Positions 1 through 50,693 of a stretch of DNA of 50,693 nt are shown one piece after another. Origin of the DNA: Gammaproteobacteria bacterium (lineage in GTDB: Bacteria; Pseudomonadota; Gammaproteobacteria; Pseudomonadales; Porticoccaceae). The position numbers and the translations under genes are program-made. The first letter of the stretch is position 1, and each line of letters begins with the position of its first letter. The DNA is taken from NCBI GenBank assembly GCA_018069465.1, contig JAGPUW010000023.1, forward strand, positions 1-50,693, written 5' to 3'. The notes beneath the pieces are model-generated. The model saw nothing but the letters and a program-made list of their open reading frames with translations, was not told where the DNA came from and searched no databases.

Positions 1-39
1 TTGAAAAAGGTCGAGCCAATCTTGTTTTGATCTGCGCAT
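1..39 (-). CDS. IS66 accessory protein TnpA-like, N-terminal 13 residues only
   Basis: Only 13 codons are inside the window (MRRSKQDWLDLFQ). They start at an ATG preceded by AGGAG seven bases upstream. The basic start followed by a tryptophan-containing helix resembles the opening of the small TnpA-type accessory proteins of IS66 elements, which precede tnpB and the DDE transposase tnpC. Its position just inside an IS66 terminal repeat supports this. With 13 residues the family call rests mainly on context. Confidence 0.55.
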   Translation of the reverse strand, partial: MRRSKQDWLDLFQ

Positions 40-117
40 GTCATTGCTCCTGATTAAAGCCAAGAGCATAAGCATCGGGTATCAAGGTGACTAGGGTGTG
101 GTTGAATTGGCGCTTAC
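1..117 (-). mobile_element. End of an IS66-family element (tnpA side), continuing beyond the window
   Basis: Read on the minus strand, the stretch from 117 starts with GTAAGCGCCAATTCAACCAC, which fits the GTAAGCG terminus typical of IS66-family inverted repeats. A leader of about 78 bases follows, then a Shine-Dalgarno (AGGAG) and the first codons of a small IS66 accessory ORF. The matching opposite terminus is seen at 50554, belonging to another copy at the right edge. The eight bases outside the terminus (118-125) would be the target duplication, but the partner lies off-window. Confidence 0.75.
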
Positions 118-330
118 AACGTAGCCAACAACATGCCACCAAACGGCCCACTTAAGCGTAAGTTCTCTAGCGAGCAAAGGAATGCCAAAGGCTAACGCTC
201 AGGCTCAACAGCAACAAAGCAGAACGGGGCCAATAAGACTTGGACTGGGGCAGATAATATGGGGTACCGGGGATAGACCGGAGGGCAAAAACGAGAGGGG
301 TTTGGATAGTGCAGAAGCACCAAGGAAACA
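118..330. other. Gene-free stretch between IS66 end and tRNA-Phe
   Basis: I find no convincing gene here. A rightward ORF running through 182-790 crosses the tRNA and yggX on the wrong strand and is not coding. The sequence may be target DNA split by the IS66 insertion. Confidence 0.5.
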
Positions 331-406
331 TGGTGCCCGGAGGCGGAATCGAACCACCGACACGAGGATTTTCAATCCTCTGCTCTACCGACTGAGCTAT
401 CCGGGC
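331..406 (-). tRNA. tRNA-Phe (anticodon GAA)
   Basis: The minus strand gives a full 76-base cloverleaf. It begins GCCCGGA, has a D arm containing AGCTCAGTCGGTAGAGC, an anticodon loop TTGAAAA on an AGGAT/ATCCT stem, a T arm with GGTTCGATTCC, and an encoded CCA end. The anticodon GAA reads Phe codons. It lies downstream of yggX in the same direction, so it may be co-transcribed with mutY-yggX or use its own promoter in 407-463. Confidence 0.97.
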
Positions 407-463
407 TTTGGAAGGCGCGTATTAAACCGTTTACCGCCTACGCAGTCAAGACGTGATGGCAGA

Positions 464-736
464 TTAATTACTCGGTGCGACATAACCTTCCGCGTCGTCG
501 TAATCATCCCCCGACAGGAATTTCTCGCGCTGCTCGTTGAGGTAGGTGCGGGCTGTCATATCCATCATATTCAGCTGCTTTTCGTTGATGAGCATGGTTT
601 GGTGGGCGACCCATTCGCCCCAGGCCTGTTTGGAGACGTTGTCAAAAATATCCTGCCCCTTGGGGCCGGGGAAGGGCGGGGTGTTGAGCCCTTCAAGGTC
701 TTTCTGGAGTTTGCGACAGAATACGGTGCGGCTCAT
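464..736 (-). CDS. yggX: YggX, Fe(II)-trafficking / oxidative damage protection protein
   Basis: A 90-residue protein, the family's usual length. It opens [17 protein letters not shown], where the conserved early cysteine (residue 7) thought to be needed for protection of Fe-S clusters is present. The motifs [12 protein letters not shown] and [15 protein letters not shown] are hallmark YggX segments. The family is linked to iron trafficking and protection of labile Fe-S enzymes. Here it sits downstream of mutY, itself an Fe-S enzyme, in the conserved mutY-yggX order. A MITE-like repeat now separates the two genes and has widened the gap to about 300 bases. Confidence 0.96.
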
Positions 737-873
737 GGCTGGCTCTCTATTAAAGCAGTATTAAATGGGTGGCACAGTATAAAACCCTAATGGCAGGGAG
801 CAAGTGAATTTATTAAGGGAGCCTCTAAACAAGCCATAAACTCGCATGCTGCACTTTAGAATATTCAGCTTCT

Positions 874-901
874 GCGTCGCCTAAAGCGCCTACAGTTGGT
901 A
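874..901 (+). repeat. Dispersed 28-bp repeat, copy 1
   Basis: Starts GCGTCGCCTAAAGCGCCTAC. It differs at four of 28 positions from the copy at 968-995 in the same element, and is related to the copy at 33991-34019. Confidence 0.7.
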
Positions 902-967
902 CAAGCCTTCGCAATAGCTCGCTAGAGCCTGCCCCGTGAAACGCTTTGGGTATTACGTGCGGTTTGC

Positions 968-995
968 GCCTCGCCTAAAGCGCCTACTTTTGGTG
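968..995 (+). repeat. Dispersed 28-bp repeat, copy 2
   Basis: Starts GCCTCGCCTAAAGCGCCTAC and ends TTTTGGTG. It is almost identical to 33991-34019, where the centre reads GAGAG instead of AAAG. It is also close to 874-901. Confidence 0.75.
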
Positions 996-1038
996 AATCT
1001 AAACACCCTAAAGCACAGCCTGTTTCGTCCAGACTTAT

Positions 1039-2100
1039 TCAGAAGCTCCTTAGCGCTTTCAGCAGGGCGAGGATGGGTGCAGGCAGGCCGATTTCGCCGT
1101 GTGCGGCAGGGTTAACCCAGCGCTGGCTGCTGTCGGCAACACGGGTGGCGGGGCCGTGGGTACGGATGTGCACGGGGGTGTAGTCGAGATGAAAGTGACT
1201 GAAGGTGTGGCGCAGGGTGTCTGTTAATTGGTAGCTGTGGATTTTAACGCCGACGCGTTCGCAGCTATTGCTGAGTTCCGTCTCGTCGGGGCATTCGGGG
1301 AAACTCCACAGGCCGCCCCAAATGCCGCTCGGTGGCCGTTGCTGTAGTAGCACTTTGTTGTGTTGGTTGCGAATAATCAGCAGCAGTGTTTGTCGTACGG
1401 GGATGGCTTTAGGTGCTTTTTTACCGGGGTAGTGCTGAGTCTCTTCGCGGATAAAAGCCTGGCAGTCAGTGCTGACCGGACACTGTGTGCAGGCGGGTTT
1501 ACTGCGGGTGCACACAGTGGCGCCGAGATCCATAATCGCCTGGGTATAGTCGCCGGTGCGTTGGGCGGGGGTGTGACTTTCGGCAATATCCCACAGTTGC
1601 TTGGCAACCGCCGTTTTGCCCGGCCAACCGGCTATGGCGCTGTGGCGTGCGAGTACGCGCTTAACGTTGCCGTCGAGTATGGCGCAGTGGCGGTGGTGGG
1701 CGATGGCGCAAATCGCCCCGGCCGTTGAGCGGCCAATGCCGGGTAGTGCCTGCAATTGTTCGACGCTATCGGGGAAAATACCGTCGTGTTCAGTGCTGAT
1801 AGTTTGTGCGGTTTTATGCAGGTTGCGGGCGCGGGCGTAGTAGCCGAGGCCGGTCCAGTGGTGCAGCACTTCATCGAGAGGCGCTGCGGCTAATGCCTGC
1901 ACATTGGGGTAGGCATTAGTCATGCGTTGGTAGTAGGGGATTACCGTGCTGACCTGGGTTTGCTGCAACATGATTTCCGACAGCCAAACTCGGTAGGCTG
2001 TGGTGTCGTGCTGCCAGGGCAGGTCTTTGCGGCCGTGCTGGTCGAACCAGTGCAGCAGACGTTTGGCGAAAGCGTCTTCTGTTGGCGTGGTGAGTGGCAT
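1039..2100 (-). CDS. mutY: A/G-specific adenine DNA glycosylase MutY
   Basis: MutY removes adenine mispaired with 8-oxoguanine. The 353-residue protein has the catalytic-Glu segment LSEIMLQQTQV (about residue 42), the helix-hairpin-helix LPGIGRSTAGAI with the catalytic Asp in ILDGNVKRVLAR, and an iron-sulfur ligand set C-x6-C-x2-C-x5-C (CTRSKPACTQCPVSTDC). A C-terminal NUDIX-like 8-oxoG recognition domain follows (LLLIIRNQ, SGIWGGLWSFPE). I chose the ATG at 2100. A TTG at 2115 inside the end of asmA would add five residues. Overlap or near-overlap with asmA suggests co-transcription. The last codons (Arg-Ser-Phe-stop) lie in the terminal repeat of the MITE-like element, so the native C-terminus was probably altered. 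Confidence 0.96.
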   Translation of the reverse strand: MPLTTPTEDAFAKRLLHWFDQHGRKDLPWQHDTTAYRVWLSEIMLQQTQVSTVIPYYQRMTNAYPNVQALAAAPLDEVLHHWTGLGYYARARNLHKTAQTISTEHDGIFPDSVEQLQALPGIGRSTAGAICAIAHHRHCAILDGNVKRVLARHSAIAGWPGKTAVAKQLWDIAESHTPAQRTGDYTQAIMDLGATVCTRSKPACTQCPVSTDCQAFIREETQHYPGKKAPKAIPVRQTLLLIIRNQHNKVLLQQRPPSGIWGGLWSFPECPDETELSNSCERVGVKIHSYQLTDTLRHTFSHFHLDYTPVHIRTHGPATRVADSSQRWVNPAAHGEIGLPAPILALLKALRSF

Positions 2101-2104
2101 CCGC

Positions 2105-4231
2105 TTAGTTTCCAAAAAGCCCTTTGAGCAAGCCTTTTACCGCTTCCTCTGCCTCTGGGTTGAGGCCGCTTTTCTTTTGTATTTTTTCAAAAAGTTTGTC
2201 TTGCACTACCTGTTTCACGAAGTCGCCATCGGGCTTGCAAGAGCCACCACCCGCATTGGCAAAACTGTCTTTGCAGCGAATGGGAATATCTTTGTCGCGC
2301 ACGCGCTTACTTTTCACCCGGCAACCTTGCTCGCTGGTTTGTTCGCCGTTGAGCCGTGAAGTGGCGAGTAGATCGAAGCTTTCAGTGCCCAGGTCGATAA
2401 GCCCATTGCCGCTGAGACTGATATTACCCAGCCCGGTGGTGTAGCGTTGAATAAAAACCTGCTTGCCTTTGAAGGCGACAGTGGCTTGCACATCTTGCAA
2501 GTTCGAGCCCTGCGGCCAGTCGTCTTTACTCGGTATTTTTTCGATGAGGGCGGCAATATCGCAGTAGCTTTTCTCGATGTTAAAAGTGGTCAGATAGGGC
2601 TTGGCTAGATTGATTTCGCCATTGGCCTTGAGGCCTTGGTGCAGTTGCTCGGCATCAGTGCCGCGAGTTTGACCCTGGAATTTTGCCGTCAACCTACCTG
2701 TCATCGCCGCTTCACCGCTAATGGCGGTCAAGGCTTTGCCAGCAGCGAGTTCGCTGATAGCCGCTGTAAAATCTACTTTAGGCACTTTGTGTTGCAGGTT
2801 AATCGTTGCGGTGGCATTAATGTCACCATCAAAAAGGTGGGCGGCTAGCTGCTTGATATGCACAATATTATTGGCAGCCGTGAGTTTTAGCTGCAGTTTT
2901 TCGGCCGCTATGGCATCGATATTGAGGCCGTCGAGACTGATGTCGAGGGCGGCATTGCCATCGCCCACCCACAGCAGGGGTGCAACAAGGGGGGCGAAAA
3001 CTAATGTGGGTGCGGTGCTGGCGCCAGCGCTACTGCCCGACTCGTCATTCCCTGCATCATTGCCCTCCGTATCATCGGCACTACTGACATAGCGGTTTAA
3101 GTCGATAGTGTTGCCGTGCAGTTGCAGTACAACATTGCGTGTTGGGCCGAAAGCCAATTCTGTGCTGCCATCAAAGTTCATGTCATCGAGGGTGAGGTTT
3201 AAGCGGCTGATGGTGAGCTGGTCGCCACTACCTTTAATACTCAGTTTGAGGCTGGCCTGTTGCAGGGCTTGTTTATCGGGCAGGTCAGGTAATTCGATAT
3301 GCCAGCGGGATAGCACTTCGCGCAATGCCAGCGGCGGCACATTGATTTCGCTCTCAAAGGCCATGTTGCCATTTACGGTGTGTGCCGACAGTGAAGCCTG
3401 CAAGCTAGCGCCGGCGCTATTGATTTGTAAGCCGGAGATCTCCAGCTGAGGTGCGTCGGCTTGCCCGGCTGAAAGGGCGTCGACGCTGATTTCAATCGCG
3501 GGTTTGTCGGCGAGCAATAACTGGAGCAGCGTTTTACTCAGGGTAAGGGTCTGGGTGTTTTGTTCAACGCTGGCTTCGGTGTTGAGTGCCACTGCCATTG
3601 GCTCGGGCAGGGCGGGGTCACTCAGCGTAAAGTTGGCCTTCAGCTTGAAGGTGTCGCCATTAAGGTTGAGACCCTGAATCAACAGGTTGATGTCACTTAA
3701 TTGCTGCGGACTTGCGCCTTCAACTGCCGGCGCTAACTGCAGGCGGCTATGCTTGATTTCGAGGCTCTCAATGGCCAGTGTAAAAGCGGGGGGCGCAGCA
3801 GCTGTGTCTGGCTTGGCTAGCGGGTCATCCGTTTTTGCGGCGGCGAGAGGGGCGATGGCAGTGTTTGAGGCTTGTTGAGCCGTGTCGAGGCGAATGTCGG
3901 CACCCTCCAGACGTATCGCCTTCACCGATAACTGGCGCTTAAACAGGGGCAGCCAGGCAAGGCTAAGGTCGGCTTGCTCGAAACGAATGGCGGGTATTTC
4001 CGCACGCGGGCTGGTGATTTGTGTCGCGCCGATACTGAGGGCGAGGCTGGGCAGTAATTGCCAGCTAAGCTCACCGTCGATATTGAGGTTAATATCCTGC
4101 TCTTTTGCCAGCGCGGCCAATTGTGGTTTATAGCTGTTGGGGTCTATGGCAAAGACAAGGTAGGCGACGGCGATGGCGGCCAAAAGTGCCACCGCGACGA
4201 GAGTGCCAATTATCCATTTTATTGCTTTCAT
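2105..4231 (-). CDS. asmA: AsmA family protein
   Basis: A 708-residue protein with one N-terminal membrane helix (about residues 5-27, IIGTLVAVALLAAIAVAYLVF) followed by the AsmA signature AIDPNSYKPQLAALAKEQ. Long repeating beta-rich modules follow. Residues 375-410 hold an acidic, Ser/Gly-rich low-complexity linker. The C-terminal AsmA_2-like part contains GNGLIDLGTESFDL and a Cys-rich stretch (QGCRVKSKRVRD, IPIRCKDS). AsmA proteins are inner-membrane-anchored, extend into the periplasm, and are related to bridge-type lipid transport proteins affecting outer membrane assembly. It heads the asmA-mutY-yggX run and diverges from hisB. Confidence 0.92.
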   Translation of the reverse strand: MKAIKWIIGTLVAVALLAAIAVAYLVFAIDPNSYKPQLAALAKEQDINLNIDGELSWQLLPSLALSIGATQITSPRAEIPAIRFEQADLSLAWLPLFKRQLSVKAIRLEGADIRLDTAQQASNTAIAPLAAAKTDDPLAKPDTAAAPPAFTLAIESLEIKHSRLQLAPAVEGASPQQLSDINLLIQGLNLNGDTFKLKANFTLSDPALPEPMAVALNTEASVEQNTQTLTLSKTLLQLLLADKPAIEISVDALSAGQADAPQLEISGLQINSAGASLQASLSAHTVNGNMAFESEINVPPLALREVLSRWHIELPDLPDKQALQQASLKLSIKGSGDQLTISRLNLTLDDMNFDGSTELAFGPTRNVVLQLHGNTIDLNRYVSSADDTEGNDAGNDESGSSAGASTAPTLVFAPLVAPLLWVGDGNAALDISLDGLNIDAIAAEKLQLKLTAANNIVHIKQLAAHLFDGDINATATINLQHKVPKVDFTAAISELAAGKALTAISGEAAMTGRLTAKFQGQTRGTDAEQLHQGLKANGEINLAKPYLTTFNIEKSYCDIAALIEKIPSKDDWPQGSNLQDVQATVAFKGKQVFIQRYTTGLGNISLSGNGLIDLGTESFDLLATSRLNGEQTSEQGCRVKSKRVRDKDIPIRCKDSFANAGGGSCKPDGDFVKQVVQDKLFEKIQKKSGLNPEAEEAVKGLLKGLFGN

Positions 4232-4486
4232 AAGGCCGGGCCCTTGCGATTGACTGGGGTGCTGGTGAGTGCGCCATTAGAGCCTGATACCCCGCTGCGG
4301 TTCAACAGCTCAGCGTTAAAACTGAGCCTGCAACGAGGGCTTGCTGAGTAGAAATAGCGCTGCAGTTTATCTGGCCGCTAGCCCCGTTGTGGGCGTGTCC
4401 GTATAATGCCCGCTTGCCGCCTGCTGATGGAGCGACCCGATGTTAGGGACTTCGCTATTACACAGCGGGCTGAACCGGAGAGCAGA

Positions 4487-5080
4487 ATGAGTGAACGCAA
4501 GGCGACCGTGAGTCGCGACACCCTTGAAACCAAAATTACTGTCGCGGTCGATCTCGATGGCAGCGGTGCGGCTGACTTTGATACCGGGGTGCCCTTTCTA
4601 GAGCACATGCTCGATCAAATTGCCCGCCACGGGCTGATCGATATATCCGTTAAAGCCCAGGGTGACACTCACATTGACGACCACCACACGGTGGAAGATA
4701 TTGGCATTACTTTCGGCCAGGCAGTGGCTAAGGCCCTGGGTGACCGCAAGGGAATTTATCGCTACGGTCACGCTTATGTGCCGCTGGATGAAGCGCTGTC
4801 ACGGGTGGTTATCGACTTTTCCGGCCGTCCCGGTTTGGTTCAGGATGTGGTTTACACCCGCGCTCGCGTCGGCAACTTCGATGTCGATTTAGTGTCTGAA
4901 TTTTTTCAGGGCTTTGTGAATCACGCCGGAGCCACCTTGCACATCGACAACCTGCGCGGCAGCAACACCCACCACCAGGTTGAGACTGTTTTTAAAGCCT
5001 TTGGTCGTGCACTGCGCATGGCTCTTGCGCCCGACCCCCGCATGGCGGGTCAGATGCCTTCAACGAAGGGCACCTTATAA
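4487..5080 (+). CDS. hisB: Imidazoleglycerol-phosphate dehydratase HisB
   Basis: Catalyses the sixth histidine step, imidazoleglycerol phosphate to imidazoleacetol phosphate, using a di-manganese site. The protein is the monofunctional 197-residue form without a phosphatase domain. Metal-binding motifs [10 protein letters not shown] and [12 protein letters not shown] are intact, as is [21 protein letters not shown] chose the ATG at 4487, preceded by CCGGAGAGCAG, because the 27 residues encoded upstream do not match the family. It is the first gene of the his cluster and diverges from asmA across about 255 bases, which should hold both promoters. Confidence 0.96.
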
Positions 5081-5190
5081 GCTGCCTTTTCAGTCGGCGC
5101 TTTGTCAGCCAGTGGCGACACTTTGCTGGATTCAGCGCCGCCGCCCGTAGTGAATAACGTCAGTGTCCGCTATAACACGCGAGTAAATAT

Positions 5191-5847
5191 ATGAGTGATT
5201 TCCGCAGCCGCATCGCCGTGCTCGATTACGGCATGGGCAACCTACATTCCGCCGCCAAAGCACTTGAGCATGTGGCGCCGGGTGACCACGTCGTCATCAC
5301 CTCCGACCCGCTGGAAGTAGCGCGGGCCGATAAAGTGGTCTTTCCCGGTGTCGGCGCCATTCGCGACTGCATGGCGGAAATTCGCCGTCTTGGCTTTGAT
5401 GATTTAGTGATTAGCGCCATCGCCGAAAAACCCGTGCTGGCGATTTGCGTCGGCATGCAAGCGGTGATGAGCCACAGTGAAGAAAACGGCGGAGTGGATG
5501 GCCTCGATATTCTGCCCGGCCAGGTGCGCTACTTTGGCGATGACCTGCGCGCCGCCGACGGCGAGCGCCTGAAAGTGCCGCACATGGGCTGGAACAAAGT
5601 GCACCAAACTATCGACCACCCGGTGTGGCACGGCATTGAGCAAGATACCCGTTTCTATTTTGTGCACAGTTATTACGTTGCCGCTCAGCAGCCCAGCGAT
5701 GTCGCCGCGACCTGCGATTACGGCCCGCAATTTTCCGCAGCACTGGCCCGTGGCAATTTATTCGCCGTGCAATTTCATCCCGAAAAAAGCCACACCGCTG
5801 GCCTGCAATTGCTGAAAAACTTTGTCAATTGGGATGGCAAGAGCTGA
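5191..5847 (+). CDS. hisH: Imidazole glycerol phosphate synthase, glutaminase subunit HisH
   Basis: A class I glutamine amidotransferase that supplies ammonia to HisF. The 218-residue protein has the oxyanion/backbone segment [11 protein letters not shown], the nucleophile Cys in [15 protein letters not shown] (about residue 88), and the His-Glu pair in [13 protein letters not shown]. It begins [15 protein letters not shown] as usual. It follows hisB by 110 bases and precedes hisA by 65 bases. Its obligate partner HisF is not encoded anywhere in the window. Confidence 0.95.
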
Positions 5848-5912
5848 ATCCGTTCTGCCCACCTGGCGTTTATAGCGCATCTGCTTTAACGACTTTAATA
5901 GAGAGTGATCCC

Positions 5913-6641
5913 ATGTTAATTATTCCCGCGATTGACCTTAAAGACGGCGAGTGCGTGCGCCTGCGCCAGGGTCGAATGGAAGATTCCACCGTGTTTTCCG
6001 ACGACCCCGTTACCGTCGCCGGGCGCTGGGTTGACGCCGGTGCGCGCCGCCTGCATCTGGTCGATCTCAACGGCGCCTTTGCCGGTGAGCCGGTGAATGG
6101 CGAAGTGGTTAAAGCCATCGCCCAGCGCTACCCCGAACTACCCATTCAAATTGGCGGCGGCATTCGCAGTGCCGACACCATAGAGGCGTACTTAAAGGCC
6201 GGTGTCGACTACGTGATTATCGGCACTAAGGCCGTGGAGGAGCCCGACTTTGTCACGCAAATGTGCCAACAATTTGCCGGCCACATTATCGTCGGCATCG
6301 ATGCCAAAGCCGGATTAGTGGCCACCGATGGCTGGGCCGAGGTGAGTGACGTTAAAGCCACAGACCTGGCCAAACGCTTCGCCAGTGACGGCGTGAGTGC
6401 CATTGTCTACACCGACATCGACCGCGACGGCATGATGCAGGGCGTCAATGTTGAGGCCACCGTCAATATGGCCAAAGCCTCGCCCATCCCGGTTATCGCC
6501 TCCGGTGGTATTACCAACATGGACGATATTCGAGCGCTGAAAGCAGCCTCTAATGCGGGTATTTTCGGTGCCATTACGGGCCGTGCGATTTACGAAGGCA
6601 CGTTAGATGTGCGTGAAGCCCAGCAGTTTTGTGATCAATAA
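5913..6641 (+). CDS. hisA: Phosphoribosylformimino-5-aminoimidazole carboxamide ribotide isomerase HisA
   Basis: A (beta/alpha)8-barrel isomerase converting ProFAR to PRFAR. The 242-residue protein opens [20 protein letters not shown], which contains the N-terminal catalytic Asp (IDLKDG). The second catalytic Asp is in [13 protein letters not shown], and the phosphate-binding loops are IGGGIRS and [13 protein letters not shown]. The start at 5913 fits the family. An upstream in-frame ATG would add 28 unrelated residues overlapping hisH. HisF normally follows in gamma-proteobacterial his clusters but is absent here. Confidence 0.96.
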
Positions 6642-6796
6642 AAGTAGTGCGGCTTGCTTTTATATGGTGATAAAAATCGACACTTGTCCTGAAAGGGTGG
6701 CTCGTTTTTGAGGGCTGTGGAAAACAATAAAAACTTGTGGAAATCGAGGCGAATGTTTAACCTCGACTGACCTTAACCTTTACATGGAGTATCAGC

Positions 6797-7045
6797 ATGA
6801 AACCAGTCACTTTAGCACTCACCCTCGCACTGTTTTTACCGGCGCTGGCTCTCGCTGCCGACTACGGCGAGCTAGTCGATTCCGTTGACAAAGAAAAGGC
6901 GACGGCTGCCGTTGATAAGGAAAAATTAGCGGGTTCTGTTACGGGCACCAGTGTTGACTACAAAAAGGCCTACGATGCTGTCGATAAAGAAAAGGCTGCT
7001 GATGCTGTTGATATGGAAAAAGCAAAAAAAGCCTTGGTCAAATAA
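6797..7045 (+). CDS. Small secreted Lys/Asp-rich repeat protein of unknown function
   Basis: An 82-residue protein with a clear Sec signal peptide (MKPVTLALTLALFLPALALA, cleavage after Ala-Leu-Ala). The mature chain of about 60 residues is built on a degenerate repeat, VDKEKA: VDKEKATAAVDKEKLAGSV, then YDAVDKEKAADAVDMEKAKK. It is probably a helical periplasmic protein with alternating charges. A ribosome site (ATGGAGTATCAGC) precedes the ATG. It has its own terminator downstream and sits where hisF would be expected. I do not recognise a family. Confidence 0.75.
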   Translation: MKPVTLALTLALFLPALALAADYGELVDSVDKEKATAAVDKEKLAGSVTGTSVDYKKAYDAVDKEKAADAVDMEKAKKALVK

Positions 7046-7095
7046 TAGCCCGCACTTGAAAGCGCGTTGTATTATTAAATATTTATGGCGCATTA

Positions 7096-7150
7096 CTTTC
7101 TGCTTTGAGTTGAGGCTTCAGCTCAAAGCAGAAAGGTTCTCGTTTTAACG
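7096..7150 (+). terminator. Intrinsic terminator after the small repeat protein
   Basis: A perfect 14-bp stem, CTTTCTGCTTTGAG (7096-7109) with CTCAAAGCAGAAAG (7122-7135), has a 12-base loop and is followed by T-rich sequence. It may also stop the leftward dienelactone hydrolase transcript. Confidence 0.75.
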
Positions 7151-7217
7151 TTTTATTTTTTTGATTCAAACATTCAATTCTGAATGCAAAACAATTGAAA
7201 AAGTGTTTGTTGTCAGT

Positions 7218-7937
7218 TTATTCAAAAACTTCCTCAAGAAAATTCACCAGGCTGGCCCACGAGCGGCGATCGGCTTTGGCGTCATATGCCATGCCCATTT
7301 CCGGGCTGGCCGCCGCCGGGTTAGTGAAAGCGTGGACGGTATTGCCGTAGGCGTGAATCTGCCAGTCGGCTCCGGCCTCGGTGAGTTCTTTCTCCAGTGC
7401 GACCACGGCATCGACCGGCACCATGGGGTCGTCATTGCCGTGCAGGCACAGTATTTTGGCGCTGACTTTGTTGCCCTCGGTATTACCGGGTGCCAGAAAC
7501 AGACCGTGAAAACTGATTGCGCCGATGATGTCACCGCTGGTGCGAGCCAGGTCGAGGGAGCACAAACCACCAAAGCAGTAGCCCATGCTGGCCATCTTCG
7601 CCGTGTCGGCTTCGGCCTGTGCACTGGCCGCTGTCAACGCCGCCGCCATACGCTGTTGCAGGGCGGGGCGGTCTTCCATAAAGGGCGTCATTAAGGCGCC
7701 ATTTTCATCGGGGTTACTGCCCAATATGCCTTTGCCGTACATGTCGAGGGCAAAGCCAACGTAGCCAAGTGCGGCCAGTTTGTCGGCCTGCTGGCATTCG
7801 AAGTCACTGCGCCCGGCCCAGGTGTGGGCAATGATGATGCAGGGGCGCGATCCGTTAATGGCGTCGTCATAGGCTAAATAGCCTTCGAGCAGGGTGTCGC
7901 CGTCTTTGTATTCTACGAGTCGGTGTTGAATAGTCAT
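7218..7937 (-). CDS. Dienelactone hydrolase family protein
   Basis: A 239-residue alpha/beta hydrolase. The catalytic triad of the family is visible: nucleophile Cys in MGYCFGGLCSLDLA (about residue 120), Asp in HGNDDPMVPVDA, and His in NTVHAFTNPAA. The N-terminal IIIAHTWAGRSDFE and MYGKGILG segments are also typical. Cytosolic members hydrolyse dienelactones or related small esters/lactones, but the true substrate here is unknown. The ATG at 7937 has AGGAGA upstream. It lies downstream of cinA in the same direction with a 57-base gap, so the two may be co-transcribed. Confidence 0.9.
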   Translation of the reverse strand: MTIQHRLVEYKDGDTLLEGYLAYDDAINGSRPCIIIAHTWAGRSDFECQQADKLAALGYVGFALDMYGKGILGSNPDENGALMTPFMEDRPALQQRMAAALTAASAQAEADTAKMASMGYCFGGLCSLDLARTSGDIIGAISFHGLFLAPGNTEGNKVSAKILCLHGNDDPMVPVDAVVALEKELTEAGADWQIHAYGNTVHAFTNPAAASPEMGMAYDAKADRRSWASLVNFLEEVFE

Positions 7938-7994
7938 TTTGTATTGCTCTCCTATTAGGGCGAAGTGGATAAGGCGGTCGAACAGGTGGGGTGT

Positions 7995-9257
7995 TTAAGT
8001 CAGTGGCTTGTTTTTTCTGTAGTCGCGCAGCCAGTCTTCCATCAGCCAGCGCAGGCCGTGATAAACCGCGCCGAGGCGAATATGCTCGCGATCTAAAATT
8101 AGGTGCAGGCATTTGGTTTGCGTACCCGCCGCGCTAGATTTTGCCATCCACACCATGCCGACGGGTTTCTCCTCGGTGCCACCACCGGGGCCGGCGACAC
8201 CGGTAAAGCTGAGGCTTATATCGGCGTTAAAGCGGGCCAGTGCACCCTCTGCCATTTGTTGGGCGACCTGCTCAGACACAGCGCCTTCATCGTTTAATGT
8301 CTGGCTAGCGACATCGAGGAAGTTTTCTTTTACCGCGTTGGCGTAGGACACCACGCCACCGAGGAAATAGTCGGAAGCCCCGGCCACGTCGGTGACAGTT
8401 TTTGCCGCCAGCCCGCCGGTACAGGATTCGGCAAAGGCGAGTTTGGCATCGCCCTGCTGCATGAACGTGGTGAACAGATCGGCGGTAGATTGGGATGTGT
8501 AATCGAGCAGGTAGTCACCGAGGTGGGTCTCTGCAAATTCACGCAGTGCGGCTGCCCGTGCGGGGTCGGGGCGATAGAGCTTGACCTCCATTTCGGGGAA
8601 GGCCTGACGAAAGCTGACTTCGCCCCACTGTTTTGTCCACGGCTCCAGCCGCTCTGCCAGGTCGGATTCACCGAGCCCTAAAAAGCGGATAAATAAATCG
8701 TCTTGTTTGGCGACTGTGCCACCGGCACGCTGGGCCAGAAAAGCGTGCACCATGGGTTGTAATTCGCGGGGAGGGCCGGGCAGGGCGACGATGGTTTTGC
8801 TGGCGCCGTCGAGCTTAAAGGTACAGGTAAAGCCCGGTGCTGTGCCGTTGGGGTTGGCCAGCACGGTGGCCCCGACGGGTAGCATCGCCTGCTTGCGATT
8901 GTTGTCGCCGCATTCGAGTTTGTATTTCGCAAACAGGGCGACAATGGCCAGCCAGCTGGCTTCGTGAAACTCTCTATCGACCCCGGCCAGTTCGGCAGCA
9001 ACCTCTGCGGTTAAGTCATCTTCTGTGGGGCCAAGGCCGCCGCTAATAAACAGGTAGTCGGCGCGCTGTAGAGCGGTGCGCATAACAAATAGCAGGTCTT
9101 CGCGACGATCCCCGGCAGTCATCATCATCTCAATAGTAAAGTCCTGCTCACCAAGGGTGGTGGCGAGGAAGCGGTTATTGCCGTCGGCAATTTCGCCGCG
9201 CAGCACTTCTTCGCCGGTGCTAACCAGGCAGGCACTTGTTGTTTGATCGCTTGTCAT
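7995..9257 (-). CDS. cinA: CinA family protein: MoaB-like domain plus NMN amidohydrolase (PncC)
   Basis: A 420-residue two-domain protein. Residues about 8-175 form the molybdopterin-binding-like (COG1058) domain with STGEEVLRGEIADGN, FISGGLGPTEDDLTAE and ALPGPPRELQPM. Residues about 260-415 form the CinA C-terminal domain with FAESCTGGLAAK, FLGGVVSYANAVKENFL and FTGVAGPGGGTEEKPVGMVW. The C-terminal domain in other bacteria deamidates nicotinamide mononucleotide in pyridine nucleotide recycling, and some full-length proteins also have ADP-ribose pyrophosphatase activity. The length is normal for the fused form. The ribosome site is weak. Confidence 0.93.
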   Translation of the reverse strand: MTSDQTTSACLVSTGEEVLRGEIADGNNRFLATTLGEQDFTIEMMMTAGDRREDLLFVMRTALQRADYLFISGGLGPTEDDLTAEVAAELAGVDREFHEASWLAIVALFAKYKLECGDNNRKQAMLPVGATVLANPNGTAPGFTCTFKLDGASKTIVALPGPPRELQPMVHAFLAQRAGGTVAKQDDLFIRFLGLGESDLAERLEPWTKQWGEVSFRQAFPEMEVKLYRPDPARAAALREFAETHLGDYLLDYTSQSTADLFTTFMQQGDAKLAFAESCTGGLAAKTVTDVAGASDYFLGGVVSYANAVKENFLDVASQTLNDEGAVSEQVAQQMAEGALARFNADISLSFTGVAGPGGGTEEKPVGMVWMAKSSAAGTQTKCLHLILDREHIRLGAVYHGLRWLMEDWLRDYRKNKPLT

Positions 9258-9527
9258 TATTGGGAGTCCACTTTTTGGAAAATTTGTGCCGCTACTTTAG
9301 CGTGTTATTTGCATCACCGCAGCTTGTGCTGAATGAATGACGCGCTTCAGGCTTTTTGTAGGGCGGCAAAATATGACTCGCAGGTAAAGATTAGGTTATG
9401 CTAATATATAAAGGCCCTTGCTAGCGGGTTTTGAGAATCTTATAGCGGATAACAAAAATTAAACTTATTTTTTAAAAGCCAGGGAGGCAAATAATCATTT
9501 ATTAGAGTCAATTGGTAGAGGTATGCC

Positions 9528-10298
9528 ATGAGTGTTCACATAGAAAAAAATGGCCCGGTAACAACGGTTATTCTCGATAGACCGGAGGCGCGCAATGCAG
9601 TTGACCGGCCAACAGCCGAAGCGCTGGCGGCAGCCTTCCGTGAATTTGATGCCGACCCGCAAGCGCGGGTCGCCGTGTTTTATGGGGCCAATGGTAACTT
9701 CTGCGCCGGGGCCGACCTCAAAGCCCTGGCTGACGAGTCGCGAAGCAACCGCATATCAGCCGAGGGTGATGGCCCTATGGGCGCGAGTCGCATGCTGCTG
9801 TCCAAGCCTGTTATTGGCGCGATTTCCGGTTACGCCGTGGCTGGTGGTCTGGAGTTGGCATTGTGGTGTGACATGCGCATTGTTGAAGAGGATGCTATTT
9901 TCGGCGTTTTTTGCCGGCGCTGGGGCGTGCCGCTAATTGATGGCGGCACCGTGCGCCTGCCGCGAATTATTGGCTTTGGCCGCGCCATGGATCTAATCCT
10001 CAGTGGCCGTCCCGTCGCTGCGCAGGAAGCCTATTTGATGGGCCTGGCCAATCGCGTTGTCGCCGTGGGTACGGCTCGCAAAGAGGCGGAGACTCTGGCT
10101 CATGAGCTTGCCCAATTCCCCCAGCACTGCCTGCGCAATGATCGCCTCTCCCTGTATGAAAAAGAGGGGCTGACATTGGAGGCTGCTCTGCAAAATGAGT
10201 TTGCGCGCAGTGTCGAGTCGTTAAACGTTGATGGCTTTAAGGGAGCGGCGCAGTTTGCAGAGGGTAAGGGCCGCCATGGTGCATTTGATAAGAGTTGA
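9528..10298 (+). CDS. Crotonase-family protein (enoyl-CoA hydratase/isomerase-like)
   Basis: A 256-residue crotonase fold. The oxyanion-hole segment NFCAGADLKALAD and GYAVAGGLELALWCDM carry the first catalytic Glu. At the place of the second Glu (FGQPEI in classical hydratases) this protein has FGVFCRRWGVPLIDGGTVRLP, so the residue is replaced. It belongs to a crotonase subgroup whose reaction is not secure, and simple hydration should not be assumed. The ATG at 9528 follows AGAGG. It stands alone between divergent cinA and the convergent LLM gene, but belongs by theme to the acyl-CoA genes downstream. Confidence 0.88.
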   Translation: MSVHIEKNGPVTTVILDRPEARNAVDRPTAEALAAAFREFDADPQARVAVFYGANGNFCAGADLKALADESRSNRISAEGDGPMGASRMLLSKPVIGAISGYAVAGGLELALWCDMRIVEEDAIFGVFCRRWGVPLIDGGTVRLPRIIGFGRAMDLILSGRPVAAQEAYLMGLANRVVAVGTARKEAETLAHELAQFPQHCLRNDRLSLYEKEGLTLEAALQNEFARSVESLNVDGFKGAAQFAEGKGRHGAFDKS

Positions 10299-10459
10299 AA
10301 CAGCTGATTTATTGGGTCTTGTCATACGAGAAGGGGGGTGGAAATCGGTAGATTATCAGTTGAGCTTTCCAGGTTGACCAAAGTACCGGGTTGAGCAGCG
10401 ATTCCATCACGCCGCAGTTACAGGTTTATCTTCAGCGGTCTTCAGTACATCTCAAAAAA

Positions 10460-10495
10460 ATGCCCGGATTGAAGCCATCCGGGCATTGGTTTTTG
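10460..10495. terminator. Bidirectional intrinsic terminator
   Basis: Stem ATGCCCGGAT (10460-10469) with ATCCGGGCAT (10477-10486), loop of seven, flanked by an A run on the left and a T run on the right. It serves the convergent crotonase and LLM oxidoreductase genes. Confidence 0.85.
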
Positions 10496-10503
10496 TAACG
10501 AGA

Positions 10504-11547
10504 TTATTTGCAACGCCGTTTAAGTTCGGGCATCACCTCTTTAGCAAATAGCTCAATACTATTGCGGGTGCGCTTGGGGTCAGCCCCCGGCATCGACATC
10601 ATCAAGGATAAATGTGTGCCCGGTGACTCCTCGTGGGCGGCTACCAGTTCTTCCAATACACTTTCGGGGTCACCAATGATGGCGGTGCGGCCAAAGCTTT
10701 CACAATATTGGCTGGCCCTAAGTTCATCGGGTGAGGGTATTTTTGCTTCCGCTATGCCGTCGCCAGTGTTGTCACCAGACTCTTCCGCCCAAGCTTGATA
10801 CTGACTCATAATATGGTGCAAGGGCTGGGCGCAATCATCCCAGGCCTGGTCTTTGGTCTCTGCCACATAGCACATCAGTAGATGACCAATATTAAAATCC
10901 TTTGGATCACGGCCATGACGTTTAAGGGCTTCGATATATTTGAGTCGGTGTTCAACCGCGCCGATGGCCGCTAAATGACAACCCAGGCGAGCAGCACGAT
11001 CCAGAGCCTTATCACCACGGGCACCCACCCAAATTGGTAGCGGACTTTGAACCGGCGGCGGGACAATCTGCGCATCGGTGTATTGGTTAAACTTGCCATC
11101 AAGTGTGACTTTCTCGCCGGCGAGCAATGACTGCACCACCGGGAGCCCTTCGGCAAAGCGCGCTGCTCGTTCACTAGAGGGAATTCCCATGCCAGTAAAT
11201 TCACCGGGGCGATAACCCAGGCCCATTCCCAGATCAAAACGACCGTTCGATATCACATCCACCGTGGCTACATCTTCAGCCACGCGAATTGGGTTGTGAA
11301 GCGGCAACAACATGACATAGCTGCCGATGCGAATGCGTGAGGTGCGCGCAGCAATGGCTGCTGCGATAGGCATCAGTGAGGGCGAATAACCGTCTTCGAC
11401 AAAATGATGCTCAGTGAGCCATACGTGGTCGTAGCCTAATGCCTCTAAGGCGACCGCGTGATCGAGTTCCCGCTGATAAATATCATGCCAACTTGAGCGA
11501 TTAAAGGGAGGGTTACGAAACATAAAAATAATGCCGACATCAAGCAT
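10504..11547 (-). CDS. LLM class flavin-dependent oxidoreductase (luciferase-like)
   Basis: A 347-residue protein of the bacterial luciferase-like superfamily (TIM barrel, FMN or F420). Visible are LEALGYDHVWLTEHHFVEDG, RTSRIRIGSYVMLLPLHNP, VAEDVATVDVISNGRFDLG and GLGYRPGEF. The phosphate-binding PIWVGARGDKALDRAARLG is also present. I chose the ATG at 11547, which has AAAGGAGT upstream. An upstream in-frame start would add 29 unrelated residues. Substrate is unknown; relatives act as monooxygenases on aliphatic or polycyclic substrates. Its neighbours suggest a role in lipid or steroid-like catabolism. Confidence 0.9.
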   Translation of the reverse strand: MLDVGIIFMFRNPPFNRSSWHDIYQRELDHAVALEALGYDHVWLTEHHFVEDGYSPSLMPIAAAIAARTSRIRIGSYVMLLPLHNPIRVAEDVATVDVISNGRFDLGMGLGYRPGEFTGMGIPSSERAARFAEGLPVVQSLLAGEKVTLDGKFNQYTDAQIVPPPVQSPLPIWVGARGDKALDRAARLGCHLAAIGAVEHRLKYIEALKRHGRDPKDFNIGHLLMCYVAETKDQAWDDCAQPLHHIMSQYQAWAEESGDNTGDGIAEAKIPSPDELRASQYCESFGRTAIIGDPESVLEELVAAHEESPGTHLSLMMSMPGADPKRTRNSIELFAKEVMPELKRRCK

Positions 11548-11729
11548 GATCCCACTCCTTTTTATTATAAGTGCAGAATACGTTAAACCTCTGGAAACAT
11601 TATTACAAGGGTCACGGCAGAACGCCGCACGCACATACGGCGATCAAAGGGGTCAGCAGTTGAGTATGAATTTATTGATGTTGGAGCAGGAGGCAGTGTA
11701 GAGAATTCGCTTAATTTTAAGTTCTGTAC

Positions 11730-12068
11730 TTAATGGCTCTGCCCAGGCTTCAGACTGTAAAACCCGTCCTTTAATTCACCAAATAACTCGGCAAGTTGGG
11801 GGTGGCCCGGAGGCTTATCACTATCATCGACAAGCAAGTTTTGCTCGGAGACATAGGCTTCGTAATAGGATTCGGCATTTTCCGCTAGCAGGTAGTAGAA
11901 GGGCTGGTCGCGTTTGGGTCGCACGTTTTCGGGTATTGCCGCTAACCATTCTTCTGTATTGGCGAAGGTGGGGTCGACATCAAAAACCACCCCTCGAAAG
12001 GGGTGAAGTCTGTGTTTTACCACCTGACCAATTTGGAACTTGGCGCTGCGTTGGAGTGTGTCGGGCAT
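11730..12068 (-). CDS. hspQ: Heat shock protein HspQ (hemimethylated-DNA-binding/YccV family)
   Basis: A 112-residue small protein with the HspQ core: FQIGQVVKHRLHPFRGVVFDV, then WLAAIPENVRPKRDQPFYYLL, NAESYYEAYVSEQNLL, and C-terminal LFGELKDGFYSL. In enterobacteria HspQ is a heat-induced factor that binds DnaA and acts as a Lon specificity-enhancing factor. Length is normal. It follows the SDR at 12156 with an 87-base gap. It appears functionally unrelated to the surrounding catabolic genes. Confidence 0.94.
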   Translation of the reverse strand: MPDTLQRSAKFQIGQVVKHRLHPFRGVVFDVDPTFANTEEWLAAIPENVRPKRDQPFYYLLAENAESYYEAYVSEQNLLVDDSDKPPGHPQLAELFGELKDGFYSLKPGQSH

Positions 12069-12155
12069 AGGGTCTTATCTTTGTAGGCTGTTTGCCTCAC
12101 TACCCCTTGAGGAGTAGCGAGGCGTTTGCAAGTGCAATAATTTTTCAAGGGCCTG

Positions 12156-12908
12156 CTAGCGCATGGCGCCATCGATTTGAATGGTCTCGCCGTTGAGCAT
12201 GCGGTTCTGGCAGATGAATTTAACGAGTTCACCGAGCTCGCGGGGGTCGCCCCAGCGCTTGGGGAAGGGCACCATCGAAATCAGTTTATCGATATGCCGG
12301 TCGTCAACACCTTCGGCTAAAGGGGTTTTAAAGAAACCCGGTGCAATTGTCATGACGCGAATACCGTAGGGCGCGAGGTCGCGAGCCAGTGGCAGAGTGG
12401 CACCGGCAACGGCGCGTTTTGAGGCGGCGTAAACGGATTGTCCGGGTGGGCCATTAAAGGCGGCACCAGAGGCGATGTTAATCAGTACACCGCGCTCGCC
12501 GTCTTCAAAGGGTTCGAGGTTCATCATCTGCTCGGAAAACAGCGCGCAGCCGTCGAGGGTGCCGATGACGTTGATGTCGATCTCCCGTTGCATTGATTCA
12601 ATGGGGTGTGGGCCCTTCGAGCGACTGGCGATTTTCTGGCTGACATCAATACCGGCAAAGTTGACGGCAATGCGCGGTGGGCCAATGGCTGCGGTGGCCT
12701 GCTCAACAGCTGCCTTGAGGGATTCGTGGTCGGCCACATCGCATTCAATGGCGACGCCCCCCAGCTCTTTGGCCAGTGGTTCGGCCAGGGCCATGTCTCT
12801 ATCGAGCAGGGCGACGATGGCGCCAGCCTCTGCCAATACCCGCGCACTCGCGGCACCGAGGCCCGATGCGCCGCCGGTTAAAAATGCTGCTACACCTTCT
12901 AGTTTCAT
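12156..12908 (-). CDS. SDR family oxidoreductase (3-hydroxyacyl-CoA dehydrogenase-like), copy 1
   Basis: A classical short-chain dehydrogenase of 250 residues. It has TGGASGLGAASARVL for NAD(P) binding, with Asp in LLDRD suggesting NAD preference. NFAGID is present, Ser in INIASGAAF, and the YAASK catalytic Tyr/Lys. The C-terminal IQIDGAMR is typical of HSD17B10-like (type II 3-hydroxyacyl-CoA/hydroxysteroid) enzymes. I prefer the second ATG (12908), which aligns with copy 2; the first, at 12920, adds four residues. It lies 70 bases downstream of its paralogue at 12979, pointing to tandem duplication and co-transcription. Confidence 0.88.
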   Translation of the reverse strand: MKLEGVAAFLTGGASGLGAASARVLAEAGAIVALLDRDMALAEPLAKELGGVAIECDVADHESLKAAVEQATAAIGPPRIAVNFAGIDVSQKIASRSKGPHPIESMQREIDINVIGTLDGCALFSEQMMNLEPFEDGERGVLINIASGAAFNGPPGQSVYAASKRAVAGATLPLARDLAPYGIRVMTIAPGFFKTPLAEGVDDRHIDKLISMVPFPKRWGDPRELGELVKFICQNRMLNGETIQIDGAMR

Positions 12909-12978
12909 GCTTGTTCCCATGTCGTGACTAATCGATGATTTATGGTGTTTTCTGCTGCGACATTATAGAAAGTCATCA

Positions 12979-13734
12979 TTAGAAGAACCCCGCGTCGATG
13001 CGAATCGTGGAGGCATTGAGCATCTGGTTTTCACAGATATGCTGCACCAGTGAGCCGATTTCATCGGGTCGTCCCTTGCGCTTGGGGAAGAGTGCATTGC
13101 GCAGTACTTTTGCCGTTAAGGCATCGTCCATGGTGCCCGCCAGCGGGGTGTCGAACAGCCCCGGTGCGATGGTCATGACGCGAATGCCGTAGCGGGCTAA
13201 ATCCCGTGCCAGTGGCACAGTAGCGCCGACGACACCGGCTTTTGAGGCGCCGTAAACGGCTTGACCATTGGGCGCATTAAAGGCGGCGATAGAGGCGATG
13301 TTAATCAGCACGCCGCGCTCGCCATCGTCATCCAACGGCTCGAGGTCGAGCATCGCGTGGGAGGCGTGGGCGCAGCAAATTAGAGTGCCGGTTAAATTTA
13401 CATCGACCACTCGTTTCATGGGGCCGATGGGGTGGGCGCCGGTTTTGCGGCTGGTAATTTTGCGTGCGGTATCGATGCCGGCGCAGTTGACGATAATACG
13501 TGCTGCCCCTAAGGCATCGCGCGCCTGGCTAAGCGCAGTTTTTACCGATTCGTCGTTAGCAACATCGCAAACAAAAGAGGCGCCGCCAACTTCTTCGGCA
13601 ATGGCTTTGCCAAGGTCGGCATTTCTGTCGAGTATCGCCACTTTGGCACCGGCTTTGGCCAGCACTCGTGTAACACCAGCACCAATGCCCGAGGCACCGC
13701 CGGTCACCACGGCTGTTAGACCTTGTATTTTCAT
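12979..13734 (-). CDS. SDR family oxidoreductase (3-hydroxyacyl-CoA dehydrogenase-like), copy 2
   Basis: A 251-residue paralogue of the SDR at 12156. It has TGGASGIGAGVTRVLAKAG, AILDRN (Asp for NAD), NCAGIDTARKITSRKTGAHP, INIASIAAFNAPNGQ and YGASK. Both share GAHPI/GPHPIE and DLAPYGIRVMTIAPG-type segments, so they arose by duplication and may act on successive or related hydroxyacyl/steroid-type substrates. The ATG at 13734 has AGGA upstream. A longer frame to 13797 adds 21 residues that do not fit. The C-terminus ends IRIDAGFF. Confidence 0.88.
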   Translation of the reverse strand: MKIQGLTAVVTGGASGIGAGVTRVLAKAGAKVAILDRNADLGKAIAEEVGGASFVCDVANDESVKTALSQARDALGAARIIVNCAGIDTARKITSRKTGAHPIGPMKRVVDVNLTGTLICCAHASHAMLDLEPLDDDGERGVLINIASIAAFNAPNGQAVYGASKAGVVGATVPLARDLARYGIRVMTIAPGLFDTPLAGTMDDALTAKVLRNALFPKRKGRPDEIGSLVQHICENQMLNASTIRIDAGFF

Positions 13735-13920
13735 AGTGAATCCTGATTTAAATGTGAATGAATAATGGATGAATAAATTGACGCATGAGTTTAGCACAGG
13801 CCCTGTGTCGGCTCAGTCGAGCTTATTAGATGGGCTTATTAGTTGAGCTTAGTTTTACGTGGCCGCTGGCGAATAAATAATGTTGGGCGCGCAAGTATTG
13901 CCTGCTGGTGCCAATATTAT

Positions 13921-15159
13921 TTATTCGTGCTGAGGTGTGCGAATCATCACGACCAGTGCCGTACCGATTAATAGTAGGGCAGAATAAAAATAGAATGCCT
14001 GGCTATAGCCGCCAAATATATCGGCCGCGTAGCCGCAAATGACGACCCCGGCACCGCCGAGCATGGTGCCGAGTAATATGCGATAGGACAGCAGCGTCGC
14101 CATGTTTTGCGCGCCGTAATAATTGGCGAACATGGTGGTGGCGGAGACCAGACCGAGACCAAAGCCGAGGCCAAAAAAGACCACCCCCGCATAGAGAAGG
14201 GCACTGTGAGCGGCGCTAGTGATGAGCAACATGCCGATTAATTCACTACTTATACCAATGATAAAGATGGTGCGCGGTTCTATGGTGTTGTCGCCAAGCA
14301 GGCCAGCGAGCAGGCGGCCGGCGGTGGTGGCCAGGCCTTGAACACCCAGTGCTGATGCGGCGATAACGGCACCGATGCCGAGGTCGCGGGCATGCAGTAC
14401 TAGTTGGCTGCTGACGATCATGTGACCGGTAACGGCGATGGCCCCCGCAGTAATCACGAACCAGCAGTTCCTGTCGCGTATCGCATCGGCAACCGTCCAG
14501 TCGAGGGTGGTTTTGTAAACGCGGGCGGCTTTCTTTTGTTGGCTCGCGCTTTGTTGGGCGCTGCTGTCCAGTCCGTCAATTTGCAGGCCCATGTCTGCGG
14601 GGTTATTGCGAATAAATATCGCACTCAGGGCAGATGCGCTAAGGGTAACCGCACCCACTGCCAACCACACGGGTCGCCAGTCGTCGAAGTGTGTAATTAA
14701 CCAGGTAAACACCGGCGCGCCAATAACGCCGCCGAGGCCACCGCAGGCCATAAATATGCCCAGGGCCATAGCGCGGCGCTGTTGAAACCAGTGGGTAATG
14801 AGTTGTGTGCCGGGTAGTACAACCTGCATGGTGAGGCCGAGACCGAGTAGCCCTGTGGCAAAATAGTAGCTTGTCAGGGAGTGGTAGCGATAGAGAATGC
14901 CGGCGCTAATGGCGCAGATAACGCCGCCAATAATAATGGTTAGGCGCGGGCCGATTTTTTTCATCATGGTGGTGATGAGGGGGCCAGATAAGCCCAGCAC
15001 CATAGCCATCAGTGAAAACCCGGCGGAGGCCTCGGCTCGCGTCCAGCCTAAATCATCGATCATGGCGGGCATCATCACGCTCAAACCGTAGAAACCTGCG
15101 CCAACGCAAATCATATAAATCAGGCCAATAATGGCGAGCAGGATCCAGCCGTAATACAT
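13921..15159 (-). CDS. MFS transporter
   Basis: A 412-residue major facilitator superfamily protein with about 12 membrane segments: YYGWILLAIIGLIYMICVGA at the N-terminus, then GPLITTMMKKIGPR as the loop 2-3 motif, followed by helices through residue 405. The cytoplasmic central loop around residues 190-220 is Gln/Ser-rich. It resembles the oxalate/formate antiporter-monocarboxylate group (MCT-like), fitting uptake of an organic acid used by the adjacent enzymes, though substrate is inferred. I chose the ATG at 15159. The longer frame to 15270 adds a Cys-rich leader that does not look like protein. Confidence 0.88.
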   Translation of the reverse strand: MYYGWILLAIIGLIYMICVGAGFYGLSVMMPAMIDDLGWTRAEASAGFSLMAMVLGLSGPLITTMMKKIGPRLTIIIGGVICAISAGILYRYHSLTSYYFATGLLGLGLTMQVVLPGTQLITHWFQQRRAMALGIFMACGGLGGVIGAPVFTWLITHFDDWRPVWLAVGAVTLSASALSAIFIRNNPADMGLQIDGLDSSAQQSASQQKKAARVYKTTLDWTVADAIRDRNCWFVITAGAIAVTGHMIVSSQLVLHARDLGIGAVIAASALGVQGLATTAGRLLAGLLGDNTIEPRTIFIIGISSELIGMLLITSAAHSALLYAGVVFFGLGFGLGLVSATTMFANYYGAQNMATLLSYRILLGTMLGGAGVVICGYAADIFGGYSQAFYFYSALLLIGTALVVMIRTPQHE

Positions 15160-15384
15160 AGGGTTCTCGAAGTGGAAAGCTTGGCAGGCAGCGCATCGGG
15201 GTGAGCCGCGTACAGCGCAGTGGGATAAATAAAGCCGGCTACTATGACAAGTCATCGGTCTATTGGTCAATGGCCTTGTGCAGCGCTGGGGGCAGGCCGT
15301 GAACCGCTGTTACAAGCGCAGGGCGAATATTTAATGTTATTCTCAGCGGCGTTTATTTTTAAAAATGGCCATTCAAAATAAAGT

Positions 15385-15404
15385 GCGTCAGAAAAACCTG
15401 ACGC
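15385..15404. promoter_or_regulatory. Inverted repeat in the MFS / phosphotransferase divergent region
   Basis: GCGTCAG (15385-15391) and CTGACGC (15398-15404) form a perfect 7-bp dyad with a six-base spacer. It lies between the divergent MFS and kinase genes, 47 bases before the GTG start. It could be an operator or a leader hairpin. No regulator gene lies next to it. Confidence 0.35.
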
Positions 15405-15450
15405 TAATAATAGTTTGGCGCTAATTAATAGCTTAATAGGGGGATATGTC

Positions 15451-16491
15451 GTGAGTGGAAGTAGTGATGCAATGGGGCTCGACCAAAGAGCCGGTGTCGA
15501 TGATGAGTTGCGAGCCAATCTCACCAGCTTTGTGGCGCGCAATTTTGGCGACTCGGCGCGCATGGAAAATGTCGAGCCGATGCTCGGTGGCCACGCCGGT
15601 TTGACCTTCGGTTTTGATGTTTTCAAGGGCGGCGAACAAGTGGGCGGCTATATTATTAAGCTCGCCCCCAAGGGTGTGCGCCGCGAAGGTAATACCGATG
15701 TCTACCGTACCGCCCCCCTGCTCAATGTACTGTATGAAGAAGGTTTGCCCGTACCCCATGTGCCCTTCGCCGCGCCCGACGAGGCCGAGTTTGGCGTGCC
15801 CTATGTGGTGATGGAAAAGTTAAAGGGGCGTGAATTTTTTATCTGGGAACCCCATGCCTCTTTTGATTTGGCCGACGCTAAAGTGGCACCGCTGTGGCGA
15901 CAAGTGGCCGAAGTGCTGCCACGCATTCACCAGGTCGACTGGCAGGAAAAACTGCCGAACTGGGAAAAGCCCCGCGAGCTAGTGGAAGAGATCAGCCGCT
16001 GGGAGCCGATTTACAACAAAGCGCTGGAACCCTCGTGGGCCGAAGCCGCCGATAAACTGCGCCTGAAATTACTGGAGACCATGCCGAGCACTACCCTAAG
16101 GGGCATCGTGCACGGCGATTATCAGCCGGGTAATGCGCTGTTTCACGAAGGTAAACTGACTGGCATTATCGACTGGGAGCTGGTGCGCATTGGCTCGGTG
16201 CTGCTCGATATTGGCTGGGTAATGTTCTGTGCTGACAAGAATTTCTGGACCGACAATATCAAACCCTGCGTGCCGATTTTGCCCGCTGAACTGGCCGATA
16301 TTTATCAGCGTGGCATGGGTCAATCACTGCCCGACCTGCCCTGGTTTCAGGCACTGGCGGCCTATCAATTGGGCGCAATTGCTTGCCTGAATGTGCGCTT
16401 ACACCGTAAAAAACAGCGTATCGACCCAATGTGGGAGGAGTTTGCCCAGACGGTGCCGCAGTTTTATTCTGAGGCGATGAAGCTGCTTTAG
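15451..16491 (+). CDS. APH-family phosphotransferase (ACAD10/11- or LvaA-like acyl-CoA kinase)
   Basis: A 346-residue kinase-fold protein with the phosphotransferase loop GIVHGDYQPGNALFHEG (catalytic Asp and Asn) and the metal-binding IIDWELVRIGSVLLDIGW. Despite the aminoglycoside phosphotransferase family name, proteins encoded beside acyl-CoA dehydrogenases act in hydroxyacid catabolism. In ACAD10/11 and the Pseudomonas lva pathway such a kinase phosphorylates 4-hydroxyacyl-CoA. The GTG start at 15451 follows AGGGGG; a longer ATG frame at 15415 lacks a good site. The acyl-CoA dehydrogenase gene follows 100 bases downstream. Confidence 0.88.
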   Translation: MSGSSDAMGLDQRAGVDDELRANLTSFVARNFGDSARMENVEPMLGGHAGLTFGFDVFKGGEQVGGYIIKLAPKGVRREGNTDVYRTAPLLNVLYEEGLPVPHVPFAAPDEAEFGVPYVVMEKLKGREFFIWEPHASFDLADAKVAPLWRQVAEVLPRIHQVDWQEKLPNWEKPRELVEEISRWEPIYNKALEPSWAEAADKLRLKLLETMPSTTLRGIVHGDYQPGNALFHEGKLTGIIDWELVRIGSVLLDIGWVMFCADKNFWTDNIKPCVPILPAELADIYQRGMGQSLPDLPWFQALAAYQLGAIACLNVRLHRKKQRIDPMWEEFAQTVPQFYSEAMKLL

Positions 16492-16591
16492 TAAATTTAA
16501 GGCGGAGGGGAAGGGTTCCCTTCCATTGTTTAGCTAATGGGTGAGTAGTGTTTGGCTTAGACAACAAATAATAAATTAGAGGTAATAGCTA

Positions 16592-17752
16592 ATGATCGAT
16601 TTTGAACTGCCAATTGACGTGGTCGCATTAAAAGAACGCACCGATGAGTTTATCCGTAATGTAGTCATGCCCTACGAGAAAGACGCACGGCAGGAATATC
16701 ACGGCCCCACGGACGAGCTGCGTATTGAGCTAGTCGCCAAAGCCCGCGAAGCCGGTTTGCTATCGCCCCACGCGCCGAAAGAATACGGCGGATTGGGCCT
16801 CGACCATCGCGCCATGGCGGTGGTGTTTGAGGCGGCGGGCTATTCCACCCTCGGCCCACTGGCGCTGAATATTCAGGCCCCCGATGAAGGCAATACTAAT
16901 TTGCTGCATCAGGTGGCCACGCCCGAGCAAAAAGAGCGTTGGCTGGCACCGATGGTGCGCGGTGAAATGCGCTCAGTGTTTTCCATGACCGAACCGGACA
17001 ATGGCGCGGGTTCAGACCCCTCACTAATGAAAACCACCGCCCGTCCCGATGGCGATGACTACATTATTGAAGGCCGAAAATGGTTTATCACCGGCATGCC
17101 CGGCGCCGGTTATCACATCATTATGGCCAAAACTCTCGACCACGAGGGCAACGATATTGGCGCCACCATGTTTATGTGCGACGCCGATACCCCCGGCATT
17201 GAACAAGTGCGCATGCTCGATACCATCGACAGCAACTCACCCGGTGGGCACTGCGAAGTGGACTACAAGGTGCGAATTCCCGCCAGCCAGATTCTCGGTG
17301 AACTGGGCAAGGGCTTTCGCTACGCACAGGTCAGACTTGGGCCCGCGCGACTCACCCACTGCATGCGTTGGTTGGGCGCGGCACAGCGCTGTCACGACAT
17401 CGCCACCGACTACGCCCGCACCCGCACCGCCTTCGGTAAAGCCATTATCGAACACGAAGGCGTTGGCTTTCAGTTAGCCGATAATAAGATCGACCTGCAA
17501 ACCAGTCGCCTCGTCACCTGGCACGGCTGCTGGATGCTCGATCAAGGCGAAAAGGCGCAGAATGAAACCAGCCTCGCGAAAGTGCATTGCTCAGAAGCCC
17601 TCGGCAGAGTGGTCGATAGATCGATGCAAGTACTTGGCGCAAAAGGTATCTCTACCGATACAGTGATCGAGCGAATTTATCGGGATATTAGGGCTTTCCG
17701 CATTTATGACGGCCCCTCGGAAGTGCATCGCTGGGTGCTGTCTAAATCCTAA
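16592..17752 (+). CDS. Acyl-CoA dehydrogenase (ACAD10/11-like group)
   Basis: A 386-residue FAD enzyme. It has ACAD signature segments FSMTEPDNGAGSDPSLMKTTA (FAD/substrate binding), IIEGRKWFITG, ARTRTAFGKAI and MQVLGAKGISTDTVIERIYRD. The C-terminal YDGPSEVHRWVLSK carries the likely catalytic Glu within DGPSEVHR, as in the ACAD10/11 group. Paired with the upstream APH-type kinase it probably handles phosphorylated or ordinary acyl-CoA during hydroxyacid breakdown. The ATG follows GAGGTAATAGCT. It is the last catabolic gene before the accessory patch. Confidence 0.92.
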   Translation: MIDFELPIDVVALKERTDEFIRNVVMPYEKDARQEYHGPTDELRIELVAKAREAGLLSPHAPKEYGGLGLDHRAMAVVFEAAGYSTLGPLALNIQAPDEGNTNLLHQVATPEQKERWLAPMVRGEMRSVFSMTEPDNGAGSDPSLMKTTARPDGDDYIIEGRKWFITGMPGAGYHIIMAKTLDHEGNDIGATMFMCDADTPGIEQVRMLDTIDSNSPGGHCEVDYKVRIPASQILGELGKGFRYAQVRLGPARLTHCMRWLGAAQRCHDIATDYARTRTAFGKAIIEHEGVGFQLADNKIDLQTSRLVTWHGCWMLDQGEKAQNETSLAKVHCSEALGRVVDRSMQVLGAKGISTDTVIERIYRDIRAFRIYDGPSEVHRWVLSKS

Positions 17753-17776
17753 GACCGGTTAATGGGTGTTGTCGCG

Positions 17777-17886
17777 CAGTTGAAAGTTGAACAGGAATGC
17801 TATCGGTGACGGTCAATGGCAATTGGCGCGTCACCTCCAGATTCAAGGGCCGTGATGCAGAGATTGTTAACTATGAGAGCTTTTAG
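17777..17886 (+). pseudogene. Decayed higB toxin fragment (C-terminal third, frameshifted)
   Basis: Translation of 17777-17802 gives QLKVEQECY. After a one-base frame change, 17803-17886 gives SVTVNGNWRVTSRF followed by DAEIVNYESF and a stop. Together these match the C-terminal beta sheet of HigB/RelE-type RNA-cleaving toxins (typically YSVxVNGNWRxTFxF...DxxxVxYxDYH). The N-terminal two thirds are missing: 17752 is the end of the acyl-CoA dehydrogenase gene. The frameshift and truncation show the toxin is dead. Confidence 0.8.
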
Positions 17887-17903
17887 TTGCGGGATTATCA
17901 CTA

Positions 17904-18197
17904 ATGAATATGCGACCAGCTCATCCTGGTGAGATTCTTAAAGAACTCGTTATCGAGCCGATGGGGCTTACTATCACCAGCGTGTCTGAGCATTTAAATA
18001 TTAGCCGTAAAACCTTATCTAAAGTGCTGAATGGCCGAGGCTCGGCGACCCCCGAAATGGCAATGCGCCTGGAGTTAGCCTTCGAAAAGCCATCAGCCGA
18101 ACACTGGCTCAGGTTACAAAATGCTTATGACCTGTGGTTAGTGCGCGAGCAACAATCACAATTGCATGTGCAGCCTTATGAGGTGAAGTATGCGTAA
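17904..18197 (+). CDS. higA: HigA family antitoxin (XRE-type HTH), orphaned
   Basis: A 97-residue protein of the HigA/VapI antidote family. It opens MRPAHPGEILKELVIEPMGL, the hallmark, then a helix-turn-helix (TSVSEHLNISRKTLSKVLNGR, about residues 29-49) and SATPEMAMRLELAF. HigA normally binds HigB and represses its own operon. Here it lies 17 bases after the decayed higB remnant, so it is intact but without a working toxin in cis. It may still bind DNA or counter related toxins elsewhere. Confidence 0.92.
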   Translation: MNMRPAHPGEILKELVIEPMGLTITSVSEHLNISRKTLSKVLNGRGSATPEMAMRLELAFEKPSAEHWLRLQNAYDLWLVREQQSQLHVQPYEVKYA

Positions 18198-18257
18198 GGC
18201 TTTATTTTCGGATTGAAGACGGGGCTTCAGATGAGTGCTCGGGGTGTGTTAGCCAGG

Positions 18258-18335
18258 TCAGGTTCTTTTGTTCGAATTGTGCCGTGCATTCTTGTTGCGG
18301 GGATGTGATATGGAAAGACTTGACCCCGTTTTTTC
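18258..18335. other. Foreign sequence joined to the truncated IS110
   Basis: Where the transposase match ends, the minus strand continues AAAAAACGGGGTCAAGTCTT. Such a phrase often borders REP-associated (Y1) transposase genes in gammaproteobacteria. I therefore suspect a scrap of a second mobile element at the junction, but no gene is left. Confidence 0.35.
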
Positions 18336-18497
18336 GCAAGCAGGTAATTGAGCCACGAATGCACAGAGTTTTTTCCTGTTTAACTTCTTTTTAATGACGA
18401 CCTGGCCGTTGGCATCGACGCCATGGAGTTGAAAGCTTTGCTTCGCCAAGTCTATTCCTAATACGGCTAATTCACTTTTTACGTTATGATGATTCAT
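18336..18497 (-). pseudogene. IS110-family transposase, N-terminal 54 residues only
   Basis: From ATG 18497 (GTGAGG upstream) the frame reads MNHHNVKSELAVLGIDLAKQ, then SFQLHGVDANGQVVIKKKL, ending at LPAC. GIDLAK with the DEDD-type first Asp and FQLHGVD are diagnostic for IS110 transposases (DEDD catalytic domain). After Cys the match stops abruptly and the frame runs on with unrelated residues to a stop at 18258. The rest of a transposase of roughly 340-400 residues is missing, so it is inactive. Confidence 0.88.
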
Positions 18498-18690
18498 TGT
18501 TTGCCTCACTCTCTTTTGATGTTGAATATCCACTAACATCATGGCTCATTAGAAGCCGTTGCGGGAGTGGGGCGGACCATTCCATTAGGTCTTTCTATAG
18601 CATATTTCCGGTGATAGAGTGCGCCCATGGCTAGACCACTACGATTGCAAATTGTGATAACGAAAGACCTCCCCCTGCTTGTAAACCAAG
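18498..18690 (-). ncRNA. Non-coding end of the IS110 remnant, possible bridge RNA region
   Basis: Upstream of the truncated transposase lie about 190 gene-free bases resembling the 5' non-coding end of IS110-group elements, including GGTCTTTCGTTATCAC on the minus strand. A 9-bp inverted repeat, AGGTCTTTC (18587-18595) and GAAAGACCT (18662-18670), encloses 66 bases that could fold. In IS110-group elements the region upstream of the transposase encodes the bridge RNA that specifies target and donor. Whether this one is intact or transcribed cannot be told from sequence alone. Confidence 0.35.
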
Positions 18691-18757
18691 AAAAAAGGCA
18701 CTAATGCAGCAGTTGTTGACGGGTAAACGCAGAGTTTTAATTTAGGGATTTAAGTTT

Positions 18758-20671
18758 ATGAAGTTAAGGATAAGTAATATTACGTTGAAGAACTTCAAAA
18801 ATTTTGAGGCTATTTCAATACATCCAAATCCGGATTTTAATATCATCATCGGTGAAAATAGTTCAGGAAAATCCACAATTTTTGAGGCGATTCACCTTTG
18901 GGAAAAGTGTTATCAGACCTATATCCTTGGATCAAGGAAAGGTTTTTATAAGGTAAAAAAGACTACTAACAGATACGTCAATTATCAAGACCTAGATTTT
19001 TTAAGAATCACAAAAGATGAAGACTTATTCCATAACCCTAAAGACCCTAATCTTGGTAAATGTGCTGAAATCACTATTGCGCTAACAAATGATGATGAAA
19101 ATGCGGAGACATGGGATCTGGGCTTTAAGGTTACTTGTCCCACCTCTATAGAAAATGCTTTTTTTCGAGTGAGGCCAATAGACGAGGAACAATTTACCGC
19201 CTTTGCGGAAACGTTTTGTAATGCTGGAAAATTTTTAGATGAAGCTATTTTTATTTACCAGACACGTCCAGTTTCAGGTGTTCATCAGTATGAACCATAT
19301 TATAATGAAGCGCAGATTAAGAAAAAGATACAAAAAGGCTCGTCTCACGAAGTATTGAGAAATAAAATAATCTCTAAGAGAAAGGCGATTACGGAGTTGG
19401 AAGTAAGTATTTCAGAGATAGTCGAAAAGGCGGTTAAGTTTACCCTTCCAGCTACTACCAGACGGGATAAGGATGAGTATGTTCGTCTTGATGTTTCTAT
19501 TGATGGTTCTAAGCCATACGATCTGCATTTGCAAGGTAGCGGACTCTTACAAATTATTGAGATACTGGCGACTGTAGAATTTATTGATGCCCCTTTAAAG
19601 CTGTTGCTGGTTGATGAACCTGATTCACATATTCACTCAAAGTTACAAAAAAATTTGTTGTCTCATCTTAGAAAGATTGATCATAATCAATTTTTTGTAA
19701 TTAGTCACAATGATCAATTTGTAACGAATGCTGGTGAAGGTGAAGTTTTCTTCTTAAGTGATAGCACCAAGCAATCCGGTGTTCTAGAACCTATCGATGC
19801 TAGTGGTTTTGATATCATCAAGAATTCGCTTGGCGGCGTGATATTATCACTAGAGCGTTTAAATCAGGCTAAGCACATAGTCTTCGTCGAAGGTAATGAT
19901 GATGCGGATTACCTGCATAAACTTAATAGAAAAATAAAGGATATTTGCCCTGTTCAGGGATGTCTAACGGAGGCGACTTTCTTCCCGCTAAGAGGTAAGG
20001 ACAATATTGTTCAGAAAATAGAATATAACAGTAGAACCCTATCTTCTTTGTTAAAAGAAAAAATATGGAATGCTATTTTCGATAAAGATTTTTCAACCAC
20101 TGAGATTGATGAGCATCTTAAATATTTGATCAGGGGAAAAAGCTGTACGCCACATAGTCATGAAGGGTATTGTATAGAATCGGTTGTTTTTTCAGATAAT
20201 GACATTCTGAAAAAATATTTGTGTTCTCTCGTCGATCACTTGCCGAATGCCGAAACAGGCGGATACATTGATGAGATTTTAGGTCAGATAAAAGCTGATA
20301 TTCGAGATATTGACACTCCGCTTAACAAAGAAGTTGAGATACGTTTCAACGGACAGAAAAAGAATAGACCTGAATTTGAAACCCTACAGTTTGCTGATGT
20401 AATGCGATCATGGTCAGTTGATGGAGTCTTTCAACCAGCACGAGTAATGTCTAAACCCTTGATTAGGGATTTTGTTACTACGCTGGAGTCGAAAGTTCAA
20501 TGTTCCCTGTTTTTGAGAACATCCAACAATGATAATGAGGTTTCCTCGAAGTTGTTTTTGAACTATATCGACTTCGTCGGAACAATCGAAGACGTGATAC
20601 CTTCGTTACGAAAATTATTTATCCAGCTGGGTATTTTGGCTGCTCCTCAAGAGGATCAAAATGAAGATTAG
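18758..20671 (+). CDS. AAA ATPase fused to a TOPRIM-like nuclease domain (OLD / PARIS-like defence protein)
   Basis: A 637-residue protein. Residues 1-350 form an ABC/SMC-type ATPase: KLRISNITLKNFKNF, Walker A IIGENSSGKSTIFEAI (about 31-46), Walker B LKLLLVDEPDSHIHS and the H-loop FFVISHNDQF. From about residue 370 a second domain opens AKHIVFVEGNDDADYLHKL, with the acidic motif of TOPRIM or DUF4435 domains, and IFDKDF gives a D-x-D. OLD nucleases and the AriA/AriB (PARIS) pair share these parts and act against phage. The gene is clearly more AT-rich than its neighbours and adjoins an IS110 remnant, consistent with transfer. The exact family is not settled. Confidence 0.85.
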   Translation: MKLRISNITLKNFKNFEAISIHPNPDFNIIIGENSSGKSTIFEAIHLWEKCYQTYILGSRKGFYKVKKTTNRYVNYQDLDFLRITKDEDLFHNPKDPNLGKCAEITIALTNDDENAETWDLGFKVTCPTSIENAFFRVRPIDEEQFTAFAETFCNAGKFLDEAIFIYQTRPVSGVHQYEPYYNEAQIKKKIQKGSSHEVLRNKIISKRKAITELEVSISEIVEKAVKFTLPATTRRDKDEYVRLDVSIDGSKPYDLHLQGSGLLQIIEILATVEFIDAPLKLLLVDEPDSHIHSKLQKNLLSHLRKIDHNQFFVISHNDQFVTNAGEGEVFFLSDSTKQSGVLEPIDASGFDIIKNSLGGVILSLERLNQAKHIVFVEGNDDADYLHKLNRKIKDICPVQGCLTEATFFPLRGKDNIVQKIEYNSRTLSSLLKEKIWNAIFDKDFSTTEIDEHLKYLIRGKSCTPHSHEGYCIESVVFSDNDILKKYLCSLVDHLPNAETGGYIDEILGQIKADIRDIDTPLNKEVEIRFNGQKKNRPEFETLQFADVMRSWSVDGVFQPARVMSKPLIRDFVTTLESKVQCSLFLRTSNNDNEVSSKLFLNYIDFVGTIEDVIPSLRKLFIQLGILAAPQEDQNED

Positions 20672-20687
20672 TTAGGACACCCACCTG
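20667..20687 (+). repeat. Direct repeat left of the glycerophosphodiesterase gene
   Basis: ATTAGTTAGGACACCCACCT plus G matches 22363-22383 at 20 of 21 positions in the same orientation. It overlaps the stop codon of the ATPase-TOPRIM gene. Similar GGACACCC tracts occur at 22289 and 22543. Confidence 0.75.
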
Positions 20688-20846
20688 AAGCCCCTTTGAA
20701 TGCGCCACATTTTTTCTGCTGCAGGGTTTGTCGTATTTATTTCATGGTCTTGCCATAGAAATATCACCCCTGCGAAATAAACGCCGAGTACTTTGAAGTT
20801 GTGGGCACTTGCCCGCGACGGAAACTTACTGTGGGAGGGTGTTTGA

Positions 20847-22130
20847 ATGAAGAGTTATAAGCGCGTGTTGGCAAGGGCTGGTGCTGTTGGTGTGTTATTG
20901 GCAAGCATGGTGGCGGGCGCCAGTGGCCCTGATCAGTCTCGTGACGTTTTGGAGGCGAAGGGCGGGGCGATGTCTGCCATGAGTGGCAAGGTGCAGTTGG
21001 GGCCGCGTCCGTATTTTCTTATCAATGATATGGATGACAGCGAGCTGAAGGATGAATTGCTGGCTTGTGGTAATCGCAATGTCAGAAAGTCGGATTTCTC
21101 TATTGGACACCGGGGCGCAGGGCTGCAATTTCCTGAGCATACCGAAGAGTCTTACCGCGCTGCAGCACGCATGGGTGCGGGCATCGTCGAGTGTGACGTG
21201 ACTTTCACCAAGGATCAGGAGCTGGTGTGTCGGCACTCTCAGTGTGACCTCCACACTACAACGAATATTCTCGCAACACCGCTGGCTAGCAAGTGCTCGT
21301 CTCAGCCCGATTACAGCAGCGATACGCCTTTTGCCAATGTGCAGTGCTGTACCAGCGACATTACTCTGGCTGAGTTCAAAAGCCTGCAGGGTAAAATGGA
21401 CGCGGCCAACAGCAATGCCACTAACCTGGCTGAGTACCTCAATGCGACACCGGCCTTTCGCACCGATCTTTACTCAGCTAAAGGTACGCTGATGAGTCAT
21501 GCAGAAAGTATCGCCTTGTTTCAGGAGCTGGGCGTGAAATTCACGCCGGAGTTGAAGTCGCCGAGTGTGGCGATGCCTTTTGACGGGCTTACGCAGCAGG
21601 CTTATGCGCAGAAAATGCTCGATGAGTATAAGGCAGCTGGCGTCAATCCGAACAAGGTGTGGGCGCAGTCATTTAATGTTGATGACGTGCGTTACTGGAT
21701 TGCAAACGAGCCAGCTTTCGGTGCGCAGGCCGTTTACCTCGATGGCCGTTACGATAATCCAGCCTTTGATCACACTGATCCCAGCACCTGGCAGCTGAGT
21801 ATGGCCCAGCTTGTTGAAGAGGGTGTGAATATTATCGCCCCACCCATGTGGATGCTGCTTGCCCTGGATGATGAAGGTGAAATCGTGCCTTCTATCTATG
21901 CTAAAGCGGCGAAAGATGCGGGTTTGGACATCATCACCTGGACCTTAGAGCGCTCCGGTCTGTTGCAAAACGGTGGTGGCTGGTATCACCAGACTGTCAC
22001 AGATGCCATTGTGAAGGACGGCGATACGATGGTGGTGTTGGATGTGCTGGCACAGGATGTGGGCGTCATTGGCGTGTTCTCCGACTGGCCTGCGGCTGTG
22101 ACTTATTATGCTAACTGCAAGGGGCTCTAG
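20847..22130 (+). CDS. Secreted glycerophosphodiester phosphodiesterase family protein
   Basis: A 427-residue GDPD-family protein. Residues 1-26 look like a Sec signal (basic start, then [17 protein letters not shown]), so it is probably periplasmic or exported. Catalytic motifs are [18 protein letters not shown] (His-Arg and Glu) and [20 protein letters not shown] (metal-binding Glu-x-Asp and the second catalytic His). TPELKSP and the C-terminal [10 protein letters not shown] also fit. Such enzymes hydrolyse glycerophosphodiesters to glycerol-3-phosphate and an alcohol. There are several Cys residues around 130-170, a possible disulfide-linked insert. It has its own terminator and is bracketed by direct repeats. 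Confidence 0.9.
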
Positions 22131-22164
22131 CTCGAACCCTTTAGATGAAGTAGTTGCTAAATGG

Positions 22165-22190
22165 AGCCCCAGCCTTGCTGGGGCTTTTAC
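22165..22190 (+). terminator. Intrinsic terminator after the glycerophosphodiesterase
   Basis: Perfect 9-bp stem AGCCCCAGC (22165-22173) with GCTGGGGCT (22177-22185), a CTT loop, then a short T run. Confidence 0.88.
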
Positions 22191-22196
22191 TTTCAA

Positions 22197-22255
22197 GCCC
22201 AAACCCTCTGCCTTGAAACTACCGACGCAGCCATAGGGCTCTTCACAGTACAGAT
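22197..22255 (-). pseudogene. Copied 59-bp fragment of maf
   Basis: This stretch matches 23292-23350 inside maf at 52 of 59 positions in the same orientation, for example CCTTGAAACTACCG in both. It has no start or reading context. It lies about 1.1 kb from the source, immediately after a terminator. Confidence 0.85.
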
Positions 22256-22690
22256 GTCAGGGCTACCAGGATAGGCTACGGGGCTACGAGGACACCCATT
22301 CTAAGCGCCCCTTAACTTCAGAACAAAGGGGGAAGTCTAACATTACAACATCCGTATTTGACATTAGTTAGGACACCCATCTGTGGCCCCGTATCGTGAG
22401 CCATGCAACTTGGGGTCTTTCTGCGTGTCTTCCTTAAGCCCCCGCCTGATCTCATTATTACGTCGCCACAGATGGCGTTATTGTGAGGCTCTAAAATAAG
22501 TGGGACAGTAGTGAGTTAAAGGCCATTAAGAAATTGTAAGCAGGACACCCGTCATAAACTCAGGCCTGATATTGTCTCTGGGATATTAGGGTGGGTGTTT
22601 TGGCTTCATCCCGTTTCATTTTTACAAGGGCCGGAATGTGGCGCTTGCGGGTGTTTTTTTGAGGTGAGATGATTGCTTTATTAGGAAGTA
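22256..22690. other. Gene-free accessory stretch with GGACACCC repeats
   Basis: No credible gene is seen. It carries short repeats sharing GGACACCC at about 22289 and 22543, plus the 21-base direct repeat at 22363. The repeats resemble tracts that border REP-associated transposase elements in gammaproteobacteria, but no transposase is present. Confidence 0.5.
22363..22383 (+). repeat. Direct repeat right of the glycerophosphodiesterase gene
   Basis: Partner of 20667-20687 (20 of 21 identical). The pair frames the glycerophosphodiesterase gene and its terminator, about 1.7 kb apart. Confidence 0.75.
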
Positions 22691-22716
22691 AAAACCTCGT
22701 AATTGCGGGGTTTTTT
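22691..22716 (+). terminator. Intrinsic terminator
   Basis: AAAACCTCG (22691-22699) pairs with CGGGGTTTT (22706-22714, one G-U pair), followed by more T. No gene is recognised directly upstream, so it may end a transcript from the repeat region. Confidence 0.65.
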
Positions 22717-22747
22717 GGTGCTTGGGTGTGATCAAAGGGTGAGGTGT

Positions 22748-23131
22748 ATGGTGCAAAGAAAGCGTATGGGTTTTGGTGGCCTGATGGTAGGCGTTTCGAT
22801 TGTTGTGATGTTTTGGGTGACTGATGCTCTGGATATTGGTGGGGGCTCGCCACCGAAGCCGGTCGAAAGTTTGGGTGTTGCCCCGGCGGATGCAGGCGGG
22901 AATTGTAGCAATTTGCGTGATGCCGCAAAGGGTGTGATGCAGGCACGGCAGGCGGGGGCAGCAAGGGGTGCTGTCGCTGAGGTGTTAGAGCGGCTGGGCG
23001 AGGATGGTGAGGTGATGCTGGCGCTAGCTTACGGGTACCCGGTGCATGATGAGGTGGAGGACAAAGAGCAGGCGATTGTGGAGTTTGCCGAAGGGATTCA
23101 TACCAAGTGTTTGAGTGTGGTGACGCCGTAG
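22748..23131 (+). CDS. Hypothetical membrane-anchored protein
   Basis: A 127-residue protein from the ATG at 22748, preceded by GGTGAGG. An earlier in-frame start at 22703 would add 15 residues but lies in the upstream terminator. A single hydrophobic helix (about residues 8-26, FGGLMVGVSIVVMFWVTDAL) is followed by a Gly/Pro-rich linker and a helical domain with two Cys: GGNCSNLRDAAKGVMQARQ and, near the end, HTKCLSV. The domain probably sits in the periplasm with a disulfide. I do not recognise a family. Confidence 0.6.
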   Translation: MVQRKRMGFGGLMVGVSIVVMFWVTDALDIGGGSPPKPVESLGVAPADAGGNCSNLRDAAKGVMQARQAGAARGAVAEVLERLGEDGEVMLALAYGYPVHDEVEDKEQAIVEFAEGIHTKCLSVVTP

Positions 23132-23171
23132 CGGTGGGTGGTCTTGCACTGACGTTAGCTAAAAAACTGGC

Positions 23172-23759
23172 TCAACTCAGATGTTCTAAAATTTGGTAGT
23201 CAAACTCTTCAAGCATTTGCCGCAGTCGAATCAGCGGCAGGCCAATAATGGCGGTATTGTCATCACTGCTAATGGCATCGAGCAGGGCGATGCCCAAACC
23301 CTCGGCCTTGAAACTACCGGCACAGTCATAGGGCTGTTCACAGCGCAGATAGCTGTCGATATCACTGTTAGACAGCTCGCGAAACACCACTTTGGTGGTC
23401 ACTGAGTCGGTGATGGCCTCGCCCGTTTTTGTATTGAACACGCAAAGGCCGGAATGAAAGTCGACGTGCTGGCCGGACAATGCCTGTAACTGCTGATAGG
23501 CATTGGCGTAATTACCGGCTTTATTCACGCTTTGCCCCTGGCATGAGGCGACCTGGTCGGAGCCGATGATCAGGTGTTCGTTAAAATCACTAGCCAGTAC
23601 CTGGGCCTTGGTGGCGGAGAGACGCCGGGCCAGCTGTTGCGGCTTTTCTCCGGCTAATGGCTGTTCGTCGACCTCGGGCGCCTGCCAACTAAACGGAACG
23701 CGCAGGCGGGAAAGTAATTCGCGCCGATAGGGGGAGGAAGAGGCAAGCAGCAGTTTCAT
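23172..23759 (-). CDS. maf: Maf family nucleotide pyrophosphatase (YceF-type)
   Basis: A 195-residue Maf/HAM1-fold house-cleaning pyrophosphatase that removes modified nucleotides. The N-terminal LLLASSSPYRRELLSRL phosphate-binding segment, EVDEQPLAGEKPQQLARRLS, IIGSDQVA with the catalytic Asp, and GSFKAEGLGIALLDAI all fit. The position divergent from yceD-rpmF is that of YceF, which prefers 7-methyl-GTP in E. coli. That specificity is inferred from context. A degenerate copy of part of this gene lies at 22197. Confidence 0.92.
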   Translation of the reverse strand: MKLLLASSSPYRRELLSRLRVPFSWQAPEVDEQPLAGEKPQQLARRLSATKAQVLASDFNEHLIIGSDQVASCQGQSVNKAGNYANAYQQLQALSGQHVDFHSGLCVFNTKTGEAITDSVTTKVVFRELSNSDIDSYLRCEQPYDCAGSFKAEGLGIALLDAISSDDNTAIIGLPLIRLRQMLEEFDYQILEHLS

Positions 23760-23836
23760 ATTTTGTACGCCGTTTTAGTGTCGTTTGAGGTTGTTTCAAT
23801 GAACGGGCTGCAGAGGACAAAAATGTGTAATTTTCT

Positions 23837-23865
23837 TTGACAGATCAAGGTCATATCCCTAGAAT
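23837..23865 (+). promoter_or_regulatory. Sigma-70 promoter of yceD-rpmF
   Basis: TTGACA (23837-23842), a 17-base spacer and TAGAAT (23860-23865) form a near-consensus promoter. Transcription should start about 23872, only about three bases before the yceD ATG at 23875, which predicts a leaderless or almost leaderless message. Confidence 0.7.
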
Positions 23866-23874
23866 TGCGCGCCT

Positions 23875-24438
23875 ATGTCGATTGCCTCGAAAACCAGTGT
23901 CATACCTCACAGGGTCGATGCCCTGAAAGCGTGTACGCAGGGTGCTACCTATGAAGGCATTATTATGCCTCAGGACTTGCCCCGTTTGTCGGCTACAGTG
24001 GTGTCAGTTAAGGGTGAAGTGGCCGCTAAAGTGCATTTTTCTCGCGATGAAAGCAATTATCGTGTTGTCACTGGCGAGCTGGATGTTCTGGTTTCTGTGC
24101 AGTGTCAGCGCTGTTTGTCAGCATTGGATTACGATCTACATGCGCAGATGGATCTTGCCATTGTCACCACTGAGGTCCAGCTAGAGAACCTGCCAAAAGA
24201 GTGTGAGGGCTGGTTGCTGGATGAACAGGGTGAGGCTGATCTGTACGAGGCGATAGAGGAAGAATTGTTGCTGGCTCTGCCCATTGTCGCTTATCACGAT
24301 CCGGCGGACTGTTCGGCGCAAGGACAATATTCTACTGGCGATTTTGAAGAGCCAGTGCCGGAGAAGAAGAACCCCTTTGCTGTTCTGGGGAGTTTGAAAC
24401 TGTCCGATAAGGCAGGCTCGACGGATAAAGAGAGTTAG
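23875..24438 (+). CDS. yceD: YceD family protein (DUF177, 23S rRNA accumulation)
   Basis: A 187-residue YceD/DUF177 protein. Family segments are VQCQRCLSALDY (Cys pair), EADLYEAIEEELLLALPIVAYH with nearby Cys (DCSAQ), and C-terminal KKNPFAVLGSLK. The protein is linked to 23S rRNA accumulation/ribosome assembly and is almost always encoded before rpmF. The N-terminus aligns from 23875, so I keep this ATG although there is no Shine-Dalgarno and the promoter lies immediately upstream. It is slightly longer than the E. coli protein. Confidence 0.92.
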   Translation: MSIASKTSVIPHRVDALKACTQGATYEGIIMPQDLPRLSATVVSVKGEVAAKVHFSRDESNYRVVTGELDVLVSVQCQRCLSALDYDLHAQMDLAIVTTEVQLENLPKECEGWLLDEQGEADLYEAIEEELLLALPIVAYHDPADCSAQGQYSTGDFEEPVPEKKNPFAVLGSLKLSDKAGSTDKES

Positions 24439-24493
24439 TCAATATTGAGTACTTATTTAGTAGGTATGCAGAGAGTCGTTAAATAGCGGAGTG

Positions 24494-24522
24494 GGCAGCA
24501 AGCCTGCTCTGCCAATTTTTTT
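24494..24522 (+). terminator. Hairpin with T run between yceD and rpmF (possible attenuator)
   Basis: GGCAG (24494-24498) pairs with CTGCC (24509-24513), followed by AA and seven T. The stem is short, so termination is likely partial. It could set the ratio of yceD to rpmF message. Confidence 0.45.
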
Positions 24523-24576
24523 AAATCAAGTGTGCAAGAATCAAGTTTGTCAAAGGCAAGCTTTTAGGAGAAAACA

Positions 24577-24762
24577 ATGGCCGTACAAAAAAGTCGTAAA
24601 ACCCGTTCACGCCGTGGCATGCGTCGTTCACACGATGCGCTGGACAATGGCCCAGCCCTTTCCGTTGACTCAGTGACAGGTGAGAAGCATATCCGTCACC
24701 ATATGACTGCCGATGGTTTTTACCGTGGTCGCAAAGTCATGAACATCGGTAACGATGACTAA
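24577..24762 (+). CDS. rpmF: 50S ribosomal protein L32
   Basis: A 61-residue L32: [20 protein letters not shown], then [16 protein letters not shown] and GFYRGRKVM. It has the gamma-proteobacterial form without the zinc-binding Cys set. AGGAG is positioned upstream of the ATG at 24577. It is followed by a terminator rather than plsX. Confidence 0.98.
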
Positions 24763-24813
24763 ATAAACTCTGTTCAGGTCAGCTGTATAGCGGGTTGGCC
24801 GGGCTGGCAAGAG

Positions 24814-24857
24814 ACTTCCTTGAATGGGTGTTAAGCACCTGCTCGGGAAGTTTTTTT
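24814..24857 (+). terminator. Intrinsic terminator after rpmF
   Basis: ACTTCC (24814-24819) pairs with GGAAGT (24846-24851), with an inner GGTG/CACC helix, then a run of seven T. It closes the rpmF transcript at the place where plsX usually begins. Confidence 0.7.
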
Positions 24858-24974
24858 GTGGGCGTTATTTACAGATCGCTCAATAGTTTACTGCTAGCTC
24901 AACTAGTTACCGTCGCTCAACTACTTACAGCCGTCAATTATTACTAGCACAGCCAATAATCCAAGAGGTCAATT

Positions 24975-25925
24975 ATGCAAAACCCAAAGCTCGCGTTTGT
25001 TTTCCCCGGTCAGGGTTCACAGAAAATTGCTATGTTGGCGGAGCTGGCCGAGGCCTACCCTCTGGTTGAACAGACCTTTGGTGAGGCTTCTCAGGTGCTC
25101 GACTACGACCTTTGGAAGCTGGTGCAGCAGGGCTCTCAGGAGGAAATCAATCTGACCGAAACCACCCAACCGCTGTTATTGACTTCGAGTGTGGCGATCT
25201 GGCGCATCTGGCAACACCTGCAGGGCGCGATGCCTGTCGCGATGGCGGGTCATAGTTTGGGTGAGTGGTCGGCTCTGGTTTGTGCGGGCGTGGTAGATTT
25301 TAGCGCGGCGGTCAATTTGGTGCGTCTGCGTGGTGCCTATATGCAGGCAGCTGTGCCCGCAGGGCAGGGCGCAATGGCGGCGATATTGGGTCTCGACGAT
25401 GGGCAAATTGCCGCTTGCTGCGAGCAGGCGAGTGAGGGTGAAGAAGTCACTGCGGTGAATTTCAATGCCCCCGGCCAGGTGGTCATCGCCGGTGTTAGCG
25501 CGGCGGTGGATAGAGCTATCGTGCTGTGTAAAGAAGCCGGCGCTAAACGGGCGCTGCCACTGCCGGTGAGCGCGCCTTTTCATACGGCGTTGATGAAACC
25601 GGCCGCGCAAAAGCTGGCGAGTGATATTGCTGCAGTTACATTTAGCACGCCGCAAATTCCGCTGGTGCACAATGTTCATGCCCAGACAGAGAGCGACCCC
25701 GAGGCCATCAAAACCTTGATGATCGAGCAAATTTACAGCCCCGTACGCTGGGTTGACTGCGTTGGCGCACTGCGCGCACAAGGTATTGAAATGGCGGTCG
25801 AATGCGGTCCGGGCAAGGTTTTGTGTGGTTTGAGTAAGCGTATTGATAAGTCGTTGCTGATGCGTTCCAGCGATAGCGTGAGCGACCTGCAGGCTGCTGT
25901 TGCGGATGCTCTGCCACAAAGTTAA
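24975..25925 (+). CDS. fabD: Malonyl-CoA:ACP transacylase FabD
   Basis: Transfers malonyl from CoA to acyl carrier protein at the start of fatty acid synthesis. The 316-residue protein has FVFPGQGSQKIAML, the nucleophile Ser in MAGHSLGEWSALVCAG (about residue 92), the LRGAYMQAAVPAGQGAM Arg, and the catalytic His in PVSAPFHTALM. CGPGKVLCGL is near the end. AGAGGT lies before the ATG. It follows a 212-base gap after rpmF in which plsX and fabH are absent, and precedes fabG by 60 bases. Confidence 0.97.
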   Translation: MQNPKLAFVFPGQGSQKIAMLAELAEAYPLVEQTFGEASQVLDYDLWKLVQQGSQEEINLTETTQPLLLTSSVAIWRIWQHLQGAMPVAMAGHSLGEWSALVCAGVVDFSAAVNLVRLRGAYMQAAVPAGQGAMAAILGLDDGQIAACCEQASEGEEVTAVNFNAPGQVVIAGVSAAVDRAIVLCKEAGAKRALPLPVSAPFHTALMKPAAQKLASDIAAVTFSTPQIPLVHNVHAQTESDPEAIKTLMIEQIYSPVRWVDCVGALRAQGIEMAVECGPGKVLCGLSKRIDKSLLMRSSDSVSDLQAAVADALPQS

Positions 25926-25985
25926 GCTGCGCGACTTGAACCCGGATCCCGAGTGTGGATCGATTTGAGAGAAAGAGGAAAGCAG

Positions 25986-26729
25986 ATGAGTCTTGAGGGA
26001 AAAGTAGCCCTGGTTACTGGCGCGAGCCGTGGTATTGGTGTCGCTATTGCCGACATGCTGGGTAATGCTGGCGCCACTGTGATTGGCACCTCGACATCGC
26101 AAGGTGGTGCCGAGCAGATCAGCGCACGTTTTGGCGAGCAGAAAATCCTCGGCAAGGGGGTCAAGCTCAATGTCACCGATGGCGAAGAAGTGATCAGTGT
26201 TATTAAGGCAATCACTGCGGAATTCGGTGCGCCGACCATTCTGGTCAACAATGCGGGTATCACTAAAGATAACCTGTTGATGCGCATGAAAGAGGAGGAG
26301 TGGTCGGATGTTATCGATACCAACCTCAATGCCATTTATCGCATCACCAAGGCCTGCGCCAAGGGTATGACCAAGGCGCGCTGGGGTCGGATTATTAATA
26401 TCAGCTCCGTGGTTGGCTCCATGGGCAATGCCGGACAGTCCAATTACGCCGCCACTAAAGCGGGTGTCGCGGGCTTTGGCCGGGCACTGGCGAAAGAGCT
26501 GGGTTCGCGCAATATTACCGTCAATACCGTCGCCCCCGGCTTTATCGATACCGATATGACCAAAGCGCTGCCCGAGGCCAATCGCGAGGCCATGTTGTCG
26601 GGTATTCCTCTGGCGCGACTCGGCCAGCCGCAAGAAATCGCCTCTGTAGTGGCTTTTTTGGCGGGTGATGGCGGCGCTTATATCAGCGGTGAAACGATCC
26701 ACGTTAACGGTGGAATGTACATGGGCTAA
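25986..26729 (+). CDS. fabG: 3-oxoacyl-[ACP] reductase FabG
   Basis: An SDR of 247 residues reducing 3-ketoacyl-ACP with NADPH. It has VTGASRGIGVAIADMLGNAG, LVNNAGITKDNLLMRMK, INISSVVGSMGNAGQSNYAA (Ser and Tyr), TKAGVAGFG (Lys) and ISGETIHVNGGMYMG at the end. The start at 25986 has AGAGGAAAGCAG. The longer frame from 25953 (GTG) adds 11 unrelated residues. It is probably co-transcribed with fabD and closed by a terminator before acpP. Confidence 0.97.
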   Translation: MSLEGKVALVTGASRGIGVAIADMLGNAGATVIGTSTSQGGAEQISARFGEQKILGKGVKLNVTDGEEVISVIKAITAEFGAPTILVNNAGITKDNLLMRMKEEEWSDVIDTNLNAIYRITKACAKGMTKARWGRIINISSVVGSMGNAGQSNYAATKAGVAGFGRALAKELGSRNITVNTVAPGFIDTDMTKALPEANREAMLSGIPLARLGQPQEIASVVAFLAGDGGAYISGETIHVNGGMYMG

Positions 26730-26738
26730 TAGCCCTTT

Positions 26739-26789
26739 GCCCGGCGCTTGATCTGGATTGATATAAAGCGGTTACGCCGGGCGGTTTTT
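26739..26789 (+). terminator. Terminator between fabG and acpP
   Basis: GCCCGGCG (26739-26746) and CGCCGGGC (26775-26782) form a perfect 8-bp stem over a 28-base loop, followed by GGTTTTT. The large loop makes it less certain. Confidence 0.6.
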
Positions 26790-26909
26790 CAGGTAAAATG
26801 CGCCGCCTCGAACTTGTAGTTGAGGGTTTGGACCTCGTACAAACGAATTTTAATGTTTTTTAATAGTAGTAAGAAGCAGTACCCCTTTTAAACAGGAGAA
26901 ATGATTGTC

Positions 26910-27146
26910 ATGAGTAGCACTCAAGAACGTGTGATAAAAATGGTTGCCGAGCAGCTGGGCGTTAAAGAAGAAGACGTTAAGCCCGACTCTTCCTTTGTTG
27001 AAGATCTGGGTGCAGATTCTCTCGACACCGTTGAACTTATCATGGCGCTCGAAGAAGAATTCGACACCGAGATTCCCGACGAAGAAGCCGAAAAACTGGC
27101 TAGCGTTCAGGATGCAATCAGCTACATTGAGAAAAACCCTGGCTGA
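26910..27146 (+). CDS. acpP: Acyl carrier protein
   Basis: A 78-residue ACP with the phosphopantetheine Ser in [20 protein letters not shown] and the usual acidic helices ([17 protein letters not shown]). The start MSSTQERV at 26910 matches other ACPs. An ATG three codons upstream (26901) lies only two bases from the AGGAG and is less likely. It sits between two terminators and so probably has its own strong promoter in 26790-26890. Confidence 0.97.
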
Positions 27147-27169
27147 TTCTCGACTGCCTGTAGTGTCAA

Positions 27170-27200
27170 CTGCCGCCGGGCCTCGCCGGGCGGCAGTTTT
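27170..27200 (+). terminator. Intrinsic terminator after acpP
   Basis: CTGCCGCC (27170-27177) pairs with GGCGGCAG (27189-27196), GC-rich loop, then TTTT. It occupies the position where fabF is found in related operons. Confidence 0.85.
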
Positions 27201-27302
27201 AATATCCCCCTTCCTTTTCCGATACCTCCGCACTGGCACACTGTCGACTGACAGCGCCTTTGTTGCGTATCGCGTCTAGCGCCGAATCTAGGTGTAGGCA
27301 TC

Positions 27303-28160
27303 TTGCCCCGTATGGTCACCACCTCCAGCTTTGTCGACGGTAAGCCACAGGCTTCTTTGTGCCTGAGTGATCGTGGTTTGAATTACGGCCACGGCGTGTT
27401 TGAAACCATGCGTCTCTGCGCTGGCCAGCTGCCGCTGTGGACCTATCACTGTCAACGCCTCGGCGCGGGTGCCCAGAAACTCGGTATCGCCCTTGATTTG
27501 CCCCGGCTGGAGACGTATTTACAACAAGCGCTTGAGGCTTTTCCCGCCGATGGCATGGTTAAGCTCTTGCTCACCGCAGGTGTTGGCCCTCGCGGTTATC
27601 GACAGCAAGGCCAGTCGCCCAGCTATGTGCTGCAGTACTTCCCCCCGGTCTTGCCGGCGACGACAGCGCTCGCCGTCGTACGTTTACAGCTTTGCGAATA
27701 CGCGCTTCCCCACAATGCTCAGTTGGCGGGCATCAAGCATCTCAATCGTCTCGACCAAGTGCTGGCTGCGGCGCAGCTGGACACTGGCTTCGATGGACTG
27801 ATGCTGGATGTCGAAGGCAATGTGATTGAGGCTTTGAGCAGTAATATTTTCCTTTTCGACGGCCAGAGCTGGCTGACACCGGAATTGACACTGTGCGGAG
27901 TGGCCGGTGTGATGCGCCGTCTGTTGTGCGAGGACATTATTCCCGCTACCGGGCAACAGGTCGCGATCAAATCCATTGACCTGGCCAGCCTGATCAATGC
28001 CACTGAGGTGTTTGTCTGCAATTCAGTGCGAGGTATTCAGCCCGTGAGCGAACTGGCGGGGCGGGCCCATTGGTTGACTGAGTCAAGCCAGCCAGGGGCT
28101 GTAGAAACAAAGAAAGTCATCGATCAATTAGCGCAGGCTTATCCATGCTTCGCCGCTTAA
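27303..28160 (+). CDS. pabC: Aminodeoxychorismate lyase PabC
   Basis: A PLP-dependent fold-type IV lyase that releases pyruvate from aminodeoxychorismate to give p-aminobenzoate for folate. The 285-residue protein has LCLSDRGLNYGHGVFETMRL, the catalytic Lys in AGIKHLNRLDQVLAA, MLDVEGNVIEALSSNIFL and FVCNSVRGIQPVSEL. The TTG at 27303 is eight bases after AGGTG. An ATG at 27312 is an equally credible start three codons later. Its end overlaps mltG by 16 bases, so translation is coupled. Confidence 0.92.
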   Translation: MPRMVTTSSFVDGKPQASLCLSDRGLNYGHGVFETMRLCAGQLPLWTYHCQRLGAGAQKLGIALDLPRLETYLQQALEAFPADGMVKLLLTAGVGPRGYRQQGQSPSYVLQYFPPVLPATTALAVVRLQLCEYALPHNAQLAGIKHLNRLDQVLAAAQLDTGFDGLMLDVEGNVIEALSSNIFLFDGQSWLTPELTLCGVAGVMRRLLCEDIIPATGQQVAIKSIDLASLINATEVFVCNSVRGIQPVSELAGRAHWLTESSQPGAVETKKVIDQLAQAYPCFAA

Positions 28161-29203
28161 TTCTCGTTGCCCTGGTATTGTCTGCGGCCGCTCTTGGGCT
28201 CGCCTGGCAGTGGCTGCAACAGGGCATGGCTGAAAGCCTGAATATTCCGTCCCAGGGTTACACCTTGACGGTGCCGTCAGGGGGCAACCTCAACCAATTG
28301 GCCGCACAGCTTGAGAGGGAGGGCGTACTGTCCACTGTGTGGCCGTTGAAGGTTTTTGCCCGGCTCAATGATCGCGGTCGTATCCGCGCCGGTGAGTATG
28401 AGTTTGTCGCTGGCGTCACTGTGCTAGGCCTGCTCGACAAACTCGAAAGCGGTGCGATTAAGTACTACCAGATTACCTTTCCCGAAGGGCTGACATTGGG
28501 TGAGTGGCTGGCGCTTTTGCGGGCGCGGGAAAATATTCGCCAAACCCCAGAGCTTGATGCTCTTGCCGTCACCACCGCTTTGGGTATTCAGACGGGTAAT
28601 CACTTAGACAATCAGTCAGACAATCAGTCAGACAATCCCGAGGGCTGGTTTGCACCCGATACCTATAGTTTTGCCGCCGGCGACAGCGAGCTGAGTATCT
28701 TGCGGCGGGCCTATCAAAAAATGCAGAGCCAGCTGGAGACACTCTGGCCAAACCGGGCGCCGGACTTGCCCTATGAAACACCCTATGAAGCGCTGATTAT
28801 GGCCTCGATCATTGAAAAGGAAACCGGGGCAGTGGAGGAGAGAGCGGCCATTGCCGGGGTGTTTGTGCGCCGCCTGCAAATGGGTATGCGTCTGCAGACC
28901 GACCCCACGGTAATTTACGGCCTCGGTGACGATTACACCGGCAATTTGCGGCGCAAGCACTTAAGCTCCTCTTCACCCTACAATACTTATCGCATTAACG
29001 GCCTGCCACCAACGCCCATTGCCAACCCCGGTGCGGCAGCGCTGGTGGCGGCTTTGCACCCGGCTGAGGGCAAGGCGCTGTACTTTGTCGCGCGGGGCGA
29101 TGGCGGACATTATTTTTCCGACAATCTGGCCGAGCACCAACGGGCAGTCAGGCAATATCAAATTAACCGGCGGCGCAAAGACTACCGCTCTGCACCCCAA
29201 TAG
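28145..29203 (+). CDS. mltG: Endolytic murein transglycosylase MltG
   Basis: A 352-residue YceG-like protein that cuts nascent glycan strands and so limits their length. It has an N-terminal membrane anchor (LRRLILVALVLSAAALGLAW), a LysM-like region with RIRAGEYEF, and the catalytic segment LIMASIIEKETGAVEERAAI (Glu in EKETG). Later come RLQTDPTVIYGLG, LSSSSPYNTYRINGLPPTPI and ADGGHYFS-like VARGDGGHYFSDNLAEH. Around residue 157 an in-frame 12-base repeat inserts DNQSDNQSDN, not usual in the family. It overlaps pabC and precedes tmk by 18 bases. Confidence 0.95.
   Translation: MLRRLILVALVLSAAALGLAWQWLQQGMAESLNIPSQGYTLTVPSGGNLNQLAAQLEREGVLSTVWPLKVFARLNDRGRIRAGEYEFVAGVTVLGLLDKLESGAIKYYQITFPEGLTLGEWLALLRARENIRQTPELDALAVTTALGIQTGNHLDNQSDNQSDNPEGWFAPDTYSFAAGDSELSILRRAYQKMQSQLETLWPNRAPDLPYETPYEALIMASIIEKETGAVEERAAIAGVFVRRLQMGMRLQTDPTVIYGLGDDYTGNLRRKHLSSSSPYNTYRINGLPPTPIANPGAAALVAALHPAEGKALYFVARGDGGHYFSDNLAEHQRAVRQYQINRRRKDYRSAPQ
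28607..28636 (+). repeat. 12-bp tandem repeat inside mltG
   Basis: GACAATCAGTCA occurs twice (28607-28618, 28619-28630) followed by the partial unit GACAAT. The unit is a multiple of three, so gain or loss of copies keeps the frame. Confidence 0.85.
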
Positions 29204-29221
29204 GGTGAGGTTTCTGGTTTT

Positions 29222-29848
29222 ATGAAAGGCAAATTTATTACCGTTGAAGGCACTGAAGGGGTCGGTAAAACGACCAATATCCAGTGCATTGCACAGTGGC
29301 TCGACGAGCGTGGCATCGCCTATATAGCCACCCGCGAACCCGGCGGCACCGCCCTGGGTGAAAAGATTCGTGACCTGCTGCTGGACAAGGACAATACGGG
29401 CATGGCGGCCAGTGCTGAACTGTTATTGATGTTCGCCGCCCGCGCTCAGCATCTTGAAGAAAAAATCATCCCCGCTTTAGAGGCGGGCACCTGGGTACTG
29501 TGCGATCGCTTTACCGACGCCACCTACGCCTATCAGGGCTTTGGTCGTGGGCTCAATCTTGAGCATATTGAGCGCCTCGAAACCCTGGTGCAGGGCGACT
29601 TACATCCGGATTTCACCCTGATACTCGATATCGACCCCGAACTGGGTATGTCGCGGGCGCGAACCCGTGGCGAGCTCGATCGCTTTGAAAGCGAGGCAAT
29701 AGAGTTTTTCCATCGGGTGCGAGCGGGGTACCGCGAGCGGGCCAGCGATAATCCGTCACGCTATTGCCGGGTTGATGCCGCGGCACCTTTGGCGGTCGTG
29801 CAGCAACATATTGTTGCGGCACTCAATACCTTTGTCGGAGAGGGCTGA
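29222..29848 (+). CDS. tmk: Thymidylate kinase
   Basis: Phosphorylates dTMP to dTDP. The 208-residue protein has the P-loop ITVEGTEGVGKTTNI, the dTMP-binding ATREPGGTALGE, and the DR(Y/F) motif WVLCDRFTDATYAYQGFGRG. The LID region is GMSRARTRGELDRFE. The stop codon overlaps the holB start by one base (TGATG), so the two are translationally coupled. Confidence 0.96.
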   Translation: MKGKFITVEGTEGVGKTTNIQCIAQWLDERGIAYIATREPGGTALGEKIRDLLLDKDNTGMAASAELLLMFAARAQHLEEKIIPALEAGTWVLCDRFTDATYAYQGFGRGLNLEHIERLETLVQGDLHPDFTLILDIDPELGMSRARTRGELDRFESEAIEFFHRVRAGYRERASDNPSRYCRVDAAAPLAVVQQHIVAALNTFVGEG

Positions 29849-30807
29849 TGGCCATCGCCAGCCCGGCTCCCTTGTCGTTAGGTCAGGCTCTGCCCTGGCA
29901 GGATGAGCAGTGGCAGCAGCTTTGCTATCTGCTCAACAGCAATCGTTTGCCCCACGCCATTATGCTCAGCGGCGCGCAAGACACGGGCAAGCGCCACTTT
30001 GCCGAGCGCTTTGTACAACGTTTGTTCTGCACCCGCCCAGTCGATGATGGCGCCTGCGGAGAGTGCAAACAGTGCCGCTTATACCTCAGTGGCGGCCACC
30101 CGGATTTTCGGCGGATTGAACCTGAGGCCGCCGGTAAAGCGATTTCCATCAATGCTATTAGGGAGCTCTCCGAATTTGCCGTGATCACCGCCCACCAGCA
30201 GAACTGGAAAATCGCGCTGGTGGCACCGGTTGAGGCAATGACCCTGAATGCCGCCAATGCCTTTCTCAAAACCCTGGAAGAACCCCGCGAAAAAACGTTG
30301 TTGTTGCTGGTACACGATCAATTAGCCCCGGTGCTGCCAACTATCCGTAGCCGTTGCCGGGTGCTCAGTCAGGGCCTGCCGCCGCCCGCCGTGGCGCGAG
30401 ATTGGTTGGCCGAGCGCTTGAGGAATGACGGCGCGTCTGTCGATGAACTGCTGGCGCGAGCGGGTGGACGACCACTGCGCGCGCTGGGTTTTGCCGAGGC
30501 CAATACCCTCGATGATATCGCGCGCTTCGAGCAGGTATTAAAACAGGTACAGACAGGTGAGGCGGCGCCGATAACATCTGCGGCAGCCTTTGAAGGGCAG
30601 CCCTTGAATCAGCTGCTGGAATGGTTGCTCGTCTACTACTCCCGTCAGTTGATCACTACTGCCCAGCGCGGTGGCAAAGCCGAGCCCCGCCAATTTGCCT
30701 TTTACGACCTACTGTTGTCGACGCGCAAAAAGTTGGAAAGTAAGACCAATTTAAATCCTCAGCTGGTGTTAGAAGAACTGTTTCTCAGTTTAAGTCAGTC
30801 AGCTTAG
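29848..30807 (+). CDS. holB: DNA polymerase III subunit delta'
   Basis: A clamp-loader subunit of 319 residues. It has a modified P-loop (LSGAQDTGKRHFAERFVQR), a zinc-binding Cys cluster (FCTRPVDDGACGECKQCRLY), PDFRRIEPE and the sensor segment NAANAFLKTLEEPREKTLLL. LPTIRSRCR carries the SRC motif. It overlaps tmk and is followed after 82 bases by the PilZ gene, the same order as in Pseudomonas. Confidence 0.95.
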   Translation: MAIASPAPLSLGQALPWQDEQWQQLCYLLNSNRLPHAIMLSGAQDTGKRHFAERFVQRLFCTRPVDDGACGECKQCRLYLSGGHPDFRRIEPEAAGKAISINAIRELSEFAVITAHQQNWKIALVAPVEAMTLNAANAFLKTLEEPREKTLLLLVHDQLAPVLPTIRSRCRVLSQGLPPPAVARDWLAERLRNDGASVDELLARAGGRPLRALGFAEANTLDDIARFEQVLKQVQTGEAAPITSAAAFEGQPLNQLLEWLLVYYSRQLITTAQRGGKAEPRQFAFYDLLLSTRKKLESKTNLNPQLVLEELFLSLSQSA

Positions 30808-30889
30808 CTGACCGTTGAGGCGCTATTAACGCCCCCTGTCAGCCTGTGTTATTCTGCGCCCTTCAATAAAACAGTGTCACTATTAGCCT

Positions 30890-31231
30890 ATGAGAGGGAT
30901 TCGCAGCGGTATTCTTAATCTTTCCCTGAAAGATGCCGATGAGTTGTATGCCTGCTACATGCCCTTTGTCGAAAACGGCGGGCTTTTTATTCCCTCGCGC
31001 AAGCAGTTTTCTATTGGTGATGAAGTTTTCGTCTTGCTCGAACTGATGGAAGAAGACGATAAATTGCCACTGACCGGCAAAGTGATCTGGGTAACACCCA
31101 AGGGCACCTCGGGCAACCGCAAGCAGGGGGTCGGTATTCAGTTTACCCCCGAGAGCACTCAGGTGGTACAGCGTATTGAAACCTATCTGGCGGGCTTGCT
31201 GTCTTCGGGTCGACCCACCAATACGCTGTAG
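30890..31231 (+). CDS. pilZ: PilZ domain protein (type IV pilus assembly PilZ)
   Basis: A 113-residue protein in the conserved holB-pilZ-tatD position. It begins GILNLSLKDADELYACYMPF and has GGLFIPSRKQFSIGDEVFVL, KVIWVTPKGTSGNRKQGVGI and the NKQGVGIQF-like motif. As in the Pseudomonas founding member, the c-di-GMP-binding RxxxR and D/NxSxxG motifs are not evident, so it likely works as a pilus assembly partner (with FimX/PilB) and not as a c-di-GMP receptor. No other pilus gene is in the window. Confidence 0.93.
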   Translation: MRGIRSGILNLSLKDADELYACYMPFVENGGLFIPSRKQFSIGDEVFVLLELMEEDDKLPLTGKVIWVTPKGTSGNRKQGVGIQFTPESTQVVQRIETYLAGLLSSGRPTNTL

Positions 31232-31332
31232 AGCCGCGTTTTCTTGCTGTCGTGGAAAAATCACTATTGTTAAAGTTACCCTGCATTTTTGAGTGATTTT
31301 TTTGTTTAAGTTTTCTGGATGAGTTTTTCTGC

Positions 31333-32160
31333 ATGCTAAAGCCTTCTTCTTCCTCGGTGATGCCTCTTCCCTCGGTGAGGCCTCTGTCACTGGTGGACTC
31401 CCACTGCCACCTCGACCACCTCGATCTCGAACCCTACGATGGCAGCCTTGAGAAATTGCTCGCCGCTACCGCTGCCTGTGGCGTCACCCGGGTGTTAACG
31501 GTGGGCATAGACCTCGATTCCTCACGTCAGCAGTTAGCAATGAGTGCCGAGCTGCCCGGGGTCTACGCTTCCGTTGGCGTGCATCCGATGAATGCCCAGA
31601 GCCACGCCCTGCCCGAGATCGCTGAGTTGAGTGAGCTGGCTCAGTCCGAGCGGGTGATCGCCATCGGCGAAACCGGCCTCGACCGCCACTACGGAGCGGC
31701 GACCATGGACTGGCAGCGGCAGAGTTTTATTCGCCATGCCGCAGTTGCCCGCACCTGCGCCAAGCCGCTGATTATCCACACCCGCGATGCCCAGCAGGAA
31801 ACCCTGGCGATGATAGAAGAGCACGTCGATCCGGCCATCGCCGGTGTGCTGCATTGCTTTACTGAGAGTTGGGAAATGGCGCAAGCGGCGCTGGCGATGA
31901 ATTTTTATTTGTCGTTTTCTGGCATCGTGACCTTTAAAAATGCCACTGCTCTGCGTGAGGTGGTGGCCAAAGTGCCCCTCGACAGACTGCTGGTGGAAAC
32001 GGACTCACCCTGGTTGGCGCCGGTGCCCTATCGGGGCAAAAAAAATGAGCCGCGCTTTGTGCTTGAGGTTGCCAGATGTGTGGCCGACATAAAGGGTGTT
32101 TCCCTCGATACCCTGGCGCAGGCGAGTAGCGATAATTTTGATCGTTTGTTCCAGCTCTAG
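31333..32160 (+). CDS. TatD family metal-dependent hydrolase
   Basis: A 275-residue TIM-barrel amidohydrolase of the TatD/YcfH type. Metal ligands: LVDSHCHLDHLDLE (HxH), IGETGLDRHY (Glu), PLIIHTRDAQQET (His), GVLHCFTESWEMA (His) and LVETDSPWLAPVPYRGKKNE (Asp). TatD proteins are 3'-5' DNA exonucleases or D-aminoacyl hydrolase-like enzymes; the physiological role of the YcfH branch is uncertain. The first 17 residues are Ser/Pro-rich and a later start at Met10 is possible. It converges on the patatin gene with a 9-base gap. Confidence 0.92.
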   Translation: MLKPSSSSVMPLPSVRPLSLVDSHCHLDHLDLEPYDGSLEKLLAATAACGVTRVLTVGIDLDSSRQQLAMSAELPGVYASVGVHPMNAQSHALPEIAELSELAQSERVIAIGETGLDRHYGAATMDWQRQSFIRHAAVARTCAKPLIIHTRDAQQETLAMIEEHVDPAIAGVLHCFTESWEMAQAALAMNFYLSFSGIVTFKNATALREVVAKVPLDRLLVETDSPWLAPVPYRGKKNEPRFVLEVARCVADIKGVSLDTLAQASSDNFDRLFQL

Positions 32161-32169
32161 TCGCTGCCT

Positions 32170-33330
32170 TTAGTCTGATTTTTCAAGACCAAAAAAGGCA
32201 CGGATGTTCTCTTCCTGTGCCATGGCATCGGCATAACCGAGTTTAATCAGTTGGCGACAAAAGCCCGGCTCGAATAAAAGATAACTGGTTGCACTGCTGC
32301 CGCCACCCTTTTTTGTCGCGCCTATTGCCCGCAAAAACAGCTTTACACTGCGGGGTAGTTCGTGGAAAAAATCCTGGGCAATTTCGTCGATAGGTGTCGA
32401 GGGCGAAATACACAGGTGGTCGATATATTTTAAGGGACTAGCAGCGGTTTTTTCACTGGCCTCAGTCGCCGTATTGGTGTCTTTACTGGGCCGTGTTTCA
32501 ACCAGCTTGTTAATCGCTTTCAGCGTTTCCAGGTCACTTTCAACGGAATCAATAAAGGCACTGTTGAGCAAGTGGCCAACCATTTGTGCGACGGAGGGTG
32601 AGTGGCGAGGGGCGTCTGTGGCTTGCAGCTGAGAGGGGTTGTCGCTAACGCCAATAACAAAAATACGGTCTGCACCCAGATGTAGTGCCGGGCTCAGGGG
32701 TTTGAGTTGGCGCATGGCGCCATCGCCGTAGTAGCGTGTATTGATGGCTCGGGCCGGAAAAATTAGCGGAATAGCTGAGGAGGCCATCAGGTGATCGATG
32801 TTAAGTCCGGTGCGAATGCCGTGGCGGCGACTGCGTGTCCAGCACTCGTGATTGCCCTGAAAAAATGACACGGATTTGCCGGTGTCGTAATCCATGGCGG
32901 TGGTGCTAACAGCCATTAATTCACCCTTCAAAATAGCTTCGTCAATATGGCGAAAGCGGATGTAATTGCCAAGTAGTTGTTGCAGAGGGGTGTTGTCCAG
33001 CAGAGCCACGGAGCGGCCAATGCCGTAGCCGCTGTGCATCAGCGATAAACTCAGGCGCACGGTGTTTTTCAAGACACCCCACAGGTCGGTGCGATAAATA
33101 TGCTCGGCGTGCATATTGCGCCAGATGGCCTCGAGTTTGCGGGCGCGTAAGCGGAAGGGGCCGGGGCGCCCGGCGATAGCCAGGGCGTTAATGGCGCCAG
33201 CGGAGGTGCCGCAAATTATTGGGAAGGGGTTGTGGCTGGTGCGGGGCAGTATCTGCGCCAGTGCCTTGAGTACGCCGACCTGATAGGCGGCGCGAGCACC
33301 ACCGCCGGATAAAACTAAAGCTGTTGTCAT
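32170..33330 (-). CDS. Patatin-like phospholipase family protein
   Basis: A 386-residue cytosolic lipid acyl hydrolase. It shows the patatin oxyanion-hole motif LVLSGGGARAAYQVGVL, the nucleophile elbow IICGTSAGAINALAIAG (Ser about residue 44) and the dyad Asp in YYGDGAMRQLKPLSPAL. Here the usual DG[G/A] is DGA. A C-terminal helical part contains a charged linker (about residues 283-306) and YLLFEPGFCRQLIKLGYADA. The substrate is unknown. It is transcribed away from the flavodoxin gene region in the same leftward direction, 45 bases after it. Confidence 0.91.
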   Translation of the reverse strand: MTTALVLSGGGARAAYQVGVLKALAQILPRTSHNPFPIICGTSAGAINALAIAGRPGPFRLRARKLEAIWRNMHAEHIYRTDLWGVLKNTVRLSLSLMHSGYGIGRSVALLDNTPLQQLLGNYIRFRHIDEAILKGELMAVSTTAMDYDTGKSVSFFQGNHECWTRSRRHGIRTGLNIDHLMASSAIPLIFPARAINTRYYGDGAMRQLKPLSPALHLGADRIFVIGVSDNPSQLQATDAPRHSPSVAQMVGHLLNSAFIDSVESDLETLKAINKLVETRPSKDTNTATEASEKTAASPLKYIDHLCISPSTPIDEIAQDFFHELPRSVKLFLRAIGATKKGGGSSATSYLLFEPGFCRQLIKLGYADAMAQEENIRAFFGLEKSD

Positions 33331-33375
33331 CTTACTTTTGCCTAACCTTCGCTTAAAAAAACGCTCAATTTATTT

Positions 33376-33831
33376 TCAAAAAATACCCATCATCAGACCC
33401 GCTGCCATCGATAGCCCTAGTTCCCGGCACTGCTGCAAGTGCTGTTGCGTAACCTCGCCTTTAGCGATCACCGCGTCGGCGACAAGGCGCAGAGGGTAGC
33501 CTCGGGCAATGCGCTCAATTTCTCGCACTGCGCCGCTTCCGTCATTACCGGCGCTGATAAAAACGCCGTAGGGCAGATTGAGCTGATGGGGCTCGGCCGG
33601 GTAGTAGGTACGGTCAAAAAAGTCTTTCAGTGCACCGCTCATGTAGCCAAAATTTTCCGGCGTGCCGAAGAGTAAACCATCGGCGCTGAGCAAGTCTTCA
33701 AGCCGCGCATTAAAGGCTGTTTTTATACTGACGGTGAGACCTTCTTCCTCTCGGGCGCCAGCGATGACAGCTTCGGCGAGGCGGCGAGTGTTGCCGCTTT
33801 GGCTGTGGTAAATGATGATCAGGTGCTTCAT
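33376..33831 (-). CDS. Flavodoxin family protein (NAD(P)H-dependent oxidoreductase-like)
   Basis: A 151-residue flavodoxin-fold protein. The FMN phosphate-binding loop is IIIYHSQSGNTRRLAEAV, followed by LLFGTPENFGYMSGALKDFF (FMN ring contact) and YGVFISAGNDGSGA. It probably carries electrons or reduces quinones, but no partner is evident. It lies upstream of the patatin gene in the same direction and 60 bases from the MITE-like element at 33892, which could affect its promoter. Confidence 0.88.
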   Translation of the reverse strand: MKHLIIIYHSQSGNTRRLAEAVIAGAREEEGLTVSIKTAFNARLEDLLSADGLLFGTPENFGYMSGALKDFFDRTYYPAEPHQLNLPYGVFISAGNDGSGAVREIERIARGYPLRLVADAVIAKGEVTQQHLQQCRELGLSMAAGLMMGIF

Positions 33832-33891
33832 GTAGCAAGGCTAAGCAATCTTGGCTACCGATGCAAAGGTGGCTACACTGTTATCTCTTAC

Positions 33892-34055
33892 TGAGACCTT
33901 TGCACGAGAGCCATTTTGCTCCCATGCTGCGTTAAAAAAGTGCTCAATCGGTCATTTACACGTGTAAATTCCCTCTCTGCGCGCTTTTTTGCCTCGCCTG
34001 AGAGCGCCTACTTTTGGTGCCTGAAATCAAAATCATCTCTCGTGCAAAGGCCTCA
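33892..34055. mobile_element. MITE-like element upstream of comEC
   Basis: About 164 bases with inverted ends TGAGACCTTTGCACGAGA (33892-33909) and, at the other end, the reverse complement of TGAGGCCTTTGCACGAGA (17 of 18 match). The flanks both read TAC, a possible 3-bp target duplication. It has no ORF. It contains the palindrome ATTTACACGTGTAAAT (33954-33969) and a copy of the dispersed 28-bp repeat. The ends resemble those of IS5-type elements. Confidence 0.75.
33991..34019 (+). repeat. Dispersed 28-bp repeat, copy 3
   Basis: GCCTCGCCTGAGAGCGCCTA followed by CTTTTGGTG. It matches 968-995 except for GAGAG in place of AAAG, although the terminal repeats of the two host elements differ. Confidence 0.75.
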
Positions 34056-34072
34056 TACTACATGGATGTGGT

Positions 34073-36526
34073 ATGCGTGCTTACCTGCTGGCGTTTTCTA
34101 TTGCGGTTCTCTGTTCCGCTGTTTGGCCCTGTATTTCGTGGTCCGATTTCTCGTGGTTTTGTGCGCCGTTTTTCCCGTACTTGTTGGGTGCCTTTCTCTT
34201 GCTCGGCTGCTGGTGTCTCTATCGGCGTCGCTGGCCATTTTTTGTCCGTGTGAGTTTAGCCTTCGCCCTGGGTTTGCTGTGGGCTGCCCTGTGGGGCGCC
34301 TGGATACAAGGCCAGCAATTACCGCTGGAGCAGGATAAAACCGATTATCTGCTCGTTGGTGTGGTGAGCGATGTGCCACAGGTCAGTCCCTTACGCACAC
34401 GTTTTGTACTACAGGTAGAGAGTTTACAAGCGCTTGATGCATCGACATCGACTCGTGGCAAACGCCTCGATATACACCGGGTATTACTGAGTTGGTACGG
34501 TGGTGAGCCGCTACATCCCGGCGAGCGTTGGCAGTTAAGGGTTAGGCTGCGAACACCCCGAGGCTTTGCCAACCCCGGTGGCTTCGATTACGCGGGATGG
34601 CTGTTGCGGCGCCAGATCTCCGCGACCGGTTATATTCGCTCTCAGGGGGTGAATAAAAAACTCGCGCAAACTCGGCAATATCCCATTGATCAATTTCGTT
34701 GGGCAGTGCTCCAAAAAATTGAGACTCTCAATTTCAGCGCGGCCAGTAAAGGTTTATTGGCAGCACTGACGATTGGCGATAAGCGGGGTTTGGATAGCGA
34801 AACCTGGATGCATATGCGCCTCACGGGCACCGTTCATTTGGCGGTCGTGTCCGGCTTGCATATTGGCATGGTTGCGGGTCTGGGCATGTTGCTGGGGAAT
34901 TTATTGGGTCGTGGCCTCGCTGCTCTGGGTGCTCCGGTATGCCGTCAGCACGTTGCGGTATTGCTCGGCGGAGGTCTCGCGCTGATTTACGCCCTGCTGG
35001 CAGGTTTTTCCCTGTCCACCCAGCGGGCTTTGATTATGCTGTTTGTTTTCCTGCTGGCCACTTTACTTAAACGCAAGCCGAGGCCGGAGTTGGCGCTACT
35101 CTGGGCGCTGGCGCTTATCGCCGCGAGCGACCCATTAGCGGCCTTGTCATCGGGCTTCTGGTTATCTTTTGTCGCCGTTGCAACCTTTCTATTGTGGTTT
35201 GTGCCCCGTCCGCGCGGCAGTTATTGGCGGGATTTATGCAGTGCACAGTTGATTATCTTTTTACCACTGGCGGGCTTGTTATCATTTTTCCAGGGCGAGA
35301 TTTCAGGACTTAGCCCGCTGCTTAATTTACTGGCCATCCCCTGGTTGGGCATAGCGGTGGTGCCCCTGGCCCTGTTTGGCATGCTGCTTTTGCCCTGGTC
35401 GCCAGACATGGCGGATGGTGTTTGGACAGTAGCGGCATGGCAGCTGCAAGCCTTTGATAGTGTTATGACCTGGCTGGCGAATTATGCCGACTACTTTGTC
35501 TGGACGCTGCCTGCGGGGCAGGGTGTCTTGCTCAGCCTGGCTCTCTTGTTAGCCGGTGCTTTCATGTTGCTGCCCAGAGGTTTGGGCTTGCGCTCAATGG
35601 CGATGGTGTTACTGCTGGCAGTGGCACTGTCTGGCCAGTCCTTTTTACACAGCCAGGGCGAGAGTGAGCGCGGTGCTTCATCTACCGAGGATGGTTTTAC
35701 ACTGACCGTGCTGGATGTGGGGCAGGGTCTGAGTGTGGTGGTCATTAATAATGGCAGGGCCGTGGTTTACGATGCCGGGCCAAAATACAGCGCTAGTTTT
35801 AATGCCGGTAGCGGTATTATTGCCCCCTATCTGCGCAGTCAGGGCGTGTCGTCTATTGATGTGCTCATGCTGAGCCACGGTGACGCCGACCACACTGGCG
35901 GCACTCTCGGCTTGCTCGAACACTTTAGTGAGACGCGGATATTGGCCGGCCAGCCCCTTGAGCTGCCTATGTCTAGGGCTGTGCCCTGCTTGGCTGGGCA
36001 AAACTTTTTAGGCAATAAAGACGCGGAGGAAAGATGGAAGCGTGCGGGGGTAGTGTTTGAAATTGTTTATCCCTGGCCGACAGAAGTGACAGTGGGTTTA
36101 AAACGTACTTCATCTCAGGGCTCAAATAAGATTTCCGATAACGATAGCTCCTGCGTGCTGTTAATCCGCTATCGAGGCAAAACCATCCTACTGCCCGGTG
36201 ATATCAGTGTTGAGGCCGAAGCCAAATTGCTGGCGCGAGGCGTGTTGCCAAAACAAATTGATGTGCTGCTGGCTCCCCATCACGGCAGTCGTACCTCGTC
36301 GAGCCAGGCTTTTGTCGATCACCTGTCCCCCACCCACGTGGTGTATGCCGCCGGTTTTAATCATCACTTTGGCCACCCGGCTAAAACGGTGGCCGCGCGT
36401 TTTAGCGCCATCGGTAGTCGCGCCTGGGCCACTGGCGAGTCGGGGGCGATCATTTTCAAGTGGGATGGCACAGGTCAATTATCGGTTCATCCCTGGCGTC
36501 AAGAAGCAAGGCGTTACTGGCGCTAA
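34073..36526 (+). CDS. comEC: DNA internalization competence protein ComEC/Rec2
   Basis: An 817-residue inner-membrane channel for DNA uptake. Order of parts: N-terminal hydrophobic segments (about 1-75), a DUF4131/OB-like region to about 200, the ComEC/Rec2 membrane core (VVSGLHIGMVAGLGMLLG, STQRALIMLFVFLLATLLKR, DPLAALSSGFWLSFVAV), then a metallo-beta-lactamase domain from about residue 540. The last has LDVGQGLSVVV, LSHGDADHTGG and LLAPHHGSRTSSS. All elements of a working protein are present. The start lies only 18 bases after the MITE-like element, so its promoter may come from or be displaced by that element. Confidence 0.95.
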   Translation: MRAYLLAFSIAVLCSAVWPCISWSDFSWFCAPFFPYLLGAFLLLGCWCLYRRRWPFFVRVSLAFALGLLWAALWGAWIQGQQLPLEQDKTDYLLVGVVSDVPQVSPLRTRFVLQVESLQALDASTSTRGKRLDIHRVLLSWYGGEPLHPGERWQLRVRLRTPRGFANPGGFDYAGWLLRRQISATGYIRSQGVNKKLAQTRQYPIDQFRWAVLQKIETLNFSAASKGLLAALTIGDKRGLDSETWMHMRLTGTVHLAVVSGLHIGMVAGLGMLLGNLLGRGLAALGAPVCRQHVAVLLGGGLALIYALLAGFSLSTQRALIMLFVFLLATLLKRKPRPELALLWALALIAASDPLAALSSGFWLSFVAVATFLLWFVPRPRGSYWRDLCSAQLIIFLPLAGLLSFFQGEISGLSPLLNLLAIPWLGIAVVPLALFGMLLLPWSPDMADGVWTVAAWQLQAFDSVMTWLANYADYFVWTLPAGQGVLLSLALLLAGAFMLLPRGLGLRSMAMVLLLAVALSGQSFLHSQGESERGASSTEDGFTLTVLDVGQGLSVVVINNGRAVVYDAGPKYSASFNAGSGIIAPYLRSQGVSSIDVLMLSHGDADHTGGTLGLLEHFSETRILAGQPLELPMSRAVPCLAGQNFLGNKDAEERWKRAGVVFEIVYPWPTEVTVGLKRTSSQGSNKISDNDSSCVLLIRYRGKTILLPGDISVEAEAKLLARGVLPKQIDVLLAPHHGSRTSSSQAFVDHLSPTHVVYAAGFNHHFGHPAKTVAARFSAIGSRAWATGESGAIIFKWDGTGQLSVHPWRQEARRYWR

Positions 36527-36609
36527 AGTGCCTCAATACGTGCACTGCTCGTTAATTTCGAACGCAAGTGTTGTGGTAGAGTAACGCGAGTTTTTAAGGG
36601 GGAAATCTA

Positions 36610-37257
36610 GTGTACGACTTGGTTGTTGCCGGTGGCTGGTTGATGCTGCCATTGATTTTATGTTCTATGGCCGTGGTGGTTATTTCCATAGAGCGCTTCA
36701 TCGCCTTGCGCGCGAATAAAGTGACTCCCGATAATTTATTGGCCCAGGTATGGAGTTGGCTGAAGAATGAGGAAGTGACGGCAGAGAAATTGCTGGAGCT
36801 GCGCAATTCATCGCCTCTGGGCCGTATTCTCGCCGCTGGTTTGAGTAACTCCAGCCATGGTCGGGAGGTGATGCGCGATAGCATTGAAGAGGCGGCAACT
36901 CAGGTGGTGCACAAACTGGAGCGCTATTTATCCCCTCTCGGCACCATCGCCGCCATCACCCCCTTAATTGGTCTGCTCGGCACGGTGGTGGGCATGATCA
37001 AAGTGTTTACCGCCATTATGTTGCAGGGTACGGGCAATGCCAGTATTTTAGCCGGCGGTATTTCCGAGGCGCTGATCACCACTGCCGCAGGTTTATCCGT
37101 GGCTATTCCCGCTTTAATTTTCCATCGCTATTTTGAGCGTCGTATCGACTCACTGGTGGTGACCATGGAAGATCAGGCGATTAAACTTGTCGATGCCCTG
37201 CACGGTGACCGTCCGGCGAGTGAGGTTCAAGGTTCTGCGAAAGGTAAGAGCCAGTGA
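36610..37257 (+). CDS. exbB: MotA/TolQ/ExbB proton channel family protein
   Basis: A 215-residue inner-membrane subunit that with ExbD energises outer-membrane or periplasmic work by proton flow. Three membrane segments are visible: LVVAGGWLMLPLILCSMAVV, then LGTIAAITPLIGLLGTVVGM and GGISEALITTAAGLSVAIPA. The latter two hold the conserved Thr/Ser-lined proton path. The GTG start at 36610 has AAGGGGGAA upstream. It overlaps exbD by four bases. In the Pseudomonas counterpart locus this pair sits between comEC and lpxK. Confidence 0.94.
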   Translation: MYDLVVAGGWLMLPLILCSMAVVVISIERFIALRANKVTPDNLLAQVWSWLKNEEVTAEKLLELRNSSPLGRILAAGLSNSSHGREVMRDSIEEAATQVVHKLERYLSPLGTIAAITPLIGLLGTVVGMIKVFTAIMLQGTGNASILAGGISEALITTAAGLSVAIPALIFHRYFERRIDSLVVTMEDQAIKLVDALHGDRPASEVQGSAKGKSQ

Positions 37258-37670
37258 GGTTTCGCCGCCAAAAAACAGCGGATAATACGGTTAATGTGAC
37301 ACCACTGATCGACGTGGTGTTTTTACTGCTGATCTTTTTTATGGTGTCTACCACCTTCACCAAGGAAACCCAGCTCTCGATTCATCTGCCCGAGGCCGAT
37401 GGTGAAGTGGCCGAGGCCGTGCCCGAGACCATCGAAATCGGCATTGACGCCGAGGGCCACTATTCTCTGAATAATACGGCACTGGTGAATCAGAAAATCT
37501 TCACCCTGATGAAAGGCCTCGATAAACTGGCCGAGGGCAATACCGATAGGCCGGTGATTATTCGCGCCGATGCTAAAGCCAGCCATCAGGCAGTGGTGAC
37601 GGCGATGGATGCGGCGGGGCGCAGTGGTTTCGTGCATCTAAGTATTACCACCCAGCGTCCGGAACAGTGA
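37254..37670 (+). CDS. exbD: ExbD/TolR family biopolymer transport protein
   Basis: A 138-residue single-pass protein. A short basic cytoplasmic start (RFRRQKTADNTVN) precedes the membrane segment VTPLIDVVFLLLIFFMVSTT with its essential Asp, then a periplasmic TolR-like domain (IEIGIDAEGHYSLNN, RPVIIRADAKASHQAVVTAM). It starts at a GTG overlapping the exbB stop (GTGA), indicating translational coupling. It partners the upstream ExbB-like channel; the energised receptor is not known. Confidence 0.94.
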   Translation: MRFRRQKTADNTVNVTPLIDVVFLLLIFFMVSTTFTKETQLSIHLPEADGEVAEAVPETIEIGIDAEGHYSLNNTALVNQKIFTLMKGLDKLAEGNTDRPVIIRADAKASHQAVVTAMDAAGRSGFVHLSITTQRPEQ

Positions 37671-37709
37671 GGGCTTAGCGCGCTCACCGCCGACACGCAT
37701 TCCCAGAAT

Positions 37710-37755
37710 ATTTATTTCCCGAAAAGTACTGCATTTATTTCCCGAAAAGTACTGC
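37710..37755 (+). repeat. Two perfect 23-bp tandem repeats upstream of msbA
   Basis: ATTTATTTCCCGAAAAGTAC plus TGC occurs at 37710-37732 and again at 37733-37755 with no change, 20 bases before the msbA ATG. It may be a duplicated binding site or a recent slippage event. No -35/-10 pair is obvious inside it. Confidence 0.9.
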
Positions 37756-37775
37756 CCAGGTAGTAAAATCACCCT

Positions 37776-39638
37776 ATGAAATCTAAAAAAGCCGCAGCCG
37801 GGCCATCGGGCTTGCAGGTCTACCTGCGCATACTCGCCTATTTGAAAAAATACTGGCGAGTTTTTATTGTCAGCATCCTCGGTCTGTGGGTTTTTAGCTC
37901 AGTACAAATTGCCTTTATTGATTTGCTCGGTTACATGATCAATGTACTGACGGTGGTCACCGGTGACGGTGATATCCCCGCCGAGGTCAATATGATGAAG
38001 ATGGACGCCGGTCTGACGTCTAGAATTGCCGAGTGGCTGATGGCCGATGGCCCGGTGCTGGAGCAAAGCCGCCTTGTTTTACCGACCATGATGATGGGCC
38101 TTGCTCTCGTCAGAGGGCTTGCCTTTCTAGTGGGTAATTACGGTATGGCCTATGTATCCCAGTCGGTGGTTCACGATATACGCACCGAGGTGTTTGAAAA
38201 ATATACGCGTATGCCCAGCGCCTATTTTGACGGTCAGATGGCGGGGCACATGGTCGCGCAGTTAACCTTCCACGTGAATCAAGTGATGGCCGCTAGTACC
38301 AAGGCCATTAAAGTAGTGGTGCGCGAAGGCTTCCTGGTCATCGGCCTGCTCATTTATCTGATCTATTTAAACTGGCGTTTGGCGCTGGTGTTTTTGATCG
38401 TGATGCCGATAATTGCCACCATTGTTGGTTTGGTTAGCAAGCGTTTTCGGGTGATAAGCAAGCGCATTCAAACGGCGGTCGGTGATGTTACCCATGTCGC
38501 TCAGGAAGCGGTGACGGGCTACCGCGAGATGCACCTCTATGGGGGTGAAGCCTACGAAAACCAGCGCATGAGTAAAGCCAGTCAGCGCAACCGGCGGCAA
38601 AATCTCAAGCTGGCGATTGCCGAGGGTCTGAGTACGCCGGTGGTGCAAATTTTGCTGTCGGGTGCCTTGAGTTTATTAATCTGGAGCGCATTGACCCCTG
38701 ATATTCTCAACTCTATGTCGACCGGGGGCTTTATTAAGTTTTTGTTTACCGCCTCGTTACTGGCCAAGCCCGTGCGCCAGTTGACGCAGATAAATAGCCT
38801 GATACAGCAGGGTATTACGGCGGCTACCACCTTATTTGAAACGATAGATAGCGATGAAGAAATTGACCGTGGGCAATTTGAAAAAGACCGGGTCGATGGC
38901 CAGTTCCGTTTTGAAAATGTCTGTTTTCGCTATAACAGCAGTGACGAAGCGGTTTTGAATCAAATTAATTTCGCCGTCAGTCCCGGTGAAACCATTGCCC
39001 TGGTGGGCTCCTCGGGCAGTGGTAAAACCTCACTGGTCAGTCTTATTCCGCGCTTCTATAATTTCCAGAGCGGTCGCCTTAGCCTCGATGACCACGACAT
39101 TAATGACTACACATTAAGCAACCTGCGCAAGCAGATTGCCCTGGTCAGTCAACAGGTCACGCTGTTTAACGACACTATTTACAATAATATTGCCTACGGC
39201 GAGCTGGCCAATTGCAGTCCTGAGGCGGTTCGTGAAGCCGCCCGCATGGCCTATGCTTTGGATTTTATCGAAGCGATGCCGGAGGGCTTTGAAACCATGA
39301 TTGGCGATGACGGGGTGATGCTATCCGGCGGTCAACGCCAGCGCCTGGCCATCGCCCGCGCCCTGTTAAAAGATGCACCGATCTTAATTCTCGACGAGGC
39401 CACCTCGGCCCTCGATACTGAATCGGAGCGCGCTATACAGGCGGCCCTTGAAGTGGCGATGGAGGGGCGTACCACCTTTGTGATCGCTCACCGTTTGAGC
39501 ACGGTAGAAAATGCCGACCGCATACTGGTACTTGAAAAAGGCCAAATTATCGAAGAGGGCTCCCACTCTGCCCTGTTGGCAGCGCAGGGTCGCTATGCCT
39601 CTTTGTACCACCAGCAATTTAGCGAGGACGCGACCTAG
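37776..39638 (+). CDS. msbA: Lipid A export ABC transporter MsbA
   Basis: A 620-residue half transporter that flips lipid A-core to the outer leaflet of the inner membrane. The membrane domain covers about residues 25-340 with six helices. The nucleotide-binding domain has Walker A LVGSSGSGKTSLVSLIPRF, the signature MLSGGQRQRLAIARAL, Walker B PILILDEATSALD and the H-loop IAHRLSTVENADRI. An unusual loop at about residues 65-95 carries VTGDGDIPAEVN. lpxK follows five bases downstream, the classic pair. Confidence 0.96.
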   Translation: MKSKKAAAGPSGLQVYLRILAYLKKYWRVFIVSILGLWVFSSVQIAFIDLLGYMINVLTVVTGDGDIPAEVNMMKMDAGLTSRIAEWLMADGPVLEQSRLVLPTMMMGLALVRGLAFLVGNYGMAYVSQSVVHDIRTEVFEKYTRMPSAYFDGQMAGHMVAQLTFHVNQVMAASTKAIKVVVREGFLVIGLLIYLIYLNWRLALVFLIVMPIIATIVGLVSKRFRVISKRIQTAVGDVTHVAQEAVTGYREMHLYGGEAYENQRMSKASQRNRRQNLKLAIAEGLSTPVVQILLSGALSLLIWSALTPDILNSMSTGGFIKFLFTASLLAKPVRQLTQINSLIQQGITAATTLFETIDSDEEIDRGQFEKDRVDGQFRFENVCFRYNSSDEAVLNQINFAVSPGETIALVGSSGSGKTSLVSLIPRFYNFQSGRLSLDDHDINDYTLSNLRKQIALVSQQVTLFNDTIYNNIAYGELANCSPEAVREAARMAYALDFIEAMPEGFETMIGDDGVMLSGGQRQRLAIARALLKDAPILILDEATSALDTESERAIQAALEVAMEGRTTFVIAHRLSTVENADRILVLEKGQIIEEGSHSALLAAQGRYASLYHQQFSEDAT

Positions 39639-39643
39639 CGCTT

Positions 39644-40639
39644 ATGTCGGCTCTCGAACGCGCCTGGTATAAACCGCGTAGCTGGGCACTGGCGTTGCTA
39701 CCCCTGTCCTATTTATTCAGGGGCGTGGCGGCGGGTCGCAAGGCCTACTTACAAAGTCGTTATCAGGCTCAGCCCTTTGCCGTGCCCGTTGTGGTTGTCG
39801 GCAATATCGCGGTCGGCGGCACCGGTAAAACCCCATTGATTATTAGTTTAGTGCACAGCTTGCAGGCGGCGGGTATTCGCCCCGGCATTGTGAGCCGTGG
39901 CTACGGTGGGCAGCCATCGAAACAGTCTCGAAAGGTGGCTGCCGATAGCTCTGCGCAGGAATTCGGTGACGAGCCGGTACTGATCGCTCGGGAGGCCAAT
40001 TGCCCCGTCGTTGTCGATAGCGATAGAGTGGCCGCCGTGAAGTTTTTAATCGATGAATTTAATGTCGATGTGGTGCTCAGCGACGATGGCCTGCAGCATT
40101 ACCGTATGCATCGAGATCTGGAAATTGCCGTGCTCGACGCGCGACGTGGTCTCGGCAATGCCCAGTGCTTACCCGCTGGGCCGCTGCGCGAACCGCCTGG
40201 ACGTTTGGCGAGTGTTGATTTTATCGTGCTTAACGGTGCATCTAAAACGCACAGCGCGACTTTTTCGAGCGCTGCCACGGCTGTCGTGAACATGACATTA
40301 GAGCCCACCTTCTTTCGCCATTTACGCAGTGGCCAGCGCGTCGCTGCGAATGATTGGTCGGGCGCGCGCAGCGTGCATGCGCTGGCCGGTATCGGTAATC
40401 CCGAACGCTTTAGCAACACTTTGCTTGCTCTGGGGCTGGAGCCGCAACTGCATCGTTTCCCCGACCACCACCCCTTTACGCCAGCTGATCTGCAATTCGA
40501 TGACGCGCTAGCGGTGGTGATGACCTCTAAAGACGCGGTCAAATGTGAAGCTTTTGCGGCTGATAATGTCTGGGTGCTAGAAGTCGCCGCCGAGGTGTCC
40601 CCGCCGCTGGCAGAGGCCATCAAAAATCTGTTGGTCTAA
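39644..40639 (+). CDS. lpxK: Tetraacyldisaccharide 4'-kinase LpxK
   Basis: Phosphorylates the lipid A precursor to lipid IVA at the inner membrane. The 331-residue protein has WYKPRSWALALLPLSYLFRG (membrane-associated N-terminus), the P-loop VVVGNIAVGGTGKTPLIISL, GIVSRGYGG, GDEPVLIAREANCPVVV, VLSDDGLQHYRMHRDLEI and FPDHHPFTPADL. It directly follows msbA and precedes kdsB by 54 bases. The small Trm112-type gene found between lpxK and kdsB in many relatives is absent. Confidence 0.96.
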   Translation: MSALERAWYKPRSWALALLPLSYLFRGVAAGRKAYLQSRYQAQPFAVPVVVVGNIAVGGTGKTPLIISLVHSLQAAGIRPGIVSRGYGGQPSKQSRKVAADSSAQEFGDEPVLIAREANCPVVVDSDRVAAVKFLIDEFNVDVVLSDDGLQHYRMHRDLEIAVLDARRGLGNAQCLPAGPLREPPGRLASVDFIVLNGASKTHSATFSSAATAVVNMTLEPTFFRHLRSGQRVAANDWSGARSVHALAGIGNPERFSNTLLALGLEPQLHRFPDHHPFTPADLQFDDALAVVMTSKDAVKCEAFAADNVWVLEVAAEVSPPLAEAIKNLLV

Positions 40640-40693
40640 TTTATTACTTTAAACTGAGCGTTTTATATCGATGCTCTCGTTGGTGCAGACACT

Positions 40694-41479
40694 ATGAAAT
40701 TCACCGTTGTTATTCCCGCCCGCTACGCCTCAACGCGCCTGCCCGCCAAGCCGCTGCGCGATATCGCCGGTAAAACCATGATCCAACGGGTTTATGAGCA
40801 AGCCCAATTGAGCGCGGCCAGCCGGGTGATTGTCGCCACCGACGATCAGCGCATTGGTACTGCTGTCGTCGGCTTCGGTGGTGAGGTAGTGATGACCTCG
40901 CCGGATCACGTTTCCGGCACCGATCGCCTTGAGGAGGTCGCCCGCCAATGTGGTTTGGGCGAGGATGAAATCGTTGTCAACGTACAGGGTGATGAACCGC
41001 TGATTCCGCCCCAGGTCATTGATCAGGTGGCAGCTAATTTGGCCGCCAATTCCCACGCCGGGGTGGCGACGCTGAGCGAGCCCATTACCGATGCGCAGGT
41101 ATTTGTTAATCCCAACGCAGTAAAAGTGGTGAGCGGGCACGACGGCACGGCCCTCTATTTTAGCCGCGCACCCATTCCCTGGCCCCGCGATCACTTTGCC
41201 GACTCACAAGCGACCCTGCCCGATGGGGCTGCTGGTGCTGGAGTCAATAGCTTCCAGCGCCACATTGGTATTTATGCCTACCGGGTTGCCTTGCTACACC
41301 GTTTTGTTAGCTGGCCAGTTGCGCCGCTGGAGGCTCTGGAATCCCTCGAGCAGCTGCGTTTTATGTGGCAGGGCATCAAAGTTCACGTTGCGCCAGCGCT
41401 CGTCGATGTGCCCGGGGGTGTCGATACTGAAGAAGATTTAGAGGCGGTGATTCGACATCTTCAAAGGGCCGGTGGCTGA
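40694..41479 (+). CDS. kdsB: 3-deoxy-manno-octulosonate cytidylyltransferase KdsB
   Basis: Activates KDO to CMP-KDO for lipopolysaccharide. The 261-residue protein opens [20 protein letters not shown], with [15 protein letters not shown] and [12 protein letters not shown], all strongly conserved. [12 protein letters not shown] and the C-terminal [13 protein letters not shown] complete the family pattern. Its last codons overlap the phosphatase gene by eight bases. Confidence 0.97.
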
Positions 41480-41981
41480 AATGGCAAGCGGCGAAATAGC
41501 AGTTCTTTTTGTTTGTCTGGGCAATATCTGTCGCTCGCCGACCGCCCATGGCGTGTTTGAAAAGCGTGTGGCAGAGCTGGGTCTTGAGCAGCAAATTCGC
41601 ATTGATTCGGCCGGCACCGGCGACTGGCATCTTGGCAAGCAGCCCGACCCGCGCACTATTTTAGCGGCCCAGCGGGGCGGTTATGATTTGCGTCACCTGC
41701 GGGCGCGACAGGTAACGGCGCTCGATTTCGATCTTTTTGATTATATCCTGGCGATGGATGGCAAGAATCTGGCGAATTTGCGGGCTATGCAACCGCGCCA
41801 CTTCGATGGCACTTTAGGTCTGTTTTTACCTTTTGGGCAGGGCTCTCTCGACGAAGTGCCCGATCCCTACGCCGGGGGTGAGGAAGGCTTTCAGCAGGTG
41901 CTCGAAATGGTTGAGCGGGCTACAGATGGCCTGTTGACGCATCTGCGAGCAGAGCTGTTAAACGCAGCTGGGGCGAGTTGA
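41472..41981 (+). CDS. Low-molecular-weight protein-tyrosine phosphatase
   Basis: A 169-residue LMW-PTP. The catalytic P-loop [17 protein letters not shown] (C-x5-R-S) and the [18 protein letters not shown] acid loop are intact. The start may be the GTG at 41472, overlapping kdsB, or the ATG at 41481. The relative at this spot in Pseudomonas is PtpA-like. Its encoding between kdsB and murB suggests a part in envelope polysaccharide control, but no tyrosine kinase is nearby. Confidence 0.93.
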
Positions 41982-41985
41982 TTAC

Positions 41986-43020
41986 TTGACTATAAAAGCC
42001 AATGTTAGCCTGCTAGCACTCAATACTCTGGCTTTGCCGGGGCGGGCGGAGTTTTTCTGCCGCGTTGCCAGTGATGATGAATTAGCGGCGGCGCTTGCCC
42101 ATGCCCGCACCAAAAAACTCAGGGTTACGGTGCTCGGTGGTGGCAGCAATGTCGTGCTTGCCGGTGATATATCCGGGCTGGTGATACAAATGGCGACCCG
42201 TGGTATTGAGCAGCGCCAGCAAGGCGGGGCTAGCAACACGGTGCACTGGACGGTGGCTGCGGGTGAAAACTGGCATCAGTTTGTGCAGCACAGCCTGGCG
42301 GAAAAAAGTTATGGCCTCGAAAACCTGTCATTAATTCCCGGCCTGGTCGGTGCCGCGCCGATTCAGAATATTGGCGCCTATGGTCTGGAAGTGAGTGAGC
42401 GCTTTGTCAGCCTGCGAGCACTTGAAATCAGCACCGGAAAAACACTGAGCTTTAGCAACGGCGACTGCCAGTTTGGCTATCGCGAGAGTATTTTTAAACA
42501 GGGTGCGGCTGGGCAGTTTGTTGTCACATCCGTCACCATGGCCTTAAGCCAACAGCCCAATGTCGATATCAGCTACCCGGCGCTGGCGGCGGCCTTTGAA
42601 CACACGGCTGGCCGGATGCCCAGCCCCCAGCAGGTTGGCGACGCGGTGTGTCGTATTCGTCAGCAAAAGCTGCCCGACCCGGCTGTGCAACCCAATGCTG
42701 GCAGCTTCTTCAAAAACCCGGTGCTCGAAAAAGATCGCTGGCAGCAATTACAGGCGCAATACCCCCAGTTGCCCGGCTATCCCCAGGCCGATGGCTCGGT
42801 CAAGCTGCCCGCTGCCTGGTTAATCGATCGGGCCGGTTGGAAGGGTGCGCAGGGGCAGGGTTGCGGTGTGCATCGCGAGCATGCCCTGGTGCTCGTTAAC
42901 AGCGCCGCTTGTAGTGGGCGGCAGTTGCTGCAGTTGGCAGAGGATATTATTGTGGATATTAAACAGCGCTTTGGTATTCTTCTGGTGATGGAGCCACAGG
43001 TCTTTGGCGCGACTAAATAG
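41986..43020 (+). CDS. murB: UDP-N-acetylenolpyruvoylglucosamine reductase MurB
   Basis: An FAD enzyme that makes UDP-MurNAc. The 344-residue type I protein has VTVLGGGSNVVLAGDISGLV for FAD, LSLIPGLVGAAPIQNIGAYG, CQFGYRESIFK, PNAGSFFKNPVL (proton-donor Ser in this type) and KLPAAWLIDRAGWKGAQGQG. The start codon is a TTG at 41986, with GGGCGAG upstream. No other start before the conserved region is credible. It ends the comEC-murB run; a gap of about 150 bases precedes gacA. Confidence 0.95.
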   Translation: MTIKANVSLLALNTLALPGRAEFFCRVASDDELAAALAHARTKKLRVTVLGGGSNVVLAGDISGLVIQMATRGIEQRQQGGASNTVHWTVAAGENWHQFVQHSLAEKSYGLENLSLIPGLVGAAPIQNIGAYGLEVSERFVSLRALEISTGKTLSFSNGDCQFGYRESIFKQGAAGQFVVTSVTMALSQQPNVDISYPALAAAFEHTAGRMPSPQQVGDAVCRIRQQKLPDPAVQPNAGSFFKNPVLEKDRWQQLQAQYPQLPGYPQADGSVKLPAAWLIDRAGWKGAQGQGCGVHREHALVLVNSAACSGRQLLQLAEDIIVDIKQRFGILLVMEPQVFGATK

Positions 43021-43173
43021 TGGTCATTTATAGTCGCCAGCAATTTAGTCGCCAATATAGTTGCGAATAATCGTTATAAATTCTGCCAGCAGGGGGTCGT
43101 GCTGTAGCGCTGCTTACCTCGCATGCTGACACGCCATTAATAATTGCCTGCTACGAAAAAGGGATTGGAGTCA

Positions 43174-43836
43174 GTGAACGGAATATTGAATAAAGTGATT
43201 GTGGTTGATGACCACGACCTCGTGCGCATGGGTATTTGCGGTTTAATTGATGATATTGAGGGTGTCGTGGTGATTGGCGAGTGCGCCAGTGGCGAAGAGG
43301 CTCTGGGCATGGTGCGCGAGCTGCGGCCCGATATTGTATTTATGGATATTCGCATGCCCGGTATGGGCGGGCTCGAGGCAACGAATCGTCTGCTGGCCTC
43401 CCACCCCTATCTTAAGGTCATTGTGATTAGCGCCTTTAATGATGAGGTTTATCCGATCCAGCTCTTAAAGGCCGGGGCCGTGGGTTATATTACCAAGAAT
43501 GCCGAGCACGATGAGATTCGCCAGGCGGTGCACAAAGTGCTGGCCGGTGAGGTGTATGTCAGCTCGGCCATCGCCCAGCAACTGGTGATTAATGGTTTGG
43601 CTTCGGGGCAGGAGGCCTCGCCTTTTGCCCGTCTGTCAAAGCGGGAATTGCAGATTACGCAAATGATTTGCAGCGGCCATCGGCCCAATAAAATAGCAGC
43701 GGTGCTTAACGTCAGCCCGAAGACCATTAATACCCATAAGTACCGGGTTTTTGAAAAACTCAATGTGCACAATGATGTTGAGCTAACGCTGACCGCTGTA
43801 AAATACGGTCTGGTCGACCCGGATGAAATTCTTTAA
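43174..43836 (+). CDS. gacA: GacA/UvrY-type response regulator
   Basis: A NarL/FixJ-type regulator. The receiver domain has VVDDHDLVRMGICGLI (acidic pocket), the phospho-accepting Asp in PDIVFMDIRMPGMGGLEAT, VISAFNDE, and Lys in YITKNAEHDEI. A LuxR-type helix-turn-helix lies at the end (LSKRELQITQMICSGHRPNK, LNVSPKTINTHKYRVFEKL). It precedes uvrC as GacA/UvrY do, and so is expected to answer a BarA/GacS kinase and drive small RNAs titrating CsrA/RsmA. Start is uncertain: GTG 43174 has GGAG three bases upstream. A TTG at 43186 aligns best with GacA, and a TTG at 43144 is also open. Confidence 0.92.
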   Translation: MNGILNKVIVVDDHDLVRMGICGLIDDIEGVVVIGECASGEEALGMVRELRPDIVFMDIRMPGMGGLEATNRLLASHPYLKVIVISAFNDEVYPIQLLKAGAVGYITKNAEHDEIRQAVHKVLAGEVYVSSAIAQQLVINGLASGQEASPFARLSKRELQITQMICSGHRPNKIAAVLNVSPKTINTHKYRVFEKLNVHNDVELTLTAVKYGLVDPDEIL

Positions 43837-43871
43837 TCACGATTGCCTGCGCCTTGGTGCGCTGTTGTTTT

Positions 43872-45695
43872 ATGTCTTTTGATGCCGTTATTTTTCTTAA
43901 AAGCCTGACCTCCCGCCCCGGTGTTTATCAAATGCTGGGTGCAGACGGCGCTGTCCTCTATGTTGGCAAAGCCAAAAACCTGCGCAAGCGTGTAAGTAGT
44001 TATTTTCGTAAAAGCGGACTGGCGCCAAAAACCGAGGCACTGGTTAAGCGCATCGTCAATGTTGAAGTCACCGTCACTGAGACCGAGCTTGAGGCTTTAT
44101 TACTCGAACAAAACCTGATTAAAGAATACAAGCCGCCCTTTAATATTTTGCTGCGCGACGACAAGTCCTACCCCTATATCTTCCTGTCGAGTAATGACGA
44201 ATTCCCCCGGCTCTCTTTCCACCGGGGCGCGAAGCGGCGCAAGGGCACTTACTTTGGCCCCTTCCCCGGTGTGCAGGCGGTGCGCGAGAGCATGAGCTTT
44301 TTGCAGAAGACCTTTCGCGTGCGCCAGTGTCAGGACAGCTTCTTTAAAAATCGCTCTCGGCCCTGTCTGCAATATCAAATTAAACGCTGCAATGCGCCCT
44401 GTGTCGGCTTGATTAATAAAGACGAATACCAGCGCGATGTGCGCCATACGCAAATGTTCCTCTCCGGTGAGAATCCCTCTTTGATGAAAGAGCTGGAACT
44501 GGCTATGGACAGGGCCAGTGACGAACTGGACTTTGAAGATGCCGCCACCTATCGCGATCAGATTGCCGCTATGCGCCAGGTGCAGGCCCAGCAGGTGATT
44601 GAAGCGGGCAATGGCAATATCGATGTGCTCGGTTTTGCCATGGAAGGCAGCGACGCCTGCATTCACGTGCTTTATATTCGCCACGGTCGCATGCTGGGTA
44701 GTCGCAGTTTTTACCCGCGCAGCCCACTGGCTTTGACGGGCGGTGAATTGCTCGGTGAATTTATTCCGCAAAACTACCTGAAAACGAATCTGGCCTCAGA
44801 AATCCCCAAAGAAATAGCCATTGGCTCAAGCCTGGAAGAGAAAGCGCTACTTGAGCAAGCCCTGCAAACGGCAGCGGGGCGCAAAGTGGCCATTAATGAT
44901 GTCAGCCGTGGCACGCGGCGCAAGTGGATAGAGCTGGCGACGCGCACCGCCGAGCAAAACCTCACCAGCAAACTGGCGGCGGCATCAAATATCTATCAAC
45001 GCTATGTAAAGCTGCAAAGCACACTGGGGCTGGACGCGCTACCCGAGCGCCTGGAATGCTTTGATATTAGCCACAGCAGTGGCGAGGCCACCGTTGCCTC
45101 CTGTGTGGTGTTTAACCAGGAGGGGCCGCTGAAATCCGATTACCGGCGCTTCAATATCGAAAACATTACCCCCGGCGATGACTATGCCGCCATGGAGCAA
45201 GCCCTGCGGCGGCGCTATAAACGCCTGCAGGACGGCGAGGGCAGTCTGCCCGACATCCTCTTTATCGACGGTGGCAAGGGCCAGCTGCGCATCGCCGAAG
45301 ATGTGCTCGGCGAACTCGGTGTGGTTGGCGTTACCCTGGTCGGCATTGCCAAGGGCTCGAGCCGCAAGCCCGGCCTCGAAACCCTGTTTCTGACCACCGA
45401 CAGTGGTGAGCGCGAAATACTGCCCGACCCCAGCGGCTTGCTACTTATTCAGCAAATACGCGACGAAGCCCACCGCTTTGCCATCACCGGGCATCGTCAG
45501 CGGCGGGACAAAAAACGCCATACTTCCCGGCTCGAAGGCATTGCCGGCGTCGGCCCCAAACGGCGGCGCGAGCTGCTACGTTTTTTCGGCGGCGTAGCGG
45601 CGGTGGAGAAGGCCAGTGTCGCCGATCTGATGCGCGTGCCATCAATCAACCGAAAAGTGGCCGAAACTATTTACAGCACCCTTCACAACGGGTAA
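43872..45695 (+). CDS. uvrC: Excinuclease ABC subunit C
   Basis: The dual-incision nuclease of nucleotide excision repair, 607 residues. It has an N-terminal GIY-YIG domain (LTSRPGVYQMLGADGAVLYV, GKAKNLRKRVSSYF), a Cys-rich KRCNAPCVGLI segment, and the UvrB-contact UVR motif (AMDRASDELDFEDAATYRDQ). The RNase H-like nuclease domain has RLECFDISHSSGEATVASCV and ILFIDGGKGQL. A C-terminal helix-hairpin-helix pair reads IAGVGPKRRRELLRFFGG. I chose the ATG at 43872; a GTG at 43854 would add six residues. It follows gacA closely and precedes pgsA by 31 bases. Confidence 0.96.
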   Translation: MSFDAVIFLKSLTSRPGVYQMLGADGAVLYVGKAKNLRKRVSSYFRKSGLAPKTEALVKRIVNVEVTVTETELEALLLEQNLIKEYKPPFNILLRDDKSYPYIFLSSNDEFPRLSFHRGAKRRKGTYFGPFPGVQAVRESMSFLQKTFRVRQCQDSFFKNRSRPCLQYQIKRCNAPCVGLINKDEYQRDVRHTQMFLSGENPSLMKELELAMDRASDELDFEDAATYRDQIAAMRQVQAQQVIEAGNGNIDVLGFAMEGSDACIHVLYIRHGRMLGSRSFYPRSPLALTGGELLGEFIPQNYLKTNLASEIPKEIAIGSSLEEKALLEQALQTAAGRKVAINDVSRGTRRKWIELATRTAEQNLTSKLAAASNIYQRYVKLQSTLGLDALPERLECFDISHSSGEATVASCVVFNQEGPLKSDYRRFNIENITPGDDYAAMEQALRRRYKRLQDGEGSLPDILFIDGGKGQLRIAEDVLGELGVVGVTLVGIAKGSSRKPGLETLFLTTDSGEREILPDPSGLLLIQQIRDEAHRFAITGHRQRRDKKRHTSRLEGIAGVGPKRRRELLRFFGGVAAVEKASVADLMRVPSINRKVAETIYSTLHNG

Positions 45696-45726
45696 CTTGC
45701 TAGCGACTTTTTAAACACGGATACCC

Positions 45727-46308
45727 ATGCTCAATTTACCCAACATGCTGACCCTCCTGCGGGTCGCAATGATCCCTCTGCTGGTAGTGGTTTTTTACCT
45801 GCCCTGGCAATGGAGTTATCTCGCCAGTGGTGCGCTTTTTGGCTTTGCCGCCCTCACCGATCTACTCGATGGCTATCTGGCCCGCAAGCTCAATCAGGAA
45901 ACCCCCTTCGGCGCTTTTCTCGACCCGGTTGCCGACAAGCTGATAGTTGCCGTGGCACTGATTATTCTGCTCGAACGCAATCCCTCGCTGGCCTTCGCCA
46001 TTCCCGTTATCGTCATTATTAGCCGCGAGATTGTTATTTCCGCCCTGCGCGAATGGATGGCCGAGATCGGCGACCGCACCAGCGTGGCCGTGTCGAATAT
46101 CGGCAAGATAAAAACCACCCTGCAAATGATCGCCATTATTGTCTTACTGGCTTTTGACCCCGCACAGTTCGCCCTACTGGGAGGCCTCGGTTTTGTACTC
46201 TTATATGCCGCTGCACTGCTGACACTGTGGTCGATGTTGGTCTATCTGAAAATTGCCGCACCCCAGCTCTTACAGGGTTCCAGGGGCAAAGCTGAAAAAC
46301 AGGATTAA
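45727..46308 (+). CDS. pgsA: CDP-diacylglycerol--glycerol-3-phosphate 3-phosphatidyltransferase PgsA
   Basis: Makes phosphatidylglycerol phosphate, the precursor of phosphatidylglycerol and cardiolipin. The 193-residue integral membrane protein has the CDP-alcohol phosphotransferase signature D-x2-D-G-x2-A-R-x8-G-x3-D-x3-D, seen as DLLDGYLARKLNQ followed by GAFLDPVADK. It opens MLNLPNMLTLLRVAMIPLLV. The ATG at 45727 is the only sensible start. It closes the gacA-uvrC-pgsA unit before the tRNA genes. Confidence 0.97.
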   Translation: MLNLPNMLTLLRVAMIPLLVVVFYLPWQWSYLASGALFGFAALTDLLDGYLARKLNQETPFGAFLDPVADKLIVAVALIILLERNPSLAFAIPVIVIISREIVISALREWMAEIGDRTSVAVSNIGKIKTTLQMIAIIVLLAFDPAQFALLGGLGFVLLYAAALLTLWSMLVYLKIAAPQLLQGSRGKAEKQD

Positions 46309-46364
46309 GGGCTATCAACCCTGTTCATTGGCGGAATGCTCGGGTACAATTCCGCCTCTTTTGA

Positions 46365-46438
46365 GGCTGGATGGCAGAGTGGTCATGCAGCGGACTGCAA
46401 CTCCGTGTACGCCGGTTCGATTCCGACTCCAGCCTCCA
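46365..46438 (+). tRNA. tRNA-Cys (anticodon GCA)
   Basis: A 74-base cloverleaf: acceptor GGCTGGA with TCCAGCC, anticodon arm GGACTGCAACTCC, T arm with CGGTTCGATTCCG, and an encoded CCA. Its position after pgsA is conserved in pseudomonads, where tRNA-Gly precedes it. No tRNA-Gly is seen here. Confidence 0.97.
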
Positions 46439-46599
46439 TTATTGACTACTGCACTTATTTACTGGCGAACTTGTTTGCTACAAAAAGTGCATGTAAAAAT
46501 TAGCACAAGCGCTTAGCCAACAGACGCTGAATGTCAGTTGGCCGCTCGATAACAAAACCAGTGCGTAGCGCACCCCGTGTTAGAACACTCCGCAGTACT

Positions 46600-46686
46600 G
46601 CCCGGATGGTGAAATTGGTAGACACACAAGACTTAAAATCTTGCGGCTTCACGGCCGTGCCGGTTCGATTCCGGCTCCGGGCACCA
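46600..46686 (+). tRNA. tRNA-Leu (anticodon TAA)
   Basis: An 87-base class II tRNA: acceptor GCCCGGA with TCCGGGC, D arm with GAAATTGGTAGAC, anticodon loop CTTAAAA on an AAGA/TCTT stem, a long variable arm (GGCTTCACGGCC), T arm GGTTCGATTCC and an encoded CCA. tRNA-Leu genes are frequent integration sites, and an AT-rich accessory segment starts downstream. Confidence 0.97.
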
Positions 46687-46774
46687 ATAGAATCAATGAG
46701 TTATAGCAAAATACTTCCTGGGAAGTGTTTTTAACTGCATTGTATTTTTTCAGTGTAGGCGCGGTGTAGGCATT

Positions 46775-46853
46775 TGGAGTGTGGGGCTTTTAGCGGAGAG
46801 GCATATCATTGGGGGTGTGGTGGTCGTCGGTTCAAATCCGGCCGCTCCGACCA
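46775..46853 (+). pseudogene. Degenerate tRNA-Pro-like sequence (GGG in the anticodon position)
   Basis: The 3' half is a good tRNA: T arm GTCGG-TTCAAAT-CCGGC, acceptor strand CGCTCCG, A73 and CCA. The acceptor 5' strand TGGAGTG pairs with it, with two G-U pairs. The loop at 46809-46815 would read TTGGGGG, anticodon GGG, and A73 with G35/G36 fits proline. But the anticodon stem pairs poorly (TATCA with TGTGG) and the D arm GCTT/AGGC is displaced by two extra bases. A decayed tRNA-Pro or an element-borne tRNA-like sequence is the best reading. Confidence 0.5.
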
Positions 46854-46881
46854 AAAAACCTTGTTAAATCAATGCATTGAA

Positions 46882-46906
46882 AGCCTGCTTAGTTGCGGGC
46901 TTTTTT
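46882..46906 (+). terminator. Intrinsic terminator after the tRNA-like sequence
   Basis: AGCCTGC (46882-46888) pairs with GCGGGCT (46895-46901, one G-U pair), loop TTAGTT, then six T. Its presence suggests the tRNA array transcript ran through the tRNA-like sequence. Confidence 0.8.
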
Positions 46907-46985
46907 GTACCTGTGGTATTAAGTCCATTTTGGATGCGGAAATCGACATTTTTTCTTAAACTGCGGTGGTTTCACGGCCTTACTA

Positions 46986-47015
46986 TTTCGGTTTCGGTTT
47001 CGGTTTCGGTTTCAG
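46986..47015 (+). repeat. Hexanucleotide tandem repeat (TTTCGG)4 plus partial unit
   Basis: TTTCGG is repeated four times without error from 46986 to 47009, then TTTCAG. It lies in the gene-free stretch between the tRNAs and the two-gene operon. Its distance of about 300 bases from the next gene does not suggest promoter spacing control. Confidence 0.9.
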
Positions 47016-47311
47016 GAATCAATAAAATAGACGAGTTATGTAAAAACATATTGCAAACTCAGGCTTTAGCATTCCTTTCAGCCTTATTATAGTAGGTAGG
47101 CTCCATGACCTTCTCAGGCATTTGAGTATTTTTAACTCAAAGTCTTAGCACTGAATATTTTCTTTACGGTTTTCCTGTATAGGTGTTACCAATAGTATTG
47201 CCCTAATTGCCTGCGATGGTGTGTCGATTTGCTATGATTTACACTATGATGCTGAAAACACGGTAACCCCTACAATCTAGGGTCATAGGGCTAAAGGTGA
47301 GTGATTAATAC
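47016..47311. other. Gene-free leader of the zinc-ribbon/TPR operon
   Basis: No gene is seen. A candidate -10 (TATGAT, in ACACTATGATGC near 47245) lies about 65 bases before the start codon, without a clear -35. Base composition shifts to AT-rich here and stays so to 50.3 kb. Confidence 0.4.
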
Positions 47312-48157
47312 ATGGAGGTATCCGACTGTCACAAATGTGGAGCACCACAGCAGGCTTTTGAGAGAGATTGTCCTTCTTGTGGGGAGCACCTCGGTTTTCC
47401 GAATGTTCTTTTAGCAAATAGTTCGCTTGAGCTGGAAGCGCTAGAGTCTCGTTTTCAATCCTCTCTCTCGAAATGTGTAATGAATCGGAGTAGTTCTGAA
47501 TTCAGCACCTTAGTAGAGCTTATTGCTAAGACATCTCATGTGGTTGTGTCGGTGCCGGTTGACATTGCATTAAAGATTGTTACTGATCCTCTAACGCTCT
47601 ACGTGAATTATGAGAAGTTGGTTGGCGCTGGCGTTCGATCTCGAGGAAGTTTTGCAAACGATAGTCATAGAAAAATTGTAGCGGGTGCATTGTTTGGATC
47701 TTTCGGAGATCAAATTTTGTATGGGGCTTTGTCTCTTAATGGTCGCGGATTGGCAACATATGGCGATATATATTGTACTTTAAAGGGCGATAGCATCAGT
47801 AAAAGGACATCGTTCTTGGAAGAAAACTCATATGATTTTTCACAAAAGTACAAAGATGAGCAGCTCCCTAATGGGTATCGTTGTGATTGGGGGAACCGAG
47901 ATAAGTTAGTTGCAATTAAATTAGAAAGTGAGGGGCTGATAAAGAAATCGAGCGATCCGAAAAAATGGCCAAGTTTGGTGCTCAACTGTGACGGAGTTGA
48001 TCGTTCGAAAGACAAATTCGTAGAGGCCCATATTTATGGTTCTTTCAATATCTATAGTATCGATAAAATAGTCGTGTCTGAATTTATGAAAGAAAGTGTG
48101 CTAAATAAGAGCATGGCAGAGGCAATTGTTGATGCTTTTAATAATACAGCTAGTTAG
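47312..48157 (+). CDS. Zinc-ribbon protein with possible ADP-ribosyltransferase-like domain
   Basis: A 281-residue protein. Residues 6-26 are a zinc ribbon, CHKCG and CPSCG. From about residue 115 the pattern SRGSFAND, LYGALSLNGRG, ATYGDIYCTLKG, KRTSFLEENS and then FVEAHIYGSFNIYSIDKIVV recalls DUF3626-type ADP-ribosyltransferase-fold proteins. There, a YGALN..., a YG-strand, RTTF..GDS and an EAQ(V)HGP strand occur in this order. That likeness is from memory and unproven, and no enzyme should be assumed. Codon use is AT-rich and unlike the housekeeping neighbours. The TPR gene starts nine bases after its stop, so they form an operon. Confidence 0.75.
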   Translation: MEVSDCHKCGAPQQAFERDCPSCGEHLGFPNVLLANSSLELEALESRFQSSLSKCVMNRSSSEFSTLVELIAKTSHVVVSVPVDIALKIVTDPLTLYVNYEKLVGAGVRSRGSFANDSHRKIVAGALFGSFGDQILYGALSLNGRGLATYGDIYCTLKGDSISKRTSFLEENSYDFSQKYKDEQLPNGYRCDWGNRDKLVAIKLESEGLIKKSSDPKKWPSLVLNCDGVDRSKDKFVEAHIYGSFNIYSIDKIVVSEFMKESVLNKSMAEAIVDAFNNTAS

Positions 48158-48166
48158 GGCAGCATT

Positions 48167-50263
48167 ATGATAAGAGCGACGGTATCAGAAGCTATGGGAT
48201 GGTGCATTTTTGACGCTAACGATGACGGTGCAGCACAACTTTATTCTGCATTTGACATGAGTAAGCTTGATCCTATCGAGCAGCGTTACAACTTGAGTGT
48301 AATTGATGACTGGCGAATATTAGAAGTTAAGGACGCGGAGTCTGCTTTACTTGAAACGAAGAGACTGGCTAATACTGATAGGGCCATATCCCTACTCCGA
48401 CTATGTCTGATTCTCAAGAATCGAAATGAGCTGGATTGGCTTTACAGGGAGGTGGAAGAACTAATTGTGAGCTGTGCACCCTCTGAGGAATTAATTCGAG
48501 AGATGCTTGTTGCGCCTTTTGCTGATGTCGAACAACTTCGTGATAGCGCTGCTCATGCCTTATCGCGGGGTTATAACGTTGTTGGGAATGTTTTTAATGA
48601 GCTACATGGTTATCAGCCCCATATTAAACGTTTGTCAAATGCCTGGTTAAGGTTACCCATCAGTATATTTTTAAGCCTAGGTGCCTCTAAAGAAACTCTG
48701 TGGAGTGAGTTTGTAAAAAATGGACTTATTGTCAAGCTGTTGAATGCTACCGATAACCACGGGGTTAAACGTCTCTTTGGAGCGATGGCTTTTGAAAAAA
48801 CCTCGCCGCAAGAACGTGTTGGCGTTACTGCGCTTGGTGCTGCTATCTGTACTGAATTATTTGGTAACGGTGATTCTAAGTCAGTTTTGGCAGCGGAAAT
48901 ATTTAATGATGACTCGCCATCTGAAGAAGATAGCAGCGACAGAATTCAAGTCGATAGTCAGGCAGAGTTCCAAAGGGCGCTGTTAGAAATCGAAGGGATA
49001 AAAAATGCGCTACTGCGAGGAGATGATTTCCATGCAAATAAATACTTAGCAGAACTTGCTGAAAGACAAATAAAGTATGGCTCCGAGTTTGCGCAAAAAT
49101 CACTTTGTAATATAGCGAAGAAATGCTCAGAGATGTATAGGCTTGATTTTGAGTTGGTTTGCTTAGAAAAATCTTATTTGATCGATAAAAACGATCCATG
49201 GACGTTGCTGCAATTCGCCGATTATTACAAAAGAACCAGACTTTATAATGAAGCTGAAGACATGGCGAAGGAGGCCTTGGGGACACCTCATGACCTTGTG
49301 GCTAGATGTTTGATTGCTGATATTTATTCTAAAAAGGGAAATTGCGCGAAAGCTATTCAGGAATACAAAACAATTCCAGGGTGGGAGGAGATAGTAATTG
49401 TTAGGACAGCTATCGCGGATAACTTGAGATGGTTAGGGCGATATGATGAAGCTTTACAAGAGTATGATCTTATTGATCATCAGGGATTTGGTTCTTATAG
49501 GGTGCAAGCTGGACGTGCAGAAATCGCGCGGAGGCAAGGGGAATTACAAAACTCCCTAGAGCTCTACAAAGATATTATCGGGTTTAATAATATTGATGAA
49601 CATTCATTACTTGTTTATAAGACAGCGTATGCTTCTATTTTAAAGCAGGTTGGAGAATATCAAGATGCTCTTATAATGGCAGAGGACGTCATTGAACAAT
49701 CACCTTTTATGATTGGGACACGAGTTCTACGATCTTCTTTATTGGGGTTGCTTGACGAAGGGGTTATAGGTTTAGAGTTACTCCCAGGAAATCCAGAAAA
49801 CTTAGGTAACTCGACTTATGATAGTTGGCTTAGAGACTATACGAGAGGCGTTCTTTTATTAAAGACGAATAAGTACGCAGAGGCTAAAGAGTCACTCCTG
49901 CGGAATTTGTCTGCATCAAGTATTAATACGGAAGAAAAGGAAATATTACGATTAGCCTCTGCTGTGTCATGTTTAATGCCGGACATTGATAAACCAATTG
50001 AAGCAAAGGATCTACTATCTCAAATAACTGGCCCTTGTGACGCCTACATAACTTATTTAAAGCTTGTTCTTGATTATCACGTATCAGTTATAGAAAAGGA
50101 TAAGCTGGAATCAGCGCGCCTACTCTCCGAGCTGAATATGCGCAGGGCAGACAATCTTGTATTTCTATGGGAAGCAGTGGAAGCTCTCTCAGATAATAGA
50201 ATATCGGAGGCTCTAGATATAGAGGTCGAAAGCCTTCTACGATGGGGAGCTATTGCTGCTTAA
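48167..50263 (+). CDS. Large TPR-repeat protein, operon partner of the zinc-ribbon protein
   Basis: A 698-residue soluble, mostly helical protein. Residues 1-260 have no repeats I recognise (start IRATVSEAMGWCIFDANDDG; then SLLRLCLILKNRNELDWLY). Residues 245-265 are acidic and low complexity (DDSPSEEDSSD). From about 345 to 560 tetratricopeptide repeats follow: WTLLQFADYYKRTRLYNEAE, CLIADIYSKKGNCAKAIQEY, AIADNLRWLGRYDEALQEYD and AYASILKQVGEYQDALIMAE. No signal peptide or membrane helix is seen. TPR proteins of this sort serve as scaffolds or sensors beside toxins and enzymes. Function unknown. Confidence 0.8.
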   Translation: MIRATVSEAMGWCIFDANDDGAAQLYSAFDMSKLDPIEQRYNLSVIDDWRILEVKDAESALLETKRLANTDRAISLLRLCLILKNRNELDWLYREVEELIVSCAPSEELIREMLVAPFADVEQLRDSAAHALSRGYNVVGNVFNELHGYQPHIKRLSNAWLRLPISIFLSLGASKETLWSEFVKNGLIVKLLNATDNHGVKRLFGAMAFEKTSPQERVGVTALGAAICTELFGNGDSKSVLAAEIFNDDSPSEEDSSDRIQVDSQAEFQRALLEIEGIKNALLRGDDFHANKYLAELAERQIKYGSEFAQKSLCNIAKKCSEMYRLDFELVCLEKSYLIDKNDPWTLLQFADYYKRTRLYNEAEDMAKEALGTPHDLVARCLIADIYSKKGNCAKAIQEYKTIPGWEEIVIVRTAIADNLRWLGRYDEALQEYDLIDHQGFGSYRVQAGRAEIARRQGELQNSLELYKDIIGFNNIDEHSLLVYKTAYASILKQVGEYQDALIMAEDVIEQSPFMIGTRVLRSSLLGLLDEGVIGLELLPGNPENLGNSTYDSWLRDYTRGVLLLKTNKYAEAKESLLRNLSASSINTEEKEILRLASAVSCLMPDIDKPIEAKDLLSQITGPCDAYITYLKLVLDYHVSVIEKDKLESARLLSELNMRRADNLVFLWEAVEALSDNRISEALDIEVESLLRWGAIAA

Positions 50264-50275
50264 CGGTTTATGAAT

Positions 50276-50320
50276 AACCTTGAAGTAATTATGGCTACCA
50301 ATTACTTCAAGGTTGATTTT
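50276..50320 (+). terminator. Intrinsic terminator of the zinc-ribbon/TPR operon
   Basis: A perfect 15-bp stem, AACCTTGAAGTAATT (50276-50290) with AATTACTTCAAGGTT (50300-50314), nine-base loop, then GATTTT. It marks the operon end. Confidence 0.85.
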
Positions 50321-50553
50321 AAATCTACGGATATTAGGTAGTACAGTTATTGACAGAACTCCAAGGGGGCGGGTTCTGGAGGGCCAGTGTGCATATAACC
50401 TGAAGTGGGTGTTAGGGTGGAAATTCTGGGTACCATTGAGACAGTCCACGTGTGTAAGCGCGTTTTGATCTCGCAGCTAGAGGACGATAATAATCCACGG
50501 AGACGAGTGACATCTTCACCGTACTTGCCTGCTTCGGGCTCAATGAAATAATC
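50321..50553. other. Gene-free stretch between the TPR operon and the right IS66
   Basis: I see no credible gene. A leftward frame at 50347-50634 runs across the IS66 end and is not coding. GTAAGCGCG near 50456 echoes the IS66 terminus but lacks the rest of the repeat. Confidence 0.4.
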
Positions 50554-50693
50554 GTAAGCGCCAAACCAACTACAGGGTTGCAAAAACCTCAGTAATTTCC
50601 AAGCGCCAAGGCAGCAACCTTTCAATGTCGTCAACCGTCTCGACGTTGGGCAGCCGGGTGAACACTTCTTTCAGGTAATCGTAGGGATTTAAG
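50554..50693 (-). mobile_element. End of a second IS66-family element (tnpC side), continuing beyond the window
   Basis: GTAAGCGCCAAACCAACTAC starts at 50554. Over its first 21 bases it matches the terminus at 117 (read on the minus strand) at about 17 positions, as expected for the two ends of one IS66 type. The 3' end of the transposase gene lies 16 bases inside. Orientation is the same as that of the left-edge copy. Confidence 0.85.
50570..50692 (-). CDS. IS66-family transposase TnpC, C-terminal 40 residues
   Basis: The minus-strand frame ending in TAG at 50570 reads LNPYDYLKEVFTRLPNVETV, then DDIERLLPWRLEI and a short tail. The segment P-Y-x-Y-L-x-x-V-x-x-RLP followed by LLPW is the typical C-terminus of IS66 DDE transposases. 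The gene continues past the right edge. Confidence 0.9.
   Translation of the reverse strand, partial: LNPYDYLKEVFTRLPNVETVDDIERLLPWRLEITEVFATL

Follow-up and report, generated by a model that had tools for sequence, protein, structure and literature searches.

The closest known systems to P1, the first protein of the gene pair described here, are SopF, a Salmonella effector (PDB 7dn8/7dn9), and the DUF3626 proteins (PF12294). As far as we have seen, ADP-ribosyltransferases (ARTs) of this kind have hitherto been known chiefly from an effector that is injected. ARF activates SopF, and calmodulin stimulates CopC, which uses helical repeats of its own; riboxanation by CopC depends on two essential aspartates, D172 and D230. 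According to the accessible part of PMC10333799, SopF is active with the triad I-Y-E, and the accessible part of PMC9239266 gives E326/H328 of OspC3, with which E238/H240 of P1 may be compared. P1 differs from SopF and DUF3626 proteins in having an N-terminal zinc ribbon and, in every informative locus, an operon partner (P2). It also differs from OspC3/CopC, whose ankyrin repeats lie in cis, since the helical repeats here are TPRs on the separate P2. Beside the DUF3626 genes of two loci (L055 and L056), none of the annotated products is named as a TPR protein or as resembling P2. A zinc-ribbon enzyme conserved over many phyla together with its own partner gives such chemistry a bacterial setting.

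The window analysed here is a 50,693-nucleotide stretch of DNA from a gammaproteobacterium of the Porticoccaceae. On its forward strand lie P1 (47312-48157, 281 aa, a zinc ribbon plus a SopF/DUF3626-type ART-fold protein) and P2 (48167-50263, 698 aa), separated by nine bases (48158-48166), as the preliminary description had stated. Its remark on AT-rich codon use was also borne out: GC and GC3 are 0.411 and 0.365 for P1 and 0.414 and 0.352 for P2, whereas GC3 is 0.601-0.682 in 17 of the 18 other window genes measured. P1 and P2 are apparently transferred bacterial genes. The exception among the 18, at 18758-20671 (637 aa, GC3 0.332), looks by eye like an AAA/OLD-like ATPase; it is flanked by an acyl-CoA dehydrogenase-like gene and a phosphodiesterase-like gene, and is likely another transferred conflict gene. 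Intact reading frames and distant homologues rule out that P1 and P2 are pseudogenes or artefacts.

Upstream of P1 is a uvrC-pgsA-tRNA-Cys-tRNA-Leu(taa) segment (protein genes named by eye), followed by a tRNA-like pseudogene. ARAGORN finds both the tRNA-Leu (46600-46686, plus strand) and the pseudogene (46760-46853, plus strand, tRNA-???, ending in CCA), in agreement with the position first reported; the pseudogene has a diverged counterpart in a same-genus genome (G401). Between it and P1 the hexamer TTTCGG is repeated 4.7 times (46986-47013). Downstream of P2, a repeat search found a plus-strand palindrome (50276-50314) with a perfect 15-bp core (50276-50290/50300-50314). The "strong private terminator" claimed for this place is plausible at most, since the palindrome is AT-rich and is not among the calls of the terminator scan, which reported three sites in the window against a mean of 2.7 in shuffles. 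Beyond it lies a degraded gene end on the minus strand (50341-50550; BLASTN 72.6% over 212 columns to L069). The gene is open in G401 and looks by eye like a filamentous-phage rolling-circle replication gene. The contig ends in a minus-strand tail (50590-50693) that looks like the terminal part of an IS66-type transposase.

Computation assigns P1 to the ART fold and to the SopF/DUF3626 kind. In an alignment of 35 sequences, the window included and one row being L013 of a second class treated below, cysteines C6, C9, C20 and C23 of the CxxC...CxxC ribbon (residues 6-23, plus strand 47327-47380) are kept in 31, and P1 matches Zn_Ribbon_1 at E 0.012, short of that family's cut-off. The preliminary description had picked out this ribbon and an ordered series of motifs, and the motifs proved to be conserved in the family: Y150 in 34/35 sequences, G151 in 35/35, N172 in 34/35, E238 in 34/34 letters and H240 in 33/34. 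The core motif YGALSLNGRGLATYG (residues 137-151, plus strand 47720-47764) is held in common with DUF3626, and profile-profile comparison of the P1 core with DUF3626 gave E 1.1e-6, 1.7e-7 and 8.1e-8 against 0.44 and 0.33 for controls. The proposed DUF3626-like ART fold therefore stands as a homologous core, but membership in the strict Pfam sense is rejected, as the PF12294 model does not match P1 at E up to 10; it also has no match in the window's own genome. As predicted, P1 shows an ART fold with an NAD cleft. The putative catalytic E238 of E-A-H (residues 238-240, plus strand 48023-48031) opens a late strand (238-242), as the catalytic glutamate of an ART fold should, and we infer that it is the equivalent of the SopF/OspC glutamate. 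With regard to the I-Y-E triad of SopF, the alignment shows a hydrophobic first strand and conserved Y150 and E238. Searched by sequence with the P1 profile, the PDB returned neither SopF nor OspC proteins.

P2 is, as initially described, a TPR protein with an unfamiliar N-terminus. TPR_12 matches it at E 2.4e-9 (37.7 bits against a cut-off of 30.1), and the Pfam TPR matches cover residues about 344-577 (plus strand 49196-49897), whereas for residues 1-318 no Pfam model scores at E up to 1. The conserved N-terminal domain, P2N (residues about 1-235, plus strand 48167-48871), starts with beta structure followed by helices and is modelled confidently over most of its length; searched against the PDB it gave no match (best E 1.0), so that P2N has no solved relative that we found. 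The P1 family is unnamed. Partner genes encode about 600-880 aa where full length. TPR_2 is found at E <= 0.001 in 20 of 33, and in two loci (L027 and L040) the TPR part appears by eye to be in the following ORF. Several others have short tails that received no assignment, some genes being cut by contig ends.

Directly after P1, the next same-strand gene belongs to a single partner family in all 33 informative loci (the window plus 32), defined as one single-linkage BLAST cluster over the first 300 residues at E <= 1e-3, among loci with sequence continuing past P1. This count excludes L038 and L041, where the sequence ends just after P1, and the second-class L013; L009, L010 and L012 are counted once together with L020, L021 and L025, whose contigs match theirs in length. 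With starts set mechanically, there is an overlap between the two genes in 24 of 32 relatives, and in 30 they are no more than 39 nt apart; the P1 frame of L029 ends prematurely, and the partner ORF of L048 has a late start. Moreover, distance matrices of P1 and P2N correlate with r 0.69 over 27 pairs, against a maximum of 0.29 in 2000 permutations, kinship of the loci being uncorrected (27 of 32 relatives kept; L029, L037, L046, L047 and L048 dropped). P1 and P2N are thus co-inherited, and the correlation speaks to co-inheritance rather than contact. Homologues of both genes do occur together, and since related pairs recur elsewhere, the pair is more than a chance arrangement.

With counterparts in distant bacteria and no hit among named family models, the pair probably represents a module for conflict or stress that has yet to be described. 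On balance we favor a reading, held with moderate confidence, in which P1 is a mono-ADP-ribosyltransferase with P2 as its obligate partner, the two forming a two-gene cargo most likely with a conflict role. P1 would be an intracellular member of the SopF/DUF3626 clade that carries a zinc ribbon of its own. P2N would bind P1 and keep it silent, activate it or hold it in place, and the C-terminal part of P2 (TPR here) would recognize a target or trigger. The helper would thus be encoded next door to the enzyme, its TPRs acting in trans, and would supply control or aim. Travelling as a two-gene cargo, the pair would most likely act in conflict, by phage exclusion or a response to stress or toxins, through modification of a host or invader macromolecule. 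The module first suggested is supported in its fold, family, pairing, co-inheritance and patchy presence at a variable site, all of them computed, while catalysis, complex formation between P1 and P2, the trigger, the target and a role in conflict are inferred. The question raised is whether the partner switches the enzyme on, off or aims it, and what gets modified; with just two genes, the system should be simple to assay in laboratory strains.

In some relatives, unrelated sequence takes the place of the P2 C-terminus. A bolder reading, tentative and on present evidence rather unlikely, is that P2N is an interchangeable adaptor docking one ART on different targets, with the C-terminal part choosing target or trigger. 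The options would be the TPR platform, a TIR/DUF4062-like domain, and a captured ribosomal protein S2 as bait or guide. One partner (L046) has a weak TIR_2/DUF4062 match (E 0.0016/0.0018, below the Pfam cut-offs), and its gene lies beside one for nSTAND1 (E 4.4e-95) and another with a weak ParA-like match (E 0.0008, also below cut-off). DUF4062 is a TIR-like NADase family according to the accessible part of a preprint (PMC13174449). In a Rhizobium plasmid copy (L016, 10830-12359), P2N is in frame with a complete S2 (Pfam E 1.4e-96) that shares 83-85% identity with plasmid-collection S2 sequences from other Rhizobiaceae; the record's gene table annotates the S2 part alone, as rpsB. If true, P1-P2 would be an ADP-ribosylation machine working within bacteria that is modular and can be retargeted, comparable to effectors such as SopF and OspC3, in which host cofactors activate and direct the same fold.

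The main rival to an obligate partnership differs from it solely in the effect of P2 on P1: in a classical toxin-antitoxin system like DarTG, P1 would be a self-poisoning ART and P2 its protein antitoxin, serving element maintenance or abortive infection. We consider this improbable. In type II operons the antitoxin gene usually comes first, whereas here the enzyme gene leads; P2 is bigger than a usual antitoxin; and since its C-terminus is replaced in some relatives, a sensor or targeting role fits P2 better. DarG has a macrodomain, but none is present among the 15 Pfam families matching P2 at E up to 10, nor, for the relatives of P2, among the families listed (best 25 of 60), and P1 is closer to SopF. 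CmdTAC is reportedly another ART-based toxin-antitoxin or antiphage system.

Instead of a plain ART, P1 might be an ADP-riboxanase-like enzyme that modifies arginine in the manner of OspC3/CopC. The OspC-type E-x-H motif is indeed present as E238/H240; however, E-A-H or E-A-Q is found in DUF3626 proteins too, so that it may be an ancestral motif, and SopF is nearer to P1 by VIA (13.0 versus 11.5). We regard such chemistry as quite doubtful.

Equally doubtful is that P1-P2 tunes a cellular machine, such as translation, by housekeeping or regulatory modification under stress, with no conflict system involved. The S2 fusion would suit this view but is a single case, and the distribution is patchy. 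In the samples searched, relatives occur in 6 of 398 genomes of the phylum and 3 of 369 of the class (both including the window's own; one of the other two in the class is a weak fragment), and in 2 of 190 genomes in the class of G187, one of them a zinc-ribbon-only match. P1 has one match in the window's own genome and one among 21 same-order genomes (L017, 25% identical), but none in six other genomes of the genus or 30 others of the family, so that a housekeeping pair of the genus is rejected. The GTDB collection, of contigs of at least 3 kb, yielded 29 loci, by title all from MAGs, in Magnetococcales, Planctomycetota, Zixibacteriota, Acidobacteriota, Geobacteraceae, Nitrospirae, Nitrospina, Ignavibacteriaceae, Elusimicrobia, Methylococcaceae, Thiotrichaceae, an actinobacterium and others, and one further relative is that on the Rhizobium plasmid. 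Of 27 compared, the closest to the window's P1 are copies on Elusimicrobia and Planctomycetaceae contigs (40% identity). Base composition also argues against housekeeping: of the 30 loci with sufficient flanking sequence (one being the second-class L013), 28 have a pair GC below that of the flanks, and in 22 the difference exceeds 3 points.

Least probable is a catalytically dead ART fold serving for binding or scaffolding: the first strand of P1 lacks a conserved His or Arg (small or hydrophobic residues predominate at positions 77-80, with a basic residue at 76 in 17/35 and Arg at 81 in 10/35), but SopF is active with Ile as first triad residue (PMC10333799, accessible part), and W193, R196 and K203, with E238, Y150, G151 and N172, are near-invariant in the 35 sequences, as an active site would be.

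At the insertion site, presence of P1-P2 is patchy and the surroundings vary. The tRNA-Cys and tRNA-Leu, the latter forming the left anchor of the site, are kept in every one of the nine relatives examined, six from the genus and three from the family, and the genes behind them differ. In G398, the matches to window segments 46549-46780 and 50485-50546 are separated by 36 bases, giving an approximate empty site. By eye, without family calls, the site holds Fic-like proteins in G398 and G400 and HipA- and RelE-like proteins in G400; G401 carries a small and a large gene as cargo, and no obvious conflict gene was seen in the stretch read of G403, G399 and G402. A double motif, TGTAGGC...GTGTAGGC, lies behind tRNA-Leu (46752-46780) in the window, G401 and G398, and by eye in L049; it is a possible integrase site. 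A distant pair copy in another family (L049, 10152-11985) lies about 210 bp behind tRNA-Gly-Cys-Leu(taa), with the same tRNA-Leu as the window. The suggested recurrence next to tRNAs did not hold generally, since a tRNA lies within 1 kb before P1 in only two of 42 other loci, L049 and L038 (about 750 bp).

Among the 94 of 116 neighbor proteins of 100-1150 aa scanned with PADLOC (the other 22, most of them short or partial, were set aside by hand), 91 families matched, several probably from one protein and with no control set; the 25 listed include a type II methyltransferase, a restriction enzyme, DrmD and CARF-AAA. PADLOC models matched neither P1 nor P2 (0 families). Since viral contigs (searched with two patterns, each from family subsets) and phage records (searched with P1 alone) held no relative, conflict with phages in particular would be an extrapolation. 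Like the NTP-dependent conflict systems (PMC7159879 and PMC8195603, accessible parts), P1-P2 combines a conserved core with a variable C-terminal region, and STAND and ParA-like genes adjoin some loci; unlike them, it showed no MoxR, vWA or GTPase core in the few neighbor genes run through Pfam. The accessible parts of both papers mention neither P1 nor P2N, and we found no description of the pair among the matches listed in the literature on DUF3626 and ARTs, a search that mostly excludes subscription papers.

A second class of ART relatives lacks the zinc ribbon (L090-L096, seven loci, and L013); in the class of G057, relatives occur in 9 of 48 genomes. Each of these ART genes is followed by a gene for a protein of about 200 aa and then by a ParA-like NTPase gene. 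The second-class ART matches P1 at E 1.1e-14 with no shared row and DUF3626 at E 1.7e-5; a value of 3.4e-29 against P1 is inflated because the L013 row is common to both alignments. Homology of the 200-aa protein to P2N is not demonstrable (E 0.12). Pfam confirmed the NTPase in all three proteins run, of eight, and the frame of the L092 NTPase appears broken. In L090 Pfam finds the NTPase in one protein with calcineurin-like, NACHT and FGE-sulfatase domains, and the same fusion is seen by eye in L013, L093 and L094.
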